Assembly (NCBI GenBank): GCA_021817145.1
Contig: JAKAVV010000017.1
Span: forward strand, 1-59,516
Source: a bacterium
Lineage (GTDB): Bacteria > Vulcanimicrobiota > JABDET01
Direction: 5' to 3'
Length of the DNA stretch: 59,516 bases
Shown here: positions 1-59,516 of the stretch, piece after piece
Numbering within the stretch: position 1 is the first letter of the stretch
Layout: every line of letters starts with the position of its first letter
Position numbers and translations under genes: made by a program
Notes under the pieces: model-generated
The model's input: the letters and a program-made list of their open reading frames with translations, nothing else
Databases searched by the model: none
What the model was told of the DNA's origin: nothing

Positions 1-2
1 CA

Positions 3-635
3 GGAAACTTAAAGCTTCCCCCTTTCCATTTTTCTTTAAACACTCTTTTCTCTCAAGCTCAAACCCATCCTGAAATCAAAGCCGCCCAAATGGCTGTTCA
101 AAAAGCCATGACTCAAGTTTCTTTAACTCGAACCCAATATAACCCTTCCCCCAGCTTCTTCTATAATTATGATTTAACCCTCACCCCTGAATGGGAAGTA
201 GGACTCAATCTCCAATTTCCTGTTTTCGATTTCGGCTCCATTAAAAATCAAGTCATTTCACAAGAAAAAGCGGTAATTCGAAATCGCCAAGTTTTACGGC
301 AGACCAGGCTCACCCTTTTCTCAACCATTCAATCCGCTCTTAAAGCGTATCAAGCGGATTACCGCAATGCTTTAACGTACAGTCAGGATGTGCTTAAACC
401 CTCCCTTAAACTCATGAAAATGACTGAGTTCGGATACAAAAAAGGGGCTCTTCCCTATCTCCTGGTTTTACAGGCGCAGCAAACTTTAAGCAGAGCCAGA
501 TTCCACTATATTTCCCTTCTGCTTCAAGGACACCAAGATTTAGACCTTCTGGAAGCAAGCGCTGGAAAAACCCTTGCAAAAAATCCTGATGTGAAAAAAA
601 ATCATGCGGATAGAAAAAATTATGTTAAGAGGTGA
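3..635 (+). CDS. TolC-like outer membrane efflux protein, 3' part (cut by window start)
   Basis: The reading frame is open from the first bases of the window, so the gene starts upstream. The internal ATG at 90 is not the real start, because the codons before it already read like the family (a run HPEIKAAQ just ahead of it). What remains is one structural repeat of the OEP/TolC family: long amphipathic helices, a beta-strand segment around FPVFDFGSI, and the late motif of the type GALPYLLVLQAQQTL. It would form the outer-membrane/periplasmic tunnel of a tripartite pump. It lies 6 nt before the adaptor gene and shares its orientation, so these three genes form one operon. The tail (KKNHADRKNYVKR) is basic and not diagnostic. 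Confidence 0.85.
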   Translation, partial: GNLKLPPFHFSLNTLFSQAQTHPEIKAAQMAVQKAMTQVSLTRTQYNPSPSFFYNYDLTLTPEWEVGLNLQFPVFDFGSIKNQVISQEKAVIRNRQVLRQTRLTLFSTIQSALKAYQADYRNALTYSQDVLKPSLKLMKMTEFGYKKGALPYLLVLQAQQTLSRARFHYISLLLQGHQDLDLLEASAGKTLAKNPDVKKNHADRKNYVKR

Positions 636-641
636 GATATT

Positions 642-1853
642 ATGAATTATAAAAAAATAACTGCTCTTCTTTTCCTGTTCTCTGCCTTCATGATAACTGA
701 ACCTGGTCTCGCCCAAAAACGGGGAATCCCAACAGATGTTTTTACAACCGGAATCTCAATTTCTCCTGCCATCCAAAAAAGTTTAAACATCAAAACCGCC
801 CCTGCCAGAGTCAGGGTATGGCGCCACACCCTGAATTTCCCGGGAACCATTGTTCCTGTTCCAGGACAGGTTCATGATATGTTCTCACCAGTCACTGGAA
901 TTGTGGGCGATTCCCATCTCCCAACTGTTGGAGAAAGGGTTAGAAAAGGTCAGCTGCTAACTGTGATTCGACAGACCTTAACCTCCCCTGAACAGCTGTC
1001 TGACAGCTTAAAAGCATTAAGTTTTGAAGAAGGGAAAATAGCGGCTTTTGAAGCCCTGGCAAAAAACAAAACCACCCTTCAACTAAGACAAGAACAGCTC
1101 AAACGAGCAAAAGCCCTTTACCAGGACGGAGTGATCGCTTTAAAAGACCTGGAGATGAAAGAAGCGGAGTACAAAGATGCCTTATTAGCTTATCAAACAG
1201 CGCAGTACCAGGTTTATCTCTATAAACATTTTTCATTAAAGAAAAAAAACAATTTGGCGTATCGGGATTTTTCCATTATCTCCCCGATTTCAGGAGTCGT
1301 TCAAAAAGCGGACTTAACTCCTGGTGAACTGGTCAGCCCCACTAAAATTTTATTTGTGTTAGTCAATCTCTCCAAAGTCTGGGTTAAAGTTCATGTGTAT
1401 GAAAATGAAATCTCAAGAGTAAAGCAAGGGGATCTATCCTGGATTCAGCCTTTATCTTATCCCGGAAAATCATTTCAAGGAAAAGTCGCCATTATTGGAC
1501 CTGCCCTTGATCCTGTGAATCGAACCCTTCCTGTGTTTGTTCAATTATATAACCCGGGATGGATTTTAAAAAGCGGAATGCTGGTTTCAGTTCGGATTCT
1601 GGATGCCTCAGGGAAAGCTCTGCTTATCCCCTCATCCTGCATCTTAAAAAAGAATGGAAAAAATTATGTCTTTATAAAAAAAAGAAATTCTTTTTATCGG
1701 AGACAGATCTGGATTCAAAAAGCCTCTGGTGGAGTGGTTCGAGTGGTAAAAGGGGTTAAACCAGGGGAAGAAGTGGTCTCCCGCGGGATTTATCTTCTAG
1801 AATCCCAGTACGACCATGAAAAACATTCAATAAGAGCAGGCCATGTTAGATAA
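642..1853 (+). CDS. RND efflux periplasmic adaptor (HlyD/CusB-type membrane fusion protein)
   Basis: The protein has 403 residues. An N-terminal hydrophobic signal (about residues 5-24, ending GLAQ) suggests export to the periplasm. A barrel-sandwich/lipoyl half follows with the segment VTGIVGDSHLPTVGERVRKGQLL, then a coiled-coil hairpin (about 110-190), the second lipoyl half (SPISGVVQKADLTPGELV) and a C-terminal beta-barrel and membrane-proximal part (LIPSSCILKKNGKNYVFI, GVKPGEEVVSRGIYLL). This order is standard for adaptors that bridge an inner-membrane RND pump and a TolC-like channel. No histidine- or methionine-rich metal-binding head is visible, so substrate cannot be read from it. It overlaps the pump gene by 11 nt, which suggests translational coupling. 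Confidence 0.88.
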   Translation: MNYKKITALLFLFSAFMITEPGLAQKRGIPTDVFTTGISISPAIQKSLNIKTAPARVRVWRHTLNFPGTIVPVPGQVHDMFSPVTGIVGDSHLPTVGERVRKGQLLTVIRQTLTSPEQLSDSLKALSFEEGKIAAFEALAKNKTTLQLRQEQLKRAKALYQDGVIALKDLEMKEAEYKDALLAYQTAQYQVYLYKHFSLKKKNNLAYRDFSIISPISGVVQKADLTPGELVSPTKILFVLVNLSKVWVKVHVYENEISRVKQGDLSWIQPLSYPGKSFQGKVAIIGPALDPVNRTLPVFVQLYNPGWILKSGMLVSVRILDASGKALLIPSSCILKKNGKNYVFIKKRNSFYRRQIWIQKASGGVVRVVKGVKPGEEVVSRGIYLLESQYDHEKHSIRAGHVR

Positions 1854-4800
1854 GATCATCCATTTTTCTCTGAAGCAGAGACTGCTGGTTTTAACCTCTG
1901 TCGTTTTTCTTCTGGCTTATGGTTTCTGGGTAATCCCGAAAATGCCGATTGATGTGTTTCCACCTTTAGGAAAACCAGTGGTTACTATTTTAACCAATGC
2001 TCCGGGGTATGCTGCTCTTGAGGTGGAAAAATTAATTACCCTCCCTATTGAGAGTTCTATGACAGGAGCTCCAGGAGCAGCCATTGTTCGTTCTATCTCA
2101 AAACAAGGGCTTTCTCAAGTCATTGTTCAGTTTAACTGGGGCACAAACATTTATATTGATCGAGAAGTGGTGACTGAAAAACTGCAAACGATCCAGAGTG
2201 AACTCCCTCCAGGCGCTGTGCCGCAGCTAACCCCTATTAGTTCAGTTTTTGGGGTTATCATGATTCTATCTGTTCACTCTAAAACAGGTTTAACCAGTCC
2301 AATGGAACTTCGAACACTTTCCACATGGGTGATCAAAAGAAGACTGATGACGATTCCTGGAATTGCAAGTATTCCTGTTTTAGGGGGGGATGTGAAACAG
2401 TATCAAGTTTTAGTCAATCCGCGCCTCCTCAAATTTTATCATGTTAGTCTGGCTCAAGTCGCTAGAGCAGCTAAAAATACGAACGAAAATTCATCAGGAG
2501 GATTTCTGCAGAGTTCAGATCGCCAGTTTCTCATCCAAAACATTGGGAGAACAGACAAAATTTCCAGCATAAAAAAAGGGGTTGTGACTTATCGAGACGG
2601 AGTTCCCATTGAAATCCGAGATGTGGCAAAAGTTGCCATAGGCCCAAAATTGATCAAAATAGGGGCGGGAATGTTTGCGCAAGATTCTCCTCCTTCTCAT
2701 TCTATTTCTCCCTCTCGGGCTGTTGAACTAATTATTGTTCGTCAGCCAGGAATCAATACCGTTAGACTTGCCCATAAAATTAAAAAAGAGCTGAAAAGCA
2801 TTCAAGCTTCTCTCCCTTCCGATGTTGCGGTCACTCCGGTTTATAATCAAAGCAGGTTCATTAAAATGGCGATCAAAAATGTGAAGCAGGCAGTCATTGA
2901 AGGAGGGGTTATTATCCTGGCAGTTGTGGCCCTTTTTCTTTTCAACGTTCAAGCTACACTCATTGTTTTTATGGCGATTCCGATCAGTTTTATCACAGCC
3001 CTTCTGATCCTTAACCATGAAGGGATCACAATTAATACCATGACTCTTGGAGGGCTAGCCATTGTGATTGGGATCGTGATTGATGATGCCATCATCAATG
3101 TTGAAAACATTTTTAGAAGGCTTCGGGAAAATCATCATTCAGAGAGCCCGAAGCCGGTTTTTGATGTGGTTTATGAAGCTTCTAAAGAAGTCCAGAACTC
3201 GATTATTTATGCCACATTTGTGATTGCTCTTGTTTTTATTCCCTTATTTTTCCTCCCAGGAATGAGTGGAAGACTTTTTGTGCCTTTATCCTTAACCTAC
3301 ATCATCAGCCTTCTGGCTTCCTTGATTGTAAGCCTTACCATTAGCCCTATTTTGTCTTATTATTTGCTGCCAAAAGCAAAAGCGGTTTTAACAGAAAAAG
3401 AACCTTTTTTCTCGTTCTGGCTTAAGAATCAGTATGAAAAACTGCTCAAAAAAGTTTTGTCTTTCCCATGGCCTGTTTTAGGTTTGACTTTTATCTGTTT
3501 TCTTGCGGCGGCTTTTTATTTCCCTTTTATCGGAAAAGAGTATCTCCCAAAATTTAATGAAGGGGCTATTTTAGTGCATATCCATGCAGGTCCTTTAACT
3601 TCTGTCCCTGAAATGGAACGAATTGTGGCTTTTGCTGAAAAAACTCTTCTTGAAAATCTGCCTGAAATTAAAAAAGTTGGATCCAAAATCGGGAGAGCTA
3701 AAGTCATGACTGTTGATCCCATTTATCATGCTGAATTAGACGCAGAACTTTATCCATCAGGGAGAACCCTCGGGGAAATTAAACGGGAAATTCGGGAAAA
3801 GCTCTCGGTTATTCCAGGAGTTTCTATTATTCTTGGACAGAGAATTTTCGAACAGATGAATAATATCTTAACAGGAACAAGAGGGCAGATTGTGGTCAAA
3901 CTTTTTGGCCATAAACTGTCTGTTTTGAGGAAGATCGGGAGGAAAATCTATCAAGTTGTTAAACAGGTTCACGGAACCAAAGATGCGTATATTGAACCAC
4001 AAGTTCTTGTTCCTGAGTTATGGATTAAAGTCAAACGGAAGACTGCGGCCAGATTTGGATTAACTCCTGCTCAGATCAATAACACTTTGCAATTGGCTTT
4101 AAGAGGGGACGTGGTATCCCGAATTTTAAAGGGATCCAGAACTTTCGGATTGTTTGTCGGATATGCTGAACCTTATAGAAACAGCTTGCATGCGATTAGA
4201 AACACACTGATTCCTCTGCCAGGGGGAAGCGAAATTCCGGTAAAAACAGTTGCCTCTATTCATTTTGTGGAAAATCCGAATCTGATTTTTCATGATGATG
4301 TGCAGAGGAGAATTGCCATTTCTTGCAATTCAGGAAACGGGGTGGCTCCAAGCGCAGTGGTCTCCGGAGTCAAAAAAGCGATTGCCGAGAAAGTAAAGAT
4401 CCCAAAAGGATATTATTTGAAGTACGAAGGACAATTTAAAGAACAGCAAAAAGCTTCGAGGTTAATCTTGTTTTTTAGTTTTATTGTCCTGATCGCGATT
4501 TTTGTCATTTTAGTCAGCCATTTCAAATTGTCTCGATTTGCTCTTCAGATCATGGTCAATATTCCGCTAGCTCTTATTGGAGGGGTTGCCGCGATCATCA
4601 TTTCGGGAATACGAATCCATGCCGGGCATTTTTCTTTACATCCCATTATGTCAATCTCCAGTTTATTAGGGTTTATTACAGTAGGAGGGATTGTAACCAG
4701 AAATGGAATCATGATGATCTCCCATTACCTGCATTTAATGAAAGAAGAAGGGGAATCGTTTAATTTAAACCTGATCATCAGAGGGGCAAAAGAAAGATTA

Positions 4801-4998
4801 ATCCCGATCTTAATGACTGCTCTTGCAGCAGCCTTCGGGGTGCTGCCATTTGCCATTGCCAGAGGTCAGATCGGGAAAGAAATTTTGCAGCCCATGTGTG
4901 TCGTGATTTTAGGGGGGATTATCAGCGCCACTTTTTTAAATCTTATGGTAACCCCTGTTCTCTTCTGGTTTTTCGGGAGAAAAGCGGAAGAAGTATGA
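1843..4998 (+). CDS. Heavy-metal-type RND efflux pump (CzcA/CusA superfamily)
   Basis: With 1051 residues this is a full-length inner-membrane proton antiporter with the usual two halves of one plus five helices and two large periplasmic loops. It opens with a first helix and the segment IDVFPPLGKPVVTI. The fourth membrane helix carries an acidic pair and Glu in GIVIDDAIINVENI, which is the pattern of heavy-metal-efflux (HME) pumps rather than of drug pumps. The DDAI..VEN form is closer to HME subgroups of unproven substrate than to CusA (copper) or CzcA (Co/Zn/Cd), so I do not assign a metal. Where many relatives have GRAE, this protein has GRAK (about residue 620). It is the last gene of the operon; only 42 nt separate it from the convergent toxin gene. 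Confidence 0.87.
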   Translation: MLDKIIHFSLKQRLLVLTSVVFLLAYGFWVIPKMPIDVFPPLGKPVVTILTNAPGYAALEVEKLITLPIESSMTGAPGAAIVRSISKQGLSQVIVQFNWGTNIYIDREVVTEKLQTIQSELPPGAVPQLTPISSVFGVIMILSVHSKTGLTSPMELRTLSTWVIKRRLMTIPGIASIPVLGGDVKQYQVLVNPRLLKFYHVSLAQVARAAKNTNENSSGGFLQSSDRQFLIQNIGRTDKISSIKKGVVTYRDGVPIEIRDVAKVAIGPKLIKIGAGMFAQDSPPSHSISPSRAVELIIVRQPGINTVRLAHKIKKELKSIQASLPSDVAVTPVYNQSRFIKMAIKNVKQAVIEGGVIILAVVALFLFNVQATLIVFMAIPISFITALLILNHEGITINTMTLGGLAIVIGIVIDDAIINVENIFRRLRENHHSESPKPVFDVVYEASKEVQNSIIYATFVIALVFIPLFFLPGMSGRLFVPLSLTYIISLLASLIVSLTISPILSYYLLPKAKAVLTEKEPFFSFWLKNQYEKLLKKVLSFPWPVLGLTFICFLAAAFYFPFIGKEYLPKFNEGAILVHIHAGPLTSVPEMERIVAFAEKTLLENLPEIKKVGSKIGRAKVMTVDPIYHAELDAELYPSGRTLGEIKREIREKLSVIPGVSIILGQRIFEQMNNILTGTRGQIVVKLFGHKLSVLRKIGRKIYQVVKQVHGTKDAYIEPQVLVPELWIKVKRKTAARFGLTPAQINNTLQLALRGDVVSRILKGSRTFGLFVGYAEPYRNSLHAIRNTLIPLPGGSEIPVKTVASIHFVENPNLIFHDDVQRRIAISCNSGNGVAPSAVVSGVKKAIAEKVKIPKGYYLKYEGQFKEQQKASRLILFFSFIVLIAIFVILVSHFKLSRFALQIMVNIPLALIGGVAAIIISGIRIHAGHFSLHPIMSISSLLGFITVGGIVTRNGIMMISHYLHLMKEEGESFNLNLIIRGAKERLIPILMTALAAAFGVLPFAIARGQIGKEILQPMCVVILGGIISATFLNLMVTPVLFWFFGRKAEEV

Positions 4999-5040
4999 TA
5001 GGTATTCAAAGGAGATGCAGGAAGCGACAGCGATTACGAT

Positions 5041-5328
5041 CTATGGCGAGTTTAAACATTCATCATGAATTCCACAGTTTCTTAAAACAACAACTTCTCT
5101 TGTTTCTCCATATTCCCATGTTAGACGATATTTTTTATCAATGTAAGCCTCAAAAACATCTTTCTGAAAATCCCCTTGCGCGCCTTTAATTTTATGAGTC
5201 TTTAAGGAAGGATGCCTGGGGTTTTCTTCAAGCAACTTTAAACACTTATCAAGTTTATTATCAATTTCTTTGGGGAGTTCTAAAACAGCTTCAATAAACC
5301 TTTCTGAGCGTGAAAGCTTGTATTTCAC
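5041..5328 (-). CDS. RelE/ParE-superfamily toxin
   Basis: This 95-residue basic protein has the RelE fold signature: an N-terminal strand and helix pair, a central KGAQGDFQ..FEAYIDKKYRL segment and the C-terminal strand VVVLRNCGIHDEC. RelE-type toxins are mRNA endonucleases acting on the ribosome, while ParE-type members act on gyrase; the sequence alone does not separate the two. The start is a GTG at 5328 whose GTGA overlaps the antitoxin stop codon by 4 nt, so the toxin is translationally coupled behind the antitoxin. Order antitoxin-toxin, small size and shared promoter all support a type II module. Confidence 0.75.
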   Translation of the reverse strand: MKYKLSRSERFIEAVLELPKEIDNKLDKCLKLLEENPRHPSLKTHKIKGAQGDFQKDVFEAYIDKKYRLTWEYGETREVVVLRNCGIHDECLNSP

Positions 5329-5600
5329 TTCAATTTTCGGCGTTTCCTGATCTCAGACATGATCTCGTCTGCTGTTCCAGAACGCAAGCGATTCGCTTTA
5401 ATATCTTCACTTGCTTTTCGTTCCCCTTCCTGCCATTTTGCAGACCAGAACCATGCCTGATCTGCAGGGATTTCTGCCAGTGGAGTTAACACAATTCGCC
5501 CCCGTTCGTCTTTTTCAACATCGAATCTTTCAATTCCCGATGGGACCATTTCAAGCGGCAGTGTAATTCGATTTTTATCTCTTAAAGTAATTTTTGGCAT
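5325..5600 (-). CDS. AbrB/MazE-like antitoxin
   Basis: This 91-residue protein begins with a swapped-hairpin (SpoVT/AbrB-type) DNA-binding segment, KITLRDKNRITLPLEM, followed by a strand and an acidic, flexible C-terminal half that would wrap the toxin. It is preceded by a good ribosome-binding site (AAGGAGAGG, about 5 nt before ATG) and a near-consensus promoter. A perfect 8-bp inverted repeat overlaps that promoter, so autorepression by the antitoxin or the complex is the expected regulation. An AbrB-fold antitoxin with a RelE-fold toxin is a hybrid pairing that does occur in nature but is less common than RelB-RelE or MazE-MazF. Confidence 0.72.
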   Translation of the reverse strand: MPKITLRDKNRITLPLEMVPSGIERFDVEKDERGRIVLTPLAEIPADQAWFWSAKWQEGERKASEDIKANRLRSGTADEIMSEIRKRRKLK

Positions 5601-5620
5601 CTAACCTCTCCTTAATTTTA

Positions 5621-5649
5621 AGTATATCCTATTTTCCCATTTTTGTCAA
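5621..5649 (-). promoter_or_regulatory. Sigma-70-type promoter of the toxin-antitoxin operon
   Basis: Read on the minus strand, TTGACA (5649-5644) and TATACT (5626-5621) are separated by exactly 17 nt and lie just upstream of the antitoxin ribosome-binding site. This is among the best promoter matches in the window. Confidence 0.85.
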
Positions 5650-5658
5650 TTGGGAAAA
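5632..5658. promoter_or_regulatory. Inverted repeat overlapping the -35 box (candidate operator)
   Basis: TTTTCCCA (5632-5639) and TGGGAAAA (5651-5658) are perfect 8-bp inverted arms with an 11-nt spacer. They bracket the -35 element, so a bound dimer would block polymerase. The natural candidate ligand is the AbrB-type antitoxin encoded directly downstream. Confidence 0.6.
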
Positions 5659-5816
5659 GTTACATTTTACACCCCATCAACAAAATTTATAAGCTAAGCG
5701 CTTGACCCCGCAGCTGACGAATGAAAATGTTTACTTTTTGTTTACTTTTCAAGCAATTTTTGAAATTGATTTCCTGCTGACTGGATGTTATGCTAATAAC
5801 AGCGAGGAAAAATTTA

Positions 5817-6593
5817 ATGAGTGGAATTCTCTGTGAATCAAATGCAAAACTGTTTTTCGAAAAAACACAAATTCAAAAAGCCGCAAACGCTTTTTTTAAA
5901 GTTTATTCTGATAAAAATCTTAAAAAAGAGGTTTTAGCGGAGATCTCGCAGTTAACTCCTGAGAATGAACTGACTCAAAGAGCAAAACTTTGCAATTTAA
6001 TCTCTCCTCTTGTAGATACAGCAGCCGGTTCTTCTGCCAGCCCAGAACTCCGTGACAAAGCATTTCGCTTAAACAACCTGCTTGGAATGAAATCAGCCCA
6101 GGGGCATCAATCAACTCCTTCTCCTTCCGACATCGGAAATTTTCAAAAAGTCTCCCGATACCTTTATAGAGGGGGCCAGCCAACAAAGCAGGGATTTGAC
6201 TGGCTTGTCAATCATGGAGTTAAAACTGTTGTCAGTTTAAGGGGGGAAGATCCTTCTGACTTAGAAGTAAATGCCTGGCCAAAGGTTAAAAAAGTATCCT
6301 TTTCCATTAAAGATGAAACAGCTCCAGAGCTTTCTCAAGCCAAAAAATTTGTAGAGATCATGAATGATCCTGAAAAAACCCCTGTTTATGTGCACTGCAA
6401 AGCAGGGGTTGGGAGAACAGGGGTTATGGTTGCTTGTTACCGGATCTCTCATGGATGGTCTGCTGAAAAAGCGCTCAAAGAAGCGGGGAAATTTAGATTT
6501 AACGGGGCGCTGTGCGATGAACAGCAAGCATTTGTCAAAAAATTTGAGCAGTACTGGAAAAGCAAAAAAATAGAGGCTCAATCATCCAATTGA
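5817..6593 (+). CDS. Dual-specificity/tyrosine phosphatase-like protein with extra N-terminal domain
   Basis: The C-terminal half holds the cysteine phosphatase signature HCKAGVGRTG (Cys194, Arg200 from the chosen start) and an upstream Asp in DETAP (about 166) that could be the general acid. The segment YLYRGGQPTKQGFDWL resembles bacterial DSP-like phosphatases. The first about 105 residues are helical and match no family I know. I start at ATG 5817 because GAGGA lies 8 nt before it. The in-frame ATG at 5790 falls inside the apparent -10 element (TATGCT, 5789-5794) and would probably not be transcribed. No signal peptide or membrane segment is seen, so it should be cytoplasmic. It is monocistronic and convergent with pilT. 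Substrate unknown (phosphoprotein, phosphoinositide or nucleotide). Confidence 0.75.
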   Translation: MSGILCESNAKLFFEKTQIQKAANAFFKVYSDKNLKKEVLAEISQLTPENELTQRAKLCNLISPLVDTAAGSSASPELRDKAFRLNNLLGMKSAQGHQSTPSPSDIGNFQKVSRYLYRGGQPTKQGFDWLVNHGVKTVVSLRGEDPSDLEVNAWPKVKKVSFSIKDETAPELSQAKKFVEIMNDPEKTPVYVHCKAGVGRTGVMVACYRISHGWSAEKALKEAGKFRFNGALCDEQQAFVKKFEQYWKSKKIEAQSSN

Positions 6594-6622
6594 AAATCTG
6601 ACGAATTGAAAGTCTGGCAGCT

Positions 6623-7690
6623 CTATCTTCCTAAAAGCTTCCTGAATTCATCCTGATTAGCCGCTTTTGCAAGAGCTTCTTCAAAAGTAACAATCTCTTT
6701 CTGGACCAAGCCTTTTAAAGACATGTCAAGACTCACCATTCCGAATTGTCCTCCAGTTTGAATCATGCTCTGCATCTGGGCAGTTTTCCCTTCTCGAATT
6801 AAGTTTCGAATCGCAGGGGTCGCCACCATGATCTCCATGGCGCAAATTCTTCCGCTTCCACTGGCCCTTGGCAGAAGAGTTTGCGAAATAACTCCTTCAA
6901 TAATCCCTGACAATTGAACTCTGACCTGCTGCTGCTGATAAGGAGGAAAAACATCAATAATTCGATCAATGGTCTGGGCTGCTCCTGTTGTATGAAGGGT
7001 TGCGAAAACAAGATGTCCTGTTTCTGCAGCCGTGATCGCTAATCCAATGGTTTCCAAATCCCTCATCTCGCCAACCAGAATGACATCCGGGTCCTGACGC
7101 AGAACATGTTTTAACGCATTCGGAAAAGCGAGTGTATCGGTTCCCAATTCTCTCTGTCGGATAATGCTTTTCTTGTTTCTATGCAGGAACTCAATCGGAT
7201 CCTCGATTGTAACAATATGAACCGCTTCATTCTCATTAATATAATCAATCATACCGGCAAGAGTCGTGGATTTGCCCGAACCGGTCGGACCTGTCACCAA
7301 AACAAGTCCTCTTGGCTTTTTGCAGAAAGATTCAAGGTTCGCAAACCCAAGTTCTTGGAGAGTCAGAGGTCTCTGAGGAATCGCTCTAAAAACAGCTCCC
7401 ATGGTCCCTCTTTGATACAAAGCATTCCCTCTGAATCGAGAAAGTCCAGGAACACTGTATGAAAAATCCAGTTCTTTCTGTTTTTCAAGTTCTTCTCTCT
7501 GCGAAAAATTCAAAATAGAATAAACCATTTCCTGAAGTTCCTGGTGAGATAATGGTTGAACATCTAAAGGAATCAGTTTCCCATCAATTCTCAAGGTTGG
7601 AGGGCTTCCAACCGCTAAATGCAGATCAGAAGCTGTTTTTTCAACCATTTTTTTAAGTAACTCGTCAATGCTTTTTAAAACTACTGCCAT
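6623..7690 (-). CDS. pilT: Type IV pilus retraction ATPase PilT
   Basis: The protein has 355 residues, the normal PilT length. It carries the N-terminal domain seen in PilT (ASDLHLAVGSPPTLRIDG), the Walker A motif GPTGSGKST (134-142), the Asp box around TIEDPIEF, the Walker B motif ILVGEMRD (204-211) and the His box TLHTTGAAQTIDRI. It powers pilus depolymerisation for twitching and DNA uptake. The ribosome site is strong (GAAGGAGG 7-8 nt before the ATG). It follows gltX after 18 nt on the same strand. No pilin or assembly genes lie in the window. The AIRNLIREGKTAQM motif of the C-terminal domain, needed for retraction in studied PilT, is present. Confidence 0.95.
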   Translation of the reverse strand: MAVVLKSIDELLKKMVEKTASDLHLAVGSPPTLRIDGKLIPLDVQPLSHQELQEMVYSILNFSQREELEKQKELDFSYSVPGLSRFRGNALYQRGTMGAVFRAIPQRPLTLQELGFANLESFCKKPRGLVLVTGPTGSGKSTTLAGMIDYINENEAVHIVTIEDPIEFLHRNKKSIIRQRELGTDTLAFPNALKHVLRQDPDVILVGEMRDLETIGLAITAAETGHLVFATLHTTGAAQTIDRIIDVFPPYQQQQVRVQLSGIIEGVISQTLLPRASGSGRICAMEIMVATPAIRNLIREGKTAQMQSMIQTGGQFGMVSLDMSLKGLVQKEIVTFEEALAKAANQDEFRKLLGR

Positions 7691-7708
7691 TTTTTTCTGC
7701 CTCCTTCG

Positions 7709-9292
7709 TCATCTTTGCACTTGTTCAGAAAACAAGGATTCTGCCACAGCTGTCCTTTTTAAAATTTCCTCTTTTCCAAGAAGAGGAATCAGATGCGTCA
7801 ATTCTGGTCCATGAATTTTTCCTGTGAGGGCAATTCGAATGGGCCAGTACAAATCCTTTCCTTTTCTGCCTGCGCTTTTTTGAAGATTTTTCATTAAACC
7901 CGAAATCATTTCATCGCTCAGCCTTTCTGAGCTTTCTATTTCTTTCTTAAACTGTTTTAAAACTTCCAAAGACCATGACCAGCTTAAAACCTCTTTTGCT
8001 GATCCTTCTAAGGCAGATTCCTTTAAAACAAATTTGCTGGAATCAAAATATTCTTTAAAATGCTCTTCTATCTGAAGAAGGGTATGAAACCGATCCTTTT
8101 CCGCTTGGATTACGGATAAATAAGCATTCCTCATTTTCTCATCCCTTATTTCTGACTGCGCTTGCGGAGAGATTTCTGCCGCTGATTCCAGCAGGTTTTC
8201 AGGCAGGATCCTTTTTATATATTGACTATTCATCCAGGTTAATTTCTGCTGGTCAAAAACAGCGGGATTTTTGCTGACCCCTTCCAGTGAAAAAAGTCGA
8301 GATAATTCTTGAAGCAGAAGAGCTAATAGAACATCTGCGTTTTCTTCTTTTTCTGAAACGAAGATTTCCCTGTCATCTTTAGGGGACCAACCCAGAAGAG
8401 AAATATAATTGATAAGAGAATGGGGCAGATACCCTTTTTCTTTAAATTCCTGCACTGCTGTTGTTCCATGTCTTTTAGAGAGTTTTGTGTGATCAGGGGC
8501 AAGGATCATGGAAAGATGGGCAAATTCAGGTGGAGTCATGCCAAGAGATTCATACAGCAAGATTTGGCGAGGAGTATTGGTTAAGTGTTCATCCCCTCGA
8601 ATCACATGACTGATTTTCATGGCTGCATCATCCACCACACAGGCAAAATTATAAGAAGGGAGCCCATTCGATTTCATGAGAACAAAATCCCCAATTAAAA
8701 TCCGATTAAAAGTTACATCCCCGTGAATCAAATCTTTAACAATAATAGGCGGGTGCATAAAAACGGATGTTTCTTCCCCTGAAGCTGCGCTGCCTCTTGC
8801 AGAAGTTAGAACACGAAATCTCCAAGCATAAGGGCGCCCCTCTTTTTCCAATTTTTCGATTTCTTCCTGAGAACGACTGCTGCAGCCGCAGTTATAAACA
8901 GGGGTATAAGCCGATTTCTCCCCTTTATCTAAAGAGGCTTTCCTTTTGGCTTCAAGATCTTCTTCTGCGCAGAAACAAGGATAAACAGTTCCTGGGGTTC
9001 TCTGCAGTTTTTTTAGAGCTTCCTGATATTTATCCAGTCTTTCGGTTTGACGATAAGGCCCAAAATCTCCTGGCTTATCAGGACCTTCATCCCATTCAAT
9101 TCCAAGCCATTTTAAATCTCGCATAATCACCTGTTCAGATTCTTTTGTGGATCGAGCGATATCTGTGTCCTCAATCCGCAAAACAAATTTTCCACCCATT
9201 TTTCTCGCAAACAGATAATTGAAAAGGGCTGTTCTTGCCCCGCCAACATGAAGACTTCCTGTTGGAGAAGGGGCGAATCTGGTTCGAACCAT
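7709..9292 (-). CDS. gltX: Glutamyl-tRNA synthetase
   Basis: This class I synthetase charges tRNA-Glu, and possibly tRNA-Gln in cells using the transamidation route. It has the HIGH-type motif in FAPSPTGSLHVGGARTALFN at the N-terminus, the PYCFCAEE-like and YNCGCSSRS zinc-like segment (about 115-150), VVDDAAMKISHVIRGDEHL, and the KMSKS-equivalent KLSKRHG. Its 527 residues are slightly longer than the typical 470-490. The ATG at 9292 overlaps the secF stop in a TGATG junction, so coupling to secF is likely; the preceding TTG is a less likely start. The insertion of the zinc-ribbon-like CxCx20+CGC segment is seen in a subset of bacterial enzymes. Confidence 0.95.
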   Translation of the reverse strand: MVRTRFAPSPTGSLHVGGARTALFNYLFARKMGGKFVLRIEDTDIARSTKESEQVIMRDLKWLGIEWDEGPDKPGDFGPYRQTERLDKYQEALKKLQRTPGTVYPCFCAEEDLEAKRKASLDKGEKSAYTPVYNCGCSSRSQEEIEKLEKEGRPYAWRFRVLTSARGSAASGEETSVFMHPPIIVKDLIHGDVTFNRILIGDFVLMKSNGLPSYNFACVVDDAAMKISHVIRGDEHLTNTPRQILLYESLGMTPPEFAHLSMILAPDHTKLSKRHGTTAVQEFKEKGYLPHSLINYISLLGWSPKDDREIFVSEKEENADVLLALLLQELSRLFSLEGVSKNPAVFDQQKLTWMNSQYIKRILPENLLESAAEISPQAQSEIRDEKMRNAYLSVIQAEKDRFHTLLQIEEHFKEYFDSSKFVLKESALEGSAKEVLSWSWSLEVLKQFKKEIESSERLSDEMISGLMKNLQKSAGRKGKDLYWPIRIALTGKIHGPELTHLIPLLGKEEILKRTAVAESLFSEQVQR

Positions 9293-10479
9293 CAAGGTCT
9301 TCTGCGTCCTGGTTTTCTTTTAGGAACTCTTTTAGGAACAGGAACCTGACCTGATTCATTTTCAAGATCCCCAGAAGCGACTGGTTCCACAGCAGCCGGC
9401 GGTTTTTTCCCATTGGTTTGCACAGAAGCAGCTGAAAGTATTTTCTGTTTTTCTCTTCTGCTAGCCCATCTCTCCCATAAAACTAAAATTGGGCTGGCAA
9501 TAAAGATGGAAGAGTATCCTCCACTTGTCACCCCAATTAAAAGAGCAAAAGCGAAATCCTTCAATGTTTCTCCGCCAAAAAAATAAAGAGCAAACAAAGT
9601 GATCAAAACCGTCATTAAAGTATTGATAGAACGAGTCATGGTTTGAAGAACAGATTGATTCACAACACTTTCAAAAGAAGCTCGGGTGATCAAAGTTAGA
9701 TTTTCTCTGATTCGATCAAAAATAACGATAGAGTCCATGACAGAATACCCGATTACAGTTAAAAGAGCAGCTAAAAAGGGGGAATTCGCTTCTTTTCCAA
9801 ACAAAGCATAAATTCCGACCATCATCAAAACATCGTGGACAAGGGCTAAATCCGCTGATATCCCATATCTGAGATTCCATCCAAATCGAAGGGTAATGTA
9901 AATAAGCTGAAAAATAAGGGCTGCAAGAATAGCAATTTCAGCATCATGCAGCAGTTCATGCCCAATGGTTGGACCAATGGTTTTACTCTGTCTCAAAGTA
10001 ACTTTCCCGTACTGGGTTTGTAAAGCTGTCAATACTTTTTTAATTTCTTTCTGGGTTTGGTTCTCTGTTTTACCCAGCCTTTGGGAACGAATTAAAATAA
10101 TACTGACAGGAGGATGTTTTTCTCCTATTTCTGGAGGTTTGCTGAGCAGCTGGATCATGGCGTGTTTTAACACGGGATCAATCGGAGAAATAGCTGCGCG
10201 AACCTCTTGAGTGGTTACTTTTTTAGGAAACCCAAACTCTAATAAAGTTCCTCCTTTAAAATCAAGTCCTAATTTTAATCCTTTTGAGGGAAGGGCAAGA
10301 GAGATAATTCCAAGGGTTAGTAAAAATCCCGAGAAAAGAAAAAACCAGGGCCATTTGCTAATTAAATCAATCTGCTTCTGGCGGAAAACTCTTGCTATAT
10401 GACTGGCATACACCAGAACTCCACACCAGATCAAAAAATAAATGAGGCTCTGGGTGTTAAAATGCAACGCTAAATTCAT
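9292..10479 (-). CDS. secF: Protein translocase subunit SecF
   Basis: The protein has 395 residues. It has one N-terminal helix, a periplasmic domain opening with LGLDFKGGTLLEFGF, and five C-terminal helices carrying the family motifs IGYSVMDSIVIFDRIREN and the Arg/Ser-Ile-Asn-Thr segment TRSINTLMTVLITL. SecDF uses the proton gradient to pull preproteins through SecYEG. The tail after residue about 345 is long, basic and low-complexity (many K, R, P), reaching VPKRVPKRKPGRRRP; this cytoplasmic extension is not in model SecF proteins. The ATG overlaps the secD stop by 4 nt (ATGA). Confidence 0.95.
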   Translation of the reverse strand: MNLALHFNTQSLIYFLIWCGVLVYASHIARVFRQKQIDLISKWPWFFLFSGFLLTLGIISLALPSKGLKLGLDFKGGTLLEFGFPKKVTTQEVRAAISPIDPVLKHAMIQLLSKPPEIGEKHPPVSIILIRSQRLGKTENQTQKEIKKVLTALQTQYGKVTLRQSKTIGPTIGHELLHDAEIAILAALIFQLIYITLRFGWNLRYGISADLALVHDVLMMVGIYALFGKEANSPFLAALLTVIGYSVMDSIVIFDRIRENLTLITRASFESVVNQSVLQTMTRSINTLMTVLITLFALYFFGGETLKDFAFALLIGVTSGGYSSIFIASPILVLWERWASRREKQKILSAASVQTNGKKPPAAVEPVASGDLENESGQVPVPKRVPKRKPGRRRP

Positions 10480-11999
10480 GCCCCGTAAGCCCTCCTGCTG
10501 GTGGTAAGATTATTTAAAACAGACCAATCCATCAAAATCCTGGTTACACCCCATGCTGTCAGAAGACTTAAGGCTGTCCCAACCAGAAGAGCTACTCCAA
10601 ACCCTTGAACAGACGCGGATCCTTTCCAAATTAAAGCAGCAGCTCCAATAATGGTTGTCACATGGGAATCCAGAATCGAGCTCCAGGCTTTTTGAAACCC
10701 TATATCCACTGCTCCAGGGATCGTTTTTCCATTCCACAATTCTTCTTTCACTCTCTCGAAAATCAAGATATTGGCATCCACAGCCATCCCAATGCTCAAG
10801 ACAATACCAGCAATTCCTGGTAAAGTTAAAATAAAGAATTTACTCATGATTCCTAAAAGCCACAACGCATAAACCATCAAGGCAAGACAGGCAAAAAAAC
10901 CAGGAAGCCTGTAAAATAAAAGCATGAAAATAATGACTGTAACAAGACCTAAAAGCCCTGCTGCAAGAGATTCAAGCAGGGCTTCATGCCCAAGAGTAGG
11001 ACCAACCATGGCTGATTCCACTACTTTGATCGGGATGGGAAGAGCTCCTGCCTGAAGGAAACGAGTCAATTCAACCGCTTTATTTAAAGGGAAACTCTGG
11101 ATATCCCCATTCCCCCCTGTAATTGGAGTATCAACAATAGGAGAGCTGATCAATTTTCCATCTAAATAAATGGCAATCGGATACCCCACATCTTGGGTTG
11201 TGGCTTTTCCGAAAATTTTAGCTCCTTTTGACGTTAATTGAAAATTAACCTGATATTGAGTTGAGCCTCCACCCGGCTGCCCATAGGGAGCGGTTTGAAC
11301 ATCTTTTAAAGCTGACCCATTCATAATGGTTTTCCATAAGGCGGGATTGTAAAAGTTAGGAGGATTGTGGGTTTGATTAAAGTACTGTTTCCCTGCAGCA
11401 GTCAATTCTTTAAAATCCAGATAAGCGGTTTTGCTGACGATTTTTTCCGCTTTTCGAGGGTTTGTTTCTTCCGGAATATCCACAATAATATGACTTGACC
11501 CAAAGTTCTGGATAATGGTTTCTTTAGTGCCAAATTCATTGATTCTTTTTTCGAGAACGAGTTTCACTCGAGCCAGATCTTTCAAGGTCACTTTCTGTGG
11601 ATTCAATTTTTGGAGAAGAGTCTGCCAGGGTTGGGCTTGGGCAACAAACCCTAATTTTTGAAGAGCGGCCCCCGCTTTTTTTGCATCTTTTTGAGGAACA
11701 GTCCCTTCATTGTCAATTTTAGCCAGAACTGTTTGAAGAGGAAGAAGAATTTGAGAGCTCACTTTTTTCTGCTGCATTTGAGCTAAAGCCTGTGTCGCAG
11801 CATCCAGATCCCCTTTTGTTCCTGTCCATAAAAGAGGAGGATTAAGGGCTAAAAGGAGGTGTGTCCCTGACCTCAAATCCAGCCCGAGTTTAATTGCCTT
11901 ATTCAAAGGCTGACGAATAAACAGCTGCCAGACACTTAAGCCCACCAGAGCCAGAATAGCGATTAAAAAATAGTAGTTTACCTGTTTTTTAAAACCCAT
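10476..11999 (-). CDS. secD: Protein translocase subunit SecD
   Basis: The protein has 507 residues with one N-terminal helix, a large periplasmic P1 region and five C-terminal helices. The family motifs are present: LGLDLRSGTHLLL near the N-terminus, IVDIPEETNPRKAEKIV, the P1 head, and GMAVDANILIFERVKEEL in the membrane domain. The first motif has RSG where most relatives have xGG. An in-frame TGA 27 nt upstream forces the ATG at 11999 as the only normal start, yet it has no good ribosome site. Instead AAGGAG precedes a 12-codon out-of-frame ORF (12027-11989) that ends over the secD start, so coupling is possible. secD, secF and gltX overlap and look like one transcript. Confidence 0.95.
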   Translation of the reverse strand: MGFKKQVNYYFLIAILALVGLSVWQLFIRQPLNKAIKLGLDLRSGTHLLLALNPPLLWTGTKGDLDAATQALAQMQQKKVSSQILLPLQTVLAKIDNEGTVPQKDAKKAGAALQKLGFVAQAQPWQTLLQKLNPQKVTLKDLARVKLVLEKRINEFGTKETIIQNFGSSHIIVDIPEETNPRKAEKIVSKTAYLDFKELTAAGKQYFNQTHNPPNFYNPALWKTIMNGSALKDVQTAPYGQPGGGSTQYQVNFQLTSKGAKIFGKATTQDVGYPIAIYLDGKLISSPIVDTPITGGNGDIQSFPLNKAVELTRFLQAGALPIPIKVVESAMVGPTLGHEALLESLAAGLLGLVTVIIFMLLFYRLPGFFACLALMVYALWLLGIMSKFFILTLPGIAGIVLSIGMAVDANILIFERVKEELWNGKTIPGAVDIGFQKAWSSILDSHVTTIIGAAALIWKGSASVQGFGVALLVGTALSLLTAWGVTRILMDWSVLNNLTTSRRAYGA

Positions 12000-12048
12000 G
12001 TTTTCGAGTTTTCGCTTGAACCCTCATGAACTCCTTTCTGACACTCTT

Positions 12049-13953
12049 TTATCTCACAGAGCTTGCCTCTAGAGCTTTTCGATATAAAACTTCAATTTTT
12101 TCAGAAGGTTTAACTTTTAGTTCTTTCCTTAAAACCTCTCTGCAGCGGTGAAAATACTGGACCGCTTCATCTCTCCTCCCTGACCTCAGGCAGGTTTCCA
12201 TGGCAAGAGCATACCCTTCTTCTGAAAGAGGATCCAATTCTATCACTTTTTGAGAATATTGAAAAGCTTCCCCCCACTGCCTGCGAGAACAAAGATAAGA
12301 TCCCAGGGCAGTCATCATCCAGGCATACGATTCTTTCATTTCATCTCTTGCTGTTAGACACCAGCCCTCGCTGAATCCAGGGAGGAAATCCCCTTTATAC
12401 AACTTTTCAGCTTCTTTAATGTTCAAAATCCCCTCTTCAAACTTCTCTTTTTCCCAATTCTGCCTGGCAGATTGAATCAGGATCTTAAATCGGGTAAAAT
12501 CACAGTAAAATTTTGCATCAGGATTAATCTTATATCTCTGCCTTTCAGATAAAATGAAACGCCTCCCATTTTCCTGGAGCATCCTTCTTATAAAATAAAA
12601 AGTGGTTCGGAGAGAATGCTTCCCTTTATCCACTTCCAAATTCCCCCAGTAAGTTTCCAGAAGATGATCCTCTGAAACAGATTGGGGGAATTGATACAAA
12701 AGATATAAAAGAAGAGAGCGCGCTTTAAATGATTTCCATTGATTATCTTGAAGAGGTTTTTCATCAAGAGTGATGGAGAGCTTCCCAAATCCAAGGATAT
12801 GAACCCAAACCCCAAATCCGTTTTTATCATTTAACAAATAAGGTGAAAGCAGAGCTGCTGCTGAAGGAGCGCTGCCAGCAATTTGGTTCAATTTAAGCTG
12901 GATATAAGGGGAAATCTCTTCAAAAATCCAATTCAAGGTCTCCCCTTTTATCTTTTCTTTTAAGGCAAAAACCAAACAGTCAACCCCTAAATTTTGAAAA
13001 GACAAAATCAATTGAGGGAGATAATGGCGTTTCCCAAAAGATAAAAATTTAACAATTTGATCTTTTGCTTCTTCCATTTTTCCCTGTTTTAAGGAGAGCC
13101 CTGATCCCAGAAGAGAAGATAACGCCTGTTTTTCGCTGGATACCGATCTCCCAAGAGATGCCTTTGCTTTTTCTAAATATCCAACCGCTTTTTCGGGGAA
13201 ATTCTCAAATAAAATCCTCCCAAGATGAAGACAGGCTTCCGCGATTTTTTCAAAATCATTCTTCTTTTCAGCAAGATCAAAGGCTTCCTCAGCATGAAGG
13301 AGAGAAAGATTTTTGTCCCCTTTTTTGTCAAACAGAGTTGACAGAGCAAGTCTAATGTGGAATTCAAGATTTTCATGAGGGACCGAAGAAACAAGAGCAA
13401 GGGCTTCTTCATAAGCTTGAATCGCGGCGTCCAGTTCCTGTCTGACTTCAGAGATTCTCCCAAGTTCCATTAACGTCGAGATTGAATCTGATTTCAAAAG
13501 GCGGATTTCAGGACCAAGAATTTCAGCGCTTTTTTCCCCATAATTTTCAGAAAGTTTTTCCATTAGAGATTGGGCTTTTTCCTTTTCTCTTTCCTGCTCT
13601 TCCAATCTTAAAGAAACCAGATGCAGCAGATCCTTAATTTGAAACGGCTTTTTTAAAAGTCCATCAACTCCTGCATTGATCGCTCGAGCTAAAGGCTCTT
13701 CATCAGAATAACCTGTAATTAAAATCGTTTTAATCAAAGGGGTCGCTTTTTTAATGCGGCTGACCACTGCCACCCCATCCATCCCCGGCATTCGGATATC
13801 GCTGATAATTAAATCAAACGATTTTCCAGCAGTCATTTCTAAAGCATGAGCTCCATTTTCCGCTGATTCCACCTGATACCCCGCTGCTTTTAGAGCCAGA
13901 GTTAACGCTGATCTCATGGCAGAGTCATCTTCCACAATCAAAAGTTTTGCCAT
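12049..13953 (-). CDS. Response regulator: receiver, TPR middle, SARP/BTAD-type output
   Basis: The 634-residue protein starts with a receiver domain (1-about 120) with the acidic pair DD at 9-10, phosphoacceptor Asp52 (SDIRMPGMDG), Thr80 and Lys102 (KKPF). The middle (about 150-340) is helical and TPR-like (AAIQAYEEALALV, SLLHAEEAFDLAEK). The last about 240 residues resemble the OmpR-type winged helix followed by a bacterial transcriptional activator domain: FKARSLLLYLLYQ, KHSLRTTFYFIRRML and the TPR-like YSQKVIELDPLSEEGYALAMETCL. It should bind DNA and activate transcription when phosphorylated. Its partner is the histidine kinase whose stop codon directly abuts this ATG. No target genes can be inferred from the window. 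Confidence 0.85.
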   Translation of the reverse strand: MAKLLIVEDDSAMRSALTLALKAAGYQVESAENGAHALEMTAGKSFDLIISDIRMPGMDGVAVVSRIKKATPLIKTILITGYSDEEPLARAINAGVDGLLKKPFQIKDLLHLVSLRLEEQEREKEKAQSLMEKLSENYGEKSAEILGPEIRLLKSDSISTLMELGRISEVRQELDAAIQAYEEALALVSSVPHENLEFHIRLALSTLFDKKGDKNLSLLHAEEAFDLAEKKNDFEKIAEACLHLGRILFENFPEKAVGYLEKAKASLGRSVSSEKQALSSLLGSGLSLKQGKMEEAKDQIVKFLSFGKRHYLPQLILSFQNLGVDCLVFALKEKIKGETLNWIFEEISPYIQLKLNQIAGSAPSAAALLSPYLLNDKNGFGVWVHILGFGKLSITLDEKPLQDNQWKSFKARSLLLYLLYQFPQSVSEDHLLETYWGNLEVDKGKHSLRTTFYFIRRMLQENGRRFILSERQRYKINPDAKFYCDFTRFKILIQSARQNWEKEKFEEGILNIKEAEKLYKGDFLPGFSEGWCLTARDEMKESYAWMMTALGSYLCSRRQWGEAFQYSQKVIELDPLSEEGYALAMETCLRSGRRDEAVQYFHRCREVLRKELKVKPSEKIEVLYRKALEASSVR

Positions 13954-15231
13954 TTAAATTCCCCCTTTATACTCTGGAAATCGGATAGAAACCGTGGTCC
14001 CTTTTCCTTCTGTTGAGAAAAGTTCAAGGCTGCCTTGATGTTCTTCAATGATCGCCTGACTGATAGAGAGTCCAAGCCCTGTTCCTTTTCCTACTTCTTT
14101 GGTTGTGAAAAAAGGATCGAAAATCTTCCCTAAAAGGGAAGAGGGTACTCCACTCCCATTATCTGAAACCATCAGAACAACAAAGGAATTCTCCTCCTTC
14201 CCAGGAGAAAAATTCTCAGATCTGAGTTTAATTTCAATGATCCCTTTTTTAGGAATCAATTTGCGGTGTTGAATCGCTGCTGCAGAGTTGGATAAAAGAT
14301 TGGATACGACCTGAACTAATTTTGTATGGTCCCCTTTTATTTGAGGAAGAGCCTCCTCGATCTCCAATTTTAAAGCAATTTTACTTTTTTCTAATTCGAA
14401 ATGGGCTAACAAAAGGGCATCATCAACAACTTCTTTTAGATTGACAGGAGCATAAGGCCGTTTTTGATCTTTGGAAAGAGAAAGAACATTCTCAATAATC
14501 TCTTTGCAGTGATGGACAGATTTTAAAATCCCCTCCACTGCTTCTTTTTCAGAACCATTCTTTAAGTAAAGCTGAAGAAATTCAGTATAAGTTTGGATTG
14601 CCCCCAGAGGAGTGTTTAATTCATGCGCAAGTCCTCCTGCGAATCTTCCAAGACCTGCCAGTTTATCCGATTCCAATAATCTCTGGTAAGCTGTCTCTAA
14701 CTTTTTTTCAAGGGTTGAGTTTGCCAACTGTAAATTTTCAATTTCAAATTCAGCCTTTAAAAGAGGCAGCAGCAGAGAAAGAGTTGAAAGCTCAAAAGTG
14801 AACTGTTTTACCTGCTCCCTCCCTGGTTTAATATTCTGACAGCCAATCACCACTCCGAAACTTTCGTTCCCTTGTTTTCGGGAGGAACAAGAAACTCCTG
14901 AATTCAAAGCAGAAACAAGAATATAATGAAACGGAAATTTTGAAAACTCTTTCCCAAATTGATCAATTTCTCCTGAAAAAGGGGTTTCGCTTTTGAGGAT
15001 GCTTTGAATCATCCCGTCTTCTGCATTTAAAAGCAGCGGAATCCCTTCCTCTTCCTGTATGATTGGAGAGGGACGATTCAAATAAGACGGGAAAAGGGAA
15101 AGAATCGCTTTTTTCTCAGCAGACTCAACCTCTCCTATGGAATTGGAAAAAGAGTACAAAAACAAACCATCCAATCCTAAATTTCTAGAGATTCGAGAAA
15201 TTTCAGCGGAAATTCTTTCTTTTAAATCCAT
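13954..15231 (-). CDS. Soluble sensor histidine kinase
   Basis: The 425-residue protein has no membrane helix. Residues 1-about 165 look like a degenerate GAF-type sensor, followed by a coiled coil (165-190), the dimerisation/phosphotransfer helix GLGRFAGGLAHELNTPLGAIQ (His203) and a full HATPase domain: VVSNLLSNSAAAIQ (N box), VSDNGSGVP (G1), FDPFFTTKEVGKGTGLGLSI (F and G2). It should phosphorylate Asp52 of the adjacent regulator. Upstream, 15232-15299 holds two direct TTTTTGACA elements and a small palindrome ACAAGCCTTGT; this may be the promoter or operator region, but I cannot define a clean -10/-35 pair. Confidence 0.9.
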   Translation of the reverse strand: MDLKERISAEISRISRNLGLDGLFLYSFSNSIGEVESAEKKAILSLFPSYLNRPSPIIQEEEGIPLLLNAEDGMIQSILKSETPFSGEIDQFGKEFSKFPFHYILVSALNSGVSCSSRKQGNESFGVVIGCQNIKPGREQVKQFTFELSTLSLLLPLLKAEFEIENLQLANSTLEKKLETAYQRLLESDKLAGLGRFAGGLAHELNTPLGAIQTYTEFLQLYLKNGSEKEAVEGILKSVHHCKEIIENVLSLSKDQKRPYAPVNLKEVVDDALLLAHFELEKSKIALKLEIEEALPQIKGDHTKLVQVVSNLLSNSAAAIQHRKLIPKKGIIEIKLRSENFSPGKEENSFVVLMVSDNGSGVPSSLLGKIFDPFFTTKEVGKGTGLGLSISQAIIEEHQGSLELFSTEGKGTTVSIRFPEYKGGI

Positions 15232-15299
15232 CTTCCAGCACCTTTTTATATCTTACACAAGGCTTGTCAAAAAAGTGTCAAAAATACGCTTAAAAGAGA

Positions 15300-17324
15300 C
15301 TAGTGATTTAAGAGATAAATGGCTTGTTCAGCGATCTTTTCTGGGGTCAGCCCAAATTTTTCATAAAGGGTTTCATAAGGGGCTGAAGCTCCAAAATGAT
15401 TAAGCCCCAGGATCACCCCTTCATCCCCCACAAATTCATGCCATCCAAAAGGACTGGCTGCTTCAACAGCAATCCTTTTTTTAAGAGCTGGAGGAAGGAC
15501 TGAGGATCTGTACTCAAGCTGCTGTTTCCGAAACAGTTCAAAACTGGGGAAACTCACAGCCCTTGCCTGGATCTTCTGCTGCTTTAAAATATCCAAAGCT
15601 TTTAAAATGAGTTGGACCTCAGACCCGCTTGCCATTAAAAGAACCTGTGGGTTCTCACCAGAATCTGTTAAAATATAAGCCCCTTTCCCAAGATTGCCGG
15701 CTGAGGAGAAAGAACTCTGATCTAAAATCGGAAGTTTCTGCCGTGAAAGAATTAAACAAACAGGACCCTCTTGATGCTGGACAGCAAACCCCCAGGCAGC
15801 TGCTGTTTCATTAGCATCAGCAGGACGAATGGCAATCACATTTGGGGTTGCCCTCAGGGCTGCAAGCTGTTCAATGGGTTGATGGGTTGGGCCATCTTCT
15901 CCTAATCCAATACTGTCATGGGTAAACACATAAATCACTCGAAGTTTTTGCAAAGCAGCCAACCGAAGAGATGGTTTCATATAATCTAAAAAATTCAAGA
16001 AAGTGGCTCCATAAGGGATAAAACCTGGGGAAGTCAAAGCCACTCCATTTAAAATACCAGCCATTCCATGTTCCCTAATGCCAAAATGGAAATTTCTGCC
16101 ATCAAAGCGCTCAGGTGAAAAATCCCCCGCATCTTTTAATAAGGTTTCAGTCGAAGGGGCTAAATCCCCAGATCCTCCTAACAAAAAAGGGAGGAATGGG
16201 GCAATCGCATTTAAAGTTTTCCCTGAAGCCTGTCGAGTGGCTAATGAACCTGCTTGAGAAGTGAAAACAGGGAGCTTTCCCCTCCATTCCTGATTCAATT
16301 CCCCTTTGAAAAACCGCAGAAATTCAGAAGCCAATTCAGGATAAGTTTTTTGGTACTTTCCAAAAAGCGTTTTCCAGTTCTCCTCAGCCTGTTCCCCTTT
16401 TCCGATCTCTTTTCTATAATACGCTAAAACTTCATCAGGCACATAAAAACTTGGTTCCAGCGGCCAATTTAAATTCTTTTTGGTCAGTTTTACTTCTTCT
16501 TCTCCAAGAGGGGAACCATGGGCAGCTGAAGTGTCCTGTTTGTGCGGGCTGCCGTACCCGGTATGGGTTCTGGCAATAATCAAAGAAGGCTTATCCAAAA
16601 CAGATTTTGCATTTTGAACCGCTTTCTCAATCTCTTCTGTATTATTCCCATCAGGGACGCGCTGAACATGCCAGCGATACCCTTCAAATCTCTTTTGGAC
16701 ATCATCGCTGTAAGCTAAAGCAGTATCCCCTTCAATGGTAATGTGATTATCCAGGTAAATATAAATCAAATTCCCCAATTTCAAATGACCAGCCAGTGAG
16801 GCTGCTTCATGAGAAATCCCTTCCATTAAATCACCATCGCTGCAGATAACATAAATAAAGTAATCTATAACAGGGAAATCAAGACGATTGAACTTTGCCG
16901 CTAAAAACTTCTGGGCAATCCCCATTCCAACCCCATTGGCAAACCCCTGTCCCAGTGGACCTGTTGTGGTTTCAACACCTGGAGTATGACCATATTCAGG
17001 ATGGCCCGGTGTTTTACTTCCCCACTGTCTAAAGGCTTTGATTTCATCCAAAGATAAATCATAGCCAGTCAAATAGAGAAGGCTGTATAATAACATGCAC
17101 CCATGCCCTGCTGAAAGAATGAATCGATCCCGATTCACCCATTTAGGATTTTTAGGATTGTGCTTTAAAAATTTCGTGAAAAGGGTGTACCCAATAGGAG
17201 CTGCTTCCATAGGAAGCCCTGGATGCCCTGAATTCGCTTTTTGAACCGCGTCAACCGCTAAAAATCGGATGGTGTTGATACACAACTCTTCAAGAGAAGT
17301 TTTATGTGGAGCTAGACTGGACAT
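15300..17324 (-). CDS. tkt: Transketolase
   Basis: The protein has 674 residues, the usual size of a bacterial transketolase. It transfers two-carbon ketol units in the pentose phosphate pathway using thiamine diphosphate. N-terminal motifs are AVQKANSGHPGLPM and SAGHGCMLLYSLLYLTGY; the cofactor motif is SDGDLMEGISHEAASLAGH with a following LDN. The pyrimidine domain has FGIREHGMAGILNGVAL and TFLNFLDYMKPSLRLAAL, and the TPPbinding region THDSIGLGEDGPTHQPIEQLAALR is intact. It follows purD on the same strand after 39 nt. This is core carbon metabolism, vertically inherited as far as can be seen. Confidence 0.95.
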   Translation of the reverse strand: MSSLAPHKTSLEELCINTIRFLAVDAVQKANSGHPGLPMEAAPIGYTLFTKFLKHNPKNPKWVNRDRFILSAGHGCMLLYSLLYLTGYDLSLDEIKAFRQWGSKTPGHPEYGHTPGVETTTGPLGQGFANGVGMGIAQKFLAAKFNRLDFPVIDYFIYVICSDGDLMEGISHEAASLAGHLKLGNLIYIYLDNHITIEGDTALAYSDDVQKRFEGYRWHVQRVPDGNNTEEIEKAVQNAKSVLDKPSLIIARTHTGYGSPHKQDTSAAHGSPLGEEEVKLTKKNLNWPLEPSFYVPDEVLAYYRKEIGKGEQAEENWKTLFGKYQKTYPELASEFLRFFKGELNQEWRGKLPVFTSQAGSLATRQASGKTLNAIAPFLPFLLGGSGDLAPSTETLLKDAGDFSPERFDGRNFHFGIREHGMAGILNGVALTSPGFIPYGATFLNFLDYMKPSLRLAALQKLRVIYVFTHDSIGLGEDGPTHQPIEQLAALRATPNVIAIRPADANETAAAWGFAVQHQEGPVCLILSRQKLPILDQSSFSSAGNLGKGAYILTDSGENPQVLLMASGSEVQLILKALDILKQQKIQARAVSFPSFELFRKQQLEYRSSVLPPALKKRIAVEAASPFGWHEFVGDEGVILGLNHFGASAPYETLYEKFGLTPEKIAEQAIYLLNH

Positions 17325-17363
17325 ATTTTTTTAAATTTTACAATGTTGAAATTTTTCCTGCCC

Positions 17364-18647
17364 TTATCTACCAATATCAGTGCGGTAATAAAAACCCTCA
17401 AATTGAATCCGGTTCAATTCCCTATAAATTTTCTCAGAAGCGTTTTTAACCGCATCGGCAGAATTCACAAGGGTTAAAGTTCTCCCCCCTTGATTGACAA
17501 AGCCCTTGCTTTTAAACTTTGTATTTTCAAGGTTTATCGGTGATTCAAAACTTGTAGATGAATGAAAGACCAGCAGCTCTTCAGATAAATGCTTAAGATC
17601 AGGGAGCTTCATCCCTTTTTTATACTCCCCTGGATACCCCTGGGCAGCAATCACAACTCCAGCGCAAGAATCAGGGGATAAAAAAATCGTTTCAGGAAGC
17701 TTTTCTTCTTTTGCTGCCGCCGCAAAAATAGGGAGAAGATCCGATTGAATTCTCGGAATTAAAACTTGAGCTTCAGGATCTCCGAACCTCACATTAAATT
17801 CCAAAACTATCCCCCCTACTTTTGTCAAAATCAGTCCAGCATACAAGATCCCTTTGTATTTTATCTTTTCATTTAAAAGCCCATGTAAAGCGCGGGTAAA
17901 GACTTTTTCCTGTATCTCTTTTCTTGTTAGGGCTGTAATCAAATCAGAAGAACTAACAGCCCCCATTCCTCCTGTATTAGGTCCCTTGTTTTGATCATAA
18001 GCTTTTTTATAATCTCTGGCTTCCCCTAAATAAGTAAAACTTGAACCATTGAAAAGAGCAAAACAAGAGATCTCTTCCCCTTCCAGAAAAGATTCAATTA
18101 AAATGGTCTCTCCTGCTTTTCCAAGCGATTTTTCGATCATAAAATCTTGCAGCGTTTTTCGCGCTTCTTTTTCAGTATGGCAGATGACCACCCCTTTCCC
18201 TTGAGCAAGTCCATCTGCTTTTATGACAACAGGGAAAGAAGCAGACTCAATAAACTTTTCAGCCTCATGATAAGAAGAAAAAAACTCGGCAGGGGCTGTT
18301 GGAATTTGATGCCTCTGCATAAATTGTTTTGCCCAGAGTTTGCTCCCTTCCAAAGACGCGGATTTTGAATCAGGTCCAAAAAGGGAGAGCCCATTTTTGG
18401 AAAATTGTTCTGCAATTCCATTGACAAGAGGGGTTTCTGGTCCAACCACAGTTACATCAATCTGATTTTTAAGAGCAAACTCTAAAAGTTTCGGAATGTC
18501 ATTCTGCGGAATCGAAAGATTTTCTCCAAGAGAAGATGTCCCCGCATTCCCTGGGGCAAAATAGAGCTGCTTTAACAGAGGAGACTGTTTGATTTTCCAG
18601 CCAATGGCATGTTCTCTTCCCCCTGAGCCAACCACTAAAACTTTCAT
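17364..18647 (-). CDS. purD: Phosphoribosylamine-glycine ligase (GARS)
   Basis: The 427-residue enzyme adds glycine to phosphoribosylamine, the second step of de novo purine synthesis. It has the N-terminal Rossmann-like start KVLVVGSGGREHAIGWK, the ATP-grasp lid and binding loop PVVIKADGLAQGKGVVIC, the segment GPNTGGMGAVSS and the metal-site region LEFNVRFGDPEAQV. The length is typical. It is the first gene of the minus-strand run toward tkt, and it diverges from the sugar-binding protein gene across 178 nt that contain no promoter I can name with confidence. Confidence 0.95.
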   Translation of the reverse strand: MKVLVVGSGGREHAIGWKIKQSPLLKQLYFAPGNAGTSSLGENLSIPQNDIPKLLEFALKNQIDVTVVGPETPLVNGIAEQFSKNGLSLFGPDSKSASLEGSKLWAKQFMQRHQIPTAPAEFFSSYHEAEKFIESASFPVVIKADGLAQGKGVVICHTEKEARKTLQDFMIEKSLGKAGETILIESFLEGEEISCFALFNGSSFTYLGEARDYKKAYDQNKGPNTGGMGAVSSSDLITALTRKEIQEKVFTRALHGLLNEKIKYKGILYAGLILTKVGGIVLEFNVRFGDPEAQVLIPRIQSDLLPIFAAAAKEEKLPETIFLSPDSCAGVVIAAQGYPGEYKKGMKLPDLKHLSEELLVFHSSTSFESPINLENTKFKSKGFVNQGGRTLTLVNSADAVKNASEKIYRELNRIQFEGFYYRTDIGR

Positions 18648-18825
18648 GCTGCGCTTTACAGACCCTCCACGGCGTGTTAAGTTTCAAGAGGCAGGCTTAA
18701 AGAACCTTCCATTAAGGTTTAACGCTGCTTGCCAATCACTGATGCCAAAAAAATGTTTATCCCTACAGGTTGATGAGGGAAACGCAGCAAAAGGAAGAAT
18801 CTTCTCTTGAACCGAAACACCCATC

Positions 18826-20058
18826 ATGCGGAAAGGTTCATATCTTTTCATTTTAGGTTTCTTTTTTTTTGCTTTTTTACTGTCAGGCTGCGCTAAAACG
18901 CGAAAAAAAGAGTTTCAAATCTGGACAATCTCTCTGCGTCCATTATTCACTTCTTATATGAAACAAGTGATTCGAAAATGGGAGAAAAAACACCCGGGCA
19001 TAAAAATCAAATGGATCGATCTTCCTATCAGCGCCATTCAACAAAAACTTATTGTTGGGTTAGCTTCAGGGGCTCCCCCTTCTATCATAAATTTAAATAC
19101 GGATATGGCTTTGCAGTTTAAAGAAATGGGGGTTCTAGAAAATTTCAATAAAGAGGTTCCCCCTAAAATCCGAAAAAGATACTTTTCCGGATTCTGGAAA
19201 AGTTTTGCTGTCCCTTGGTATGTGGCTCCTGAAATTCTGATGTACAACGCAAAAATTTTTAAAAAAGCGGGGCTGAATCCAAACCTGCCGCCAAAAACCT
19301 GGAACCAGCTCATTCAAGACGCGAAAATCATTAAAAAGAAAACAGGGCTGTACGGCTGGTTCCCCGCAATTAAATTTTTAGATGAACTGCAGGCACAAGG
19401 AGTTCCTGTAATCAGTTCTGATGGGAAGAAAGCTCTTTTTGACAATCCCGAAGCAGTCCAATGGCTGGAAATGTATGTCCAGCTTTTAAAAAAAGGGTAT
19501 CTCCCCCATGAAGCAATTTTACTTGGAAAATCTTATCAAGAAGCAGTGGATCAGTACCAAGCGGGGAACCTTGGAATTTTAATGACAGGACCTCAATTTT
19601 TAGAAAGAGTAAAACAAAATGCCCCAAAAATCTATCGAGAAACCAGAGCGGCTCCACTTCCTCTTGGCAGAGGGAAAGTGTACAGCGCTGCTTGCATGAA
19701 TTTCGTGGTTCCTAAAAATGCCCCTTTAAAAAAAGAGGCGGTCAGTTTTCTTCTTTTTCTAACAAACAATAAAAATCAATTGAAATTCTGCCAAAAAGCT
19801 CTGGTTTTCCCTTCTACCATCAAAGCTGCAGAATCCCCTTATTTCACTCAAACCTCCCTCCATTCTTTAACCTCTGAAGCCCGAGCCATAGGAGCATCAG
19901 AACTAAAATACGCAAAAGATTTAACCCTTGAACTTCCTCACAAAAGAGACTTGAATGAAGCGGTCCAAAATGCAGTAATAAAAGCCCTTCTAAGAGAAAA
20001 ATCCCCCAGACAGGCTTTACATCATGCCGCTCAAATCTGGGACAAATTTTTAAAATAG
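18826..20058 (+). CDS. Carbohydrate ABC transporter solute-binding lipoprotein
   Basis: This 410-residue family 1 extracellular binding protein begins with a lipoprotein signal ending in the lipobox LLSGC, so it should be anchored by lipid at Cys22. The body shows the usual order of MalE/UgpB-type proteins (VIRKWEKKHPGIKIKWIDLP, PSIINLNTDMALQF, VPWYVAPEILMYNAKIFKKAGL, GNLGILMTGPQFLERV). The substrate is likely a sugar or glycerol derivative; the neighbouring glucoamylase hints at maltooligosaccharides, but that is inference. The ATG has no clear ribosome site. A promoter begins 4 nt after its stop, so downstream permeases can be expressed independently of it. Confidence 0.88.
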   Translation: MRKGSYLFILGFFFFAFLLSGCAKTRKKEFQIWTISLRPLFTSYMKQVIRKWEKKHPGIKIKWIDLPISAIQQKLIVGLASGAPPSIINLNTDMALQFKEMGVLENFNKEVPPKIRKRYFSGFWKSFAVPWYVAPEILMYNAKIFKKAGLNPNLPPKTWNQLIQDAKIIKKKTGLYGWFPAIKFLDELQAQGVPVISSDGKKALFDNPEAVQWLEMYVQLLKKGYLPHEAILLGKSYQEAVDQYQAGNLGILMTGPQFLERVKQNAPKIYRETRAAPLPLGRGKVYSAACMNFVVPKNAPLKKEAVSFLLFLTNNKNQLKFCQKALVFPSTIKAAESPYFTQTSLHSLTSEARAIGASELKYAKDLTLELPHKRDLNEAVQNAVIKALLREKSPRQALHHAAQIWDKFLK

Positions 20059-20061
20059 GTC

Positions 20062-20090
20062 TTGACTCCAGGAAAATGGTTCAGTATAAT
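20062..20090 (+). promoter_or_regulatory. Promoter of the MNT/HEPN-permease operon
   Basis: TTGACT (20062-20067) and TATAAT (20085-20090) are separated by 17 nt, immediately after the stop codon of the binding-protein gene. It would drive the nucleotidyltransferase, HEPN and two permease genes. Confidence 0.8.
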
Positions 20091-20129
20091 GAAGACAATC
20101 GCGACATGAAGAGGGAGTTCTATCTTTAA

Positions 20130-20528
20130 ATGACAACCATCGAGCTGCCAGAAGAGTTAAAACTTAAACTTTCAGAAAGAGGAGTTCTAGTGGTTTATTT
20201 GTATGGATCAGCTGCTCTGGGACTGCCCCTCCCTCGGGATTTAGATTTTGCCTGTTTATTCAGACAAAACTCTAAAGAAAATTCGTTCGAGTTATTTGGA
20301 AAACTTTACTCTCTTTTCGGGGAGTTCTTTAAAGAAGAGATTGATATTCTAATTTTAAATCAAGCTCCTATTGATCTTCAATTTGAGGTTATTAATACAG
20401 GGAAAGCGCTGTTTGAATCATCTCTTGAAACGAGACTTGATTTTGAAGAAAAGGTTATGATGGAGTATATTGAGTTTAAACCTTATCTGGAAGAGTACCA
20501 TAAAGCTGTATTTGAGGCTTTTCATTGA
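20130..20528 (+). CDS. mntA: MNT-type nucleotidyltransferase (MntA-like antitoxin)
   Basis: This 132-residue minimal nucleotidyltransferase shows the family signature GSAALGLPLPRDLDF, that is GS followed by D-x-D, with a later acidic strand (EIDILIL). In HEPN/MNT type VII modules the MNT partner adds AMP to the HEPN toxin and silences it. The gene is led by the strong promoter at 20062-20090 and GAGGGAG about 12 nt before the ATG. It overlaps the HEPN gene by 4 nt. The catalytic residues look intact, so it is likely functional. Confidence 0.82.
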   Translation: MTTIELPEELKLKLSERGVLVVYLYGSAALGLPLPRDLDFACLFRQNSKENSFELFGKLYSLFGEFFKEEIDILILNQAPIDLQFEVINTGKALFESSLETRLDFEEKVMMEYIEFKPYLEEYHKAVFEAFH

Positions 20529-21010
20529 ATCGACCGGGCTTAAATCAGGACCTCCTCAATCAACGCCTTGCCGAGATTTCAAGGGATTTGGCAGAACTTG
20601 AACTGTTTCAAAAATATACAATTGAAGCCTTCCTAGAGGGAAAAAATTTTGCCATTGCAGAGCATTACCTGCGGCGAGCTCTTGAAGCGGTTTTCCAGAT
20701 TGGAAACCATATTGTCTCACGGCTTTATTTTTCTCTATCTGAAAGACCAACAACCTACAAAGAGATTGCCCAGTCATTAGGAAAATCAGGAATTCTCCCG
20801 CTGGAATTCGCCCATGGCAGTCTAACCCAAATGGCGGGTTATCGCCACCGCCTTGTTCATTTTTATCATGAAGTAACTCCAGAGGAGATGTATGAGGTGA
20901 TTCAAAACCATCTTAAAGACTTTGAATTCTTCTGTGAAAAAATTGCAGATCTAATAAAAAATCCTTCGATTTTTGGAATCAACATCTCTCAAAAAGATGA
21001 AAAAATCTGA
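20525..21010 (+). CDS. hepT: HEPN-domain RNase toxin (HepT-like)
   Basis: This 161-residue helical protein carries the HEPN catalytic motif Rx4HxY in AGYRHRLVHFYHEV, the RNase active site of HepT toxins. It starts with TTG at 20525, overlapping the MNT stop (TTGA), with no other suitable start nearby. Its 3' end overlaps the start of the sugar permease gene by 14 nt, so the toxin-antitoxin pair is fused into the transporter operon. Family knowledge: HepT cleaves tRNA or mRNA unless AMPylated by MntA. Both partners seem intact. Confidence 0.82.
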   Translation: MNRPGLNQDLLNQRLAEISRDLAELELFQKYTIEAFLEGKNFAIAEHYLRRALEAVFQIGNHIVSRLYFSLSERPTTYKEIAQSLGKSGILPLEFAHGSLTQMAGYRHRLVHFYHEVTPEEMYEVIQNHLKDFEFFCEKIADLIKNPSIFGINISQKDEKI

Positions 21011-21869
21011 AACTCTTAAAGCTTATCTTTTTTTACTCCCTGCCCTGACGCTGCTTCTTGTTTTTACTTTTTATCCGATCTTTTTTGGGACTGCCTTAAG
21101 TTTTTTTCACTACAATGTGGTTACCTCTCCTCATTTCGTCGGACTTAAAAATTTTAAAGAAATCTTAAAGGATCCAAAAGCAAAACTGGCTTTAGAAAAC
21201 TCGCTCATTTATCTCCTGATTGTTCCCCTTCTCCAGTTGTCCTCCATTATTCTGGCTGTTCTGGTGAATCAAGATCTCAAAGGGATCCGTTTTTTCAGAG
21301 CTTGTTTTTACATTCCTGTTATCACCAGCATTGTGGTTGTGGCATTAGCCTGGAAATGGATTCTGGCAGGAAATGGACTGCTTAATGGGCTGCTCCTTTC
21401 CCTGCATCTCATCACCCATAAGATTCACTGGCTGACAAATCCTCATATAGCCCTTTACAGTGTCATGCTGGTAACTTTCTGGAAAGGGGTGGGGTATTAC
21501 ATGGTCTTATACTTAGCAGGGCTTCAGACCCTTGATCCGCAGTATGAAGAAGCAGCAAAAATAGACGGGGCTGGACCTGTTAAAATTTTCACTAAAATCA
21601 CGCTTCCCCTGTTAAAACCAATGATCGCTTTCTGCACCATAATCTCATCCATTGCTGCGCTGAAAGTATTTGCGGAAGTTTATGTGATGACAGGGGGAGG
21701 ACCTCTTTTTTCAAGCACTACCATGGTTTACGAAATTTACGATCAATTCATGAAGCGATTAAATCTAGGATATGCTTCTGCCCTTGGAGTTGTCTTATCT
21801 CTTGTTATTGGACTTCTTTCTTACGTGAATTACCGCTTTTTTAAGAGAGGCGGATTTGAAGCAGATTAA
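20997..21869 (+). CDS. Sugar ABC transporter permease (MalF/UgpA-like)
   Basis: This inner-membrane permease has about six helices; the conserved cytoplasmic EAA loop reads EEAAKIDGAGPVKIFTKITLP, which contacts the ATPase. I start at ATG 20997 rather than the TTG eight codons earlier; either way it overlaps the HEPN gene. The following permease overlaps by 14 nt. No ATPase gene is present in this operon, so the pair probably shares an MsmK/UgpC-type ATPase encoded elsewhere, as is common in this family (CUT1). Confidence 0.9.
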   Translation: MKKSETLKAYLFLLPALTLLLVFTFYPIFFGTALSFFHYNVVTSPHFVGLKNFKEILKDPKAKLALENSLIYLLIVPLLQLSSIILAVLVNQDLKGIRFFRACFYIPVITSIVVVALAWKWILAGNGLLNGLLLSLHLITHKIHWLTNPHIALYSVMLVTFWKGVGYYMVLYLAGLQTLDPQYEEAAKIDGAGPVKIFTKITLPLLKPMIAFCTIISSIAALKVFAEVYVMTGGGPLFSSTTMVYEIYDQFMKRLNLGYASALGVVLSLVIGLLSYVNYRFFKRGGFEAD

Positions 21870-22671
21870 GCGTTTAAACAGTTATTTGCTTCTTTCAGGG
21901 TTAACCCTTGTTTCTGCTGGTCCCTTTTTCTGGCTTATCACAACTTCTTTAAGTGGAAGCGGAAATATTTTTGCTTTTCCTCCCCCCCTATTCCCCACTC
22001 ACATCACTATCAGATATTATACCGAAGTCTGGAAAACAGTACCTATGGGAAGATTTTTTTTAAACACGCTCTGGATCGTTTCCTGGGGGACTTTTTTAAC
22101 GGTTTTATTCAGCGCAATGGCTGGCTACCCTTTAGCTCGGATGGAGTTCAAAGGGAGAAATTTAATTTTTTTCCTTTTACTAGCCACTTTAATGCTTCCT
22201 GATGAAGCTCTTCTTCTGGTTAATTTCTTAACCTGCGCAAAACTGGGGTTAACCAATACTTATCTGGGAGTTTTTCTCCCAAGCGCAGCTTCTGTTTTTG
22301 GTATTTTCCTGATGAGGCAGGCTTTTCTCTCCATCCCTAAAGAGCTGGAAGATGCCGCGATAATGGATGGCTGCAGCGCTTTTACTCTCTGGTGGAAAAT
22401 TCTGCTGCCAATAGTGGCTCCTTCTCTGGCAACCCTGGCTGTTTTTGCTTTTGTCGGGTACTGGAACAGTTTTCTCTGGCCTCTGATCATTTTAACCAAT
22501 ACGAAAATGTACCCTTTAAGTGTTGGGTTAACCTGGCTTTCCGGGACTTTTTCCACGAATTTCAGGATCGTGGCAGCAGGAGCGGTTTTAGCCATGCTCC
22601 CTACACTTATCATTTTTCTTGCTCTGCAGAAATATTTTATCAGAGGGATCACTTCAGGAATGGGAAAATAA
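21856..22671 (+). CDS. Sugar ABC transporter permease (MalG/UgpE-like)
   Basis: This 271-residue second permease has about six helices and the EAA loop KELEDAAIMDGCSAFTLWWK followed by LPIVAPSL. It starts at TTG 21856, supported by GAGAGG about 6 nt upstream and by lack of an in-frame ATG before the first helix. It completes the heteromeric channel with the preceding permease. The window gives no direct evidence of the substrate. Confidence 0.9.
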   Translation: MKQIKRLNSYLLLSGLTLVSAGPFFWLITTSLSGSGNIFAFPPPLFPTHITIRYYTEVWKTVPMGRFFLNTLWIVSWGTFLTVLFSAMAGYPLARMEFKGRNLIFFLLLATLMLPDEALLLVNFLTCAKLGLTNTYLGVFLPSAASVFGIFLMRQAFLSIPKELEDAAIMDGCSAFTLWWKILLPIVAPSLATLAVFAFVGYWNSFLWPLIILTNTKMYPLSVGLTWLSGTFSTNFRIVAAGAVLAMLPTLIIFLALQKYFIRGITSGMGK

Positions 22672-22724
22672 GAGAATCTCGACAAAAAGTTAATAACTTG
22701 TCTATAAACTTCCCTTAACTTATT

Positions 22725-22733
22725 TGCTATAAT
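22725..22733 (+). promoter_or_regulatory. Extended -10 promoter of the glucoamylase gene
   Basis: TGC directly followed by TATAAT (22728-22733) forms an extended -10 element, with no matching -35 box. A ribosome site (AAGGGG) lies 5 nt before the ATG at 22751. Confidence 0.55.
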
Positions 22734-22750
22734 GACAGCAAGGGGAAATT

Positions 22751-24412
22751 ATGGAGACGATAAAAGTAGGATCATCTCATAAAGTATCTCAAACTTCAGC
22801 AAATACGCTGGGGTATCAGAAGATCAGCTCATCCACTCCTGAGACTGTTTCTTCAAATCACAGAGCAGTTAGCGGAGATTCTTATCGTGGACCATCCCCC
22901 TGCTTCTCGGAAATAGCAAAAATAGAAAAAGATTTAAAAGCCTTCTTTCAATTTCTCAAAAAAGAACCTGCTCGCCTGCTGCAAGATTTAAAATCTTACC
23001 CTGCTTTCAAAAGACAGATTCTCGTAAAACCAAATGGTTCAAATCTTCAGAGTGAAATTGCTCAAGAATCCGCGCTCTGCAAGGGTTTCCTGCAGCAGCA
23101 TTTTCTCAATACAGGAGCTATTATTGCTTCTACAGATAAAGCTTATTATTTTGATTGGGGAAGAGATGCTTCTATGGTTATGAATGCTCTTTTAGACTTA
23201 AATCCCAATGCCCCTCCAGGTCCAAAAACAACACAAGAGATAGAATCCCAATTAAATTATGATCAATTATTCAGGCAGCAAGCCATGGAAGGAAAGTTTC
23301 CAGGAGGGTTAGGAGAAGCTCGAACCCTGGTTTCCCCACAAAATGGAAGTTTATGGGCAGGACCATGGGGAACTCCTCAATTTGATGCCCCTGCCTTAAA
23401 AGTTTACGCTTTCTCAAAATTCGGATTAGATTTACTGGCAGCAGGGAATGCGCAGGATAAACAAATTGTGCAGCAGCAAATTTATCCTGGTGTTCAGCAG
23501 TATTTGAATTATCTGATTCAAAATCAAGGAAAACCATGTTTTGACCTGTGGGAAGAGATCAATGCCCAGCAGCATTTCTGGACAGAAATGTCTGAAGCCG
23601 TGGCTTTTAATAAAGGGGCAGAACTGGCAAAAGCCCTTGGAGATTCTAAAAACGCGGCTCTTTATCAAAACTGGTCTAAAAAAATTCAAACAGATATAAG
23701 GCAGGTCTTTCTCCAAGATACCAAGGATCGGATCATTTTCCCTGATTATCAAGTTTTGAATCCAGGATCAGCAGGAAAAACTTCAATCTTGGACTCTTCT
23801 GTATTAGGGGGACTTCTTCTTGGTAAAAGTGTCGGTTATCCGATTAAATTAGATAATCCGTACGCCCTTCATACTTTTTCCTCCCTTTTAACCGCATTCA
23901 AAAACCTTTATCCCATCAATCAAAACTCAAATGTGACTGCCATTGGACGATATCCGGATGATCAATACGGAGGGCCTGGAGTTGAAGGGCAAAATGAAGG
24001 GAATCCCTGGATTATCAGCACATTATGGGAAGGGCAGTACGATTATGAATTAGCTGCTCAGTATCTGAAAGAAGGAAAAATCAATTTGCAAAATGGAAGG
24101 AAAGCAGATCTGGAAAATATTCTCGGATTTTCCCTCCCAGGATCCACACAAATTTCAGAAAACGATCCGGTTTTTCACACTGCGATTCAAACCCTTATGA
24201 AAAAAGGGGACGATATTCTTCAGTGGACATTAAATCACACCCATAATAATGGGATGATGTCTGAACAGATTGACAAAAATACAGGAAAACCGACGAGCGT
24301 GCAGGATCTTGCCTGGAGCTATGCTGAATTTCTAGAAGCAGTCAAATCTAGAAATGAACTAGAAGCTCTGCTCCGGGCCCATAGCTCAACGGTCAGAGCA
24401 GCCGGCTCATAA
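22751..24412 (+). CDS. GH15-type glucoamylase-like protein
   Basis: This 553-residue protein shows the (alpha/alpha)6-barrel signatures of glycoside hydrolase family 15: YYFDWGRDASMVM (compare YxxTWTRD), FDLWEEIN with the likely general acid Glu, TAIGRYPDDQYGG and GNPWIISTLWEGQYDYELAA. These enzymes release glucose from the non-reducing ends of alpha-glucans. It has a 60-residue Ser/Thr-rich N-terminus with no signal peptide, so a cytoplasmic role on imported or stored glucan is suggested. The last about 13 codons lie inside the following tRNA gene, so the terminal residues (HSSTVRAAGS) are tRNA sequence read as protein. Confidence 0.85.
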   Translation: METIKVGSSHKVSQTSANTLGYQKISSSTPETVSSNHRAVSGDSYRGPSPCFSEIAKIEKDLKAFFQFLKKEPARLLQDLKSYPAFKRQILVKPNGSNLQSEIAQESALCKGFLQQHFLNTGAIIASTDKAYYFDWGRDASMVMNALLDLNPNAPPGPKTTQEIESQLNYDQLFRQQAMEGKFPGGLGEARTLVSPQNGSLWAGPWGTPQFDAPALKVYAFSKFGLDLLAAGNAQDKQIVQQQIYPGVQQYLNYLIQNQGKPCFDLWEEINAQQHFWTEMSEAVAFNKGAELAKALGDSKNAALYQNWSKKIQTDIRQVFLQDTKDRIIFPDYQVLNPGSAGKTSILDSSVLGGLLLGKSVGYPIKLDNPYALHTFSSLLTAFKNLYPINQNSNVTAIGRYPDDQYGGPGVEGQNEGNPWIISTLWEGQYDYELAAQYLKEGKINLQNGRKADLENILGFSLPGSTQISENDPVFHTAIQTLMKKGDDILQWTLNHTHNNGMMSEQIDKNTGKPTSVQDLAWSYAEFLEAVKSRNELEALLRAHSSTVRAAGS

Positions 24413-24450
24413 CCGGTTGGTTCCAGGTTCAAATCCTGGTGGGCCCACCA
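24375..24450 (+). tRNA. tRNA with CAU anticodon (elongator Met or Ile2)
   Basis: The acceptor stem GGGCCCA/TGGGCCC (24375-24381 with 24440-24446) is perfect; the anticodon stem is GCCGG/CCGGT with loop CTCATAA, and the T arm is CCAGG/CCTGG. Discriminator A and CCA are encoded. It lacks the three G-C pairs and the 1-72 mismatch of an initiator, so it is elongator Met or the lysidine-modified Ile2; the overall look is nearer to Ile2. It overlaps the glucoamylase stop by 38 nt. Confidence 0.93.
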
Positions 24451-24497
24451 ATAATTTAAGGTCACGTTCATACTGATTTAAGCTGCAGCAAGATGAA

Positions 24498-25511
24498 ATG
24501 AAAAATTTAAACCGCCTTTTTGAAGGATTGAGTTTTCGATGGAATGAATGGACTGGATCTTTTGGAGATTTAGGTACCTTTATCCCTTTATTTCTTGGGC
24601 TTGCGCTGACCACAGGACTTCCACCTGGGAGAACCTTGATCCTGGTCGGCTGTTTTTATATTACAACTGCTTTTGTTTTTAAACTCCCTATTCCAGTTCA
24701 GCCTCTTCAAGCCATGGCTGCTATTGTTATGGCGAAAAAGCTGGGGCTTCCTCTTCTAGAAGCAGCTGGAATTGAAATGGGGATTCTGCTTCTTATCTTA
24801 GGTTTTACAAAAGCAGCTGCCTGGATGGAAAAACTGTTTGACAGAACCATGATTAAAGGGATCCAGTTTGGAGTAGGATTAATGCTCATGGAAGCAGGTT
24901 TGAGATTTATGCTGCATCCTTCTCCAATGGAGATTTCACATCCCCTTGCGCATTCCTTTTTTCTCCCTGATTGGTCTTTATTTTTACCCGCTTTTTTCCT
25001 TCTGGTTCTTCCCCAGATCCCCCTCACTCTTGGAAATGCGGTTTATGCTGCTTCTGATCTGGCTCATGAATATTTTAAAGAAAAGGCGGAAAAAGCAACT
25101 CCTAAAAATCTCCTCCTTTCACTGGGGTTTGCGAATATTGCAATGGGTGGGATGAATGGCATGCCAGTTTGCCATGGATCAGAAGGATTAACAGGACATT
25201 ATCGCTTTGGAGCAAGAACAGGAGGAGCGACAATTATCCTCGGATCTCTGTTTATTGCTGTAGGGCTTTTCTACCCTCAGCAAATCTACCCTCTTCTCAG
25301 CCAAATTCCGCAGATTCTTTTAGGAGCTTCCCTTTTTTATATCGGAATCTGTCATGCCTGGCTGATTCACGGAGCTAGAGAAAAACGATGGATTGCGGTT
25401 CTGATGGGATTGGTCGCTTTAGGCACAAGCAATCTCTCTTATTCTCTCTTTTTTGGTTTGGCAGCAGAATATCTGCCACTTCTCTTTCTTAAGAAGGAAT
25501 ATCAGAGGTAA
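24498..25511 (+). CDS. MOT1-like molybdate/sulfate transporter
   Basis: This 337-residue membrane protein has about nine to ten helices and the two hallmark motifs of the MOT1 branch of the SulP superfamily: LPIPVQPLQAMAAI and GMPVCHGSEGLTGHYRFGAR. Family members import molybdate (or sulfate). Because the downstream cluster includes molybdenum cofactor genes for a xanthine dehydrogenase-type enzyme, molybdate is the sensible substrate here. It has no strong ribosome site. It lies 48 nt after the tRNA and 18 nt before the next gene. Confidence 0.82.
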   Translation: MKNLNRLFEGLSFRWNEWTGSFGDLGTFIPLFLGLALTTGLPPGRTLILVGCFYITTAFVFKLPIPVQPLQAMAAIVMAKKLGLPLLEAAGIEMGILLLILGFTKAAAWMEKLFDRTMIKGIQFGVGLMLMEAGLRFMLHPSPMEISHPLAHSFFLPDWSLFLPAFFLLVLPQIPLTLGNAVYAASDLAHEYFKEKAEKATPKNLLLSLGFANIAMGGMNGMPVCHGSEGLTGHYRFGARTGGATIILGSLFIAVGLFYPQQIYPLLSQIPQILLGASLFYIGICHAWLIHGAREKRWIAVLMGLVALGTSNLSYSLFFGLAAEYLPLLFLKKEYQR

Positions 25512-25529
25512 TCTCCAAAATGTCATAAA

Positions 25530-26876
25530 ATGTCAACAGAGAAAAAAACTTCACTTTCAGAAAGCATAATCCACGAAACTTTACTTCCCCTTCAAAAAGC
25601 GAATAAGGGGTTCAGCAGAACCTACCCAGGAGAATCTCCAAACCGCCAGCCTGTGCATACAGTTTATGGAGGAGCTCATTTGTTTAAATCAAATGCAGCC
25701 CAGAAACTAGGGGAAGTGGGTTTGCGAACATTAAAAGAATATGCGCCAGAACCTGAAATTTTTGGAAAAATTTTAGACTTAGGGGATCTGTCTCAAACCA
25801 TTTATGATAGAGTGCAAGAAAAATTGAGAAAAGAGCCTGTCGAAGATTTCCGAATTGATTTTGAAGATGGGTATGGAAATCGCCCGGATTCAGAAGAGGA
25901 TCATCATTCTGAGCTGGCTGCTCTTGAAGTGGCAAAAGGAATGGAGGAGAAAACTCTTCCTCCTTTTATTGGGATTCGGATCAAACCTTTTTCTCAGGAA
26001 TTAACTCCTCGAAGTGTAAGAACACTGGATATTTTTCTGACAGCATTATCTCAAAAAACAGATCGCAAACTTCCTTCAAATTTTGTTATCACGATTCCAA
26101 AAGTCACGATCCCTGAACAGGTTGCAGCTCTTGTTAAACTCTGCGGGAAACTTGAAGCCAAATTAAAACTGCCAAAAGAATCGCTTAAAATTGAGCTCAT
26201 GATTGAAACTCCTCAAGCCATTCTAGATCCTCATGGAAGAAGTTCGCTCCCCTATCTTGCAGCAGCAGCAGAAGGGCGCTGCGCAGGAGCGCACTTTGGA
26301 ACTTATGATTATACAGCAAGCGTTGGGATAACTGCTGCTTATCAACAGATGACTCATCCTGCCTGCGATTTTGCGAAACACGTCATGCAGGTCTCTTTAG
26401 CAGGGACCGGTATCTGGATCTCAGATGGAGCAACCAATGTCATTCCTGTTGGTCCGCACCGCGGCTCTGATTTAACCCCTGAAAAAATAGAAGAAAATCG
26501 CCGGGTGGTGCATCGAGCCTGGAGACTTCATTATGATCATGTTCGCCATTCTCTCAGTCATGCTTTTTATCAAGGATGGGATCTCCATCCCGCCCATTTT
26601 CCAACTCGTTATGCTGCTGTTTACGCTTTTTTCCTGGAGTCCCTGGAACAAGCTTCCATCCGTTTAAAATCCTTTGTGGAAAAAGCGGCTCAAGCGACTC
26701 TTGTAGGGGATGTTTTTGATGATGCTGCAACAGGACAGGCTCTTTTAAATTATTTCCTGAGAGGATTAAACTGCGGAGCCATCACTCAGCAAGAAGCCCT
26801 TGCGGCAGGGTTAACACTTGAAGAACTTAGAAGCCGATCCTTTTTAAAAATTCTAGAATCGAGAAAAAATAAATGA
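25530..26876 (+). CDS. CitE/HpcH-like TIM-barrel protein (DUF6986-type) of the purine cluster
   Basis: The 448-residue protein resembles the citrate lyase beta/HpcH aldolase superfamily: RIDFEDGYG (candidate Mg-binding acid), FVITIPKVTIPEQVAAL, MIETPQAILD (conserved Glu) and AHFGTYDYTASVGI. Members of the DUF6986-like group are repeatedly found next to allantoin genes, and I recognise it mainly by that resemblance. A carbon-carbon lyase or synthase acting on glyoxylate-type C2 units from ureidoglycolate would suit the context but is not shown. The stop is 2 nt from the convergent puuD stop. Confidence 0.6.
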   Translation: MSTEKKTSLSESIIHETLLPLQKANKGFSRTYPGESPNRQPVHTVYGGAHLFKSNAAQKLGEVGLRTLKEYAPEPEIFGKILDLGDLSQTIYDRVQEKLRKEPVEDFRIDFEDGYGNRPDSEEDHHSELAALEVAKGMEEKTLPPFIGIRIKPFSQELTPRSVRTLDIFLTALSQKTDRKLPSNFVITIPKVTIPEQVAALVKLCGKLEAKLKLPKESLKIELMIETPQAILDPHGRSSLPYLAAAAEGRCAGAHFGTYDYTASVGITAAYQQMTHPACDFAKHVMQVSLAGTGIWISDGATNVIPVGPHRGSDLTPEKIEENRRVVHRAWRLHYDHVRHSLSHAFYQGWDLHPAHFPTRYAAVYAFFLESLEQASIRLKSFVEKAAQATLVGDVFDDAATGQALLNYFLRGLNCGAITQQEALAAGLTLEELRSRSFLKILESRKNK

Positions 26877-26878
26877 TT

Positions 26879-27691
26879 TTATCCGCGGACAATCTTTGCT
26901 GCAATCCAGCCGATAATAATAATCCCTCCTAAAATCTCCCAACTGTATTGAGTTCCATAAGTGATCCAGGAAAAATGGCTGCTGATCATGGTTAAGATTA
27001 AAGGGAATGACAGGTAAGTATTGTGTTTAGATGCCTGTTTTGCCCTTGCTGCAAGAGTCATGTCCGGTTCTTTCCCTGATTCCACAGCTTCTACCAGATG
27101 CTTTTGCGAAGGAATAATCGTTAACCAGACATTAGCTGCCATAATGGTTCCAAACATTGCTCCAATATGGAGATAAAAAGCCCATCCTGTCATCACGCGA
27201 GAAAGCCCGTAAGAAATCGCAAGAATCAAAAGAAAAGAGAACAGTACTCCAATAGGCTCGTTTTTCCCAAGAGGGGATCTCCAGATTAAAGTATAGATGG
27301 GCCAGGAAAGCAGGATAACCCCAAGCCCGATCAATAATCCTGTTTCAAAAGAGCTGTTCCCCATCACTAAATTTTTTTCATAATAAAACAAAAGAAGAAG
27401 CAAAAGAAATCCGCTGATCCAGGTTAAGCCTGACTGCCATTTGAAAGAATGGAGTTTTTCAGGCATGATCTGAGGCTTCTTCTGTTTTTGCAGATGATAG
27501 AATCCACCCCCATGAACCATCCACAAAGAGCCTGCCACATTTCCCCCTTCTTTTGGAGGGAATTCAGCCATCCATTTTTCTAAACGATTAAACAGATAAG
27601 TTTGTCCCAGCCAGGTAAATCCAGCGATCACATGGAACCACCATAAAAAAAGAGTGATCCATTGAATTGGGTTAAACAGCGGATTCAGCAT
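26879..27691 (-). CDS. puuD: PuuD-like membrane urate oxidase, membrane domain only
   Basis: This 270-residue membrane protein with about eight helices has the PuuD/Urate_ox_N signatures MVHGGGFYHLQKQK and AKQASKHNTYLSFPLILTMISSHFS. PuuD oxidises urate to 5-hydroxyisourate and classic members end in a cytochrome c domain (about 130 more residues with CxxCH). This one stops after the membrane part and no CxxCH is seen, so its electron acceptor would be a separate cytochrome. It sits 8 nt after uraH in the same operon, which strongly supports a role in urate oxidation. Confidence 0.8.
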   Translation of the reverse strand: MLNPLFNPIQWITLFLWWFHVIAGFTWLGQTYLFNRLEKWMAEFPPKEGGNVAGSLWMVHGGGFYHLQKQKKPQIMPEKLHSFKWQSGLTWISGFLLLLLLFYYEKNLVMGNSSFETGLLIGLGVILLSWPIYTLIWRSPLGKNEPIGVLFSFLLILAISYGLSRVMTGWAFYLHIGAMFGTIMAANVWLTIIPSQKHLVEAVESGKEPDMTLAARAKQASKHNTYLSFPLILTMISSHFSWITYGTQYSWEILGGIIIIGWIAAKIVRG

Positions 27692-27699
27692 GATCTTCT

Positions 27700-28044
27700 T
27701 TAACTCCCTCGATAAGTGGAATACCCGTAAGGGCTTAATAAAAGCGGGACATGATAATGAGATGTCTGATCTCTAATTTCGAAAATGACTTGAACCACAG
27801 GATAAAACCCTTTAACTTGAATCGTGTTAAAATACTCCTCTGTTTTAAACGTCAAACGATACACCCCTTTTTTAAGGGGAAATCCATCAGGAAGGAGATC
27901 CCTGCTCCTGCCATCTGAATCAGTAACCCCTTCCCCTATAACATCCCACTTTTGTTCAAATTCTAGAAACTCAAGGAGAACAGGAACTCCTGAAGCAGGG
28001 GCTCCTTGGGATATATCCAGAATATGGGTTGTTATCGGGCTCAC
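27700..28044 (-). CDS. uraH: 5-hydroxyisourate hydrolase (transthyretin-like)
   Basis: The 114-residue protein has the HIUase hallmarks: ITTHILDISQGAPASGVPV at the start with the active-site His, GRSRDLL in the middle, and the C-terminal YRGS. It hydrolyses 5-hydroxyisourate to OHCU, the second step after urate oxidation. The start is a GTG at 28044; no ATG or ribosome site is available nearby. The order uraH-puuD follows the allantoicase fusion gene on the same strand. Confidence 0.93.
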   Translation of the reverse strand: MSPITTHILDISQGAPASGVPVLLEFLEFEQKWDVIGEGVTDSDGRSRDLLPDGFPLKKGVYRLTFKTEEYFNTIQVKGFYPVVQVIFEIRDQTSHYHVPLLLSPYGYSTYRGS

Positions 28045-28065
28045 TTTGGTATTGGAGTATTTTAT

Positions 28066-29658
28066 TCAAAAGGAAGAGCTCATTCCCTGCTGAAACCGCA
28101 GCAGCTTCTCTAACCTAAGGATTGTGATTTTCTTCTGCTCTTTGGCAGCAGTCTGGATCTCTCTTGCTCGATCCTGCTGCAGTCTTTGGGTTAATCGCTC
28201 CAGCATCTCTTTCCCACTTAATCCTGTGGCGCATACAATGAAAATAAATCCAAATTTTTGACGATACTCTTCATTTTTTTCGGCTAATGCGTTCAAAAGA
28301 TTTTGGTCTTCTGCAGCAACCCCTGCCTGTTCCCCTTTTGCCCATCCAGAACGATCGCCAGTCCCTTTTAAATCTCCAATTTTAGGGTGATGGGAAAAGG
28401 CTTCCAGCCAATCTTTTTCTTCAAGGGTGTCCAACCGTTCTTCAGCAGAATTGAAGAGAGATTCATACGTATAATAAGGGCGCTTTTGTTCCATATAAGA
28501 AGCCCATTCCATAGAGCCGCAGCAGTTGAGAAATGTTTTGACAGCTTCTTCTGTTTTCATCTGATTGATGGAGAGGAGGTTTCGATAATTCCAAATCGGA
28601 TTTCCATACACCCGAAGACGACTGACCCCACCATCTGGAAAAATATGCAGCCAAACATAAGAGCACGGCTTCTGATTTTTTATCGAAAAAGTGTGAAGAT
28701 GATGAGGTTTTAAAGGAGTTTGCTGGAGAAGTTCTATGTCTTTGGAGTTCAGATTTAAAGGGCTTGATTCTAAACTTAATTTTTGGGGATCTTCTGCTGG
28801 TCTGCAGGACCCTTGCTGCTCAGGGAATGAGCCGATCAGAGAACAGGAGCCAGGGGCATTCCCTTTAAAAAAAGTGGTATCAACAACGATCTTGTGAATC
28901 ATGCCAGGAGATCCCAATTTAAGGAGAACCCAGTCATGCCCAGGACCCCTTCTTCTTTTGGTTTCCCAACCATCCCCCATATTTTTGGGTTTGTCGGGAA
29001 GAATTAAATTATTTTTAGGGCTGAAGGTCATATCACTGCACTGGATGACTCGCCCTCCATTCTGGAGCCCTGCCAGATCCAGAAGTTTTTTTTGAGAGCT
29101 GCTGCTCCAGCCAGGAACAACCTCTCCAAAAACTCGCAGCCGAGCAACTCCTCCATCTGGATAGATTCTCAGTCTGATATGGGTCCAAAGATTTCGATTC
29201 GAAATTGAAAAAAAATTATGTGTGTTCCCTTCGAGTTTAGTTTGAGGAAGAATCTCTTTCCAGTCAATTTGATTTTCAAAAAAGGTTATCTTTTCTTGGA
29301 GAGATTTAAATTTTCTTTTTAAGTCGCCTGGTTTTAAACTGGCTGCTTCTAAAGAACAAGATTCAGGATAATTCCCGATAAAATGAGTTGTCTCCAGATC
29401 AACCCCATGAATGACACCAGGATAAGACAATTGAATCACAACCCAATCATAACCAGGGGTTCTTCTTCTTCTGGTCTCCCATCCATCCATCCATTTCCCA
29501 TAAGAGGTGTATTTGTGAGGAATAAAAACAGGTGGGTCAGGATTCAGAATATTCTCTTTTGGAGCAAAAAATTCATCATTTGCCAGCAATGCTTTTGCTC
29601 CAAAACGAGCTGAAGCCAGATTAATCCAATCAGAAAACTGTTCTGCTGCTGCAGTCAT
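28066..29658 (-). CDS. Fused allantoicase-OHCU decarboxylase
   Basis: The first about 340 residues are an allantoicase with its two internal repeats (GKWMDGWETRRRR.PGYDW and GDGWETKRRRGPGHDW, each with YPDGGVARLRVFG or FPDGGVSRLRVYG). The last about 170 residues are UraD: SHHPKIGD with the catalytic His and FIFIVCATGLS. One polypeptide would thus decarboxylate OHCU to allantoin and hydrolyse allantoate to ureidoglycolate and urea, two non-consecutive steps separated by allantoinase. I start at ATG 29658, which aligns with the family N-terminus; GTG 29682 with AGAGAGGA upstream and ATG 29718 (overlapping allB) are alternatives. It follows allB. Confidence 0.85.
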   Translation of the reverse strand: MTAAAEQFSDWINLASARFGAKALLANDEFFAPKENILNPDPPVFIPHKYTSYGKWMDGWETRRRRTPGYDWVVIQLSYPGVIHGVDLETTHFIGNYPESCSLEAASLKPGDLKRKFKSLQEKITFFENQIDWKEILPQTKLEGNTHNFFSISNRNLWTHIRLRIYPDGGVARLRVFGEVVPGWSSSSQKKLLDLAGLQNGGRVIQCSDMTFSPKNNLILPDKPKNMGDGWETKRRRGPGHDWVLLKLGSPGMIHKIVVDTTFFKGNAPGSCSLIGSFPEQQGSCRPAEDPQKLSLESSPLNLNSKDIELLQQTPLKPHHLHTFSIKNQKPCSYVWLHIFPDGGVSRLRVYGNPIWNYRNLLSINQMKTEEAVKTFLNCCGSMEWASYMEQKRPYYTYESLFNSAEERLDTLEEKDWLEAFSHHPKIGDLKGTGDRSGWAKGEQAGVAAEDQNLLNALAEKNEEYRQKFGFIFIVCATGLSGKEMLERLTQRLQQDRAREIQTAAKEQKKITILRLEKLLRFQQGMSSSF

Positions 29659-29698
29659 GATGGATTGCTCTCTTTCCTCCACCTTATTCCTCTCTGTA

Positions 29699-31141
29699 TC
29701 AAAAATACACCTTTCCATTCACCAGCAGCCTGCCAGTTGGAGATTGAAAAGATGCTTCGCGATTAAAAATCTCTTTCCCCCTCAAAAAAACTCTTTGTGT
29801 TTGCCCCTCTAAAACAGAAAACAAATAAGGTGTAACAGGATGTTTATGAAAAATTTGAGAAGGTTCTACTGTAAAAGAGAGATTCGGATCCCAGATAGAA
29901 AGATCGGCATCATAACCTTTTGCGATCTTCCCTTTCTGCTTTTCCAGCCCGCACAATTTAGCAGGAGCTTCGCACATCCATTGAGCTAAATCTTTAATTT
30001 GAAACTTCCGTTTTTTTGCCTGGGTCCAAACCGCAGACAAGCTGAACTGCAGAGAAGAGATTCCTCCCCAGGCATTTAGAAAATCCCCTTTTTCAAGCTG
30101 TTTAAGCTCTGGAACACAGGGGGAATGATCCGAAACAACAGAGTCTATAATCCCTTTTCTTAATCCCTCCCAAAGCTTATCCTGATTTTCTTTTTCCCGA
30201 ATAGGAGGGGAACACTTAAATTCAGTATGCCCTTCTGGAATCTCTTCAGAAGCAAAAAAAAGATAATGAGGACAAGTTTCCGCAGTGATTGGAATACCCT
30301 CTTCTTTCGCCTGCAGAATCAAAGGAATCCCTTCTGATGATGAAAGGTGAACAATATGAACAGGGCAGCGCGTTTTTCGAGACAGCTGAATCAGCAGTCT
30401 AATGGCATCATTTTCCATTTCTTTTGGATGGGTTCTCAGATAAGTGGAATAATAGCGAGGATTCTGCGGTTCCAAAAGCGGATTAGAAAACAGTAAAGTT
30501 TTTCCTCCAGAGATTGAAGATAAAAGAGGTTTTTGATAATCTTCAATTTCAGCATGAACCAAAAGAGGAATCCCGAGGTTAGCCAGAATAGGCATTGCTT
30601 TTTCTAAATCTTCTGCTGTCACAGAGGGAAATTCAGGGATTCCGGAAGAAGTAAGAAAACACTTAAATCCTTTTACTCCAGATTGAATAAGTGATTCCAG
30701 CTCTTTTATATTCTCAGGAATCAATCCACCCCAGAACCCGCAGTCAACCCGAATCTTGTTCTGCGCTGCCTCGATCTTTTCTTTCAGGGCATTTTGAGTA
30801 GTTGTTACAGGGATGCTGTTTAAAGGCATATCCATCAGTGTTGTAATCCCACCTGCTGCAGCAGCTTTTGTCGCGGTCTCAAACCCTTCCCATTCCGTTC
30901 TTCCTGGTTCATTGATATGGACATGTGTGTCAATCACTCCAGGCAGGATCACACTTATCCCAGCATCTATTACAGGGAACCCCTGCAGCGCTTTCTCTGA
31001 AGAACAGAACTCTAAAACCTCTCGAGGGGAAAGGATCTCCTGGATCCTCCCTTTTTGAATAAGAACCCCACCTTCTTGAATCCTTTCAGGAGTAACAAGA
31101 TTTTTACCATGAAGGAAAAACTCTTCAGCAGCGCGCAGCAT
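29699..31141 (-). CDS. allB: Allantoinase
   Basis: The 480-residue amidohydrolase has the metal motif DTHVHINEPGRTEWEGFETATKAAAAGGITT, the carboxylated-lysine segment GVKGFKCFL, the second histidine pair region HAEIED and VHIVHLSS, and the Asp site SDHSPC. It opens the hydantoin ring of allantoin to give allantoate. The ATG at 31141 is preferred over the TTG before it. It leads the minus-strand operon allB, alc-uraD, uraH, puuD, which covers urate to ureidoglycolate. Confidence 0.92.
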   Translation of the reverse strand: MLRAAEEFFLHGKNLVTPERIQEGGVLIQKGRIQEILSPREVLEFCSSEKALQGFPVIDAGISVILPGVIDTHVHINEPGRTEWEGFETATKAAAAGGITTLMDMPLNSIPVTTTQNALKEKIEAAQNKIRVDCGFWGGLIPENIKELESLIQSGVKGFKCFLTSSGIPEFPSVTAEDLEKAMPILANLGIPLLVHAEIEDYQKPLLSSISGGKTLLFSNPLLEPQNPRYYSTYLRTHPKEMENDAIRLLIQLSRKTRCPVHIVHLSSSEGIPLILQAKEEGIPITAETCPHYLFFASEEIPEGHTEFKCSPPIREKENQDKLWEGLRKGIIDSVVSDHSPCVPELKQLEKGDFLNAWGGISSLQFSLSAVWTQAKKRKFQIKDLAQWMCEAPAKLCGLEKQKGKIAKGYDADLSIWDPNLSFTVEPSQIFHKHPVTPYLFSVLEGQTQRVFLRGKEIFNREASFQSPTGRLLVNGKVYF

Positions 31142-31192
31142 CAAGGATTAATCTTTTCCTCAATCACTCGTTTTCCTTTTTCCTAAATTTAA

Positions 31193-31507
31193 ATACCTAA
31201 TGCCCCTGCTTATCCACACTGGAGACCTTCGAATTATCTACAGTATGAGCAAGCCCGTTATCAACAGCAGCAGGAACAGATTGCGGAACAACATCAAAAG
31301 GAAGAGGAAGAACGAAAAAGACAGGCTGCAATACGGCGTCTGCAAGAAGAGCTGGCACAGGTTCAGATGGAAAAATTTCAAGATCACTCCCTCTCTTTTG
31401 TAGACTGCTTAAGCGCTGTCCACGCAAATAATCACAGGATTGAATTTATGTTTACTCTTGATAACGATTTTACAATTCTTGGATTTACGGTTCTCAAGCA
31501 TAAATAA
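31193..31507 (+). pseudogene. Remnant of a PIN-domain toxin (VapC-like) fused to a Gln/Glu-rich stretch
   Basis: A frame with no usable start codon (it opens after TAA at 31190-31192) runs 104 codons. Its first part is Gln- and Glu-rich (YQQQQEQIAEQHQKEEEERK). Its last about 40 residues read like the end of a PIN nuclease: SLSFVDCLS, then FMFTLDNDFTILGFTVL, matching the D-C and D-x-F-GF pattern. The N-terminal two thirds of a PIN domain, with the first catalytic Asp, is missing. The only in-frame ATG is at 31367, too late for a working enzyme. This is the main content of the 470-nt gap between allB and mocA; I see no other gene there. Confidence 0.65.
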
Positions 31508-31614
31508 ATTTAATTCTGCTTTGATGGCTTTAAGAGAGATAACTGGTCAGCCATCCCTTTAAGGAGAACGAACAAATCCTCATTTGTGCAGTTAGAGGAA
31601 AACTCTGCTTTTCC

Positions 31615-32271
31615 ATGAACCAGAGTACAGAAATGAACCAAAAGATCACAGGGATCATCCTTGCTGCTGGCAGCTCGAAAAGAGTTCGGGCAGCAGGGAT
31701 TAAAACTCCAAAACCTCTTTTAAAAATTGGAGATGAAACCTTTCTTTCTAAAGCCATTCACACCTGCCGTTCTGTCGGAGACTGTCTGGTTGTTTTAGGA
31801 TACCAGGCAGATGAATTGGCAAAACACTGTAAAGAACTGGATACCCCTTTCTGCGTTAATCAAAATTACACTAAAGGGCAAACCTCATCCCTAAAAGTTG
31901 GGATCAAAAACCTTCCTCATGTCGCAGCTCACTTTTTCATTTACCCTGTTGATTATCCGCTGATACAAGAACAAACCCTTAAACTCCTGATCGAAGAAGC
32001 CCAAGCAGCACATCAACAGATTGTTCTTCCAACGTATGAAGGGCATGGTGGTCATCCTGTCTTGATTTCCATATCCTTAAAAGAAGAATTTCTTTCTCTA
32101 AAGGAGGATGAACCTGCCAGTCATGTTATCCATCATGATCCTGAGCGAGTCTTAAGAGTTCCAGTCGAAGATTTTGGGGTGATCCAGGATGTGGACACAC
32201 TTGAGGATTACCAAAAATTAAAGGAATCTCTCAAAGAAAAAGGGTATCAGAAACAAAATAAGAGAGAATAA
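31615..32271 (+). CDS. mocA: Molybdenum cofactor nucleotidyltransferase (MocA-like)
   Basis: The 218-residue GT-A-fold protein has the nucleotide-binding start IILAAGSSKRVRAAGIKTPKPLL, YPVDYPLI with the metal-binding Asp, and GHGGHPVLI. MocA/MobA-type enzymes add CMP (or GMP) to molybdopterin; the GHGGHP form is typical of MocA acting for xanthine dehydrogenase family enzymes. The first loop is longer than in most MocA, with an AAGIKT insert where others have MGxxK. It lies 2 nt before xdhC, consistent with joint insertion of sulfurated cofactor. Confidence 0.82.
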   Translation: MNQSTEMNQKITGIILAAGSSKRVRAAGIKTPKPLLKIGDETFLSKAIHTCRSVGDCLVVLGYQADELAKHCKELDTPFCVNQNYTKGQTSSLKVGIKNLPHVAAHFFIYPVDYPLIQEQTLKLLIEEAQAAHQQIVLPTYEGHGGHPVLISISLKEEFLSLKEDEPASHVIHHDPERVLRVPVEDFGVIQDVDTLEDYQKLKESLKEKGYQKQNKRE

Positions 32272-32273
32272 AA

Positions 32274-33086
32274 ATGAACTTTTATGAAAAACAGCTAGAA
32301 CTTATACAAAATCGTATTCCTTTTGCAATTTCCACCATTATTGATCGGAAAGGCTCTGTGCCCGCAAAACCAGGAGCAAAAATGCTGATTCTAGGGAATG
32401 GAGAGATCATCGGGACTATTGGAGGAGCAGAGCTGGAATGGCAGGTGATTCAAACAGCAAAAGAAATGCTGGCAGAAAACGCGCAGCCTCAGATTAAAGA
32501 GTTTACTTTATTCTACAAAAAAGAGGAGGGGATGGATCTAGCATGTGGGGGAACAGTGAATGTTTTCCTAGAAGTCATTCTTCCTGCCCCCTATCTCTTG
32601 ATCTGTGGGGGGGGACATATCGGGCTCTCTCTTTCTAAAATTTTTGATATCCTCGGCTATACTTATGATATCTGTGATGCGAGAGAAGAGTATCGTTCTA
32701 AAGAGAGATTCTCTACAGCGTTAAATTCGTTTGCCAAACTCCCTTCTCAGTTGGCCTCTTATCACTGTATTATTGTTTTAACTCACAGTCAAGAAAAAGA
32801 CTACGAAATTCTCCGAGATCTGCAGAAGAGCAGCTGTCAATCCCCTATCCTGCTCATTGGAAGCAGAGCGAAGTGGAAAGATTTTTCAAGACGACTGGAT
32901 CAGGATAAAGTCCCACAAACTTTTTTAAATCAGATTTACTGTCCAGCAGGGCTGCCTATAAAAACTTCTTCAGTCCCTGAAATCGCTTTAAGTATAGCAG
33001 GATGGATTGTGGATTTCTATCATGGAACCAGCAGCCCTGCTCCTAAAGAACCTTCTCAGCCAACAAAGGTCAAGGGAGATTTTTAG
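32274..33086 (+). CDS. xdhC: Xanthine dehydrogenase accessory protein XdhC/CoxI
   Basis: The 270-residue protein has the XdhC N-terminal domain (GSVPAKPGAKMLIL, GTIGGAELEW, DLACGGTVNVFLE with the conserved Cys) and the C-terminal Rossmann domain (LLICGGGHIGLSLSKI). XdhC binds Mo cofactor and delivers it to xanthine dehydrogenase. The target enzyme is not in the window. Its 3' end overlaps the convergent gene by 17 nt. Confidence 0.88.
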   Translation: MNFYEKQLELIQNRIPFAISTIIDRKGSVPAKPGAKMLILGNGEIIGTIGGAELEWQVIQTAKEMLAENAQPQIKEFTLFYKKEEGMDLACGGTVNVFLEVILPAPYLLICGGGHIGLSLSKIFDILGYTYDICDAREEYRSKERFSTALNSFAKLPSQLASYHCIIVLTHSQEKDYEILRDLQKSSCQSPILLIGSRAKWKDFSRRLDQDKVPQTFLNQIYCPAGLPIKTSSVPEIALSIAGWIVDFYHGTSSPAPKEPSQPTKVKGDF

Positions 33087-34425
33087 CTTTTTCTAACATT
33101 TTTCTAGCCTCTAAAAATCGTCTCTGTTTCTTATAGATCTTGACCAGCTTCAAATAGATCTTCTTTTGATCGGGATTGAGATAAAGAGCTGCTTGATACT
33201 CCCAGGAGGCCAGCGCTAAAAATTTCAATTTCTGATAGGCTTCTCCTTGCAAAACATAAAATTTAGCAGAAGAAGGAGCTAAAAGAATCGCTTTATTTAA
33301 AGTCACAGCGCACCTTCCGTACTGTTTCAGTTGATAATCCTCCTTAGCGGCAAGGTAATAATTTTCAGCGACCTGGGGATCTTCTCGGACAGCTTTTAAA
33401 AAATCCTGCCTTGCTTTTATTGGACTGCTCTCTGCCAATCCTTTCTGCCTCCATTCTGAGCTCTGTTTCAGATGAAGAGATAAGGGGGATCCAGATGTAA
33501 AATTGAGAAGAGACTGTGTTGGAATAAAGCCAATAACTCTTGCATCTGCAGCAGCTGCAGGAAACTTAAAATGTTTTATGGGAGGCTGAGGGTGATAAGT
33601 GACATCCAGATTTAATCCCCCTTCCTCTTGAAGTGGAACATAAACCCGATAAAGCAGTCCATTTTCAGCTCCAATCCATAAATTAGCATGAACAGGGGGG
33701 AGTTTCGAAAAACTCTCGGATAAATTGAAATTTGGAGAAGTGTTAGAGGGATGGAACTTCTGACCAGTGGGAAATTTTGACCTGTGTGGCAGGGATGGAA
33801 GCAGAAGTTTGAATAAATCTCTGAATAAATCTCCAAGAGGGATAATCATCACATAATGTCTGCATAAAACTCCATTGGCAACACCTTCCGGTTTTTCTTC
33901 AACATGCACCTGGCTGAGAATTGGTTCCACTGGGATTACGTGGAGCATGGCTTTACCTTCTGTCTTTAACTGTGAAGGGTTGATAGGGGTATTTCCTGGT
34001 TGAATACCCCGTTCCACCTGGTTAAAATCAAGTTCAAACCAATGATTCACAAAATTTGGTTTCCCAATCGAGCTCTTATTGACGACAAAAAACAGAATAT
34101 TCCTAAAATACCCTTCTTGTCCGCTGAAAGAAAAAAAATTCTTTTGAAACTGTGCCTGCAGATCTCCTTTTCCCACTGCTTGCAGAGGTTTTCTTCCAAC
34201 ATAAAAAACAAGATGCCCATCAATTCGCTCTAAGCTTTGATACCGAACATGAAATTTTAATTGATAAAATGGCTGTGTCATGAGCTTTTCAAATGCTTGA
34301 ACAAGGGGGAAAAACCGCTTCTGCAGAAATTTGCTCGAATCTTGAGTTCTCGCCGCTGCAGAACAAAAAGCGGTCTGAATACTGACCAGGGACAGCAGGA
34401 ACAAAAAAAGCGTCTTTTTTCTCAT
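33070..34425 (-). CDS. Secreted TPR protein with a LolA/LppX-like N-terminal half
   Basis: I start at ATG 34425 because a good signal peptide begins there (LFLFLLSLVSIQTAFCS). The first about 300 residues look beta-rich and recall outer-membrane lipoprotein-sorting-like folds (YQSLERIDGHLVFYVGRKPLQ, HANLWIGAENGLLYRVYVPL), but this is only resemblance. The final about 120 residues form three or four TPR repeats (SSPIKARQDFLKAVREDPQVAENYYLAAKEDY and onward). The gene is probably periplasmic or attached to the envelope. It converges on xdhC with a 17-nt overlap and is the only gene in its transcription unit. Function unknown. Confidence 0.55.
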   Translation of the reverse strand: MRKKTLFLFLLSLVSIQTAFCSAAARTQDSSKFLQKRFFPLVQAFEKLMTQPFYQLKFHVRYQSLERIDGHLVFYVGRKPLQAVGKGDLQAQFQKNFFSFSGQEGYFRNILFFVVNKSSIGKPNFVNHWFELDFNQVERGIQPGNTPINPSQLKTEGKAMLHVIPVEPILSQVHVEEKPEGVANGVLCRHYVMIIPLGDLFRDLFKLLLPSLPHRSKFPTGQKFHPSNTSPNFNLSESFSKLPPVHANLWIGAENGLLYRVYVPLQEEGGLNLDVTYHPQPPIKHFKFPAAAADARVIGFIPTQSLLNFTSGSPLSLHLKQSSEWRQKGLAESSPIKARQDFLKAVREDPQVAENYYLAAKEDYQLKQYGRCAVTLNKAILLAPSSAKFYVLQGEAYQKLKFLALASWEYQAALYLNPDQKKIYLKLVKIYKKQRRFLEARKMLEKAKNLP

Positions 34426-34558
34426 GCTTAATTCTTTCAAAGCAAAAAATGAAATCCCTGTTCCTTCATTAGGCAAACAGGTTGTCAATTTGTTTCATTC
34501 CTGCAAAACATTATTTTTGACAGGAAGTCTTGCTGCGGAAGAGAATTACTGAATAAAC

Positions 34559-35227
34559 ATGCGAGTTGTTATTGCTGGCTGCGGAAGAGTTGGAGCAAAA
34601 TTGGCAGAATTACTGGAAGCAGAAGGACATGAAGTCATTATTGTTGACAAAAACAGGTCTGCTTTTAACCGCCTGGAGCGGTTTAACGGGAAAAAAGTCC
34701 TTGGAAACTCGATTGATTTAGACCTGCTCAAAAAAGCGGGAATTGAAACAGCGGACGCATTTACCGCTGTTACCAATGGAGACAATACGAATCTGATGTG
34801 CGCGCAAATTGCCCAGAAGATTTTCAATGTTCCCAAAGTCGTATGCCGTGTTTACGATCCTAAAAGGGCTGAACTGTATTATGATCTTGGTCTTCAAACT
34901 GTTTCTTCAACATCAGTTGGGGCAAGAATGCTTCGCAATGTGATCACGAACCCCAAAGTTCTGCGAACCTATCATCTGGGGGATGGAACAGTAGAAGCTC
35001 TTGAGGTAAAAATAGGGAAAAACGCGGTAGGAAAAACAGTTTCTGAACTTGAACTGCCAAAAGAGTTCTCGATCAATGCGATTATCCGAAATGGAAACTC
35101 TTTTATACCCGACAAAACAGAAAAACTGCAGGAAAACGATCAAATTTTTGGAGTGATCGCATCGAAGATGACAGATAAAATAAAAACGCTGCTGGATGTC
35201 ACGGATTTCGCCGTGAATTACGTCTAA
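34559..35227 (+). CDS. trkA: TrkA/KTN potassium-uptake regulator, first copy
   Basis: The 222-residue protein has an NAD-binding Rossmann (RCK-N) domain with MRVVIAGCGRVGAKLAELL and IIVDKN, and a C-terminal TrkA-C domain (about 135-220, VSELELPKEFSINAIIRNG, LQENDQIFGVIA). Such proteins gate Trk/Ktr potassium transporters by sensing nucleotides. The gene is followed after 3 nt by a second KTN gene. No TrkH/KtrB channel gene occurs in the window. Confidence 0.85.
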   Translation: MRVVIAGCGRVGAKLAELLEAEGHEVIIVDKNRSAFNRLERFNGKKVLGNSIDLDLLKKAGIETADAFTAVTNGDNTNLMCAQIAQKIFNVPKVVCRVYDPKRAELYYDLGLQTVSSTSVGARMLRNVITNPKVLRTYHLGDGTVEALEVKIGKNAVGKTVSELELPKEFSINAIIRNGNSFIPDKTEKLQENDQIFGVIASKMTDKIKTLLDVTDFAVNYV

Positions 35228-35230
35228 ATT

Positions 35231-35911
35231 ATGTTTGTTATTGTTGTAGGCTCAGGAAAAGTAGGATATTATCTGGTGCAGTCTCTTGTGCACACCGGAC
35301 ATGAAGTCGCTGTTCTTGATAAAGCCGCTGATAAAGTGCAGCAGGTCATTGATGATTTTGGAGTGGTTGGCATAACAGGAGATGGCTGCGATCCAAGAGT
35401 ATTGGAATTGGCGGGAGCGGGAAGAGCAGAGTGCATTGTGGCGAATACAGGAGATGATGAAGATAATTTAATTGTTTGCCAGGTCGCTAAAATCCGATTC
35501 CATGTTCCCCAGACAATTGCTCGAGTCAATAATCCGAAAAACGAAATTCTTTTTAAGAGATTAGGGATTGATGCCACGGTTAACTCAACAGACTTAATTC
35601 TGAGCGTTCTTGAACAAGAGGTTACCTGTAAAGGAATGACCCCTCTTATCGCTTTTCGAAAAAGTAAAATGGAGATTGTCGAAACCGTGCTGCCTGCTGA
35701 TTCTCCTGCAGCGGGAAAGCTTCTAAAAGATATTTCTTTCCCTTCTCAATGCCGAATTTTAGCCGTTTTAAGAATGGACCAGGTTCTTCTTCCTGATGGT
35801 TCAACAAAACTTGAACCGCAAGATTTGATCTTTACCCTGGTTCATACCACCCAACTGGATGCTCTTGAACATATTTTAATAGGAAATCACGCAGAGGCGC
35901 TGAAGCATTAG
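35231..35911 (+). CDS. trkA: TrkA/KTN potassium-uptake regulator, second copy
   Basis: The 226-residue paralogue of the preceding gene has the Rossmann start FVIVVGSGKVGYYLVQSL, the acid-ending strand VAVLDK, and a TrkA-C domain (VLPADSPAAGKLLKDISFPSQC, LEPQDLIFTLVH). Classical TrkA is one chain with two such units; here the two halves are separate adjacent genes, which could form a hetero-octameric gating ring. The TAG stop overlaps the stop of the convergent HAD gene. Confidence 0.85.
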   Translation: MFVIVVGSGKVGYYLVQSLVHTGHEVAVLDKAADKVQQVIDDFGVVGITGDGCDPRVLELAGAGRAECIVANTGDDEDNLIVCQVAKIRFHVPQTIARVNNPKNEILFKRLGIDATVNSTDLILSVLEQEVTCKGMTPLIAFRKSKMEIVETVLPADSPAAGKLLKDISFPSQCRILAVLRMDQVLLPDGSTKLEPQDLIFTLVHTTQLDALEHILIGNHAEALKH

Positions 35912-36939
35912 AACAGCTCCTCCAAATCTTTTGCGAAGGATTGAAGATTTAACACTGGAATCTTCAACCGCTCAGCTTCTTTTTTCTGGGCGCTGCTGCC
36001 ATATCCCCATCCAGCAAGAGCTCCTTTTGCTCCAATGGTTTTAACCAGTTTTACTTGATCCAGTAAATCATCCACAAATATAATTTGATTTAAGGGGATC
36101 TTATAAGCTGCTGAGATAAAGTTCATCTGGCGCGCCTTATCCACTGTGTTTTCTTTTCCAATAACATCCAGAAACAATCCATAAAGTCCCAAAAGTTTTT
36201 TCACGGACACTGCATCTTTTGTGGTGGCAATCACGACTTTGAAAAACTTTTTTTGGACCTCTTTAATTTGATCCAAAATCCCAGGATAAGGGTTTTGCAG
36301 GGAACACCACTCTTTAAACTGAGTCTCTCTCATCATCTCCCGAGTTTCATAAAATGTTTTTTCGAACAAAGCGCGCGGACCCGCCTCTTTTCTTAATTCC
36401 TCCTGTTCTTCCTCAGACATTGTTTCCGGATCTCGATTCGGATGACGGCTGATCCAATTTAAAAGAAGATAAAACTCATCCCCTATTCGGACAAAAAATC
36501 TTCCACGCCTGAATTTTTCTTCTATGTCGGGAAGGTCGGGGAAACTCCAGCCTAATTTTTGGTATGCCTTGCTTGAAATAACAAAACATTCATGAACACT
36601 ATCCCAAATCGTGCCGTCAAAATCAAGAGCCACAATTTGGGCTTTTCTTTCCCCTTCCAGCTTTCCATAATAATTCAAAGTTCTGATAAGATAAACAGAC
36701 TCTCTAAAAAACTCTTCTGTATAGGGAGGAATTTGAACTTCATTGAATCCGATGACTCCAGAGTTTGCTGAGACGGATCGGCGCACAGAAAGAGGTTTTG
36801 AATAAAAATCTTCAAGACGAGATTCAAGTTCTTTGTCCTCTGTCTGGATCGTTATTTTCCCCTCATTCCAGTAAATAAAAGCTTTAGGTTCAGGGTTTAA
36901 AGTTTCTGAGTTGGGAAAGGAATAAAGCGTGATCTTCAG
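35908..36939 (-). CDS. HAD-superfamily hydrolase with N-terminal extension, probable CTG start
   Basis: The HAD core is clear: ALDFDGTIWDS with the nucleophile and acid Asp, IATTKD (motif II Thr) and IIFVDDLLDQVK (motif IV acids); the look is of phosphoglycolate-phosphatase-like enzymes. The first ATG/GTG/TTG-type start in frame is GTG 36786, but the frame is open 51 codons further and codes for sensible protein (ITLYSFPNSETLNPEP). Translation probably begins at CTG 36939, with AAGGA exactly 7 nt upstream, and no ATG, GTG or TTG between. The AAGGA overlaps the stop of the upstream ATLF-like gene (11 nt away), so the two are coupled. Substrate unknown. Confidence 0.62.
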   Translation of the reverse strand: MKITLYSFPNSETLNPEPKAFIYWNEGKITIQTEDKELESRLEDFYSKPLSVRRSVSANSGVIGFNEVQIPPYTEEFFRESVYLIRTLNYYGKLEGERKAQIVALDFDGTIWDSVHECFVISSKAYQKLGWSFPDLPDIEEKFRRGRFFVRIGDEFYLLLNWISRHPNRDPETMSEEEQEELRKEAGPRALFEKTFYETREMMRETQFKEWCSLQNPYPGILDQIKEVQKKFFKVVIATTKDAVSVKKLLGLYGLFLDVIGKENTVDKARQMNFISAAYKIPLNQIIFVDDLLDQVKLVKTIGAKGALAGWGYGSSAQKKEAERLKIPVLNLQSFAKDLEELF

Positions 36940-36949
36940 AGGTCAATCC

Positions 36950-37945
36950 TTATGCAGGAACAGGGCCAAACAAACAAGCCATGTAGTCGTACATTGCCTG
37001 ATCCAGCAATTTAAGAACCTGTCGGGTGAACAGTTTGTTTTTTGAAAAAGGGTAAAAATAGCTTGCCATGCTCTGGGCAAAATACTGAACAGGACCTGAT
37101 TCGCTGTACCCTGACATAAACTGATGACCTGGTCTTTTCTGCTTACAGGCAAAATACAGGCTGAAAACAGCAGGCGATTTCAATGAAGCAAAAGTATCTC
37201 CTCCAAGAGCATGATCATAAATATGACCAAATAGAATTAAAGGAAGATTTTCCATGGTTGTCATTTTCAAAGCTTCTTGATGCACATATCCCGCTCGCAA
37301 GAGAGGAGCATAAGCTCCTGGGAGCTTCAAACTTTCCGCTGAAAGTTCTTTTAAATCACCGTAAGTTTTCCCATTTTCAATGACATAAAGTCTTGCTCCA
37401 AGATTAATGCATCGCTCTAGAATTCCTTCAGGAATGAGCTGAAATAAGGGGAGTAAATCATCATAAGACTCTTGATCAGGAGCAATGATCAATTTTTCAG
37501 CAGCAGGATGTTCTCCAGAAGGAGAGAAACGCGGGAACTCTTCTTCTGGCTGAGGAGCCATTTCACAAGATTCCAGTGGAAGGTTAGACTCTTCTATCTC
37601 CGCCTCAAACTCCGAAACTTCCGGAAACTGATCTGTAGATGCGAAGAGTTCTGTTCTTTCTTCAGGATCTGACTTTTTCTCTAATTTCCCTCTTAAAAGC
37701 CTTTTTCTGAGTTTTCTTAAATCATCCAGTTTTGACCTCTCATTTTGATTAAATAATGAGTTTTCTAGAGAACCCATCATTTCATATCCCATTCTATCAG
37801 TCTGCGTCGAATAAGGCATTTGAGAAGAAGAGCCTGGAAATTCTTTAATCCCTCGCATCAGTTCTTCCCCGATTAAATATCCAATATTATGACGCACAAG
37901 CTGGCGCTCCAATGAATGCAGTGTGTGCAGTGAAGCTAAATCCAT
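36950..37945 (-). CDS. ATLF-like (anthrax lethal factor-type) domain protein lacking the catalytic Glu
   Basis: This 331-residue protein has no signal peptide. The N-terminal 140 residues are charged and probably flexible. The C-terminal part (about 165-300) resembles the ATLF-like metallopeptidase fold: LILFGHIYDHALGG sits where HExxH is expected (His241, His245) and SESGPVQYFAQSMASYF where the second zinc-ligand Glu (ExFAE) lies. Both Glu positions are changed (Ile242, Gln291), so a pseudoenzyme is likely. The start is ATG 37945 with GGGAGGA about 8 nt upstream. It forms an operon with the HAD gene. The family call is by motif resemblance only. Confidence 0.45.
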   Translation of the reverse strand: MDLASLHTLHSLERQLVRHNIGYLIGEELMRGIKEFPGSSSQMPYSTQTDRMGYEMMGSLENSLFNQNERSKLDDLRKLRKRLLRGKLEKKSDPEERTELFASTDQFPEVSEFEAEIEESNLPLESCEMAPQPEEEFPRFSPSGEHPAAEKLIIAPDQESYDDLLPLFQLIPEGILERCINLGARLYVIENGKTYGDLKELSAESLKLPGAYAPLLRAGYVHQEALKMTTMENLPLILFGHIYDHALGGDTFASLKSPAVFSLYFACKQKRPGHQFMSGYSESGPVQYFAQSMASYFYPFSKNKLFTRQVLKLLDQAMYDYMACLFGPVPA

Positions 37946-38193
37946 TCAAATTCCTCCCATGACTGCTTGCTCTATAAGTTCCTTTTACCTCCCTCCATTT
38001 TACTGTAAAATACTTTTAATAGAAAGCCAATTTCACCATGCCAGTGTTAAAAAAAAATGAAATTTCCGGGAGAAGGATTTTAATCAACCATCTTGAAAAC
38101 TTTCTATAGAAAGACATAGATCATAGTTCAATATTCATCGGTTCTCATAAGAGAAGCGGTGATAGAAGTAAAGAAGAAAGGGGGGAATCTACA
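37946..38193. other. Divergent intergenic region with two palindromes
   Basis: This 248-nt region separates the ATLF-like gene from the micropeptide. It holds two perfect palindromes: ATTTTACTGTAAAAT (37997-38011) and CTTTCTATAGAAAG (38100-38113). Either could be a regulator site; no -10/-35 pair is clean enough to assign. No gene-size ORF is visible. Confidence 0.4.
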
Positions 38194-38238
38194 ATGTGCA
38201 GCACCTGCGGCTGTCGAGAGAAAAAGAAACCAAAGTAA
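38194..38238 (+). CDS. 14-residue cysteine-rich micropeptide MCSTCGCREKKKPK
   Basis: The ORF reads MCSTCGCREKKKPK and stops. GGGGGG lies 8 nt before the ATG, and an intrinsic terminator begins about 20 nt after the stop, which makes a tiny stand-alone gene. The CxxCGC core matches the N-terminal nickel-binding motif known from HypB proteins, followed here by a basic tail. It might bind a metal ion, be a metallochaperone, or be a precursor. I know of no certain family. Short cysteine-rich peptides of this form escape most gene callers. Confidence 0.5.
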   Translation: MCSTCGCREKKKPK

Positions 38239-38257
38239 ACTTAGTACTCAATAGTTG

Positions 38258-38290
38258 AGCCCCCCTGTCTCTTTCAAAGAGGGGCTTTTT
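38258..38290 (+). terminator. Intrinsic terminator after the micropeptide
   Basis: AGCCCC (38258-38263) pairs with GGGGCT (38281-38286), with an inner TCTTT/AAAGA stem, followed by a T tract (38286-38290). It acts on the plus strand only; the reverse reading lacks the T run. Confidence 0.85.
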
Positions 38291-38327
38291 GTTTGGGATT
38301 GGATCAGCGGGCAGGTTAATCTTTATT

Positions 38328-38684
38328 TCAGGAGTAGCCCTTTCCCCCTTTTTTAAAAGAAATGTTCTCTTCAACCAATTCCTCCCAGTTGAGATATTTT
38401 TTCTTAATATCTTCAAAAATAGCGGCTGCTATTAAATCTTTATCCCCTTCTTTAAAATAAGGTCTTGTTACAGAAATAGAAACCCCCAGCTTCTGCAAAA
38501 TCTGCGTTGTTGTTCCAAGCCCCTGCACATCAAAAGTATAAATAATCTCTCTGCCATCTGAATACTTATCTTTATCTGTCAAGCGCATGCCAATAAAATA
38601 ATCCTCCCCTTTCTTGCAAATATCAACAACAGGGGCTTTAAAAAGAGCATGCACAAAATCAACAAGAGATACTTTTTTTGCCAT
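38328..38684 (-). CDS. Hypothetical protein, 118 residues, cytoplasmic
   Basis: I do not recognise this protein. It opens with MAKKVSLVDFVHALFKAPVVDICKK, has a beta-rich middle (YFIGMRLTDKD, IIYTFDVQGLGTTTQILQKL) and a helical, basic C-terminus. AAAGGA precedes the ATG by 8 nt. It is 18 nt downstream of the GH57 gene and probably in its operon (inositol phosphatase, GH57, this gene). No membrane or export signal. Confidence 0.6.
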   Translation of the reverse strand: MAKKVSLVDFVHALFKAPVVDICKKGEDYFIGMRLTDKDKYSDGREIIYTFDVQGLGTTTQILQKLGVSISVTRPYFKEGDKDLIAAAIFEDIKKKYLNWEELVEENISFKKGGKGYS

Positions 38685-38702
38685 TGTTATATCCTTTCAG
38701 AA

Positions 38703-39839
38703 TTACCGATTTAAAGCCTTCTCCAGTTCTTTTTTAATGCCTGCCGCTTTGTCAAAGCTGCCAGGATCCGCGATTTTTATAATATCCATCAGCATATTAA
38801 CCCCTGACAAAGTGATCGGTGAAGTTTGATCAGGATTAATGGCAGCCCACCAGAAAGTGCAGCTGTTTAAGGAACGGTCCATTTTATCTCTCAATTTGCC
38901 AAAACTCTGAAGAGCCAATTCTGTTAACTGCCAAAGAAGGTGATGCGCTTGATTTTTTGGATTTTTCCAGAGCGGAAAGAAATTCCCCGCCCAAAAATCT
39001 TCAGAACTGGTTGACCAGCTTCCAGGGGGGACCTCTTTTTCTATCTTTGGGAAAAGCTCCCATACAGCAGATAAGGGGAGAAGTCTTATCTGGTCAGGCA
39101 TTTTGGAAATCGCGGCGATAAAAGGGAGAATAAACTCCTCAATATATCCTGGAATATGATGTCCAAAGGTTTCACCATCCATGGCTAAAACCAAATAACC
39201 ATCTTTTCCATTAAACCATCTTTCCAAATCCTCTTTCATCCAGTGAGCAATCTGGTCTCCTCGATATTTTTTCCCTGAAGCATCTTTTTCCATTGAAATC
39301 TTGTTAGACCAGAAACTGGATCTCAGAAAAACTCCTGTGCCGTTCACCACGGGAATAAAATCAAACGGAACAGTTCCATGAAGAGTGGCATAAGGAATAT
39401 CCTCTGTAATCAGCCATTCGAACCCTTCTTCTTGAATCACGGATAAAATTTCAGGTCCATAAGCCATTTCAGGAGGGAAAAATCCTCTTGGATGATACAG
39501 CTTATGCCAGAGATTTTTGTGTTTTTCAAGGTTTAATTCAATTTGTCTTCTCTGTTCTTTTGGAGGAATCAAAGGAAGGATGGCATGATAAGCAGCGCTG
39601 CCAACCACTTCCAGAGAATTTTGTTCCAGCCCTTTTTGAATTGTAACTAAAACATCTCGATATTCATCAGTCATCAATTTTTCAGTCAATGACCAGTTCA
39701 TATTTAAAGTAAATCCCGCTTTTCTTTCAACAATGGAGTTCAGCAAAGGGCGGTAACATTCATTGACAATTCTATCCAGAACTTCAGGAAATTGGTTAGG
39801 GGGCTGATAAATATGCAGCAGAAATCCTAAATTAATCAT
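38703..39839 (-). CDS. GH57-family glycoside hydrolase
   Basis: The 378-residue protein shows family 57 hallmarks: LGFLLHIYQPPNQ near the start (His9), SAAYHAILPLI, FFPPEMAYGPEIL with the probable nucleophile Glu124, and AMDGETFGHH with the acid/base Asp221. Family members act on alpha-1,4 or alpha-1,6 glucans or galactosides (amylase, amylopullulanase, branching enzyme). No signal peptide is seen, so it should be cytoplasmic. The short length fits the single barrel plus bundle. It overlaps the inositol monophosphatase by 8 nt. Confidence 0.85.
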   Translation of the reverse strand: MINLGFLLHIYQPPNQFPEVLDRIVNECYRPLLNSIVERKAGFTLNMNWSLTEKLMTDEYRDVLVTIQKGLEQNSLEVVGSAAYHAILPLIPPKEQRRQIELNLEKHKNLWHKLYHPRGFFPPEMAYGPEILSVIQEEGFEWLITEDIPYATLHGTVPFDFIPVVNGTGVFLRSSFWSNKISMEKDASGKKYRGDQIAHWMKEDLERWFNGKDGYLVLAMDGETFGHHIPGYIEEFILPFIAAISKMPDQIRLLPLSAVWELFPKIEKEVPPGSWSTSSEDFWAGNFFPLWKNPKNQAHHLLWQLTELALQSFGKLRDKMDRSLNSCTFWWAAINPDQTSPITLSGVNMLMDIIKIADPGSFDKAAGIKKELEKALNR

Positions 39840-40623
39840 GAGAAATCAAATCCACCATTGAATCAAACAAAATAGGATTCGCAGCTATAATTGTCAGAGA
39901 ATTTTTCACTTTATAAGGAAATCCTTGATAATCACTAACTTTGCCTCCTGCTTCCTGAACCAGAAGAACACCTGCTGCAGCATCCCATGGTTTTAAACCG
40001 TACTCCCAGTAACCATCAAATCTGCCGCAGCTGACATAAGCCAGATCCAAACAGGCGGATCCAGCTCTCCTGACAGCAAACGATTTTTGAATAAACTTTT
40101 TATATAAAGAAATATGATAATCTAAATTTTCTCGGACAGTATAAGGAACCCCAGTGGTTAGAAAGGCTTTCTCAAGATTAGGCTGGTCTGATACATGGAT
40201 CCTTTTTTGATTCAAAAAAGCTCCTTCCCCTTTTAGGGCATAAAACAATTCATTTAAAACAGGAGCATAAGTGACTCCAAGGATCGGCTCATTATCTTGA
40301 AGAAGAGCCATGGAAACACAGAACATGCAGAAACCATGAGCGAAATTTGTGGTCCCATCAATCGGATCCACAACCCATGTCAAATCCCCTTTCGATTCAA
40401 TCAAAGAGCCTTCTTCAGCGAGAACGCCATGCTCGGGGAAAACTTTCTGAATTCGTTTTACAATCAAAGATTCAACTTTTTTATCAGCCTCTGTGACAGG
40501 ATCAATTTCCCCTTTTAAACTCATCTCATGAAGAGCTCCAAATTCGGAAAGGAGAAAAGCGCCTGCAGACCTGGCGATTTCACAGGCATCTGATAAGACA
40601 AGAGACAAATCTGTTTTTATCAA
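39832..40623 (-). CDS. suhB: Inositol monophosphatase family protein
   Basis: The 263-residue Mg-dependent phosphatase has the metal-binding motifs DPVTEADKKVE, EEGS, WVVDPIDGTTNFAHG and the C-terminal WDAAAGVLLVQEAGG. It could act on inositol-1-phosphate or similar sugar phosphates, including the SuhB role in rRNA maturation. The start is a TTG at 40623 with no good ribosome site; no better start is visible in frame. It overlaps GH57 by 8 nt. Confidence 0.88.
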   Translation of the reverse strand: MIKTDLSLVLSDACEIARSAGAFLLSEFGALHEMSLKGEIDPVTEADKKVESLIVKRIQKVFPEHGVLAEEGSLIESKGDLTWVVDPIDGTTNFAHGFCMFCVSMALLQDNEPILGVTYAPVLNELFYALKGEGAFLNQKRIHVSDQPNLEKAFLTTGVPYTVRENLDYHISLYKKFIQKSFAVRRAGSACLDLAYVSCGRFDGYWEYGLKPWDAAAGVLLVQEAGGKVSDYQGFPYKVKNSLTIIAANPILFDSMVDLISHD

Positions 40624-40681
40624 CTCAAAGAATGATTTCGACTTGCGAAAATCAGTCCCTTTTTCTTGTTTAATAACGATC

Positions 40682-41629
40682 TTAGTTCAGGGTTTGCAGA
40701 TCAGGCAGCGCAAAAGTTTTCCCTTGAATCACAAACGTTCTGGCAGATGGCTGTGGAAGTTTCTCTGGTTCGATTCTAATCGAAAGATGATTCACGTTTC
40801 CGCCCAGTTTTTCAACAGGCTCCTGGATCCTGATCGTTCTGATCTTTTTCCCTGATCCATCACTCCAATACAGCGGCTTCTTTTTCTCTTTTCCAAAAAT
40901 TCCTTTTTGGGTTCTGCAGGCTTGAAGATTAACTTCTGGAGCCAGGAGGTAAGAACCTGATCTTTTTGATTCTATACCCTGAGCCTCTTTTCTCAATTTT
41001 GAAAGCAGCTGAGTCGCTTTCCCCGCATTGTTCATCCACTGCTGCATCCATTCCCTTGTTACTCTTCCAACAGGTTCAGGAAGCATGGCTTTTGTGTAAC
41101 ACTGTACAGCCATATTAAGATCAGCGGCAAAGAGATCAAGCCCTGCTGTATCTTCTCGGTTTTCTCCAATTTTATCATAATTCCACTGAGGCTCTTCTCT
41201 GGTTCCTATGATATGAGCCCCAGAAGCAGGATTCATTGAAACCTCTTTTGTTCGCTTATCCACCAGCCGATACCCATCTTTTTCAACCTCTTGAAGGGTT
41301 TGCGGCTGAATGGCTGTCTCACCTGTTAATTCCTTTGCTCTCTTCTCTGTTTTTTCATAAAGATCATATAACCATTTATCTGATCTGTCTGAGCACTCTC
41401 TTACAGCTCCTTCAAGATCCTGAAGTCCATTCACAATTGTCTGAATCTTGTCTAAAGAATACGGCTCTTTTGCCTGGAGCTTTACAAAAGAACGAAGAGC
41501 GCTGTCAATAAGACCTGTCCCTCTTCTTTTTAAAACATTTGCCAGTTTGGTGTTCTGCGGAGAATCTTGAGCCATCTCTGTTAAAGAATGATAAATCTTC
41601 CCATTTAAAGGGATTGTCATGTTCGCCAT
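40682..41629 (-). CDS. Hypothetical protein, 315 residues, helical N-terminal half
   Basis: I do not recognise this protein. Residues 1-about 230 are mostly helical (ALRSFVKLQAKEPYSLDKIQTIV, TKAMLPEPVGRVTREWMQQWM), with no signal peptide. A minimal TATAAT (41641-41636) ends 6 nt before the ATG at 41629, so a leaderless transcript is possible. It precedes the inositol monophosphatase gene after a 58-nt gap. It may belong to the same family of soluble helical unknowns as the phosphatase N-terminus, but I cannot show this. Confidence 0.55.
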   Translation of the reverse strand: MANMTIPLNGKIYHSLTEMAQDSPQNTKLANVLKRRGTGLIDSALRSFVKLQAKEPYSLDKIQTIVNGLQDLEGAVRECSDRSDKWLYDLYEKTEKRAKELTGETAIQPQTLQEVEKDGYRLVDKRTKEVSMNPASGAHIIGTREEPQWNYDKIGENREDTAGLDLFAADLNMAVQCYTKAMLPEPVGRVTREWMQQWMNNAGKATQLLSKLRKEAQGIESKRSGSYLLAPEVNLQACRTQKGIFGKEKKKPLYWSDGSGKKIRTIRIQEPVEKLGGNVNHLSIRIEPEKLPQPSARTFVIQGKTFALPDLQTLN

Positions 41630-41635
41630 GTTTCC

Positions 41636-41641
41636 ATTATA
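41636..41641 (-). promoter_or_regulatory. -10 element just upstream of an ATG (possible leaderless start)
   Basis: Minus-strand TATAAT lies 6 nt before the ATG of the 315-residue gene, which puts +1 at or near the A of ATG. The -35 region is poor. Confidence 0.45.
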
Positions 41642-41723
41642 CTGTTTTCTTCAGAATATTGGTAGCAGCCGCTTATGAACAAAACTTAAACTTTTAAAAC
41701 AGTCGCTTGCAGAAAATCTTTTA

Positions 41724-42680
41724 TTATCGAGAAAGAAAAAAAGCGGAAGCGGCTAAAACCCCTGTGATCCCATAGAGAATCAAAACCGCTTTTTTCTGGG
41801 AAAGCCCCCAGTTCAAGAGGCGGTGGTGCAAATGTTCTTTGTCCGGTTTGAAAATATTTTCCCCTTTCCCAAATCTCCTAAAAATAGCCATCGAGGTATC
41901 CAGAATCGGCAGTCCTAAAATAAGCAAGGGGACAAAAACCGTAGTCGCAGAAGTTTTTAGAGTTCCTACAATGGTTAAAGATGCCCATAGAATTCCCAGG
42001 AAAAGACTCCCTGAATCCCCCAGAAAAATTTTCGCGGGATTAAAATTATAATATAAAAAAGCCAGAGTTGCTCCTGACATCGCGATTAAGAAAAAAGCGG
42101 GGAAAAGATACCCTTTTTCTAAAGCAATCACGAAAAGAGCAAGAGCTGAAATCGTTGAAATTCCCGACAAAAGCCCATCCAATCCATCCAGAAGATTCAA
42201 AGCATTCGTAATTCCGACAATCCAAAATAAACTGAGTAAAACAGAAATAAAAAAAGGAAGATAAATAATTTTCTGCTCTGATGGAAAATCCACAAAACCA
42301 ATTTTAACTCCAAAAAGAATAAGCCAGAAAGCAGCAGCAATCTGCCAAAAAAGTTTTCGTTTGGCAGGGATAGGATTTAAATCGTCCAAAATGCCAACAA
42401 TTAACATGGTTAACGCAGCGCCAGAGATCCCTGCAAGATCCTTCAAGTGATGCCGAATAAGATCTTGATGAAAAGCATGAGAGTAAACAAAAGCGAAAAC
42501 AACTCCACCTAAGATTCCAAGAAACAACCCTATTCCTCCCCATCTAGGGATTGGATTAAGATGAATTTTCCTTTCATTGGGCAGATCAACGGCATGACAG
42601 CTGGCAGCGAGCTTGATTAGTAAAGGAGTCAAAGCAAGAGTTAAAAAGAAAGAAATAAGAAAAGGCAAAACAAAAGGCAT
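41724..42680 (-). CDS. WecA/MraY-family polyprenyl-phosphate sugar-1-phosphate transferase
   Basis: This roughly ten-helix membrane enzyme shows IPRWGGIGLF, the Mg-binding DDLNPIPAKRK, NALNLLDGLDGL, the FLGDSGSLFLG motif and the cytoplasmic HLHHRLLNWGLS (HxHHRL). It transfers a GlcNAc- or related sugar-1-phosphate onto undecaprenyl phosphate, starting polysaccharide or O-antigen assembly. The HIHHRL-type loop favours the WecA/TagO group over MraY. I choose ATG 42680 since the longer form starts at TTG and overlaps the upstream gene. No glycosyltransferase cluster is nearby. Confidence 0.9.
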   Translation of the reverse strand: MPFVLPFLISFFLTLALTPLLIKLAASCHAVDLPNERKIHLNPIPRWGGIGLFLGILGGVVFAFVYSHAFHQDLIRHHLKDLAGISGAALTMLIVGILDDLNPIPAKRKLFWQIAAAFWLILFGVKIGFVDFPSEQKIIYLPFFISVLLSLFWIVGITNALNLLDGLDGLLSGISTISALALFVIALEKGYLFPAFFLIAMSGATLAFLYYNFNPAKIFLGDSGSLFLGILWASLTIVGTLKTSATTVFVPLLILGLPILDTSMAIFRRFGKGENIFKPDKEHLHHRLLNWGLSQKKAVLILYGITGVLAASAFFLSR

Positions 42681-42696
42681 TTTAAAATTGCCTGTC

Positions 42697-43224
42697 TTAA
42701 GAAGAAGTTTCTTCCAAAACAATAGGGGAAACCGAGAATTTGTTCCCCCCTTCTTGAATCGCGATTTGAAGCCCTTTCTGGGCTACAAGTATCATCTCGT
42801 GCGCGGTTTTTGCATGTTTTAAGAAAGTGGAAATGCCAATATCTAAACCCATCTGAAATTCTGGAACTTTGTCATCTCCTTTAAAACGGTGATTTTCAAC
42901 CTCTTTCAGCAGCCTGCCTGCCGCTAATTTAGCCCCTTCTTCACCGGTTTCAGGGAGAAGAGCAAGAATCTGCTCCCCTTCATATCGGGCTACCAGATCA
43001 ATGTCTCTCAAAACCTTTCGGAAAATTGCTCCCAGCTGCTTTAAAAACGAATAATGAAGGCTGGTTTTCACGTAGGAATCGTTTTTAAAAAACTCATAAT
43101 TCGGCTGGGCTAAAAGAAGAGATAAATCTTTCTTATATCGTTTGACTCGGAGAACTTCTTGTTCAAGTTCCTGCAAGAAAAACTTCTGAGTCGCAAATCC
43201 TGTCAGTTTATCAATTTCAGGCAT
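42697..43224 (-). CDS. GGDEF-fold protein with a degenerate active site
   Basis: The 175-residue protein has the start of a diguanylate cyclase (DKLTGFATQKFFLQEL) and the right length and layout for a lone GGDEF domain, with RDIDLVARYEGEQILALLPET in place of RxGGDEF (residues 81-85 are YEGEQ). The missing Gly and Asp mean it should not make c-di-GMP, though it could bind a nucleotide or a partner. It follows the Hanks kinase after an 80-nt gap on the same strand and ends 17 nt before the WecA-like gene. Confidence 0.75.
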   Translation of the reverse strand: MPEIDKLTGFATQKFFLQELEQEVLRVKRYKKDLSLLLAQPNYEFFKNDSYVKTSLHYSFLKQLGAIFRKVLRDIDLVARYEGEQILALLPETGEEGAKLAAGRLLKEVENHRFKGDDKVPEFQMGLDIGISTFLKHAKTAHEMILVAQKGLQIAIQEGGNKFSVSPIVLEETSS

Positions 43225-43304
43225 GGCTTTTAATTACACGATTCTTCCCAGGCTTCTTAATTCCTTTGACATCGGAAAAATTTCCCGTTGATCTCTTCCC
43301 CTTC

Positions 43305-44465
43305 TCATTTGTTTCCGATAAATTTCGAAACAAACTGTTCCACATATCTTTTTCCTTTCTCCCAATCCTCTCTATTCCCTGGCGAAATCTCCCCCATAAA
43401 AGTTTTCGATAACAATCCTTCTTTAAAAGAAAAACGAATAACATTTTTAACTGGATCGGATTCAACCATTAAAACATAAGGAACCTGAACACCAAGAACA
43501 AATGAAAAAGAGCCTTGATTTTCAGGAAGAGATAAGGTCTGACATTCATTCATATAATCTTTCTGCACCTCTTGCAGCAAAGGGAAAAGAGAGGATGTAA
43601 AAAAAAGACGGCAGGATTCCTGGAATGAGTGTTCAGGGTTTTCAGGAACTTTTTCGGGTAAAAGGGTCTGCAGGGCTTCTTCAAATAATTCCGCGCTCTG
43701 GAAACGGTTTTCTGGTTCATAACTTAAAGCAGTTAAAAGGATCTCTGAAAACTCTTTGGAAAGACTCGAATTCAGGTCACAGGGGGGCAAAAAGTCAAAA
43801 CTGGATTCATCTGGTCTTTTTCCTGTTGAAATTTCATGGAGGGTGGCTCCTAAAGCGTACAAATCGGATCTGGAATCCACTTGATTGAGATACTGTTCAG
43901 GGGGAGCGTATCCAGCGGTTCCAATCATCATTCCCTGCTTCATGGTTCCCGCATTTGCGATTCCAAAATCAATCAGAAAAATTTTCCCATCCACCTTTCT
44001 TTCCATCAAATTCGAAGATTTAATATCTTTATGAATCACAGGGGCAGGTTTTCGAGTATGCAAATAATCCAGAATTCTGCAAACTTCAATCCCAATTCTA
44101 GCCACTTTCTCTTCAGACAAACCGATTCTCCCTGTTTCATTCAGGAAGCTCGAGAAATCTTTCCCCTCAATAAACTCCATAACAAAAAAAAACCCGCGAT
44201 TCTCTACAAAATGGTCTAAAATTTTTGGGATCTGCGGGTGGAAAAGGGATTTCAATACCCCCATTTCAGCCAGAAAATTTCCGATCCCTGTTTCTTTATC
44301 TTCTAAAGTTTCATAAACTGAAACCAGTTCTTTTACAGCCACGATTTTCCCACTTTCCAGGTCTATCGCCTGATAAGCGGCCCCCATTCCACCTCTTTTG
44401 AGCAAAACTGAAATTTTATACCTCCTGGACAAGATCGTTCCAGGTAAAAGGGGGTTAAAAGTCAT
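43305..44465 (-). CDS. Hanks-type serine/threonine protein kinase
   Basis: The 386-residue soluble kinase has a glycine loop (KRGGMGAAYQA), Lys45 in IVAVKEL, Glu67, the catalytic loop HKDIKSSN (Asp147; usually HRDIKPxN), IDFGIA (Asp166) and GYAPPEQY. After the kinase domain (about 1-265) comes a 120-residue tail with no named domain. No membrane helix or PASTA domain is seen. It overlaps a small helical protein by 11 nt and may be regulated by it. Confidence 0.9.
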   Translation of the reverse strand: MTFNPLLPGTILSRRYKISVLLKRGGMGAAYQAIDLESGKIVAVKELVSVYETLEDKETGIGNFLAEMGVLKSLFHPQIPKILDHFVENRGFFFVMEFIEGKDFSSFLNETGRIGLSEEKVARIGIEVCRILDYLHTRKPAPVIHKDIKSSNLMERKVDGKIFLIDFGIANAGTMKQGMMIGTAGYAPPEQYLNQVDSRSDLYALGATLHEISTGKRPDESSFDFLPPCDLNSSLSKEFSEILLTALSYEPENRFQSAELFEEALQTLLPEKVPENPEHSFQESCRLFFTSSLFPLLQEVQKDYMNECQTLSLPENQGSFSFVLGVQVPYVLMVESDPVKNVIRFSFKEGLLSKTFMGEISPGNREDWEKGKRYVEQFVSKFIGNK

Positions 44466-44808
44466 TATTTCTTATAAATTCATTCAACAAATCACAGCCC
44501 CATTTTGCCAGCCCAAGCCCCTGCCATAAAAGTTCCTCCTGGGGTTTTTCCTGATCCGCGATTTTGCGCGCTTTTTCGACTCCTTGCTCAAACAAGGCAA
44601 ACCCTTTTTCAGCTTTTATTATCTCCTTTTTCAACTTCGAATTCAATTCAGGGGGCAGCGAGATCGATTTAAACTCTTTCCAACCCATTCGTATAAACGT
44701 TAAAATTCGGTTAGCGGTTTCTTCAAAAACCCCTCTGCTGATCTTTCCTTTTAAATAAGCAGAACCAGCTTCAACCAGTTCATCATAATGGCCGTAGCAA
44801 GCATCCAT
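44455..44808 (-). CDS. Small helical protein upstream of the Hanks kinase
   Basis: This 117-residue protein is not recognised. It is predicted almost all helix (FEETANRILTFIRMGWKEFK, KKEIIKAEKGFALFEQGVEKARK), with no membrane segment. It overlaps the kinase gene by 11 nt and begins 3 nt after the NarL-type regulator stop, so it sits between two signalling genes. A regulatory or adaptor role for the kinase is plausible but unproven. Confidence 0.55.
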   Translation of the reverse strand: MDACYGHYDELVEAGSAYLKGKISRGVFEETANRILTFIRMGWKEFKSISLPPELNSKLKKEIIKAEKGFALFEQGVEKARKIADQEKPQEELLWQGLGLAKWGCDLLNEFIRNNDF

Positions 44809-44811
44809 AAA

Positions 44812-45474
44812 TTATTCAACCAGCCTGTTTCTCATGGCATAAGCCACTGCTTGAGCTCGATCATGAACATCTAATTTTTTATAAATTGCCCTTAAATGCG
44901 CCTTCACTGTTGTCTCTCCAACAATGAGAACATCCGCGATCTCTTTATTGGATCTTCCTTCAGCCACCAGTTTTAAGACATCCACTTCCCGATCCGAAAG
45001 CCCTCTCAAGCTGGATTTCAATCGAGTCTGTTCTGTTTCTTTAGACAAATGGGCAAACTGCTTTAATACTTTTTTGGCGAGCGCCGGCTGAATGAGAGAT
45101 TCCCCGGAATAGACGATCCGAATGGCGCGAATCAAATCGTCTTTTGAAATATCTTTTAAAACATAGCCGCTGGCTCCAGCTTTAATCGCTTCAAAAACAT
45201 ATTCATCTTCATTATACATTGAAAGAATCATGACTTCCACTTTTGGAAACTGCTCTTTAATCATTCGTGTCGCTTCTATTCCTGTAATTCCCGAAAGCCG
45301 AATATCCATTAAAATAATATCAGGATTCATTTTTTTTACCAGAGAAATCGCTTCCTCGCAGCTGGCTGCCTGACCCACCACATTCATGTCCTGTTCCAAC
45401 TCCAGCATTTCCGCAAATCCTTCCCGCACCAGAGTATGGTCATCCACCAGGAGGATTTTGATTTTTTCTTCCAT
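44812..45474 (-). CDS. NarL/FixJ-type response regulator
   Basis: From ATG 45474 the receiver domain begins directly (KIKILLVDDHTLVREGF; acidic pair 11-12, Asp57 in MDIRLSGITG) and a LuxR-type helix-turn-helix ends the protein (LSDREVDVLKLVAEGRSNKEIADVL, TVKAHLRAIYKKL). It would be phosphorylated by the hybrid sensor encoded just upstream (45522-47399). The frame also extends to ATG 45519, which is possible but adds 15 residues not typical of the family. Confidence 0.9.
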   Translation of the reverse strand: MEEKIKILLVDDHTLVREGFAEMLELEQDMNVVGQAASCEEAISLVKKMNPDIILMDIRLSGITGIEATRMIKEQFPKVEVMILSMYNEDEYVFEAIKAGASGYVLKDISKDDLIRAIRIVYSGESLIQPALAKKVLKQFAHLSKETEQTRLKSSLRGLSDREVDVLKLVAEGRSNKEIADVLIVGETTVKAHLRAIYKKLDVHDRAQAVAYAMRNRLVE

Positions 45475-45521
45475 GAAAGCAATATTCTCACTCCAAACTG
45501 CCATCCCTGCCAGAGGCATGG

Positions 45522-47399
45522 TCAGTCAGGGACCTCCACCAGAATAGAGGTTCCTCCACCTGGAATCCTCTCCATTTTAAATGTCCCCCCTAAAAGGGCG
45601 GATCTTTCTTTCATTCCTGTTATCCCGACAGACTCCCCTTTATGAATTCCCCCATCAGGGTCTTTCTGGATTCCTTCTTTCCCATTATCACTGATTTTAA
45701 GCTGTATCTTTCCATTTCCGCTCTTTAAACAGACCTCTGCTTTACTGGCATACGAATGTTTTTTTATGTTTGTGAGGGCTTCCTGAACAATTCGATAAAG
45801 AGCGGTTTCCAGAGCGGGAGATAATTTCTTTTTTTCCAGATAAACCTGAAAATCAACCTGAATTCGATTTTCTGCCTCGAATTTCTTGAGATAATGTTCA
45901 AGCGTTGTAATAAGACCTAGATCATCCAGTGTTGAAGGACGAAGGTTGAAAATAATCTGCCGAACTTCTTGAATGCTTTCAGAAATCTGTTTTTTCAATT
46001 CTTCCAGCTGAACCATTCCTTCTTCTTGAGCTCGAGTTAGAACAGCCTGACAGGTTTGTATTTTAGTATGCATGCTCACAAGAGATTGAGCAATAGAGTC
46101 ATGCAGTTCAGCAGAAATTCTTTTTCTTTCTTCCTCCTGAGCATTAATCACTTTAGAGAGCAGAGCTTCAATTTGCTTCCTGCTCTGAGTGGCGTCCTCA
46201 TATAACTTTGCATTTTCTATAGTGATGGCTGCTTGAGAAGCAAGGGTCGCTAAAAAAGTCAAATCTCCCTCTGATATCTCAATTTTCTGGCTAAATAAAA
46301 GCGCTGCAAAACCGAGCTTTTTCTCTTTTGTTGCCATGGGAACAAGAACAACATAAACCGCTGGAATATCACAGGCAACTCCGCTGACCAGAACTGGCTT
46401 CCCTGTTTTAAACGCCAATTCCTTCGCTGATCTCGAAGCTGTAAAAAGAGGCGCGTTTCCTCTGGACGCGCGCGCAGGGAAAATTCCGTTTTCATTCATG
46501 AAGATTAACCCGCTTTCAGCGTTAATCTGGTCCCCCATCCAGGTGAGCGCAGAAGAAAAAATAAGGTTTAAATCCATGACAGACCCCATTGTTTTTCCTG
46601 CTTCATACAGGGCATTCAACTCTTTTACTTTGGTGTGCAGCTCTTTAACCAGAGCCCTTGCCCTTTCTTCGCTGGCTTCTTTTTCTTCCAGCATGCCCCA
46701 CATAAATTCAGCGCCGTACCCTTTTAAAATTTCGAGATCAGGAGAAATCTCTCGGACTTTGTCAGGATCCAGTAAACCAGTTCCTGTTTGAATCAGGAGA
46801 TCCACATCAGGCAGATGGCAGAGATCATAAAGATCATGGAAAACAGGTATCTTTAATTCCCTGGCAAGGTTTAACATCGGATCCGTATGTTTCGTTTCAG
46901 CAACCCCTAGAATCTGAATTCTAGAATTTCCAAGAAGGGTTTGTAAAATAGCGGTTCCTCTTTCCCCTCCTCCAGCAATAGCCACTCGTGTGACAGGCAC
47001 GGATTCAAGAGGAAGATAAGGGGCTGCTCGAGATCTGGGTTTTAAAGTTCGGTTCACAACCTCCAAAAGGCGCATGGGATTAAAAGGCTTTGTAATATAA
47101 TCGCTGACTCCTAATTCCCACCCCTTTTTCTGGTCCTCTTTCTGCCCCATAGCTGTTAAAACAATGACTGGAATGTTCGAGGTGACAGGGTTTATTTTCA
47201 GGCGTTCCAGCACCTGCCATCCATTTTTTTTAGGCATTAACAAATCTAAAATAATTAAACAGGGTTGATGTTGAATCGCTTTTTCAAGAGCTTCTTCGCC
47301 ATCATAGGCAAGAATGGTTTGATAACCTTCTAACTCCAGACTGACCTGGATAACACGAACAATATTAGGGTTGTCATCTGCCACAAGAATTGACTTCAT
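45522..47399 (-). CDS. Hybrid sensor kinase: receiver, Rossmann-like, GAF, HisKA_3/HATPase
   Basis: Domains in order: an N-terminal receiver (Asp52 in LDLLMPKKNG; Lys104 in TKPF); a Rossmann-like domain (about 137-240) with AIAGGGERGTAILQTLL, where GxGxxG-like glycines suggest NAD(P) binding; a coiled coil; a GAF domain (about 275-430); then a NarX/NarQ-type kinase core with AELHDSIAQSL, NLRPSTLDDLGL and LKISDNG, GITGMKERSALLGG. It should phosphorylate the NarL-type regulator encoded 47 nt downstream. The Rossmann domain might sense NAD(H) or another dinucleotide, an unusual sensory input. A promoter sits at 47406-47434, spaced for a leaderless mRNA. Confidence 0.88.
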   Translation of the reverse strand: MKSILVADDNPNIVRVIQVSLELEGYQTILAYDGEEALEKAIQHQPCLIILDLLMPKKNGWQVLERLKINPVTSNIPVIVLTAMGQKEDQKKGWELGVSDYITKPFNPMRLLEVVNRTLKPRSRAAPYLPLESVPVTRVAIAGGGERGTAILQTLLGNSRIQILGVAETKHTDPMLNLARELKIPVFHDLYDLCHLPDVDLLIQTGTGLLDPDKVREISPDLEILKGYGAEFMWGMLEEKEASEERARALVKELHTKVKELNALYEAGKTMGSVMDLNLIFSSALTWMGDQINAESGLIFMNENGIFPARASRGNAPLFTASRSAKELAFKTGKPVLVSGVACDIPAVYVVLVPMATKEKKLGFAALLFSQKIEISEGDLTFLATLASQAAITIENAKLYEDATQSRKQIEALLSKVINAQEEERKRISAELHDSIAQSLVSMHTKIQTCQAVLTRAQEEGMVQLEELKKQISESIQEVRQIIFNLRPSTLDDLGLITTLEHYLKKFEAENRIQVDFQVYLEKKKLSPALETALYRIVQEALTNIKKHSYASKAEVCLKSGNGKIQLKISDNGKEGIQKDPDGGIHKGESVGITGMKERSALLGGTFKMERIPGGGTSILVEVPD

Positions 47400-47405
47400 G
47401 TCTCT

Positions 47406-47434
47406 ATCATAATAGAAAAAAAAAGAAAAAGCAA
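47406..47434 (-). promoter_or_regulatory. Promoter placed for a leaderless sensor-kinase mRNA
   Basis: On the minus strand TTGCTT (47434-47429) and TATGAT (47411-47406) are 17 nt apart, and the -10 element ends 6 nt before the ATG at 47399, which puts +1 on or next to that A. No ribosome site is seen. Confidence 0.5.
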
Positions 47435-47444
47435 GATCTTATTC

Positions 47445-50400
47445 GTGAGAGCAAAAAGGACTGTGGGTTTTAAAACGCAAATTTTAAGGGATATGGAGCG
47501 TCTAGAAGTTTTACAGCAGGGGGTCCTCTTAAATCCCAAAAATGCGGAAGCCCATTACCAACTGGCAGAAGCCCTTCTTCACCATGGGAGAATGGAAGAG
47601 GGAATGAAGCATTTCCAGGAGGCGCTAAAAATAGATCCTCGCCACATCCCTTCCCGATTTTCTTTAGGGGCTGTTTATCTCCGCTTGAACCGTATTCAGA
47701 ATGCAATCCAGGAATGGCAGGAAGTGGTGGCTGAATCCCCCAATTTTATGAGAGCCCATTACAATTTAGGACTGGCTTACGAAAAAATGGGCTTAAAAGA
47801 GCAGGCTTTAACTCACCTGCATATCGCCTTAAAAATTGTGCAGAATCAAGGAGATTCTGTTGGAGAAAACAGAATTGAACAAGAACTTGAGCGCCTGGAA
47901 AGAGGAGGAGAATTAGAAAAAAGAGTCCACAGCGATCCTCAAAACCTTGAAGCGCGATTCCAGTTAGGAACCATTTATTTCAGGCAGGGAAATCTTTCTC
48001 GAGCCATGGATGAATTCAAGGAAGTGCTGCGGTCAAATCCAAACCATATTGAAGCCACTTATCATCTTGGTTCAATTTATTACAAACAGGGAAAATTCCC
48101 TCTTGCTCTTGACAGTTTTAAAAAGACGCTTTCTCTGGATCCTGATTACAAAACCGCCTATCCTCAACTCGCTCTCTCTCTTTATCAATTAGGCCGCCTT
48201 GAAGAAGCTGCGGAAGTTTTTCACAAAGCGGTGGCTCTTGATCCTAAAGATGCTTATGGATATTACAATCTTGGAAGAGTTTACGCTCGGATGGGAAATC
48301 ATCAAGAAGCAATCCCGTATTTCCAGAAAAGCCTTGAGCTTAACCCACATGATTCTTACTGCCACAACAATTTAGGACTTTCCCTTTCCGCGACAGGAAT
48401 GATGGACGAAGCGATTCGTCATTTCCAGAAAGCGGTTGATTTAGATCCCAATGATGGAACAGCCCGGTATCACCTTGGCAGGGCTTTTGCGTCCATTAAA
48501 AACTTAGATCAAGCCATTATTGAGCTGGAAATGGCTTCAGAATTATCCTCTGAAATCCCTGAAATTCATCATGAATTAGGGAAGATTTATCATCAATTAG
48601 GAAATTTTCCAAAAGGATTAGAGCATTTTAGAAAAGCGATTGATCAAGATTCAGGGAATTCGAAGTTTTATTTTGATCTGGCTCTCCTTCTCACGGATGA
48701 AAAAAGATACGATCTGGCGCTGAGACAGTTAGAAAAGAGCTTAAAACTTCAGCCTGACGAAAAGCGCTTCCTGCTGAAACGCGCAGAAGTGTTCGGCAAA
48801 CTTAAAAATTGGAAATCAGCGCTGCAGGACGCAGAAGCGGTTTTGTCTCAAGATCCCAATTGTTTACCTGCTCTTATCGCAGTGGGACAGTGCGCTTATG
48901 AACAGAAAGATGCGGCAAAAGCTCTCGGCGCCCTTGAGAAAGCCATTTCTCTTGATCCAGAGAGTTCTCCCGCCCTCTTTCTTCTTGGAATTCTTTACCT
49001 GGAAAAAGGAGATCCAGAAAAAGCGATTCCCGCTTTTTTAACCTGTGTCAGAAAAAATCCAGAAAACTTTCAGGCTTATTTCAATTTAGGGAAAAGTTAT
49101 CAGGCAATTGAAGATTATGGCAGCGCCCTTCAATCTTTTGAGAAAACTCTTGTTTATCACAAACTCCATGCAGAAGCTCTTTTCTTCAAGGGATTGTGTT
49201 TAACTGAACTAAAAGAGTATCCTGCTGCTCTAAAATCACTCCTGAAAGCGGAAGAAGCGGGGATGGATTCAGCCCCTCTCTTTTATCAAATAGCAAAAGT
49301 TTATTTTCAAACAGGAAATTTCAAACAGGGAATTCAGCAGCTGGAAAAGGCGCTGCAGAAACAGCCCAACGATCCTTCTTATTCTCTGCTTATGGCTGAA
49401 TTCCAGTTAAAAACAGGGAATTATCAAGACTCTTATTCAACTCTTGACAAACTCGTAAAATCTCACCCTGAAGAAGCAGCAGCTTATTCTCTTTTAAGCA
49501 AAGTCGCTTTAACTCTTGACCAGTTTGAAAAAGCGGAAGAAGCAGCTCAAAAAACGGTCTCCCTTCGATCCCAAACCCCCTCTGTCTATTTTCAGCTAGC
49601 CGACGTTCAATTCAGAAGAAAAAAATGGAAAGAATGCATACAAAATCTTCAACAAGCTCTGGCTCTTCATGCATCGCAAAACAACCCTGAAAATCCAGGT
49701 CCTTATTACGAACTTCTCGGCTCAGCCTTAGAACAGGAGAAAGAGTATCGTAAAGCCATTGATGCTTTTCAGCAAACCATTAAACTAAACCCATTGATGG
49801 AAAATCGAGGAATCCTTGATTATCGGATTGGAGCCATTTATCTGACTCTCGGGAAAACAAAAGAAGCCTTGAGGGCTTTTCAGAAAGCTCTTGAAAACGG
49901 ATTGGATGATTCAATGCTTCATGAATCAATAGCCCAAGCCTTCATTCTCCAGGGAGAGTGGGAAAAAGCAAAAGAAACCTTGTCAAAAGCAAGTCGAATC
50001 CATTCGCTTCCTCTTTCATCCTCTACCCTCATGTTAAAAATTCTTGCGCGGCTAAACGCTTTAGAAGAAGCGGAAAGATTTTTCAAGGAAGCTTTAAGCA
50101 AATTGAATCAAGCCGAATCTTTCCATCAGAAAGCCGAATTGTACAAAGAAGCAGGGGAATTCTTTCACCAAAAAGGGGAGCTCGAAAAAGCGGAGGAATG
50201 GTTCAAAAAAGCCTTAGATTTGAAACCTAACGACCCCTACTTTTTAATGAATCTCGGTTCCGCGTTTTTAAGCGGCGGCAAAATCGCTGAAGCGATTCCA
50301 CTGCTTCGTTCCGCTGTTTCTCTTGACCCTGATCTTTTAAAAGCGCAGCTGCTTCTTGCGCGAGGATTGATCTCGTTGAAAAGCGATGAATCCGCTCTGC

Positions 50401-51203
50401 TTGTCCTTGAAGAAGCTCTAACCTCCTGCCCTTCTTCAGGAGAAGCCAACCATTTGAGAGGCCAGATCTTAACCCGTAAAGGACGATTTAGAGAGGCTGA
50501 AAAGTCTTTTGAAAAAGCTCTGCGGTTTTACCCCAATCAAGCCGAGGTTTATGTTGCTTTAGGGCAAAGTTATTTCGCAAGAGGAGAAGTTCAAAAAGCT
50601 CTGGAGAATTTTCAAAAAGCCGTTCAATCATCCCCTCAATTTCACTCAGCCTATTCTGAAACAGCTCGAGTTTATGCTGCTCAAGGAGATATAGAAACCG
50701 CTCTCCGATATTATGAGCAGGCAATTGAATTCAATCCTAAAGACGCCAATCTTCACTTCCAGATTGGGCTCCTGCTGTACCGCCAGAAAAGGGTAGATGA
50801 TGCCATTGAAGCGTATAAAAAAGCGGTCCAGCTTGACAAAGGATTTTTCCTTGCTCACACATACCTGGGGATAGCCTACGCAAATATTGACAAACTGGAA
50901 AGAGGAATTGAAGAATATAAAAAGGCTTTAACGATTAAACCAACAGATTTAATCACTCGATATAATTTGGCAGTGGCTTATACTCGCGCCAAAAAATTCA
51001 ATGAAGCTCTTGAAGAATGCCAGAAAGTAGTGGCTCTTGATCCTGATTACACAGAAGCCCATCAAGCTCTTGCTCTTCTTTATGAAAAAAAGGGGGAGAT
51101 AAAAGAAGCGATCTTTCACCTGGAAGAAGCTTTGAAAAAAATTGACAGTGGAGTCATGAAAGAGGATCTAGCGAAAAAACTTGATCGGCTGAAAAAAGCA
51201 TGA
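47445..51203 (+). CDS. Giant TPR protein (1252 residues, more than 30 repeats)
   Basis: Almost the whole protein consists of 34-residue tetratricopeptide repeats, easily seen in blocks such as AHYQLAEALLHHGRMEEGMKHFQEALKIDP and AYYNLGRVYARMGNHQEAIPYFQKSLELNP; one stretch near 135-155 is irregular. There is no signal peptide or membrane segment. It begins with GTG 47445; ATG 47493 is the other option and neither has a good ribosome site. It would be a long superhelical scaffold. It leads a three-gene run with two roadblock-type genes, which suggests a protein complex. Confidence 0.85.
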   Translation: MRAKRTVGFKTQILRDMERLEVLQQGVLLNPKNAEAHYQLAEALLHHGRMEEGMKHFQEALKIDPRHIPSRFSLGAVYLRLNRIQNAIQEWQEVVAESPNFMRAHYNLGLAYEKMGLKEQALTHLHIALKIVQNQGDSVGENRIEQELERLERGGELEKRVHSDPQNLEARFQLGTIYFRQGNLSRAMDEFKEVLRSNPNHIEATYHLGSIYYKQGKFPLALDSFKKTLSLDPDYKTAYPQLALSLYQLGRLEEAAEVFHKAVALDPKDAYGYYNLGRVYARMGNHQEAIPYFQKSLELNPHDSYCHNNLGLSLSATGMMDEAIRHFQKAVDLDPNDGTARYHLGRAFASIKNLDQAIIELEMASELSSEIPEIHHELGKIYHQLGNFPKGLEHFRKAIDQDSGNSKFYFDLALLLTDEKRYDLALRQLEKSLKLQPDEKRFLLKRAEVFGKLKNWKSALQDAEAVLSQDPNCLPALIAVGQCAYEQKDAAKALGALEKAISLDPESSPALFLLGILYLEKGDPEKAIPAFLTCVRKNPENFQAYFNLGKSYQAIEDYGSALQSFEKTLVYHKLHAEALFFKGLCLTELKEYPAALKSLLKAEEAGMDSAPLFYQIAKVYFQTGNFKQGIQQLEKALQKQPNDPSYSLLMAEFQLKTGNYQDSYSTLDKLVKSHPEEAAAYSLLSKVALTLDQFEKAEEAAQKTVSLRSQTPSVYFQLADVQFRRKKWKECIQNLQQALALHASQNNPENPGPYYELLGSALEQEKEYRKAIDAFQQTIKLNPLMENRGILDYRIGAIYLTLGKTKEALRAFQKALENGLDDSMLHESIAQAFILQGEWEKAKETLSKASRIHSLPLSSSTLMLKILARLNALEEAERFFKEALSKLNQAESFHQKAELYKEAGEFFHQKGELEKAEEWFKKALDLKPNDPYFLMNLGSAFLSGGKIAEAIPLLRSAVSLDPDLLKAQLLLARGLISLKSDESALLVLEEALTSCPSSGEANHLRGQILTRKGRFREAEKSFEKALRFYPNQAEVYVALGQSYFARGEVQKALENFQKAVQSSPQFHSAYSETARVYAAQGDIETALRYYEQAIEFNPKDANLHFQIGLLLYRQKRVDDAIEAYKKAVQLDKGFFLAHTYLGIAYANIDKLERGIEEYKKALTIKPTDLITRYNLAVAYTRAKKFNEALEECQKVVALDPDYTEAHQALALLYEKKGEIKEAIFHLEEALKKIDSGVMKEDLAKKLDRLKKA

Positions 51204-51261
51204 AAAGGGATGACAGCCTACCAGTGAGAATAGTAAAAGACATATTGGAAAAGAATTTAAT

Positions 51262-53370
51262 ATGATCGAATTTCTGCGGGAAAAAGTGACGGCGAGTTTA
51301 TCTGAAGAACAGGAAAAACTCCTGGCATCTTCCCTTTCCAATCAATATAATCCTATTCTAGGTTCTGCCTCCGCGAAATTTAAAGAACTTCTTGGACAAA
51401 GCGGAAAGGAGAAATCGAACACTCCAGGGGATCTCTTTATTCTAAAAGATTCCAATGGGAAAAATCAGAAATTTTTTTATTATTTCAAAACTTCTTCAGG
51501 GCTTGAAATCGGATCGTTTGCCTCCGGAGAAATCTCCACGGATTACAATGCTTTTGCTCAGTCTGTTCTCTCAAGTCTTGGTTCAGATGCCCAGAGACGC
51601 CGCATTTCTTCTATCAATCCGACTTTTTCTTTTTTATATCAAGAATGGGGAAAATTTTCTATTCCAGAAGAGGAGCGTTTGGCTGCCCGCATGTTATTCG
51701 ATGCTCAAGTTAGATCGTGGTTCCAGGATCTAATCAAATCAGAGAGGAAACAGTGGACTGAATCTCCTGAAGAACTATCAAAAATGCTTCTAGACCAAAT
51801 GGAAAAACAGGGGATGTTAAAAAGCCAATTTTCCATTTTTTGTTCTCAAACAGGGAATCAAATGATGATGGTTGAATCAGTAGAGGCGATTGAGGAAGCC
51901 ACAAAACAAGGATTTAAATGTTTTACATGCGGACGCTCCTTTTCCGAAGAAAAACAAATCCGATTCATCAGCCCCACTCCTTTCGGGAAGAAGATAGCCA
52001 CCCCTCATTACTGGCTTGTTCTTCAGGCTTGCGAGCTGCTAGAACCTTTTATCCCGCAGGATAAAATTTGCGTTGTCTTTGAAAAAGACAGCGCTTCGGT
52101 TATCGCGAATGTGGAAACAAGCCTTCTGCTTCTGGAAGTTAAAGACACCCCTTATCGCCTAAAAGACGCTTTTCTTTTTTCGCAAAAAATCGCTCTTTAC
52201 AAGCCTGCAGCCAGCTGCATTCTGACAAACTCCCCCTTAAACCCTGAAGTCATGCAGTATCTAGAATCAGCTCTGCCTGACTGTTTTTACAAAACTGCAG
52301 AGTCGAGCGACCAGCTGAAAGAAGCCCTGCCTCTTCTTCTGCAAAAAGCCCAGGAACGGCATCTGCAAGAAATTCTCTCCCCTTTCATGCAGCTTTCTGT
52401 TCTGCCCATAGATTTCTATGCTTTGAATTATTTTTTCCCTGGAGGAGAAATTTCAATTCCTGAATCTCGCCCCACTGTTCCAGAAACCTTGCCCTCTGTG
52501 GAAGAAGCGGTTCCTCCAGCTCCTCAATCACGGCCCACAAAAGAGGAAAAAAGAGAAGAAATTCTGGAGACTCTTCCAAAAGAAATTTTAGAATTCGAAC
52601 CCAGGGATATGGTTGTTCGCAAATCGAGTAAAACCGAAGCTCTAGAGAAGATTTTGGGCGAACTGAGAAAAGGGGGAGCTGGCAGAGAATCCAGTTTGCA
52701 TATTCTGCTTCAAGATTTAAATGACGCGGACAAACGTTCAAAAGCCTGCCTCGTCAGCAAGGATGGATTGGTTATCGCTTCCACTTTACCTGAAGAAACA
52801 AGCGAAATTTTCGCCTCTTATGGAACGGATTGTTTCTCTAAAGCGCAGTCAGTTCAGGAACAAAAAAGCTTCTCTTCTCTTCAGAGCCTTTTCATGGCAT
52901 CACAAAATTTTTCTCTCCAAATTTACCCTGTATCTGAATTTTATCTCATAGTCGCAACAACTCTAGAAACCGTTATGATTGAACCCCTGCCTGAAACTTC
53001 TCTACCAGAAGCGCTGAAACAAATTTGCGATCGTCTTTTAGCAAAACGCGGTATAGAAGGGGTTGGAATTTTAAATTCTACAGGAGAGTTCTTATGCCAG
53101 GCAGGGAAAGAAATCATGGGCAAAACATTTCTCCCGCCAGATTTCCTCCCCCTTTTCTCTGGACTTTCTTCCTCTTTTAGCCAAATTGGACAGGGGGATC
53201 TTGAATGTGTTGGACTGCAAACTGATTCTGAGCAGCAAACTTTGTTTCGAAGTGAAAAAGGGTATCTTTTAGCTCGGTTTGAAATGAACCAGCCTCTTGA
53301 AGATATTGTTCCTGAAGTTCTATCTGTAACTCAAGATGTTTCTCAAATCTTAAAATCCAGCCCCGTGTAA
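51262..53370 (+). CDS. 702-residue protein with two C-terminal roadblock-like domains
   Basis: Residues 1-about 180 are helical and unknown. Residues 190-350 contain FKCFTCGRSF (Cys220, Cys223) and a beta-alpha segment with LLLLEVKD. This last might recall a restriction-endonuclease-like core (E-x-K), though that is guesswork. Residues about 395-455 are a Pro/Glu-rich linker. Residues 460-570 and 585-698 each look like a roadblock/LC7 unit (KACLVSKDGLVIASTLP and GVGILNSTGEFLCQAG followed by strands and a helix). It lies between the giant TPR gene and a stand-alone roadblock gene. Confidence 0.6.
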   Translation: MIEFLREKVTASLSEEQEKLLASSLSNQYNPILGSASAKFKELLGQSGKEKSNTPGDLFILKDSNGKNQKFFYYFKTSSGLEIGSFASGEISTDYNAFAQSVLSSLGSDAQRRRISSINPTFSFLYQEWGKFSIPEEERLAARMLFDAQVRSWFQDLIKSERKQWTESPEELSKMLLDQMEKQGMLKSQFSIFCSQTGNQMMMVESVEAIEEATKQGFKCFTCGRSFSEEKQIRFISPTPFGKKIATPHYWLVLQACELLEPFIPQDKICVVFEKDSASVIANVETSLLLLEVKDTPYRLKDAFLFSQKIALYKPAASCILTNSPLNPEVMQYLESALPDCFYKTAESSDQLKEALPLLLQKAQERHLQEILSPFMQLSVLPIDFYALNYFFPGGEISIPESRPTVPETLPSVEEAVPPAPQSRPTKEEKREEILETLPKEILEFEPRDMVVRKSSKTEALEKILGELRKGGAGRESSLHILLQDLNDADKRSKACLVSKDGLVIASTLPEETSEIFASYGTDCFSKAQSVQEQKSFSSLQSLFMASQNFSLQIYPVSEFYLIVATTLETVMIEPLPETSLPEALKQICDRLLAKRGIEGVGILNSTGEFLCQAGKEIMGKTFLPPDFLPLFSGLSSSFSQIGQGDLECVGLQTDSEQQTLFRSEKGYLLARFEMNQPLEDIVPEVLSVTQDVSQILKSSPV

Positions 53371-53382
53371 GGAGTGTTTTGA

Positions 53383-53730
53383 ATGGAAGAAATTCTCGAA
53401 AAATTAAGCCAGACAACAGGAGTAATCGGCTGCTTTATCACAGGGCTTGATGGACTTGTCGTGGCAAGCAAAATCCGTTCTGATAAAGATCAAGATTTAC
53501 TGGCAGCCACAACAGCCGATCTTTTTAGAAGCCTTGGATCCGCTTTTGAAAAATTAGACGAAGGCAAAACTGTGCTGTTAACCATTGAGAGGACAAACGA
53601 TAAGATCTTCATTTATCCCCTGGAAAACATGGAAACCATTCTTGTTGTTTTAACAGAGCCTAAAATCAACCTGGGGCTGATTCGGATGGAACTCCAAGAA
53701 GCATTGAAAAAGTTAAAAAATCAATTTTGA
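53383..53730 (+). CDS. Roadblock/LC7 domain protein (MglB-like)
   Basis: The 115-residue protein has the roadblock fold: EEILEKLSQTTGVIGCFITGLDGLVVASK, then helices and DKIFIYPLENMETILVVLTEP. Roadblock dimers such as MglB act on small Ras-like GTPases in polarity and motility; no GTPase gene is in this window. The ribosome site (TAAGGAG) overlaps the previous gene stop, so it is coupled. Confidence 0.85.
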   Translation: MEEILEKLSQTTGVIGCFITGLDGLVVASKIRSDKDQDLLAATTADLFRSLGSAFEKLDEGKTVLLTIERTNDKIFIYPLENMETILVVLTEPKINLGLIRMELQEALKKLKNQF

Positions 53731-53778
53731 GCTCGCTCTAATTCTTGTCAAGAGATGTGGAGATTTGTTTTGCCACAC

Positions 53779-53854
53779 TGGTGGAGCTGAGCGGGCTCGA
53801 ACCGCCGACCTTCTGCATGCCGAGCAGACGCTCTCCCAACTGAGCTACAGCCCC
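53779..53854 (-). tRNA. tRNA-Ala (GGC) with an odd anticodon loop
   Basis: On the minus strand the acceptor arms GGGGCTG and CAGCTCC include the G3-U70 pair that identifies alanine tRNA. The anticodon stem TCTGC/GCAGA closes a loop TCGGCAT, so the anticodon is GGC. Position 33 is C instead of the near-universal U. CCA is encoded. Confidence 0.93.
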
Positions 53855-54027
53855 ATGGCATTTGAACAAGTTCAAGAATGCAGTACGCTATTCCTGCCTT
53901 TAGGTTCCTTCCCTGCAAAATGAATGAGATCCAGAGTTAAAAACCGCTTATTTATGATACAGATCACGGATACAGGAAACACTCTCTCCTTTATAGAAAT
54001 TAAACTTGTAAAAAGGAGGTTTTAACC

Positions 54028-54357
54028 ATGAGCATTGTTTTAACATCAAGAGCAGCAGAAGAGATTAAAAAAGTCAGAGAAGAGCAGAAGCTTCCTGTGG
54101 AAACTCCGTTAAGAGTTGGAGTAAAAGGAGGGGGCTGCTCAGGATTCTCTTATTTCATGGGGTTTGAACCCAACGTTCGGGAAGATGATCAAGCTTTTCA
54201 AGTTGATGGAGTGAAAGTGGTGGTTGATTCAAAAAGTCTTTCCTATCTTTCAGGGATCGAACTGGATTTCAATGAAGATGTATTAAATCGGGGGTTTGTT
54301 TTTAAAAACCCAAATGCTAAAAGCACCTGCGGCTGCGGACATTCTTTTACAGTCTAA
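54028..54357 (+). CDS. erpA: IscA/ErpA-type iron-sulfur cluster carrier
   Basis: The 109-residue A-type carrier has three conserved cysteines: Cys37 in GGGCSGF and Cys101/Cys103 in STCGCGHSF. It delivers Fe-S clusters to apo-enzymes. The ribosome site AAAAGGAGG lies 7-8 nt before the ATG. It is a single gene; no other isc/suf gene is seen in the window. Confidence 0.92.
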   Translation: MSIVLTSRAAEEIKKVREEQKLPVETPLRVGVKGGGCSGFSYFMGFEPNVREDDQAFQVDGVKVVVDSKSLSYLSGIELDFNEDVLNRGFVFKNPNAKSTCGCGHSFTV

Positions 54358-54371
54358 GTTTATCCTTAAAA

Positions 54372-54414
54372 AGAAGATTTTGCATAAGGGAAAGATCTTC
54401 TCTTTCAAGAAGAT
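54372..54414 (+). promoter_or_regulatory. Two mutually exclusive hairpins before the site-2 protease gene
   Basis: ATCTTCT (54395-54401) can pair with AGAAGAT at 54408-54414 (6-nt loop) or with an identical AGAAGAT at 54372-54378. The two hairpins exclude each other. The downstream one ends 6 nt before the ATG at 54421 and occupies the ribosome-binding region, which otherwise has no SD. Confidence 0.5.
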
Positions 54415-54420
54415 TTCATT

Positions 54421-55197
54421 ATGACCGAGTATGTTTTTTCAAACCCGCAGGAATTAGAGGAACTGCAAAAGCTCCCGCCCAAGAAGAAAAGGGGAATAAA
54501 AGGTATTCTTGCGGGTTTAGCCGTTCTTCTGGCAAAGTTTAAAGTTATCTTAATGGCGGGCACCATGTTTTTAAGCGTTGCCTTATATGCTTGGGCATGG
54601 GGATGGCCCTTTGCTGTAGGACTTGTGCTTCTCATTTTCGTTCATGAAATGGGGCATTCCTTTGCTTTAAGAAGAAGAGGAATAAACGCCAGTATTCCGA
54701 TCTTTATCCCTTTTGTTGGCGCTTTTATTGCCATGAAAGAAATGCCGCGCAGTGTAGCTCTTGAAGCTGAAACCGCTTTTGCAGGCCCATTATTAGGAAC
54801 ACTGGCTGCATTAATCCCCTGGCAGATCGCAGAAGTGACGAAAAATCCATTTTGGCTTAATCTTGCTTACACAGGGTTTGCCATCAATCTGTTTAATCTG
54901 CTCCCAATTCTGCCTTTAGATGGGGGAAGGATTGCAGCAGCCATCTCTCCTAAAATCTGGCTGTTGGGAATGATCGGAGTTGTCATTCTTCTTTTTTACT
55001 CTTTTAATCCCATTCTACTTTTGATTATCATTTTGTCTCTGCCGAGAACCCTTGAAGCATTTAAAGGGGTAACAGACCTGAACTATTACGATATTTCCCC
55101 TGGAGCAAGAGCATTAACGTTTGCAGGATATTTTGGACTGGCATTATTCTTAACCCTGATGATGGTTTCAACCTACCACCCCGCGCATTTAGGATAG
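54421..55197 (+). CDS. Site-2 protease family membrane metalloprotease (M50)
   Basis: The 258-residue membrane protein has the zinc motif HEMGH (His75, Glu76, His79) inside a helix and the third ligand in NLLPILPLDGGRIAAAI. Family members cut transmembrane segments of signalling proteins or act in regulated intramembrane proteolysis. About six helices are seen. There is no PDZ domain, so it belongs to the short, stand-alone type. It may be controlled by the hairpin pair directly before its start. Confidence 0.88.
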   Translation: MTEYVFSNPQELEELQKLPPKKKRGIKGILAGLAVLLAKFKVILMAGTMFLSVALYAWAWGWPFAVGLVLLIFVHEMGHSFALRRRGINASIPIFIPFVGAFIAMKEMPRSVALEAETAFAGPLLGTLAALIPWQIAEVTKNPFWLNLAYTGFAINLFNLLPILPLDGGRIAAAISPKIWLLGMIGVVILLFYSFNPILLLIIILSLPRTLEAFKGVTDLNYYDISPGARALTFAGYFGLALFLTLMMVSTYHPAHLG

Positions 55198-55308
55198 TGA
55201 AAAATCTACCCTTATAAAAAGGGACAGAAATGGCGCGGCAGTAATCTCATGACAAAGGAACAGGAAAAACCCTTAACCCTCTTGAAACAAGAAATAAATG
55301 CAAGTCGC

Positions 55309-55383
55309 GCGGAAGTAGCTCAGCGGTAGAGCATCTCCTTGCCAAGGAGAGGGTCGAGGGTTCAAGTCCCTTCTTCCGCTCCA
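55309..55383 (+). tRNA. tRNA-Gly (GCC)
   Basis: The acceptor stem is GCGGAAG/CTTCCGC; the anticodon stem TCTCC/GGAGA closes the loop TTGCCAA, giving anticodon GCC. The discriminator is U and CCA is encoded. The T-arm is intact. Confidence 0.95.
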
Positions 55384-55594
55384 AAATCGCAAATCAACCT
55401 TTACAAAGAATCCCCTCTCCCCTCAAGAGTTAAAAAAATATCTTACCCAGGGAGGGGCAGGCATTGACAACAATCTCTGGATGGCAGCTTCTAAATGGAA
55501 GCAATCAAGAGTCATGCTGCCCCCTGTCCCTTCATTTCTAAGGGCAATATTCCCTTGTGGGGTCACCTCACCTGCAGCAGCATGCAGAGCCTTT

Positions 55595-55670
55595 TGGCGG
55601 GCCCGAGAGGAATCGAACCTCCAACCCACTGCTTAGAAGGCAGTTGCTCTGTCCATTGAGCTACGGGCCC
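55595..55670 (-). tRNA. tRNA-Arg (UCU)
   Basis: On the minus strand the acceptor stem is GGGCCCG/CGGGCCC; the anticodon stem ACTGC/GCAGT closes the loop CTTCTAA, giving anticodon TCT. Discriminator G and CCA are encoded. The 55384-55594 spacer between this gene and tRNA-Gly holds no credible gene. Confidence 0.95.
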
Positions 55671-55727
55671 CCGAAAGACTCAAAAACAGAACTTTTTCAA
55701 AAGGTGAAAAGCTCCTTCAATTAAGTC

Positions 55728-56177
55728 TTAAAATTCTTTTTCGCTGTCCAGCAGAAGAGTAACAGGTCCATCGTTTTCAAGATTGACTTTCATGGATGCC
55801 TGGAAAACCCCAGTTTTTACCACCAATCCGCTTTCTTTCAGCTTTTCCACAAACCTCTCGTAAATCGCTTTTGCTTTATCAGGGGGAGCAGCCTCACTGT
55901 AACTGGGTCTTCTTCCTTTCCTGCAGTCTCCATAAAGAGTAAATTGAGAGACAACCAGAATTTCCCCTTTTACATCCTGAATCGAGAGATTGAGTTTTTC
56001 ATTCTCATCGCTGAAAATCCGAAGATTCAAAATCTTCTCAGCCATCCAATTCAGATCCTCCAACACGTCATGATTTCCAATTCCAATTAAAATAAGAAGC
56101 CCTTGCCCAATGGAGGATTCTACTTTATCTTCAATCCTCACAAAAGCAAAATTTACCCTTTGAACAACGGCGCGCAT
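55728..56177 (-). CDS. dtd: D-aminoacyl-tRNA deacylase
   Basis: The 149-residue enzyme has MRAVVQRV at the start, [17 protein letters not shown] in the middle and a C-terminal [11 protein letters not shown] (NxGPVT). It removes D-amino acids wrongly attached to tRNAs. It is 1 nt from the next gene upstream (56179-56940) and is near several tRNA genes. Confidence 0.94.
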
Positions 56178-56178
56178 G

Positions 56179-56940
56179 CTAATGTAATGTGGCTAAAATC
56201 GCGCCGACAGCAATTCCCGCGAGGATAAGAACTTTAATCACATCCTGAGCTTTAATGCTTCCTGTTTGTTTAGGGTTTTTCGATAAATACGCGCTGGCAG
56301 CAAACAGTTCTTCTCCAATTAAACAGTAGTCGCAAGCCGTGAAAAAAAAGGGGAGCTGGGGGGTTTCTGCTGTTCCAGCAATTTGAATCGCTTTTGTGGC
56401 AAACCCTGCCTCAGCCAGAATTAAACTTTCAGCAAAGTACCTGCCCATGTAAATATTGGCAGCAGGTTTTGATCGTTCGATCACGCCGAGAACATGCCCC
56501 ACAAAAGCAAACTGCGCATCAGAAACATAATAAATATTTTCAGGCTGAAAGGTATCCGGTCTTCCAACTTTTAAATGCGCCTCTCGAACAACTTCTTGAG
56601 CCATGACCATGGTTACAGAATAATTATTAGGCATAACTAAAGATGTGTCATACTCAGCGGTTTTCCGAGCCACATGACTCAGGATGGAAAGAGCTGCCAA
56701 AGTTTGGACATTGTCCACATCAGCAAGCCCTGAAATAAATAAAACAGGTTTGCCGAGCTCTGTTGCTCTTCCAACTGCTTCATCAATCGCTTTTAACCCC
56801 GAAATAGAGCGAATATAATGCAGTTTCCCTGATTTTGCTGTCCCCATGAAATAAAGAATAATGGCTGACAGTAAAACAGTTGAAAGAAAAAGCGGAAAAT
56901 GAAAGATACCAAAAATTTGAGAAGCCGCGAACATCTGCAC
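56179..56940 (-). CDS. Membrane protein of the DUF6754 kind
   Basis: The 253-residue protein has a helix near the N-terminus ([19 protein letters not shown]) and another at the C-terminus ([17 protein letters not shown]). Between these lies a soluble domain with [25 protein letters not shown], which I recall from the DUF6754 family of unknown function. Its operon partner is dtd. No catalytic motif is recognised. Confidence 0.5.
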
Positions 56941-57010
56941 AAAATTTAAAATTCTAGGGTGTTTAAAACCCTCCTGGCTGCATTAAAACCCTTTCTCGTC
57001 TCACGACGTG

Positions 57011-57646
57011 TTACTTTGCCGCAATTTTAGCGATATTCAATCCGACTTCAGAAGTCGTTTTGAGAAATTTTATAAATCCGTTAACTTTTTTTATCTTTGC
57101 GCTTTTCCCTTTTGCAGCAGAAGAAGCTGCTGTGTTTAAGGAAGAGGCAGATGCTTTTGCTGCGCCTCCTGGATCAGGTCCTTTACAAGCGCCAGACTGA
57201 ACCAGCATCCCATTGATTGTAAACTGCTGGTTCTGACAGGTAAGATTATCCTGATAAGGCTTGGCAATATCCTGAAGGTGCTGGTAAACCATGGCAGGAG
57301 TTACACTTTCTTGAGAAGCAGGCTGCCCTGTTTCCTCACAAAAATAATGGTACTGCAAATATTTTCCTCCCACAGAATTATTTCTCATTCCCATGTTTTC
57401 TGCGCAGGACCAATTCACGCCTGGTTCATTTTGAGGTGACAAACCTTTTAAAAGAGAGAGGGTTTCCCTTGTGCTGATCTGATTCATCTGTTCTTCAGGG
57501 GATACAGCCTGTTCTGTTTTTGGAAGATCAACTGTTCCTTTTTGAGCTTTATTTGCCGCTTGAGCGGGCAGAGCTCCAAAAAGCATAGTTCCAGTCGTCA
57601 TCAAAGACGCTAATGCCGCTGTTCGGGTATGATTTCCAATTCTCAT
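57011..57646 (-). CDS. Secreted protein with Ala/Lys-rich C-terminus
   Basis: I start at ATG 57646, preceded by GGGAGGA 8 nt upstream and 42 nt after the expected +1 of the promoter at 57695-57723. A signal peptide ends at ALPAQAA. Residues 70-150 hold four cysteines (WSCAENMG, YHYFCEETG, NLTCQN, SGACKG) that may form disulfides in the periplasm. The last about 55 residues are Ala/Ser/Lys-rich. I do not recognise the family. Confidence 0.6.
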   Translation of the reverse strand: MRIGNHTRTAALASLMTTGTMLFGALPAQAANKAQKGTVDLPKTEQAVSPEEQMNQISTRETLSLLKGLSPQNEPGVNWSCAENMGMRNNSVGGKYLQYHYFCEETGQPASQESVTPAMVYQHLQDIAKPYQDNLTCQNQQFTINGMLVQSGACKGPDPGGAAKASASSLNTAASSAAKGKSAKIKKVNGFIKFLKTTSEVGLNIAKIAAK

Positions 57647-57694
57647 AAGCTGTTCCTCCCTGATTCTTATGTGGTGAAACATAAATCCTGGATA

Positions 57695-57723
57695 AGGATA
57701 TCATTAAAAAGAAGAGCTGTCAA
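57695..57723 (-). promoter_or_regulatory. Sigma-70-type promoter of the secreted protein gene
   Basis: Minus-strand TTGACA (57723-57718) and TATCCT (57700-57695) are 17 nt apart, about 50 nt before the ATG at 57646. Confidence 0.75.
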
Positions 57724-57818
57724 TCAAAAGCAAGAAATAAAAAATAAACAAATTGTAAATGTTTCTTCATTCCCATGAGAAGGAAAAATGTTTGATCTGC
57801 GAAAATACTTCCAAGCGT

Positions 57819-57893
57819 TCTGGCGTAGCTCAATGGTGGAGCATCCGGCTGTTAACCGGAGGGTTGCTAGTTCGAGTCTAGCCGCCAGAGCCA
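57819..57893 (+). tRNA. tRNA-Asn (GUU)
   Basis: The acceptor stem is TCTGGCG/CGCCAGA; the anticodon stem TCCGG/CCGGA closes the loop CTGTTAA, giving anticodon GTT. Discriminator G and CCA are encoded. The first copy of the Uma2-linked repeat starts 4 nt after it. Confidence 0.95.
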
Positions 57894-57959
57894 GTGTATG
57901 ACTGCCAGAATACACGCAGCAGTCAATTCTTTCGGGAAACCCCTGGGCGCCTGTGTTTA

Positions 57960-58009
57960 ACTGAATTACATGTCATTCATGAATTTTCAGGAACAACATG
58001 TAATTCAGT
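57960..58009. repeat. Perfect 14-bp inverted repeat in copy 1
   Basis: ACTGAATTACATGT (57960-57973) and ACATGTAATTCAGT (57996-58009) are perfect inverted arms around a 22-nt loop. Copy 2 has a shorter hairpin at the same site: CACTGAAT (58836-58843) with ATTCAGTG (58852-58859). There is no T tract, so this is not an ordinary terminator. Confidence 0.8.
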
Positions 58010-58059
58010 GAAGACCGAGGGCAGGAGCAGTTCGAAAGAAAACTGGCAGGATAAAGCCG

Positions 58060-58626
58060 TTAAACCCACAATTCTTTCAATGAAAACTCAAGTCCAAAAA
58101 AAAGAGTAGGTTTAACTATTTCACTCCCCTGCTTTTTTGCGATTAACTGATACTCCCCTTTCACCAACTCATACATCTCCATTGTTTTTTCCATCGGATC
58201 CACGATCCAGCAGCGAGGCACTTTGAACTGAGCGTAAAGTTTAAACTTTCTTGTTCGATCCATTTTCTTGTTTCCCTTAGAAAGCACTTCTACGACCAGA
58301 TCAGGAGAACCGAAAATTCCTCGCTCTTTAATCAAATTTCTCCTCTCATTGGAAACATAAACCAGATCAGGTTCAACCACATGGATATCGGATAAAACAA
58401 CAGCATAAGGAGCGCAGATGACTACTCCAATTGGATTTTTATTGAGATATTGATCTATAATTCTGGTTAACCGAGTCACTGATATTTGATGAGAAAATCC
58501 AGGGGGTGGTGTCATGAACAGTTCTCCTTCGATAAGCTGATACTGTTTCCCATCATCAGGAAGCAGGAAGTAATCATGATAATTTAAGAGACTGCTTTCT
58601 TCAAATTTTGGTCTTGCAAGGCTCAT
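58060..58626 (-). CDS. Uma2-family putative endonuclease, copy 1
   Basis: The 188-residue PD-(D/E)xK-fold protein has QLIEGELFMTPPPGFSH at the start, the acid residues in EPDLVYVS and SPDLVVEVLSKG (D-x-x-VEVLS), and NKKMDRTRKFKLYAQF, the usual Uma2 core. Uma2 proteins are widespread in cyanobacteria and other environmental bacteria, usually in many copies, and their role is not firmly known. AAGGAAAAGG lies ahead of the ATG. Its twin at 58910-59476 differs by about ten residues. Confidence 0.8.
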   Translation of the reverse strand: MSLARPKFEESSLLNYHDYFLLPDDGKQYQLIEGELFMTPPPGFSHQISVTRLTRIIDQYLNKNPIGVVICAPYAVVLSDIHVVEPDLVYVSNERRNLIKERGIFGSPDLVVEVLSKGNKKMDRTRKFKLYAQFKVPRCWIVDPMEKTMEMYELVKGEYQLIAKKQGSEIVKPTLFFGLEFSLKELWV

Positions 58627-58773
58627 TTCTTACCTTTTCCTTTATTGGAAACTTTCTCTTCGAAAAGGAGGGATTCCTTGTCAGCAGCGGATTAAATAAT
58701 CTTGTAAATCGCGCAAGACGGATTTTCTCCCCAAGCCACTCTCCCTAGATTTAGCCCGAAAAATACAGAAAGG

Positions 58774-59516
58774 TATGACTGCCAGAATACACGCAGCAGT
58801 CAATTCCTTCGGGAAACCCCTGGGCGCCTGTGTTTCACTGAATAACATGTCATTCAGTGAAGACCGAGGGCAGGAGCAGTTCGAAAGAAAAACTGGCAGG
58901 ATAAAGCCGTTAAACCCACAATTCTTTCAATGAAAACTCAAGTCCAAAAAAAAGAGTAGGTTTAACTATTTCACTCCCCTGCTTTTTTGCGATTAACTGA
59001 TACTCTTCTTTCACCAACTCATACATCTCCATTGTTTTTTCCATCGGATCCACGATCCAGCAGCGAGGCACTTTGAACTGAGCGTAAAGTTTAAACTTTC
59101 TTGTTCGATCCATTTTCTTGTTTCCCTTAGAAAGCACTTCTACCACCAAATCCGGTGAACCGAAAATTCCTCGCTCTTTAATCAAATTTTTCTTTGCATT
59201 GGAAACATAAACCAGATCCGGTTCAACCACATGGATATCGGATAAAACAACAGCATAAGGAGCGCAGATGACTACTCCAATCGGATTCTTATCTAGATAA
59301 TTCGCAAGGATTTTGCTTAATTGAGTAACTGATATTTGATGAGAAAATCCAGGGGGTGGTGTCATGAACAGTTCTCCTTCAATAAGCTGATACTGTTTCC
59401 CATCATCAGGAAGCAGGAAGTAATCATGATAATTTAAGAGACTGCTTTCTTCAAATTTTGATCTTGCAAGGCTCATTTCTTACCTTTCCCTTTATTGGAA
59501 ACTTTCTCTTCGAAAA
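58774..59516. repeat. Tandem duplication, copy 2 (runs to window end)
   Basis: This is the second copy of the non-coding block plus Uma2 gene described at 57897-58666. A 107-nt non-repeated spacer (58667-58773) separates the copies. The match continues to the last base of the window, so the unit may extend or repeat again beyond it. Confidence 0.85.
58910..59476 (-). CDS. Uma2-family putative endonuclease, copy 2
   Basis: The 188-residue near-twin of the previous gene has the same acid and Lys core. Differences cluster at residues about 50-60 (QLSKILANYLD against RLTRIIDQYLN), a few scattered positions and one in the C-terminal part (E against G). Most other codons are identical, so the duplication is recent, and the small cluster could be the result of gene conversion or early divergence. 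Confidence 0.8.
   Translation of the reverse strand: MSLARSKFEESSLLNYHDYFLLPDDGKQYQLIEGELFMTPPPGFSHQISVTQLSKILANYLDKNPIGVVICAPYAVVLSDIHVVEPDLVYVSNAKKNLIKERGIFGSPDLVVEVLSKGNKKMDRTRKFKLYAQFKVPRCWIVDPMEKTMEMYELVKEEYQLIAKKQGSEIVKPTLFFGLEFSLKELWV

What the first reader, a model, noticed from the sequence alone, without database searches (positions are those of the whole stretch)
47445..53730. Operon of giant TPR, double-roadblock and LC7 proteins
A superhelical scaffold of more than 30 TPRs, a 702-residue protein with two roadblock-like domains, a CxxC and an uncharacterised core, and a stand-alone roadblock protein are in one direction with 12-58 nt gaps. Roadblock proteins usually work with Ras-like GTPases; none is encoded here. 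This may be an undescribed complex controlling a GTPase elsewhere, perhaps for pili or cell polarity.
Basis: partly seen in the sequence, partly recalled or inferred. Interest (0 to 1): 0.6.

Follow-up and report, generated by a model that had tools for sequence, protein, structure and literature searches.

The report
GTPase-less roadblock operon with dedicated kinase
A bacterial operon makes a giant TPR scaffold, a large protein ending in two roadblock domains and a small roadblock protein, and across its phylum it travels with a dedicated histidine kinase and response regulator rather than the Ras-like GTPase that roadblock proteins normally serve, so these proteins probably work here as a GTPase-free signalling platform.

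Summary
Three co-directional genes encode a ~35-repeat TPR protein, a 702-residue protein with two C-terminal roadblock domains (the second divergent), and a 115-residue LC7 protein; gaps are 58 and 12 nt. The order is conserved in up to nine families of the same phylum at 20-25% identity. The main interpretation is not supported: four searches find no MglA-, Roc- or GPN-like GTPase in the genome, and a clear MglA appears in only 1 of 149 phylum genomes. The closest relatives of this kinase in the phylum lie beside the 702-residue homologue in 13 genomes. The uncharacterised core resembles a winged-helix/zinc/degenerate Mrr-Card1-like fold; a core-only paralogue sits beside nucleotidyl-transferase genes. 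A second, parallel roadblock module is encoded elsewhere in the genome. Best reading: a GTPase-independent roadblock/TPR platform that gates a dedicated two-component system, possibly for surface-polysaccharide control. The mechanism is inferred; structure prediction failed; distribution outside the phylum is untested.

The parts
47463..51203 (+). Giant TPR scaffold, about 35 repeats (ORF from 47445; likely start GTG 47463, 1246 aa)
   Evidence: orthologue immediately upstream of the 702-aa homologue in nine families if f5 (split ORF on a short contig) is counted
51262..53370 (+). 702-aa core plus double-roadblock protein (RB702)
   Evidence: family in 31 of 149 phylum genomes (includes core-only paralogues)
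51664..51831 (+). Winged-helix-like segment, residues ~135-190 (weak)
   Evidence: HVO_A0114 model matches 3 of 35 family members, best E 0.0017
51841..51930 (+). Putative Zn site C194-x25-C220-x2-C223
   Evidence: Rad50 zinc-hook-like match
51994..52296 (+). Degenerate PD-(D/E)XK (Mrr/Card1-like) domain, residues ~245-345
   Evidence: family profile matches 8bao DUF1887 chain, E 1.2e-5 overall (individual stretches weak); Mrr_cat in 3 of 20 members, best E 3.3e-5; catalytic D lost in this protein and motif not family-wide
52705..52953 (+). Roadblock domain 1
   Evidence: PF03259, E 1.3e-6 in the genome search, E 3.5e-7
53011..53355 (+). Roadblock domain 2 (divergent), residues ~584-698
53383..53730 (+). 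Stand-alone roadblock/LC7 protein, 115 aa; 97% identical to the G007 orthologue although RB702 is 67%
45522..47399 (-). Histidine kinase REC-(unassigned)-GAF-HisKA_3-HATPase, divergent from the TPR gene
   Evidence: closest relatives in the phylum are in RB702 operons
44812..45519 (-). LuxR/NarL-type response regulator, follows the kinase
   Evidence: conserved next to the kinase in six families
47400..47462 (.). 63-bp divergent intergenic region, presumably a shared promoter region
   Evidence: inference

Best explanation
The locus encodes a five-protein signalling module (TPR, RB702, LC7, HK, RR) that does not use a Ras-like GTPase. The TPR superhelix is a scaffold. The roadblock domains of RB702 pair with each other and/or with LC7 to build a rigid platform, and the RB702 core (winged helix, Zn site, nuclease-fold domain that appears to have lost its catalytic residues) binds an input ligand or partner. 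The platform then controls the dedicated cytoplasmic REC-GAF-HisKA_3 kinase, which phosphorylates the LuxR-type regulator to change transcription, possibly of surface-polysaccharide genes and of the module itself. Shown: gene content, domains, conserved order, dedicated kinase, absence of recognisable MglA. Inferred: physical complex, direction of signal, inactive nuclease, output.
For: Order TPR-RB702-LC7-HK-RR is complete on one strand in G005 and partial or divergent in six more families. In a whole-phylum search with the window kinase (E<=1e-45) 16 genomes match; in 13 the best match lies beside the RB702 homologue, in G009 at a contig end compatible with this, and the weakest two (G028, G030) are in a family without RB702. 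Families whose operon lacks the kinase (f2, f14, f15) have no match to it. No MglA, Roc-type or GPN GTPase recognised in this genome. A second module in the same genome repeats the design with giant TPRs, LC7, REC proteins, a kinase and a TPR-roadblock protein. Conservons show that roadblock proteins can be wired to histidine kinases (PMC4316618, PMC13343842).
Against: No interaction, expression or mutant data. Families f2, f14 and f15 have TPR-RB702-LC7 without a neighbouring kinase, so the trio can exist without it. G143/G144 keep RB702 without TPR or LC7 beside it. The f16 operons with a kinase lack LC7.
Confidence: 0.45

Rival explanations
1. MglB-like regulators: the roadblock proteins act as GAP/GEF for an MglA-type GTPase encoded elsewhere.
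For: 421 of 749 MglB family members are coupled to an MglA (PMC4316618); the LC7 profile matches MglB structures.
Against: No MglA in this 97%-complete genome and one in 149 phylum genomes; PF00025, PF08477 and PF03029 give only housekeeping-sized or unidentified frames or nothing.
Confidence: 0.06
2. Envelope/polysaccharide assembly scaffold: TPR and roadblock proteins organise a surface-polysaccharide machine, and the two-component system only adjusts expression.
For: The core-only paralogue is beside an NTP-transferase or guanylyltransferase/phosphomannomutase-like gene in 12 of 17 loci inspected. The second roadblock module of the same genome ends in a Wzy_C O-antigen-ligase protein next to such a gene. 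A WecA-like transferase (Glycos_transf_4) is at 41724-42722.
Against: No polysaccharide gene is conserved beside the RB702 operon itself across families.
Confidence: 0.25
3. Nucleic-acid sensor or defence module: the core is a Card1/Mrr-like nuclease regulated by roadblock domains.
For: Profile match to 8bao (DUF1887) and Mrr_cat, winged helix and Zn site.
Against: Catalytic motif intact in only some full-type members, D lost in the window protein, motif absent in core-only paralogues; conserved through whole families of the phylum rather than patchy. PADLOC was not searched.
Confidence: 0.1
4. The divergent kinase/regulator pair only controls transcription of the operon and the proteins do not interact.
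For: Divergent arrangement with a 63-bp spacer in the window and G007.
Against: In f3, f6, f7, f9, f13 and f16 the kinase is co-directional and downstream, as part of the operon.
Confidence: 0.14

Closest known systems
Actinobacterial conservon / AGPS (CvnA kinase, CvnB roadblock, CvnC, CvnD GTPase)
   Same: Roadblock protein co-encoded with a histidine kinase
   Different: No GTPase found; giant TPR and a core-roadblock fusion instead; soluble REC-GAF-HisKA_3 kinase and a response regulator, which conservons lack (PMC4316618)
Myxococcus/Bdellovibrio polarity module (MglA, MglB, MglC, RomR, TPR proteins SgmX/Bd2492)
   Same: Roadblock proteins (in Myxococcus), TPR protein and receiver-domain regulator
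   Different: No MglA; TPR protein much larger (about 35 repeats, SgmX has 14, PMC11580455); transcriptional-type regulator
Orphan MglB/roadblock proteins
   Same: Roadblock gene without neighbouring MglA; 328 of 749 MglB homologues were orphans and none had been characterised by 2014 (PMC4316618)
   Different: Here embedded in a defined conserved operon with a dedicated kinase, in a genome without recognisable MglA
Mrr / Card1 (DUF1887) PD-(D/E)XK nucleases
   Same: Weak but collinear profile match of residues ~245-345
   Different: Catalytic residues not conserved; fused to roadblock domains; no CARF domain recognised

Membership tests
Roadblock/LC7 superfamily (PF03259) | Domain match above curated cut-off | tested here: met
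   LC7 49.9 bits, RB702 domain 1 30.3 bits, cut-off 23
Roadblock/LC7 superfamily (PF03259) | Second domain of RB702 is a roadblock | tested here: met
   By family profile and hhalign against a shuffled null; not above Pfam cut-off in this protein
MglA/MglB polarity module | Ras-like GTPase MglA in the genome | tested here: not met
MglA/MglB polarity module | GAP/GEF activity of the roadblock protein | not testable with these tools
   needs biochemistry
Conservon / AGPS | CvnD-type small GTPase | tested here: not met
   No MglA, no PF03029
Conservon / AGPS | Histidine kinase co-encoded with a roadblock protein | tested here: met
   kinase type differs (HisKA_3, receiver domain)
Conservon / AGPS | CvnC (DUF742) protein in the operon | tested here: not met
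   No DUF742 match among the operon and neighbouring signalling proteins scanned; whole genome not searched for it
PD-(D/E)XK nucleases (Mrr/Card1) | Fold similarity by profile | tested here: inconclusive
   8bao overall E 1.2e-5 but best single stretch weak (i-E 0.26); Mrr_cat 3 of 20 members
PD-(D/E)XK nucleases (Mrr/Card1) | Conserved D...(D/E)xK motif | tested here: not met
   Motif varies across the family and is absent in the core-only type

The most novel reading that the evidence does not exclude
Roadblock domains, on a giant TPR scaffold and together with a dead nuclease-fold sensor, directly regulate a histidine kinase with no GTPase involved: a GTPase-free branch of roadblock signalling, present twice in one genome.
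Probability: 0.33. Interest if true: 0.78.

Novelty: new variant of a known kind. Interest (0 to 1): 0.57.

Why it matters
Bacterial roadblock proteins are understood almost only as regulators of MglA-like GTPases, while many orphans had no characterised role in the 2014 survey (PMC4316618). This module gives orphans a defined partner set (TPR scaffold, core fusion, dedicated kinase and regulator) in a lineage nearly devoid of MglA, so the question of what roadblock proteins do without a GTPase becomes testable. It also defines an unannotated protein family (the RB702 core).

Tried and rejected
The single genome-contig scan used one protein and found only the same-genus relative, so distribution outside the phylum is untested; the alignment was too divergent for a viral contigs pattern. 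The first hhalign test of domain 2 was contaminated by an unrelated 711-aa G006 protein and was redone. MglA, Roc and GPN GTPase hypotheses rejected. The Rad50 zinc-hook match is read as a resemblance around the CxxC only. Serpin matches in the PDB profile search are judged to be chance in a helical region. The phylum could not be named; only L033 has a title (bacterium isolate FK4.bin95).

Full report
Observation. An iterated repeat model finds 32 TPR units in 34-residue register plus three spacings of 66-68 residues where degenerate repeats fit. The likely TPR start is GTG 47463, which gives 1246 residues like the same-genus orthologue. LC7 and residues 482-564 of the 702-residue protein match Robl_LC7 above cut-off, and these are the only two such matches in the genome.

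Second roadblock domain. Residues about 584-700 of the window protein are not recognised by Pfam. Relatives in other families have an unmistakable roadblock domain at the same place (for example G005 701-808, E 1e-15). The family profile matches PDB roadblock chains in both regions, and the divergent domain of the window family scores 25-28 by hhalign against a column-shuffled null of mean 12, maximum 17.5. 'Double roadblock' is therefore right.

Conservation. Relatives of the 702-residue protein occur in 31 of 149 phylum genomes; there are two types, the full core-roadblock protein and a shorter core-only paralogue. The TPR gene is directly upstream of the full type in families f1, f2, f3, f7, f13, f14, f15, f16 and, as a split ORF on a short contig, f5; LC7 is directly downstream in f1, f2, f3, f6, f9, f13, f14 and f15. 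Sequence identity between families is about 20-25%. In G010 the TPR orthologue exists but is unlinked.

No Ras-like GTPase. PF00025 and PF08477 hit two open frames of 848 and 460 residues, the sizes of IF2 and Der (identity by size only), and PF00025 also an unidentified 392-residue frame; PF03029 hits nothing. A GTPase too divergent for these models is not excluded.

The partner. In the window, a REC-GAF-HisKA_3-HATPase kinase and a LuxR-type regulator are divergent from the TPR gene. In G005 the order TPR-RB702-LC7-HK-RR is continuous on one strand; kinase and/or regulator follow RB702 or LC7 in G006, G010, G011, G013, G131, G132, G133, G145, G146 and G148. A whole-phylum search with the kinase at E<=1e-45 finds 16 genomes: 13 have it beside the RB702 homologue, G009 has it at a contig end, and the two weakest, G028 and G030, have no RB702. 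Genomes of f2, f14 and f15, whose operons lack the kinase, have no match to it. The kinase is thus a dedicated but not universal partner.

The core. Residues about 1-430 were uncharacterised. The profile of residues 240-400 matches the nuclease region of a DUF1887 (Card1/Can2-like) structure, 8bao, with E 1.2e-5 overall though the individual stretches are weak, and three members match Mrr_cat (best 3.3e-5). Three members match a winged-helix model, and C194...C220xxC223 is conserved in most members. The D...ExK motif is present in some full-type members, has lost D in the window protein and is absent from the core-only type, so I read it as a binding fold, with modest confidence. The secondary structure from AlphaFold is compatible, but that model has pLDDT 33.5 and carries no weight.

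Context. The core-only paralogue lies beside an NTP-transferase or guanylyltransferase/phosphomannomutase-like gene in 12 of 17 loci inspected (domains checked on one such gene). The same genome encodes a second roadblock module on C29: giant TPR proteins, a 297-residue 'PKGN' protein, an LC7 protein below the Pfam threshold, two receiver proteins, a kinase, a TPR-roadblock protein and a Wzy_C-TPR protein, close to such a transferase/mutase gene. Its marker protein is found in 27 genomes, all of which also have the RB702 family; since both follow the same lineages this is not independent evidence of cooperation.

Interpretation. Shown: gene content, roadblock domains, conserved order, dedicated kinase, no recognisable MglA. 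Inferred: that RB702, LC7 and the TPR protein form a complex; that it gates the kinase; that the output includes surface polysaccharide. Literature support for roadblock-kinase wiring that I found exists only with a GTPase (conservons; PMC4316618, PMC13343842); the roadblock-TPR-receiver combinations I found are built around MglA (PMC3983030, PMC11580455). The locus works like a signalling hub of these kinds but is not a member of either, since the GTPase was tested and not found. No description of this operon turned up in the papers searched, which is a limited search.

Noticed in passing
Same genome, C29 (L116:6017-16104): Second roadblock module: giant TPRs, 297-aa PKGN protein, LC7 below Pfam threshold, two REC proteins, GAF-type kinase, TPR-roadblock protein, Wzy_C O-antigen ligase with TPRs, near a guanylyltransferase/phosphomannomutase-like gene; marker protein present in 27 of 149 phylum genomes.
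   Followed up: partly
Same genome, C10:13101-14351 (L057:9045-10355): Core-only paralogue of RB702 (436 aa, no roadblocks), beside an NTP-transferase-like gene and a ComF-like gene (both by eye); the transferase neighbour is conserved in many genomes.
   Followed up: partly
window 45522-47399 (-): Between REC and GAF the kinase has a ~120-residue segment that looks by eye like a Rossmann NAD-binding domain (VAIAGGGERG...); no Pfam match.
   Followed up: no
window 42697-44808 (-): Next to the regulator: a 117-aa unknown protein, a Ser/Thr kinase with an unknown C-terminal domain, and a GGDEF protein whose motif looks degenerate (RYEGEQ). Among the loci compared, the same cluster is kept only in G007.
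   Followed up: partly
L055:2167-5391, L056: In family f2 the operon is preceded by SIS-domain, FHIPEP (FlhA C-terminal part only, 469 aa) and RNase PH genes.
   Followed up: no
L094 / L102 (G148:C186): The only clear MglA in the phylum sample (54% to M. xanthus), near a roadblock match at a contig end; may be acquired or contamination.
   Followed up: no
window 58060-59476 (-): Two nearly identical 188-aa proteins in tandem (Uma2-like by eye).
   Followed up: no
window 53779-53854 (-): tRNA-Ala (ggc) directly downstream of LC7 bounds the operon.
   Followed up: yes
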